From Chloroflexota bacterium (GTDB taxonomy: Bacteria; Chloroflexota; Anaerolineae; Anaerolineales; UBA4823): a DNA stretch of 14,011 nucleotides. Of the stretch, positions 1 to 14,011 are shown piece by piece. The notes below the pieces were generated by a model, which saw only the letters and a program-made list of their open reading frames with translations, ran no database searches and had not been told where the DNA came from. Positions within the stretch are counted from its first letter, which is position 1, and every line of letters starts with the position of its first letter. The DNA lies in NCBI GenBank assembly GCA_030636125.1, contig DAOVXM010000015.1, positions 1-14,011 of the forward strand, in the 5' to 3' direction. A program made the translations under genes and the position numbers.

Positions 1-1188
1 ACCAAAGAAATAATCTACATTATTATTTGAGTAGATCCGCGTAATATTTCGTCCGCTGACTTTGGCATCGTATAGAGCCACATCTGCGTTGTGGATGAGA
101 TCACTGGAAGATTGTCCATCACCCTCCCTAGCAGCCAATCCAAAGCTTATGGTGATATTAATTGGAGTGACACTGGTTGAAACATCGAAGGAAGCCGCCT
201 CAATCTCTTCTCGCACTTCTTCAATCTTATGGTAAGCCTCCTCGAGGGTGGTCTCAGGCATCAATATAGCAAACTCTTCCCCGCCAAACCGAGCAACAAT
301 ATCATATCCCTGAAATGATTCCTGCAATATATCGGCAACCCCACACAATACGGCATCACCTGCCAGGTGACCATAGGTGTTGTTGATATGTCTGAGTAAA
401 TCCAGATCTCCTAAAACGAATGCCAACGGACGGTCAAACCGCTTGGCACGCTCTAATTCTTTTTTGAATGCTTTAGTAAGATAGCGAGAATCATACAACC
501 TGGTTTTTGGGTCAACTTCCGCTTGTCGTTTCAAGGCAGGAATCTTAAAGGTTATGTAGATTAGATAGAGGGGAATGATGCTAAAAATGGCTGCAGATGG
601 ACTGATCATCCAAATAAAAGCCGCGGCTGCTCCCAGGCTGATCAATGTGTAATCGATCATCAAGCCGAACAAAGTAAAGGAGCCGGAATTTCCCACCCGT
701 TGTCCGCTAGTGACCCAGTTAAGACCGCCAGTCAAAATGCGATTTACGAGGGTAAAGACAGCGATTGCCCCCAATACTCCCAGCGTGCCCAGGAGTGTTA
801 TTGATTGATTCTGAGGATTGATCCAATCATAGACAAATTTCGCAGCAAAGATCGCCAAAGCATAGGCAGCTATGTTGAATATTGGGATATACCAGGAATT
901 CCGTCGCCACGCCCACTCAACTAAGTTGGCGACGAGTATCGTGAACAGGGCAGCTGGAGCACCTAGCAATACAAGTGTGAACCCATAGATCATCCAGCCA
1001 ATATTGTGATTGGATTTACCTGCAACGTTTTCAACTTTAAATAACTGGGTGATCGCAGCTAAAAATACTGGGACTAGAATCCACCAGCTCCACCATTGGT
1101 TTTCTACCAGGATCCAAATCGTTAATGCAACACCTGATAAAATCACAGGAATAATATATAGCTTTACTTTATCCGGCAATTCTTTCAT
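1..1188 (-). CDS. Membrane-anchored diguanylate cyclase (GGDEF), 3' end cut by window edge
   Basis: Predicted to make cyclic di-GMP from two GTP at the inner face of the membrane. The 396 visible codons read open to the left edge, so the C-terminus is missing. Residues 1-218 carry about seven or eight hydrophobic segments (for example 11-28, 33-48, 64-89, 101-119, 130-151, 172-195, 198-214) and no recognisable extracellular sensor domain. The GGDEF domain starts near residue 225, with DLD at 261-263, NN at 269-270, GHLAGD at 273-278 and the active-site GGEEF at 302-306. It ends near the ALYDAK..GRN segment. The inhibitory I-site, normally RxxD just before the signature, reads QGYD (293-296), so product inhibition at that site is probably lost. 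ATG 1188 is chosen because it lies beyond the riboswitch and terminator; a weak GGA precedes it. In-frame upstream TTG codons are possible starts. The family is certain; the signal sensed is unknown. Confidence 0.93.
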   Translation of the reverse strand, partial: MKELPDKVKLYIIPVILSGVALTIWILVENQWWSWWILVPVFLAAITQLFKVENVAGKSNHNIGWMIYGFTLVLLGAPAALFTILVANLVEWAWRRNSWYIPIFNIAAYALAIFAAKFVYDWINPQNQSITLLGTLGVLGAIAVFTLVNRILTGGLNWVTSGQRVGNSGSFTLFGLMIDYTLISLGAAAAFIWMISPSAAIFSIIPLYLIYITFKIPALKRQAEVDPKTRLYDSRYLTKAFKKELERAKRFDRPLAFVLGDLDLLRHINNTYGHLAGDAVLCGVADILQESFQGYDIVARFGGEEFAILMPETTLEEAYHKIEEVREEIEAASFDVSTSVTPINITISFGLAAREGDGQSSSDLIHNADVALYDAKVSGRNITRIYSNNNVDYFFG

Positions 1189-1233
1189 TCTGAGATTCCG
1201 TCCATCTGATCTTGCTTTATTCCTGGCTCGCTT

Positions 1234-1268
1234 AACCAACAAACCCTCAGGTTTCGGCTGCCTGAGGG
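1234..1268 (-). terminator. Riboswitch expression platform: terminator hairpin before the cyclase
   Basis: On the minus strand CCCTCAGG (1268-1261) and CCTGAGGG (1251-1244) form a perfect 8-bp stem with a 9-nt loop, followed by TTTGTTGGTT. The U-tract is imperfect, so termination efficiency is uncertain. The hairpin lies between the second aptamer and the cyclase ATG. Its 5' arm plus loop (1267-1256) is complementary to the 3' closing strand of that aptamer (1302-1292). The pairing covers 11 bp with one bulged C, giving a plausible antiterminator. Ligand binding would hold that strand in the aptamer and let the terminator form. Confidence 0.72.
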
Positions 1269-1294
1269 CAAAAGATTTAACTCATTATTAGCCT

Positions 1295-1437
1295 AGGCAG
1301 CCCGGCGGTCTTATGTAGTGATCTATTTTCGACCACCAACCACGTAGACCCGTAGCTTTGCGCTCCTGCCTTTCGGTAGATCGGGTACTTCTCCGACCTA
1401 AACGGAGAATTCACTCATTCTCCACTCAGGTTTGCCT
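1295..1437 (-). promoter_or_regulatory. c-di-GMP-I (GEMM) riboswitch aptamer 2, gene-proximal, with enlarged P1b region
   Basis: The minus strand shows the c-di-GMP-I core in order: GGCAAACC (1436-1429), GCGCAAAGC (1363-1355) followed by a CGGGTCTA segment, and GCCGGGCTGCC near 1308-1298. AGGCA (1437-1433) pairs with TGCCT (1299-1295) to close the domain. The last helix is visible as GTGGTC/GATCAC. The stretch between GGCAAACC and GCGCAAAGC is about 65 nt, against about 17 nt in aptamer 1. It contains a long stem from ACCTGAGTGGAGAAT with ATTCTCCGTTTAGGT (15 pairs, three of them G-U), and a second segment ending in a GAAA loop. Assignment to the class rests on the conserved core and the tandem partner. 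Ligand binding by this enlarged version is inferred. Confidence 0.8.
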
Positions 1438-1455
1438 TTTCTGTGCGGGTAGCTG

Positions 1456-1550
1456 AGGCAGCTAGGCTGTCGTATGCTAAACAATCGCTCTTTGATTGCA
1501 AGGCACTTAGATCCTTGGCTTTGCGCCCCGGACTTTCATCCGGTTTGCCT
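1456..1550 (-). promoter_or_regulatory. c-di-GMP-I (GEMM) riboswitch aptamer 1, promoter-proximal, canonical
   Basis: A 95-nt domain on the minus strand with all hallmarks of the c-di-GMP-I class. AGGCA (1550-1546) pairs with TGCCT (1460-1456). GGCAAACC is at 1549-1542. The P1b stem CCGGAT/GTCCGG is capped by the GAAA tetraloop that docks in the known structure. GCGCAAAGC lies at 1526-1518, followed by an AAGGATCTAAG segment. A CAATC/GATTG stem follows, then CAGCCTAGCTGCC at the 3' side. It is separated from aptamer 2 by only about 18 nt. Tandem c-di-GMP aptamers are known to give steeper or two-input responses. No confident promoter hexamers were seen upstream. Confidence 0.88.
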
Positions 1551-1690
1551 TTTCTTTGCTTAGGAATTCCCCAAGTTAAGGTATTCTCATCTTACACAAG
1601 TAAGTGCTCTATTGATGATCATTGTCCCATAAACGGTGGGTGAATTTCGCCGAGCAGCCACTGCCAACCAACTTTCCGATGCTAATTCGT
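1551..1690 (-). other. Leader/promoter-bearing spacer between transposase relic and riboswitch
   Basis: This 140-bp stretch must hold the start of the riboswitch transcript. I could not assign a convincing -35/-10 pair; TTACTTGTGTAA near 1591-1602 is a short inverted repeat. There is no continuation of the transposase reading frame. The segment around 1611-1650 could be an old insertion-sequence end. I looked for a matching inverted copy on the far side of the transposase and did not find one. Confidence 0.4.
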
Positions 1691-2335
1691 TTATATATAA
1701 GATCCCAGATAACTAACAACTTCCGTTGTTTCATATTCATCCAGAGTGCCAGTCCCTAAAACCGAAACATCAATGTCAATGCCCTCGATTAGGGATTCCA
1801 TCCAGGATTTAACCCCTCTGGGATCATATTCATCTAAAGTCCCAAGAACTACTTCCCTGCCATCCTTAGCGCTCAAGGCAACCACGACACCTAGCTTAGT
1901 GCTGACCCTGTGTACGTAATTCCTATCAATTGAATAGCGCTTGCCGTTAAGTGATTCGCTGCGATCATCCTGCCTTTCCGATAATCTTTTCCCCTCTCTC
2001 CAGACACTTGTCCGGCTAACTTTAAGCCCAACATTCCTGAATGCATCAACCACATCTCTAGTGCTCATGCCCATCACCCAGGCCAGCCCAGCGATTTGAC
2101 GGATACGAAGCGTCTGGTTTGACCGGTCAACACCTTCGGGATAGTGGCGGAATGTACGTTCGCACTCGCTGCAGCGATAGCGATAGATCTCTGTTAGCAA
2201 ACCAGTTGCATCTCGAACGGGTTTATGCACCCTTCCCCAACGCTGCAGGATATCACTCCCGCAATAAGAGCAATCGTGTGGGCGACTATCTGTTGGTTTT
2301 TGAATTTCTGGTAGCTTCAACCAAATGACCGGCAT
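1691..2335 (-). pseudogene. Truncated transposase relic (zinc ribbon + helix-turn-helix, catalytic part lost)
   Basis: 214 codons with an N-terminal zinc ribbon, CSYC (residues 22-25) paired with CSEC (55-58). A basic helix-turn-helix-like region follows around residues 75-115 (IAGLAWVMGMSTRDVVDAF). The beginning of a DDE-type nuclease fold follows (KLGVVVALSAKDGREVVLGTLDEY). In related proteins a segment like VLVTDDLDEY should come next with a catalytic Asp. Here it reads VLGTGTLDEY and the protein ends about 20 residues later, roughly half the length expected for such transposases. It therefore looks inactive by both substitution and truncation. ATG 2335 has AGGAG about 10 nt upstream. The insertion-sequence family was not identified with confidence, and no terminal repeats were found. 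Confidence 0.7.
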
Positions 2336-2492
2336 AAATGAAAATCTCCTAGAAAATATTGCGATTCTGAAATTTTTATTTCAACAATTACCCTTTCTAC
2401 AATTAACGTTGATTATGCAGAATTATTACACTCTTCGAATTTTGATTCCTTACATTTTGTATAAGTTGACATGAATTTCTAAGACCGAAAGG
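2336..2492. other. AT-rich intergenic spacer, no gene seen
   Basis: The minus-strand edge holds the AGGAG ribosome-binding site of the transposase relic. The remainder is AT-rich with no coding frame, strong hairpin or recognisable repeat. The regulatory region of the exported protein gene begins at 2493. Confidence 0.5.
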
Positions 2493-2543
2493 TTCACATC
2501 TCGTTCGTAGCATCTTCACAACCTCTTCACAACTTCTTCACAA
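2493..2543 (+). promoter_or_regulatory. Five heptamer direct repeats at exact 11-bp spacing (probable response-regulator operator)
   Basis: Heptamers start at 2493 (TTCACAT), 2504 (TTCGTAG, degenerate), 2515, 2526 and 2537 (each TTCACAA). An 11-bp period of 7-bp half-sites with 4-bp gaps is the layout bound head to tail by OmpR/PhoB-family regulators. The last two copies cover the -35 position relative to a TATGCT -10 candidate at 2552-2557, as expected for an activator replacing a weak -35. The OmpR-type regulator at 3279 is the obvious candidate ligand; that link is inferred. Confidence 0.75.
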
Positions 2544-2551
2544 CCCTTTGT

Positions 2552-2557
2552 TATGCT
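2552..2557 (+). promoter_or_regulatory. -10 candidate (TATGCT) of the exported protein gene
   Basis: TATGCT lies 8 bp after the last repeat of the operator array. No consensus -35 is present; the repeats occupy that position. It would give a 5' UTR of about 75 nt. Confidence 0.5.
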
Positions 2558-2573
2558 TACCGAAACACAATCT

Positions 2574-2597
2574 AACTTCTCACTGCGGCGAGAAGTT
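2574..2597 (+). other. 5' UTR stem-loop of the exported protein mRNA
   Basis: AACTTCTC (2574-2581) and GAGAAGTT (2590-2597) form a perfect 8-bp stem with an 8-nt loop near the predicted mRNA 5' end. There is no T-run, so it is not a terminator. It may stabilise the transcript. Confidence 0.5.
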
Positions 2598-2639
2598 ACA
2601 ACACACCTACTACCAACATCATAAGAAGGAGTGTAGAAC

Positions 2640-3194
2640 ATGAAAAAGATCGTAATTACCGTTGCTGTTGTTGGCGTATTAACTTTGGCACTGGCAGGAT
2701 TGGCCTATGCCCAGACCACCAACCCACCAGAACCAGATTATCCTGAGGGTTATTATGGATCCGGCAGGATGGGCATGAGGGGTGGTCATGACATTAACTC
2801 GTGGGGCAGAGATTGGCGCGCAGGTGAGCCTGCTAGCATTGAAGGCTTCGGCCCTATGCATGATGAGATGATGGCAGCCTTCGCACAGATCTTTGATTTA
2901 TCAGTAGAGGAATTAGAAGATCGCCATGACGCAGGCGAAACAATGTGGGACATGGCCGAGGAGCTGGGTTTAACCCCCGAGCAGTTCCGCGAACTGATGA
3001 TACAAGCTCGTAATCAAGCCCTCGCCCAGGCTGCTGATGGAGTCATCCCACAAGAGCAGTACAACTGGATGCTCGAGCGCATGAATCAGATGTGGTCCGG
3101 TGAAAACCATCCTGACTTTACTGACTGCGATGGAGACGGTCAGCGCGGTTTCGGCCGGAATGGTGGCTTGATGTTTGGCGATAATACCCGCTAA
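2640..3194 (+). CDS. Exported DUF2680-like protein linked to a two-component system
   Basis: 184 residues. A signal peptide spans 1-24, with likely cleavage after AYA and the mature chain starting QTT. A Gly/Tyr/Met-rich linker covers about 30-70. An acidic helical domain follows (about 72-152: LSVEELEDRHDAGETMWDMAEELGL..., ADGVIPQEQYNWMLERM), resembling DUF2680/YckD-type repeats of small secreted proteins. Near the C-terminus DCDGDG (162-167) looks like half an EF-hand loop, but position 12 is Arg, so calcium binding is doubtful. The ATG has AAGGAG at 2626-2631, 8 nt upstream. Function is unknown. Its position under the 11-bp repeat array and before the regulator and kinase suggests an envelope-stress or ligand-linked output or accessory of that system. 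The DUF2680 match is from memory of the motif and is moderate. Confidence 0.85.
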   Translation: MKKIVITVAVVGVLTLALAGLAYAQTTNPPEPDYPEGYYGSGRMGMRGGHDINSWGRDWRAGEPASIEGFGPMHDEMMAAFAQIFDLSVEELEDRHDAGETMWDMAEELGLTPEQFRELMIQARNQALAQAADGVIPQEQYNWMLERMNQMWSGENHPDFTDCDGDGQRGFGRNGGLMFGDNTR

Positions 3195-3224
3195 CTTTTT
3201 GGTAGTAATTTAAAAGTATGGTAA

Positions 3225-3264
3225 AACAACAGTGGGTTGTGGTCAACGACAGCCCACTGTTGTT
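3225..3264 (+). terminator. Strong hairpin after the exported protein gene
   Basis: AACAACAGTGGG (3225-3236) and CCCACTGTTGTT (3253-3264) form a perfect 12-bp stem with a 16-nt loop. The following sequence GTATAATC is not a clean T-run, so it may be a weak terminator or an mRNA 3'-end stabiliser. It overlaps the upstream part of the response-regulator promoter. Confidence 0.6.
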
Positions 3265-3265
3265 G

Positions 3266-3271
3266 TATAAT
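3266..3271 (+). promoter_or_regulatory. TATAAT -10 box of a leaderless response-regulator transcript
   Basis: A consensus TATAAT ends exactly 7 nt before the regulator's ATG (3279), so transcription should start at or next to the A of the ATG. No Shine-Dalgarno sequence is present. This TATAAT-N7-ATG layout matches leaderless genes known from several deep-branching bacteria. The -35 is poor (TCAACG at 17-bp spacing) and lies within the preceding hairpin. Confidence 0.65.
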
Positions 3272-3278
3272 CAAACTT

Positions 3279-3959
3279 ATGTCTACAATCCTCATCATCG
3301 AAGACGAACCTGAGCTGGTAAAGGTATTGCGTTCCTACTTAGAGCAAGCTGGATTCAACGTGCTGACCGCCTACCGGGGCGACAGCGGCCTCTCAACATG
3401 GGAGCACAAGCATCCAGATTTAGTCATCCTGGATCTCAACCTCCCCGGTTTGGATGGTCTGGATGTGGCCCGCGAAATCCGGCGTAAAGGAAATACACCC
3501 ATCATCATGTTGACCGCGCGGGTAGAGGAGATGGATCAATTGATCGGTTTAGAACTAGGTGCGGATGATTACATCCCCAAGCCATTCTCACCCCGAGTTG
3601 TCCTGGCGCGGGTCAGGGCTTTACTACGGCGCTCGATGTCCTCACCAGTCGCATCCCAAGTGCTGCGTGTGGCTAACTTGGAGATCAACCTGGATGCCCA
3701 CACGGTGACTCGCGCCTGCGAGTTGATCGATCTTACTCCGACAGAGTTTAACCTTTTGGCCACATTGGCTGCCCAACCTGGTCGCGCCTTTACCCGCCTA
3801 CAGTTGCTCGAAGCTGGTTTGGGTAACGCTTACGAGGGCTACGAACGCACCATAGATGCCCATATTAAAAACCTGCGCGCCAAGATCGAACCCGACCCCA
3901 AAAAACCTCGCTACATCGAGACCGTATTCGGTATCGGCTATCGCTTCCATAAAGAATGA
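3279..3959 (+). CDS. OmpR/PhoB-family response regulator
   Basis: 226 residues. The receiver domain (about 3-118) has acidic residues E8/D9, phospho-acceptor D52 (LVILDLNLPG), T79 (IIMLTA) and K101 (DDYIPKPF). The C-terminal winged helix (about 128-224) shows the typical DLTPTEFNLLATLA, YERTIDAHIKNLRAKIE and YIETVFGIGYRF segments. It binds DNA as a head-to-tail dimer after phosphorylation by the kinase encoded 82 nt downstream. The ATG at 3279 is preferred over an in-frame TTG at 3237: MSTILIIEDE is the normal receiver N-terminus, and the longer start would place codons inside the upstream hairpin. The probable target is the 11-bp repeat array at 2493-2543. Confidence 0.95.
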   Translation: MSTILIIEDEPELVKVLRSYLEQAGFNVLTAYRGDSGLSTWEHKHPDLVILDLNLPGLDGLDVAREIRRKGNTPIIMLTARVEEMDQLIGLELGADDYIPKPFSPRVVLARVRALLRRSMSSPVASQVLRVANLEINLDAHTVTRACELIDLTPTEFNLLATLAAQPGRAFTRLQLLEAGLGNAYEGYERTIDAHIKNLRAKIEPDPKKPRYIETVFGIGYRFHKE

Positions 3960-4041
3960 AGAAAATAGCAATGTACTAAACCAAAGTCAAAACCTCTAAA
4001 GTCGAATACCCGAGTCCTCGATCTCAAATCTCTTTTCCCCC

Positions 4042-5415
4042 ATGAAACTTCGCCTCTTTCTTGCCTTCACCTTAATTGTACTCATATCGGTGGTTAGTGT
4101 TGTTTTCATTGCTGGACAGAGCACCACCAACGAAGTACGTGCCTTTATGTTCCGCGGCGGGATGGCTGGTACAGAGGGATTGGTGGTAACTTTGGAGGAT
4201 TATTACCAAACCCACCATTCCTGGCAAGGTGTTGAAAGCCTGTTTCAAACGCCCGGTCAGGGACGTGGATCTGGTGGTCAAGGTGTGGGTACTGGTACAG
4301 GTGGTACGATGAATCAGCGACTGCGTTTAGCCGATGCTCAGGGCACCCTAGTGGTTGACACCTCTGACAGACATCCTTCTGGTAATCTGAGCAAGTCCGA
4401 GTTGGCAAGCGCTATACCCCTAAGCTCAGATGGTCAAACCGTCGGTTATCTACTGCCTGAGGGAGGCATGGGCTTCACACACATTGACGAGTCCTTCTTG
4501 ATCAGCCGCATCAATCGCGCCGCGTTGATTGCCGGACTGATTGCAGCTGGGCTATCTCTAATCTTAGCCTTTCTGCTAGCCTATCGTTTGCTTCAACCTG
4601 TGCGGGAACTCACCTACGCGGCTGAAGAATTGGCTAAAGGTGACTTATCCCAACGTGTCATCGTACGGGGTGATGACGAGCTGGCAACACTTGGGAACAC
4701 CTTCAACCAAATGGCCGATTCATTACAAAACGCTGAGGAGAGCCGTCGCGCCATGACAGCCGACATCGCTCATGAGTTACGCAACCCTCTAGCTGTGCAA
4801 CGTGCCAACCTGGAAGCTTTGCAAGATGGCATCTACCCACTCACCCCTGATAGCCTTGACCCTATCCTCGAACAAAATCAATTACTCAACCGTCTGGTTG
4901 AAGATTTGAGAACTATAGCCTTAGCAGATTCAGGTCAACTACACCTGGAACTCATACCAACGGATTATCCTGCCCTAGTGAAAAGGGTAACTGAGCGCTT
5001 TGGACCTCAGACAGATTCCAAACAAATCGAGATTATTTTATCGGCCGATACACCCTGCCCTACAATATCATTAGACCCGGGACGGGTTGAACAGATTTTA
5101 GGGAATCTCTTATCCAACGCACTCCGCCACACGCCCCAACGCGGGAGTATCTGGATCGAGATTGACTGCTCCCCATATTCAGCCCAATTGACCCTGCGCG
5201 ATAGTGGCTCCGGTATCCCGCAAGAAGCTCTCCCTCATGTCTTTGATCGTTTCTTTCGCGCCGACAAATCACGTAGCCGCTCGGAAGGTGGCACAGGTCT
5301 AGGACTGGCGATCGCCCGCCAACTGGCTGAAGCCCACGGTGGTAGTCTAACCGCTGCTAACCACCCAGGTGGAGGCGCGCTCTTCACATTAACTTTGCCC
5401 ATAACGAATGATTAA
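4042..5415 (+). CDS. BaeS-like sensor histidine kinase
   Basis: 457 residues. TM1 is about 4-25. An extracytoplasmic sensor region (about 26-155) contains a Gly-rich low-complexity stretch at 72-89. TM2 is about 158-182 and HAMP about 183-234. The HisKA domain has phospho-acceptor H244 in DIAHELRNP. The HATPase domain has an N box (GNLLSNALRHTP, 354-365), G1 (DSGSGIP, 387-393), F box (FDRFFRAD) and G2 (GGTGLGLAIA, 416-425). All catalytic motifs are intact. It should autophosphorylate in response to an envelope signal and phosphorylate the regulator encoded just upstream. No Shine-Dalgarno precedes the ATG, and none was seen for the regulator. The 82-nt gap shows no terminator, so co-transcription is likely. 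The signal is unknown. Confidence 0.95.
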   Translation: MKLRLFLAFTLIVLISVVSVVFIAGQSTTNEVRAFMFRGGMAGTEGLVVTLEDYYQTHHSWQGVESLFQTPGQGRGSGGQGVGTGTGGTMNQRLRLADAQGTLVVDTSDRHPSGNLSKSELASAIPLSSDGQTVGYLLPEGGMGFTHIDESFLISRINRAALIAGLIAAGLSLILAFLLAYRLLQPVRELTYAAEELAKGDLSQRVIVRGDDELATLGNTFNQMADSLQNAEESRRAMTADIAHELRNPLAVQRANLEALQDGIYPLTPDSLDPILEQNQLLNRLVEDLRTIALADSGQLHLELIPTDYPALVKRVTERFGPQTDSKQIEIILSADTPCPTISLDPGRVEQILGNLLSNALRHTPQRGSIWIEIDCSPYSAQLTLRDSGSGIPQEALPHVFDRFFRADKSRSRSEGGTGLGLAIARQLAEAHGGSLTAANHPGGGALFTLTLPITND

Positions 5416-5455
5416 TTTTCAGGTATTACGCAGATGAAGTGGTAAGAGCCCGAAA

Positions 5456-5959
5456 ATGAAGCCCACCAACGTTACCCGCTTGCTTGATCAGCGCAAGATA
5501 CCATACACCGCTCATCAACTCCCCCCAGAAAAACTCGGTGCACTGGAAGTCGCACAATACCTAGGTGTGCCCCCTGAGGAAGTTTATAAAACTATCGTCG
5601 TGAAACGGCAACCCCAAGGAAAACCGATTTTAGCCCTTGTTCCCGGAAATCATGAAGTCAATTTGAAAGCTCTGGCGAAGGCTATAGGGGAGAAAAAAGT
5701 CCAACTGCCAGCCCAACGCGAAGCAGAGCAACTAACCGGTCTACAAGCCGGGGGTATCTCCCCCCTGGCATTACTCAACCGCGGCTTCCAGGTTATCCTG
5801 GATATCTCTGCCAAAAACCACCACAAAATCTATATATCCGGGGGACAGCGCGGCCTGGACATCCAGCTGCCAGTCTCCGACTTGATTACCTTGACTAGCG
5901 CCAGGGTAGCTGAGATCAGCCACATGGCGTCAGCGGAAAACACAGGGGACAAGATATGA
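5456..5959 (+). CDS. ybaK: YbaK/EbsC-family aminoacyl-tRNA deacylase
   Basis: 167 residues with the YbaK fold throughout: VYKTIVVK (43-50, containing the Lys important for Cys-tRNA(Pro) deacylation), LALVPGNHEVNLKALA, GGISPLAL and KIYISGGQRGLDIQL near the C-terminus. YbaK proteins remove cysteine mischarged onto tRNA(Pro) by prolyl-tRNA synthetase. Other members of the superfamily clear different amino acids, so the exact substrate is inferred. The length matches the family. The gene starts 40 nt after the kinase with no strong ribosome-binding site, and its stop overlaps a 40-codon frame (ATGA). Confidence 0.9.
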   Translation: MKPTNVTRLLDQRKIPYTAHQLPPEKLGALEVAQYLGVPPEEVYKTIVVKRQPQGKPILALVPGNHEVNLKALAKAIGEKKVQLPAQREAEQLTGLQAGGISPLALLNRGFQVILDISAKNHHKIYISGGQRGLDIQLPVSDLITLTSARVAEISHMASAENTGDKI

Positions 5960-6078
5960 CCCTGGCCAAAAGTTGGGTCGAGCATATGATCATCCACGCC
6001 AATAGCGCGAGTGTGCATATTGCAGGAATGATTTCCCGAATTCAATTTTCCATTAATGATGTTGAAGCTTTCTCGTGA
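5956..6078 (+). CDS. Possible 40-aa peptide overlapping the ybaK stop
   Basis: The ATG overlaps the ybaK TGA in an ATGA arrangement typical of translational coupling. The frame encodes MTLAKSWVEHMIIHANSASV and 20 more residues, then TGA. It has no recognisable domain, signal peptide or membrane segment. It could be a real coupled small protein, the start of a decayed gene, or chance. Confidence 0.25.
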   Translation: MTLAKSWVEHMIIHANSASVHIAGMISRIQFSINDVEAFS

Positions 6079-6454
6079 TAAATGGATGTAATGGGCTTTT
6101 TCAACATGTTTTACCCATAATCATGACCAAAATGCATTAATTGAAACGCTTTTTTGCCAAAATCGTAAAATTGATATCAACGAATTACGAAAATAGCTTG
6201 CCCATATACGACTTTTTCCCTATAATTAGACCAACTATCACCACGTGTTGATCACCAAGCCTTATCAGAGTTCTATAATATTTTATCAGTCTCACCAGCG
6301 GGTGGTCATATCCACGTTATACAAGTTGTTACACTAATAGATGTCGTCTTAGGAGGTGATGCCGTATAGACAAACTTATAGACTAGGTACATATCTCTAA
6401 AAGTAGTAGGTTCAACTCATTTTTATTCCACACTTAATAGAAGGAGAGAAACAA
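5960..6454 (+). other. Long intergenic/5' UTR region of the aapJQMP operon
   Basis: Past the possible 40-aa frame there is a weak inverted repeat, TGTTGAA (6060-6066) with TTCAACA (6100-6106), followed by GTTTTA; it may be a poor terminator. A good promoter lies at 6198-6226 and a second TATAAT at 6274-6279 with no clear -35. TTATCAG occurs at 6262 and 6283, 21 bp apart, flanking that second -10; this is a possible operator. A perfect anti-16S match AGGAGGTGAT (6351-6360) has no suitably placed start codon. I recognise no known riboswitch class here. Confidence 0.5.
6198..6226 (+). promoter_or_regulatory. Sigma-70-type promoter for aapJQMP
   Basis: TTGCCC (6198-6203), a 17-bp spacer and consensus TATAAT (6221-6226). 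Transcription would start near 6233, giving a 5' UTR of about 220 nt. Confidence 0.6.
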
Positions 6455-7570
6455 ATGTCCCGTAAAACATTTTTATTACTAACCTCATTAATAGTCATGG
6501 CTTTGCTCATTGCAGCCTGTGGCACCAGTGAGACAATTGTAGAAACAGTGATCGTGACGGTAGAGGTGCCAGCAGAGGCTGAAGAGGCACCCGCCCAAAT
6601 TGTATCCGTTGGCCGTGGAGATATTTATAACCGGGTGAAAGAACGCGGCAAATTAGTATGCGGTAGCCGTACAGACCTGCTTGGCTTCGGTTATCTCGAC
6701 GCCGACGGACGCAACATCGGCTTCGATATCGACCTGTGCCGTGCTGTAGCAGCCGCAGTGCTCGGCGATCCTGAAGCTGTAGAATTCGTCCCCTTGACAG
6801 CGGCCGAGCGAGGCCCTGCGTTGCAAACGGGTGAGATCGACATGCTCAGCCGGAATGTTACCTGGACGTCCACCCGTGATTCCCAATGGGGTAACTACAC
6901 CACTGTGATGTTCTACGATGGTCAGGGCTACATTGTCCGCAAGGATAGTGGGATCACCGATGTTAGCCAGATGGATGGTGCTACCGTCTGCGTGACGACC
7001 GGTACGACCACCGAGTTGAATTTAGCTGATGACTTCCGCCAACAGGGTTTATCCTTCGAAGCGGTTACCTTTGAGGACACCCCCTCAGTATACAACGCTT
7101 ATGATGAAGGGCGTTGCGACGCGGCCACCAGTGACAAGTCACAACTGGCGGCTATCCGTATGGGTTTAGCTGATCCCGATGCGCACGTCATTCTCGACGT
7201 CACCATCTCCAAAGAACCCCTCACTCCTGCCGTACCTCACGGCGACGACCAATGGTTCGATATTGTAAAAATGGTCATGTATGGGCTGATCAACGCTGAA
7301 GAACTGGGCGTTACCCAGAGCAATGTTGACGAAATGGCCAGCGGTGACAATATAAAGGTGCGCCGCTTGTTGGGGGCTGAAGGCGAATGGGGTCAGGCGG
7401 ACCTTGGGTTAGATGCAGATGCTATGGCCGTTGCACTAAAGGCCGTCGGCAACTATGGTGAAATCTATGATCGCTATATGGGTCCCCAGGGAGATGCATT
7501 TGTTCTGCCTCGCGGAATAAACCAACTCTGGAACGATGGCGGTTTGATCTACGCACCACCAATGAAATAA
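6455..7570 (+). CDS. aapJ: General L-amino-acid ABC transporter, substrate-binding lipoprotein
   Basis: 371 residues. A lipoprotein signal peptide ends in LIAAC with lipidated C22. A Val/Thr/Glu-rich linker (about 23-50, ETVIVTVEVPAEAEEAP) is typical of Chloroflexota lipoproteins. From about residue 58 it is a family-3 solute-binding protein of the AapJ/BztA type, with VKERGKLVCGSRTDLLGFGY, GFDIDLCRAVAAAVLGD, LQTGEIDMLSRNVTWTSTRD, YDGQGYIVRK and GRCDAATSDKSQLAA. It captures polar and acidic amino acids outside the membrane and delivers them to AapQM. AAGGAGAG lies just before the ATG at a suitable distance. In this presumed Gram-type-atypical lineage the protein is tethered rather than free in the periplasm. 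It is first in the four-gene operon; the exact substrate range is inferred from the family. Confidence 0.94.
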   Translation: MSRKTFLLLTSLIVMALLIAACGTSETIVETVIVTVEVPAEAEEAPAQIVSVGRGDIYNRVKERGKLVCGSRTDLLGFGYLDADGRNIGFDIDLCRAVAAAVLGDPEAVEFVPLTAAERGPALQTGEIDMLSRNVTWTSTRDSQWGNYTTVMFYDGQGYIVRKDSGITDVSQMDGATVCVTTGTTTELNLADDFRQQGLSFEAVTFEDTPSVYNAYDEGRCDAATSDKSQLAAIRMGLADPDAHVILDVTISKEPLTPAVPHGDDQWFDIVKMVMYGLINAEELGVTQSNVDEMASGDNIKVRRLLGAEGEWGQADLGLDADAMAVALKAVGNYGEIYDRYMGPQGDAFVLPRGINQLWNDGGLIYAPPMK

Positions 7571-7588
7571 ACAAGCCATCTACTTACA

Positions 7589-7621
7589 GGGTGCAGTCTT
7601 GTGAAAGACTGCACCCTTATT
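7589..7621 (+). terminator. Hairpin between aapJ and aapQ (partial terminator)
   Basis: GGGTGCAGTCTT (7589-7600) and AAGACTGCACCC (7605-7616) form a perfect 12-bp stem with a GTGA loop, followed by TTATTG. Hairpins after binding-protein genes in ABC operons are known to protect the upstream mRNA and let only part of transcription continue. That would give more AapJ than permease. Confidence 0.75.
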
Positions 7622-7630
7622 GAAATATCT

Positions 7631-8830
7631 ATGGCTGCAAACCAGGCTCCTCCTTCAAAAATCCAAATAAGTAGCGATATACCTTTCTGGCGGGACGAAC
7701 GCGTCCTGAGGGTTATAGCACAGATCGTTTCATCAGTACTGGTCATTGGTTTTATTATTTTCCTTGTGATCAATTTTTTTGAGGCTGCCGAACAGCGTGG
7801 GCTATCACTAGGGTATGACTTTCTTAAAGAAGCGGCTGGTTTTCCGATCAGCGAATCGCTGATTCCTTATGATCCAGCAAAATCATTCGCTTATGCATTC
7901 CTAATTGGTATTCTCAATACATTAAAGGTCTCCCTAATCGGCATCGTCGCTGCGACCATCCTGGGTACGCTGGTTGGTCTGGCACGTCTCTCATCAAACT
8001 GGCTTGTCAGCCGGATCGCATTAATCTTTATTGAATTTCACCGCAATATCCCCCTGCTGATTTATCTCTTCTTATGGTTTTTTGTCGTCGGGCAGAGACT
8101 ACCTCCGGTCAAAGACAGCATCCAGGTGCCAGGGCTCATATTCCTCAACCAACGCGGCTTGTATTTGGCCTGGCCGCGCCTGACTTCAACTGGATATATA
8201 TTCCTAATTTTCGTTATTCTGGGCATCGGATTGTCGATCATCGCTTTTGTCGTCCTGCGCCGTTTGCGTGAGACAACCGGACAATCGACCTACTTTGGTG
8301 CTGTCAGCCTTGGTTTCCTGATCGTGTTTCCCATCATCGGTTGGTTCATCGCCGGGGGTGAACCCCTCATGATCGATGTCCCATTTCTAGACGGCTTTAA
8401 TTTCAAGGGGGGATTGCGCCTCACGCCGGAATTTGCCGCCTTATTTGTGGGTTTGGTCTTATACACTGCTGCCTATATTGCTGAGGTGGTGCGCGCCGGC
8501 ATTCAGGCGGTCAGCAAAGGACAGGTGGAGGCAGCTTCGGCCGTTGGTCTCAGCAGTTTCCAAGTTCTCGGATTGATCATCATCCCACAAGCCATGCGAG
8601 TAATCATCCCACCACTCATCAGCCAATACCTAAACCTGACCAAGAACTCCAGCTTAGCCATCGCTATCGGCTACCTGGACGTCTTCTTTGTGGGCCGGAC
8701 CATCATCAACCAGGCTGGACGCGCTGTCCCGGTATTCTCGATGATCATGGTCACCTACCTGACCATCAGTATTATCACTTCCCTCATTATGAATTTTTAT
8801 AACCGTCGCATTCAGTTTAAAGAAAGGTAA
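7631..8830 (+). CDS. aapQ: General L-amino-acid ABC transporter, permease AapQ
   Basis: 399 residues from ATG 7631. An in-frame GTG at 7601 was rejected because it lies in the loop of the intercistronic hairpin. No clear Shine-Dalgarno precedes the ATG. About eight hydrophobic segments are present. An N-terminal segment and a long insertion separate the two halves, as usual for AapQ/BztB, which are longer (about 400 residues) than ordinary amino-acid permeases. LNTLKVSLIGIVAATILGTLVGLARL marks the start of the permease domain. The ATPase-contacting EAA loop is VEAASAVGLSSFQVLGLIIIPQA. It pairs with AapM to form the channel. Confidence 0.93.
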   Translation: MAANQAPPSKIQISSDIPFWRDERVLRVIAQIVSSVLVIGFIIFLVINFFEAAEQRGLSLGYDFLKEAAGFPISESLIPYDPAKSFAYAFLIGILNTLKVSLIGIVAATILGTLVGLARLSSNWLVSRIALIFIEFHRNIPLLIYLFLWFFVVGQRLPPVKDSIQVPGLIFLNQRGLYLAWPRLTSTGYIFLIFVILGIGLSIIAFVVLRRLRETTGQSTYFGAVSLGFLIVFPIIGWFIAGGEPLMIDVPFLDGFNFKGGLRLTPEFAALFVGLVLYTAAYIAEVVRAGIQAVSKGQVEAASAVGLSSFQVLGLIIIPQAMRVIIPPLISQYLNLTKNSSLAIAIGYLDVFFVGRTIINQAGRAVPVFSMIMVTYLTISIITSLIMNFYNRRIQFKER

Positions 8831-8885
8831 TAGTGAGCAATCCGCTAAGTGATGCTCAACAACTCTTAAAGCGAGTTTTGAATCT

Positions 8886-10091
8886 ATGACATCCAAAGCA
8901 GAAGAAATACGCCCTCCGGAACCACCAGGTCTTTTGACCTGGATGCGCCACAATTTGTTCAGTTCCTGGTTCAACGCCTTGCTGACAATCATCTCCGTGG
9001 CATTCATCTTTTTTGCTGTACGAGGCATCGTTAACTGGGTGTTCTTCACGGCTGACTGGACACCTGTTTTAGAGTTCCCACTCTTATATATGATAGGTCA
9101 GTATCCCAGGGACCAAATGTGGCGCATCGCTATATTGCTCTGGACGACCACTTTCCTCTTCGGAGTAAGTTGGGGCTTATGGGGCGACCTGGTGCGCCCT
9201 TTCGCCATCACTATAGGTGTCCTCCTGGCTCTGGCTGCCTTTTTCCCCACTTCGTCAGAATCGTATACGCTTGCAGTTCGCGTAGCACTGATTATTAATC
9301 CGATCTTGATTTTTGTCGGTTACCAGGTTGGGCGGTTAAAGAATATTACAGGTAGACTTGTAGTGATCGCCTGGCTCGTCCTTTTTATCATAACTCCTAT
9401 CTTGCTGCGTGGGTTTAACGAAAGCGAAACGCTACCCATTGTAGAAACCACGCTATGGGGTGGCCTGGTCGTGACCATCCTGCTCGCAGCAGGTGGTATC
9501 ATCCTGTCATTTCCAATTGGGGTTGCTCTAGCCTTGGGCAGGCGTTCTTCGTTGCCGGTAGTGAAAATATTCTCGACCTTATTCATCGAGGTAGTACGAG
9601 GGGTGCCCCTCGTGACCATCCTTTTTATGTTTTCCATCATCTTAGCCCTCTTCCTGCCCCCCGAATCACGCCTCGACCGTTTGATGCGTGCTTTGATGGC
9701 GATGACCGTTTTCAGCGCAGCTTATATGGCTGAAAATGTACGCGGTGGCTTACAGGCGGTTCCACCCGGCCAGGAAGAAGCTGGGAAAGCGGTTGGATTG
9801 AACAACCTTAAGATTATGACTTTTATCGTTTTGCCCCAAGCCCTGCGCTTGGTCATCCCCGCTATTGTTGGTCAATTTATCAGCCTGTTTAAAGACACCA
9901 CGCTGGCCATTATCGTCGGCATCAGCGAACTTCTATTTATTGGTAAATCAATCATCAACTCTGACCCCACATTTATCCAAAGACAGCTCGAGGTGTTTTT
10001 ATTCATCGCGTTCTTATTCTGGATTATCAGTTATGCCATGTCATCTGCCAGCCGGCAGCTAGAGTCGCAGCTCGGCGTTGGCGAACGCTAA
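8886..10091 (+). CDS. aapM: General L-amino-acid ABC transporter, permease AapM
   Basis: 401 residues with several membrane segments in the first 190, then the core permease domain (from [20 protein letters not shown], about 188). The EAA loop reads [41 protein letters not shown] and [16 protein letters not shown] are typical of AapM/BztC. It lies 55 nt after aapQ and 14 nt before aapP, in the same order as the characterised aapJQMP and bztABCD operons. No strong ribosome-binding site is visible; [15 protein letters not shown] is a plausible cytoplasmic start. Confidence 0.93.
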
Positions 10092-10105
10092 ACAAGGAGC
10101 GCTTT

Positions 10106-10867
10106 ATGAGTGAACCAACAAACGAAACCAGTTCGGATGAACCGATCATCATTTGCCGGGACGTGCACAAGTGGTTCGGCAACTTCCATGCCTTAAAAGG
10201 CATCGATATGGATGTCAATCCAACAGAGGTGATCGTCATATTCGGTCCCTCCGGCTCGGGTAAATCCACCTTCATCCGCACCCTCAATCGCCTTGAAGAA
10301 CACCAACAGGGACAGATCATCGTGGATGGTATCGAGTTGAGCCACGATGTGCGCAATATAGAGAAGATACGCATGGAAACCGGGATGGTCTTCCAGCAGT
10401 TTAACTTATTCCCGCATCTCAGTGTCATGCAAAATATCACCCTTGCCCCCATCTGGGTGAGGAAATGGAAAAAACAAAAAGCCGAAGAGGTATGCATGGA
10501 ATTGCTGGAAAGGGTTGGCATTCCAGAACAGGCAGAGAAATACCCTGCCCAACTCTCCGGTGGCCAGCAGCAACGCGTGGCGATCGCGCGCGCTTTAGCC
10601 ATGCAGCCCAAGATCATGCTATTCGATGAGCCCACATCGGCGCTCGACCCGGAGATGATCAAGGAGGTGCTGGATGTAATGGTTGAATTGGCTCAGAGTG
10701 GTATGACCATGCTGGTAGTCACTCACGAGATGGGTTTCGCCAAAGGCGTATCCGACCGGATGTACTTCTTCGATGAAGGAAAAATTGTTGAAAGTGGCAC
10801 ACCCCATGATATTTTCCAAAATCCTCAAGAGGACCGTACCAAACTATTTCTATCTCAAATCCTCTAA
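10106..10867 (+). CDS. aapP: General L-amino-acid ABC transporter, ATPase AapP
   Basis: 253 residues, the full length of polar-amino-acid ABC ATPases. Walker A is GPSGSGKST (47-55), Q-loop Q97 ([11 protein letters not shown]), signature LSGGQQQR (150-157), Walker B IMLFDEP (170-176), D-loop SALD, and switch His H207 (VVTHEM). It powers import through AapQM. AAGGAG lies 7 nt before the ATG. Confidence 0.96.
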
Positions 10868-10909
10868 CCCATTAACGCCTACACCACGATATTGCTCTTC
10901 ATGGAATGG

Positions 10910-10954
10910 AAAAATGGTGTGCCTTGGAAAAAACTCCCAACGCACACCATTTTT
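10910..10954. terminator. Bidirectional intrinsic terminator between convergent operons
   Basis: AAAAATGGTGTGC (10910-10922) and GCACACCATTTTT (10942-10954) pair over 13 bp, with a further TTGG/CCAA inside the loop. The A/T flanks give a T-run on both strands. It can therefore end aapJQMP on the plus strand and the archease-rtcB-lipoprotein operon on the minus strand. Confidence 0.88.
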
Positions 10955-11009
10955 ATAAGACTTCTATCCGGATTTTCTTTGGCCTTTGTAGTTACTCTAC
11001 AAATTTCAA

Positions 11010-11477
11010 TTACTGCGTAAACTCACCCACCAGTTCCCCATTTACCCAAACCGTATAGGTACCATCCGGGAAGCTGCCCAAGTTAATGCTGGTTTTGAAA
11101 GGCTGCAAAACTTGTATGCAGATCACATCAGGTTCAGATAATGAGTACAGCTCAACTTGAATGCGATTCTGGGTGTCCGGCTCGCTCGCTTCAGCCCTGA
11201 GAATATGACATGGTGTGGGCAACTCCCCTTCTAATTCCAACACGATTTGCAGTGGATAACTCTCGAGGATCAAGAGTTCGCTTACGTTGATAGTAACAGC
11301 TCCACGCGTCATATTCTCTTCACCTGGAATCGGATCCAGGGGTGAACGAGTACCGCTTTCTAATGTGGATTGAGCATTTGTGTTTCGGTCAAGCGTTGAT
11401 CCCCCAAGCTGTCCAGCACAAGCTGCTAGCGTGAGTGCAAATAAAACGTTCAAAAATACGGCGAATTTAAAAGACAT
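11010..11477 (-). CDS. Small lipoprotein of unknown function
   Basis: 155 residues. The signal peptide ends in the lipobox LAAC with lipidated C20. A Ser/Thr/Asn-rich linker runs to about residue 60. A compact beta-rich domain follows, with LPTPCHILRAEASEPDTQNRIQVELYSL, DVICIQVLQPFKTSINLGSFPDGTYTVWVNGE. Two Cys (in TPCH and VICI) could form a disulphide. I recognise this as resembling conserved hypothetical lipoproteins in Chloroflexota but know no function. The ATG at 11477 directly follows GGAGAGGAAA; a GTG four codons earlier lies within that ribosome-binding site and was rejected. It follows rtcB by 79 nt on the same strand, with only a weak 5-bp hairpin between them (11523-11535). Confidence 0.82.
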   Translation of the reverse strand: MSFKFAVFLNVLFALTLAACAGQLGGSTLDRNTNAQSTLESGTRSPLDPIPGEENMTRGAVTINVSELLILESYPLQIVLELEGELPTPCHILRAEASEPDTQNRIQVELYSLSEPDVICIQVLQPFKTSINLGSFPDGTYTVWVNGELVGEFTQ

Positions 11478-11556
11478 TTTCCTCTCCACAGCATTAATTC
11501 AACTTAAGGACGCTCTGGAAAGGGGAAATGTTCCCACCTTATATTCATATCGTCAA

Positions 11557-13008
11557 TTACCCTTTAATCACGGCAACCGGCACCAACCTGGCCACTCTAC
11601 GAGCAATCCCGGCCCCAACAACAGTGCTAACCACTTCGTCAACATCCTTATAAGCCTGAGGGGCTTCTTCGGCTAAACCGGCCATCGACCCAGCGCGTAT
11701 TTGGATGCCTCTGGACTGCAATTCCTTACGCAAATCCTCTCCCCATACCGTTTTCTTTGCCTTACTGCGGCTCATCACACGACCAGCCCCATGACAGGAG
11801 GAACCAAATGAGCGCTCCATGCTGCCTTCTGTTCCAACCAAAACCCAGGAAGCTGTACCCATACTGCCCGGTACTAAAACTGGCTGACCAATAGGCCGAT
11901 ATTCTTCTGGTAAGCCCTCAAAACCTGGTCCAAAAGCGCGTGTTGCACCCTTGCGATGGACACAAACTTTAATCCTTTCACCGTTTATTTTATGCGTCTC
12001 GATTTTACCCATGTTGTGAGCAATATCATAAACCTGATACAAACCCCAATTTTTCACCTTGCCAGCCAGGGTTTCCTCAAAAGCTTTACGTGCATAGTGG
12101 GCCAGCACTTGACGGTTGGCGAAGGCATAGTTTGCCGCGCAACGCATTGCTGCAAGGTAATCCTGACCTTCTGGGGAATCCAATGGAGCGCAAACCAGCT
12201 CGCGGTCTGGTAGTGTAATTCCATAGCGACGCACTGCCCCTTGGAGCTCTCGAACATAATCTGTGCATATCTGGTGACCAAACCCCCGCGAGCCGCAATG
12301 AATTTGAACCACCAAATTACCTTCTGCCAATCCCATAACCTGGGCCGCACGGGCATCAAAGACCTGGTCAACCAGGTCTACTTCGATAAAGTGATTCCCC
12401 GCTCCCAGAGTGCCGACTTGAGAGCGACCGCGCTCCTTAGCTCGTTTGCTTACTTTGTCAGGGTCAGCACCATCAAGTCGCCCGTTCTCTTCGGTTCGAC
12501 GCACATCTGCCTCGGAAGCATATCCCCGTTTCTTTGCCCATTGACTACCTTGAATACAGACTTGATCCAGCTCTGTCACACTCATACGCAAATGACCCTT
12601 TTTCCCGACCCCACTCGGACAGTAGTGATTTAGAGCGGATGCCAAATCGTCAATATATGCCTGCGCTTCCCCGAGCTCAATTTGAGAAGCCAACAGACGT
12701 ACACCACAATTAATATCATAGCCAATGCCGCCGGGTGATATCACCCCTGTCGGGTATCGCGTTGCTGCCACACCACCAATAGGAAAACCATAACCTTGAT
12801 GCATATCAGGCATCACCAGGACATGTCCAACTAATCCAGGAAGGGTTGCTGAGTTTACCGCCTGTTCGAGAGATCTATCTTTCATGACAGCCTCTAGCAA
12901 ACGTTTAGTCGCGAAAATACGCACTGGCACCTGCATGTCGTCGCGATAGGTTTTCGGTATCTCCCACTCATAATCGTTAATTTTTTTTAGTTCTTGTAGG
13001 CTGATCAT
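11557..13008 (-). CDS. rtcB: RtcB, 3'-phosphate/5'-OH RNA ligase
   Basis: 483 residues, full length and without an intein. RtcB joins a 2',3'-cyclic phosphate or 3'-phosphate end to a 5'-OH using GTP and Mn2+, in tRNA splicing or RNA repair. Visible metal ligands are D98 and C101 (GYDINCGVR), H206 (GAGNHFIEV), H237 ([12 protein letters not shown]) and H331 (DIAHN). The guanylylated His is H351 in [25 protein letters not shown] (67-81) is also signature sequence. ATG 13008 is chosen because GAAGG lies 7 nt upstream; a GTG two codons earlier is less likely. The archease gene is 55 nt upstream on the same strand and should encode its activating partner. Confidence 0.96.
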
Positions 13009-13063
13009 GCACACACCTTCTACAAATCCGAGTGAAAGCCCAACATCAATACTCTACAGTCAC

Positions 13064-13477
13064 TCATACATCGAAGACAATATTCACTTCAAATCCCCGC
13101 TTAGTTTCTCTGATTTTCAAGTTATGATAAGTCACCGCCTTGATTTCCTTCTCCTGGGAGGCAAGAGGCGCGCCTCCCAATTTAGCCAACAATTTCCCGT
13201 CAGTGAGCTTAAGGTCAAATTTATCAAACCCTAGGCTTTCCATCTCTCCCAGGTATAGTAATTCTTCCAAAAAAGTGACTAATGTGCTCTCTGGATCATA
13301 AGCTGATACTTCCAACTCACGTGTCAGGTATGGATCTGTCTGCAGGCGGGTGCCTGATATTGAATACCTACCGCGCGCCGCTCCCGCTAACAGTGTGACC
13401 AAATAAGGAGCCCAGACTTCAAGTTCCCACTCTGCGGTATGTTCGAGCTCACAGTAACCAGAGATTCGATCTTCCAT
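13064..13477 (-). CDS. Archease, RtcB-activating protein
   Basis: 137 residues, the usual archease length. Archease speeds RtcB guanylylation and allows multiple turnover. Family signatures are the N-terminal ELEHTAEWELEVWAP (10-24), YDPESTLVTFLEELLYLGE in the middle, and EIKAVTYHNLKI plus the final FEVNIVFDV with the conserved near-terminal Asp. The usual HTAD metal-site motif reads HTAE, a conservative Asp-to-Glu change that may still bind metal. The ATG has only a weak AAG upstream. A TATAAT on this strand at 13504-13499 may be its -10, giving a very short leader. Confidence 0.92.
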   Translation of the reverse strand: MEDRISGYCELEHTAEWELEVWAPYLVTLLAGAARGRYSISGTRLQTDPYLTRELEVSAYDPESTLVTFLEELLYLGEMESLGFDKFDLKLTDGKLLAKLGGAPLASQEKEIKAVTYHNLKIRETKRGFEVNIVFDV

Positions 13478-13515
13478 CTTAATTCATTACTTATCTTCAT
13501 TATATCTCAGTATGC

Positions 13516-13545
13516 TTGCCAAATCTTCCTGATTGCTCTTATAAT
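13516..13545 (+). promoter_or_regulatory. Promoter of the FhaA-like gene in the divergent spacer
   Basis: TTGCCA (13516-13521), an 18-bp spacer and TATAAT (13540-13545). A TATAAT for the divergent archease operon lies at 13504-13499. The two promoter regions are packed into about 95 bp and may influence each other. Confidence 0.6.
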
Positions 13546-13571
13546 TGCCCAACAACACAAGAAGTTCTATT

Positions 13572-14011
13572 ATGAGTATCCTTAAAGACAAGCTTACCAA
13601 ACTTGAAAGCCATTTACAAACACTGATCGAGGGTAGTGCGGCAAGGTTATTCCCTTCCGATATACTACAAGAAGACCTTGCCCACCGCTTAATACAAGCT
13701 ATGCAAGCTGAGATCAAGACTCAACCTGATGGGCAGGTTATTGCACCTAACGTGTATACATTGGTTATACACCCTTTAATGGGGGAAGAGCTACGCGCTA
13801 ATATAATCTTATACGATGATCTAGCCCGGGCAATTCAAGACGCTGGAACGGAGTCTGGATTCCTGTTCCTGCAGCCACCAACAGTATGTATTGAGGAAGA
13901 TCCACAGGTACCACCACAAGAATATTTGGTTTTAGCTCGAATCCACCAGCAAGATTTAGCCCATACCACAGATATGGAACCGCATGATTTCCCAGACAGT
14001 ATTCCATATCC
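13572..14011 (+). CDS. FhaA-like protein, DUF3662 N-terminal domain (3' end beyond window)
   Basis: 146 codons are visible and the frame stays open to the right edge. MSILKDKLTKLESHLQTLIEGSAARLFPSD and the following helices, then PNVYTLVIHP and the beta region to about residue 120, match the DUF3662 domain found at the N-terminus of FhaA. There it precedes a linker and a C-terminal FHA domain that binds phosphothreonine. FhaA proteins usually act with PknB-type kinases and cell-wall synthesis. The FHA domain itself is outside the window, so that part is inferred. The ribosome-binding site is weak (AAGAAG about 9 nt upstream). Confidence 0.8.
   Translation, partial: MSILKDKLTKLESHLQTLIEGSAARLFPSDILQEDLAHRLIQAMQAEIKTQPDGQVIAPNVYTLVIHPLMGEELRANIILYDDLARAIQDAGTESGFLFLQPPTVCIEEDPQVPPQEYLVLARIHQQDLAHTTDMEPHDFPDSIPY

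Follow-up and report, generated by a model that had tools for sequence, protein, structure and literature searches.

A stretch of Chloroflexota DNA of 14,011 nt (the window) carries two c-di-GMP-I aptamers in the leader of a diguanylate cyclase gene. This arrangement raises the question of whether the two aptamers each command a switch of their own or act jointly on one, and whether the product of the enzyme would turn its own gene down or up.

Layout of the leader and its cyclase gene

The whole window was searched with cmscan against Rfam 15. Two matches to the c-di-GMP-I clan, both on the minus strand in the leader, were listed above cut-off; a third, lower match belongs to the same clan and was unlisted. 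The sequence-only reading had placed two GEMM aptamers on the same strand directly ahead of a GGEEF gene, and the covariance search of the minus strand bears this out, as the scores of aptamer 1 (RF03167) and aptamer 2 (RF01051) both exceed the curated cut-off for the RF01051 clan and the next gene is a GGDEF gene (Table 1). The curated cut-offs are 35 for RF01051 and 59 for RF03167, the latter leaving aptamer 1 a thin margin for that model. Chance matches are excluded because of the E-values.

Aptamer 1 has a P1b capped by GAAA, an extended P3 and the canonical core GCAAAG. The P1b with a GNRA tetraloop is thus present in aptamer 1, and aptamer 2 keeps CC-GAAA-GG with a 50-nt insertion added. 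In the cmscan alignments, the pocket letters G, A and C are canonical in both aptamers. We take them to be G20, A47 and C92 of Vc2, of which G20 alone is backed by the parts of the literature consulted.

By their cmscan coordinates, 6 nt separate the two matches, not about 18 nt as had been claimed, while the linkers of six relatives measure 10-13 nt. Because 6 nt is too short, there is no terminator between aptamers 1 and 2. Aptamer 2 is followed at a distance of 104 nt by the cyclase ATG, and this interval contains a terminator-like hairpin with a folding energy of -15.3 kcal/mol (-17.9 kcal/mol for a longer stretch). Its U tract at 1243-1238 (UUUGUUGG) is weak, and a consensus terminator scan did not flag the hairpin. 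On the other hand, when the window and seven related leaders were aligned, the stem was paired in 72 of 72 cells, and a consensus fold found it too. Four of its nine pairs are changed on both sides, a number reached in 3 of 500 shuffles, and the paired percentage was reached in none of 500.

A platform after each aptamer was not found, since the hairpin lies solely downstream of aptamer 2. The 2025 survey, in the part consulted (PMC12452182), speaks of adjacent aptamers when they are <20 nt apart with one platform after the last, and the 6-nt linker and the hairpin at 1269-1243 agree with this description. With a 6-nt gap and a single hairpin after aptamer 2, the leader is therefore assigned to dual aptamers with one shared platform rather than to serial riboswitches. 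Judged from the sequence, it has both aptamers, no platform space between them, one conserved hairpin after aptamer 2 and the cyclase gene next. The insertion in P1b, the single terminator-like hairpin and the lack of an inter-aptamer platform had all gone unmentioned in the sequence-only reading.

Table 1 Features of the leader and the cyclase gene in window coordinates.
Feature	Position	Strand	Basis or remark
Aptamer 1 (transcribed first)	1453..1558	-	59.8 bits, E 2.9e-12, RF03167 c-di-GMP-I-GGC, same clan as RF01051
Inter-aptamer linker, 6 nt	1447..1452	-	cmscan coordinates
Aptamer 2	1293..1446	-	41.9 bits, E 1.8e-5, best model RF01051
50-nt insertion, two hairpins inside P1b of aptamer 2, between CCUG and CC-GAAA-GG	1377..1426	-	long loop in cmscan alignment
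A strand GGCUGCCU, P3 base and ligand-contacting C, putative antiterminator half	1295..1302	-	same in all 8 aligned leaders
T strand AGGCAGCC, terminator 5' arm and loop, putative antiterminator partner	1256..1263	-	8-bp complementarity
Terminator-like hairpin, sole platform seen for the doublet	1243..1269	-	folding; stem conserved in 8 leaders
Diguanylate cyclase gene, ATG at 1188, 3' end beyond the window	1..1188	-	open frame and domain profiles

The GGDEF domain of the cyclase scores 137.2 bits with PF00990 and 155.4 bits with TIGR00254, and its active-site motif, GGEEF, agrees with the diguanylate cyclase signature. The N-terminal part is hydrophobic, its membrane assignment being made by eye. 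The aspartate of GHLAGD is conserved in all 35 aligned sequences. At the I-site, the cyclase reads QGYD, while RxxD occurs in 25 of the 34 relatives aligned with it. Among the 120 homologues listed, all five rows with a named organism are Anaerolineales, and the best genome loci with cyclase relatives are Chloroflexota MAGs. The source of the leader is probably one of the Anaerolineales.

Incidentally, other genes of the window were also noted. Upstream of the leader, a transposase-like open frame (1691-2335, minus strand) ends 132 nt before aptamer 1 and has sub-threshold matches to IS256/IS1-type zinc-binding domain models. An amino-acid type ABC transporter cluster (6455-10867, plus strand) contains a family 3 solute-binding protein by Pfam, then two permease-like frames and one ATPase-like frame by eye. 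An RtcB ligase gene adjoins an archease gene at 11557-13477 on the minus strand, both by Pfam.

Proposed pairing of aptamer 2 with the terminator and probable sign of switching

By sequence, the A strand at the 3' side of aptamer 2 complements the T strand in the 5' arm and loop of the terminator. In the window, the A:T duplex has an energy of -22.1 kcal/mol, which was equalled or beaten by 2 of 500 shuffles. Over the eight aligned leaders, 57 of 62 cells are paired in this register, compared with 25-49% in slid registers. Covariation of the A:T pairing is absent in these leaders, as every shuffle gave the observed value; because GGGCUGCCU of the A strand is invariant across all eight, covariation lends the pairing no support. 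Compared with shuffled terminator arms, the duplex is of modest strength, with z from -1.1 to -3.2 and below -2 in four of the eight. The same kind of pairing was surveyed in 44 c-di-GMP-I leaders, one of them without a hairpin. The duplex of the aptamer 3' strand and the terminator arm fell below z -2 in 9 of the remaining 43, four of which are among the eight aligned leaders, and the pairing was thus rejected as a general feature of c-di-GMP-I leaders.

In the ligand-free ensemble of the window, about 7.1 A:T pairs are expected versus 3.1 terminator pairs. Minimum-energy folds, at -128.7, contain the antiterminator in one stretch of the leader and give an A:T count of 0 in a slightly different stretch; the ensemble figures are those used here. 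In six relatives, the terminator prevails in the ligand-free ensemble, and switching in them would then have to be kinetic.

Aptamer 1 also has a 3' strand with some complementarity to the terminator. In the window, this pairing amounts to -14.2 kcal/mol, an energy matched or beaten by 4 of 300 shuffles; for three relatives, the corresponding counts are 20, 8 and 12 of 300. It is weak in the other three of the seven doublets (74, 75 and 100 of 300), so that competition of both aptamer 3' strands for the terminator was rejected as a general rule.

We consider it fairly probable that the leader consists of two adjacent aptamers on one intrinsic terminator and works as an OFF switch, giving negative product feedback on the cyclase mRNA. 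The OFF sign is favoured because the 3' strand of aptamer 2 complements the 5' arm of the terminator, as in Cd1 (PMC9262584, in the part consulted). By this analogy, negative product feedback would be the likelier sign. The sequence-only reading had proposed product feedback, which with two aptamers ahead of a diguanylate cyclase gene looks probable; the sign of the circuit had not been given there.

The switch could operate as follows. At low c-di-GMP, GGCUGCCU of aptamer 2 would pair with AGGCAGCC of the terminator arm and loop, and the cyclase gene would be read through. At high c-di-GMP, the ligand would keep GGCUGCCU within aptamer 2, the terminator would form and cyclase synthesis would stop. 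Aptamer 1 probably sharpens or guards the decision, for which two routes can be conceived. First, it may assist the folding of aptamer 2. Second, the putative antiterminator strand of aptamer 1 (GCUGCCU, 1462-1456), which is the weaker of the two, may also have to be held. A steep response by the aptamer pair is possible.

The opposite sign would make the leader an ON switch with positive feedback, in which c-di-GMP blocks the terminator and raises cyclase synthesis in the manner of a latch. ON-type c-di-GMP-I riboswitches are known, for example the triple-tandem Bc3-5 (PMC4759541, in part), and the terminator dominates the ligand-free ensembles of the six relatives. However, in the ON switch pilM, as described in the consulted part of PMC9262584, the aptamer 3' strand belongs to the terminator, whereas that of the window is outside the hairpin. 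Moreover, the 3' strand of aptamer 2 pairs better with the 5' arm than with the 3' arm (-9.0 kcal/mol). We therefore hold the ON sign to be unlikely.

The OFF reading may also bear on the enzyme. In GacA, allosteric inhibition was relieved once the I-site had lost its arginine (PMC6456294, in part). As the I-site of the window's cyclase is without the arginine, feedback through RNA may substitute for feedback through protein. The shared-platform doublet and the loss of the I-site are not strictly linked, because doublet-bearing relatives with RxxD exist, such as locus L001 with RGSD. A bolder version of the OFF reading, in which the leader is a cooperative dual-aptamer, single-platform riboswitch for its own cyclase, an RNA thermostat replacing the lost I-site with the P1b insertion as an added module, is no better than tentative. 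In any case, the system offers a way to ask whether product feedback at the RNA level can replace I-site inhibition.

The P1b insertion and the ligand

The insertion in aptamer 2 suggests another course, in which it disables this aptamer and leaves aptamer 1 as the sole binder, or the switch stuck on. Aptamer 2 has the lower score of the two, and the 5' strand of its P1b can be captured by a local hairpin. With the insertion, the probability of the native P1b drops to 0.05 in the free ensemble computed for a 141-nt segment. Among the sequence searched, the insertion is limited to the window: no copy was found in the loci of relatives, and a DNA search of 38 genomes with the 375-base leader left it unmatched, while other parts of the leader were matched in 25 genomes. 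On the other hand, the insert can form two self-contained hairpins, and P3, the core and the complementarity to the terminator are all retained. A fold with the native P1b of aptamer 2, in which CCUG/CAGG and the GAAA-capped stem form, lies 0.8 kcal/mol above the optimum; the corresponding cost is zero for aptamer 1 and for eight aptamers from relatives. Disablement of aptamer 2 is thus given a minor share of our belief, about equal to that of the ON sign.

Recognition of another ligand, either c-GAMP or that of the c-di-GMP-I-GGC variant, was conceived because aptamer 1 scores higher with RF03167 than with RF01051. Both aptamers have canonical pocket letters, though, and the variant's own letter is missing. 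Replacement of GCAAAG by GCGAAG is, we assume, the defining change of the variant (RF03167). In the cmscan alignment, where the RF03167 consensus reads GCGAAG, aptamer 1 reads GCAAAG, and the six relatives with RF03167 as their best match all read GCAAAG as well. RF03167 was also observed to outscore RF01051 on canonical Chloroflexota aptamers. Because canonical aptamers receive that label, ligand specificity of the variant should not be read from the label alone; aptamer 1 was rejected as a GGC-variant riboswitch, the label being a product of clan competition. A literature search on A47G found no paper. The enzyme, for its part, has an aspartate and not the serine of Hypr enzymes (PMC6456294, in part), and another ligand is considered very improbable.

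Doublets in relatives and in known systems

The shared-platform reading was compared with c-di-GMP-I arrays in the 38 genomes of the family that includes G001 (the genome of locus L001), a family to which the window is not assigned. With up to 85 candidates scored per genome, so that weak matches may be missing, 132 RF01051 matches were found (one below cut-off) in 30 of the 38 genomes. They make up 106 arrays, of which 84 are single, 18 double and 4 triple. The gaps between aptamers cluster by length: six lie at -9 to -6 nt, six at 10-13 nt, one at 20 nt, nine at 79-92 nt and four at 110-177 nt. A terminator-like hairpin is present in 6 of the 12 gaps of >=60 nt that were examined, compared with 2 of 120 shuffles. 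In short-gap arrays, a hairpin occurs no more than 110 nt downstream of the last aptamer in 9 of the 10 examined, a count made without shuffle control. Because gaps below 20 nt cannot hold a terminator and half of the long gaps examined hold a terminator-like hairpin, the leader of the window represents a separate, shared-platform architecture.

Two complete, independent riboswitches in series with pseudo-cooperativity, as the phrase "two aptamers in series, double check" had implied and as a 2022 review lists tandem c-di-GMP-I (PMC9481103, in part), are hardly to be expected here, since a terminator cannot fit in 6 nt, the usual minimum being 20 nt in the consulted part of the 2025 survey (PMC12452182), and the single hairpin is downstream of both aptamers.

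In this family, the doublets with a 10-13 nt linker go together with cyclase genes. Of the six such arrays, five have a GGDEF gene downstream, and the contig of the sixth ends 1.6 kb downstream; none of 98 other arrays has one (0/5 other short-gap, 0/11 long-gap and 0/82 single). The window's GGDEF domain served as tblastn query (E 1e-4), and matches were sought on the same strand in a fetched stretch of up to 6 kb; 104 of the 106 arrays were examined, the two with <300 bases of sequence being dropped. Among the singles, at least 3 kb of downstream sequence was present for 51 of 58 in one batch and 10 of 24 in the other, as several contigs end early. Fisher's test on 78 family arrays gives 2.8e-7 for the association of doublet and GGDEF, with the five positives sharing descent; the five cyclase-linked doublets are not independent, because they stem from four related genomes. 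In four of the five loci, the leader and the cyclase gene are separated by an S8 subtilase-like gene, and the fifth, like the window, has no S8 gene ahead of the cyclase. The stretch from aptamer 2 to the terminator is 69% identical between the window and the leader of G002. Across genomes, first and second aptamers may or may not form separate lineages (mean identity 49.6 versus 46.7 of 67 positions, with the rows win_1 and G002b_2 miscounted for an absent middle piece and G002b_2 included in the means).

Two further kinds of array were observed. Abutting triple aptamers (L194 1688-1950, L195 1675-1938 and G006:C34) have Rfam matches that overlap by 6-9 nt, with no space for a platform; in two that were checked (L223 and L229), no downstream S8 or GGDEF match was found. 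In L190-L193, from four genomes, aptamers of 136-138 nt with a long P3 arm by eye precede similar lipoprotein-like frames of about 500 residues.

Beyond this family, 40 of 80 loci with cyclase relatives were scanned, consisting of the best ranks and further ones, mainly Chloroflexota, some with short upstream sequence. A c-di-GMP-I-clan aptamer lies upstream on the same strand in 12 of the 40 (4/20 and 8/20 in two batches). The cyclase is thus a recurrent riboswitch target in the phylum, mostly of single aptamers, as three of these 12 loci have doublets. The shared-platform doublet is the special case, encountered in the window and in a single branch. An S8 gene stands between aptamer and GGDEF domain in eight of the 12. 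The order of c-di-GMP-I riboswitch, S8 subtilase-like gene and diguanylate cyclase recurs in Chloroflexota (L001, L002, L022, L033, L051, L063, L073 and L187), and the S8 subtilase-like proteins of L001, L002 and L187 carry C-terminal repeats rich in tryptophan, for example NWNAV or NWGSV.

Both tandem c-di-GMP-I riboswitches and cyclase genes with a riboswitch ahead of them have been described before. In the parts consulted, the 2022 review (PMC9481103) counts 347 doublets and 12 triplets of c-di-GMP-I, the class with the most tandem arrangements in its dataset, and places them under multiple platforms as independent serial switches; dual aptamers with one platform are, as its Table 1 reads, those of glycine and guanidine-II. 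Likewise, the enrichment reported in the 2025 survey is of tandem riboswitches for c-di-GMP and of adjacent aptamers for glycine (PMC12452182, in part). GEMM ahead of diguanylate cyclase or phosphodiesterase genes was part of the GEMM discovery (PMC12564702, in part) and is shared by the window, the shared-platform doublet being unmentioned in the consulted part of that paper. None of the papers listed describes such a doublet in Chloroflexota in its title or in the opening of its abstract, and adjacent c-di-GMP cases may stand in the supplements of PMC12452182. The coupling of a shared-platform doublet to a cyclase operon looks new.

Compared with single systems, the window resembles known tandem c-di-GMP-I leaders (PMC9481103; Bc3-5, PMC4759541; both in part) in having at least two aptamers per leader. 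Bc3-5 of Bacillus thuringiensis, however, consists of three independent ON riboswitches (PMC4759541, in part), whereas the window has a shared platform, probably OFF, before a cyclase gene. In its strands, the leader is laid out like Cd1, an OFF switch of Clostridioides difficile, as far as the consulted part of PMC9262584 describes it: the antiterminator is made of the aptamer 3' strand and the terminator 5' strand, the 3' strand enters it with the ligand-pairing C, ligand leads to termination, and aptamer and terminator can coexist. In the window, the antiterminator would be built alike, and aptamer and terminator could likewise coexist. Cd1 has one aptamer, but the window has two, the second with the P1b insertion. 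The adjacent-aptamer glycine riboswitch, although of a different RNA class, has two like aptamers and one platform as the window does, and the doublet before cyclase operons, being present at the level of a family, provides a compact natural test of glycine-like cooperation among c-di-GMP-I aptamers.
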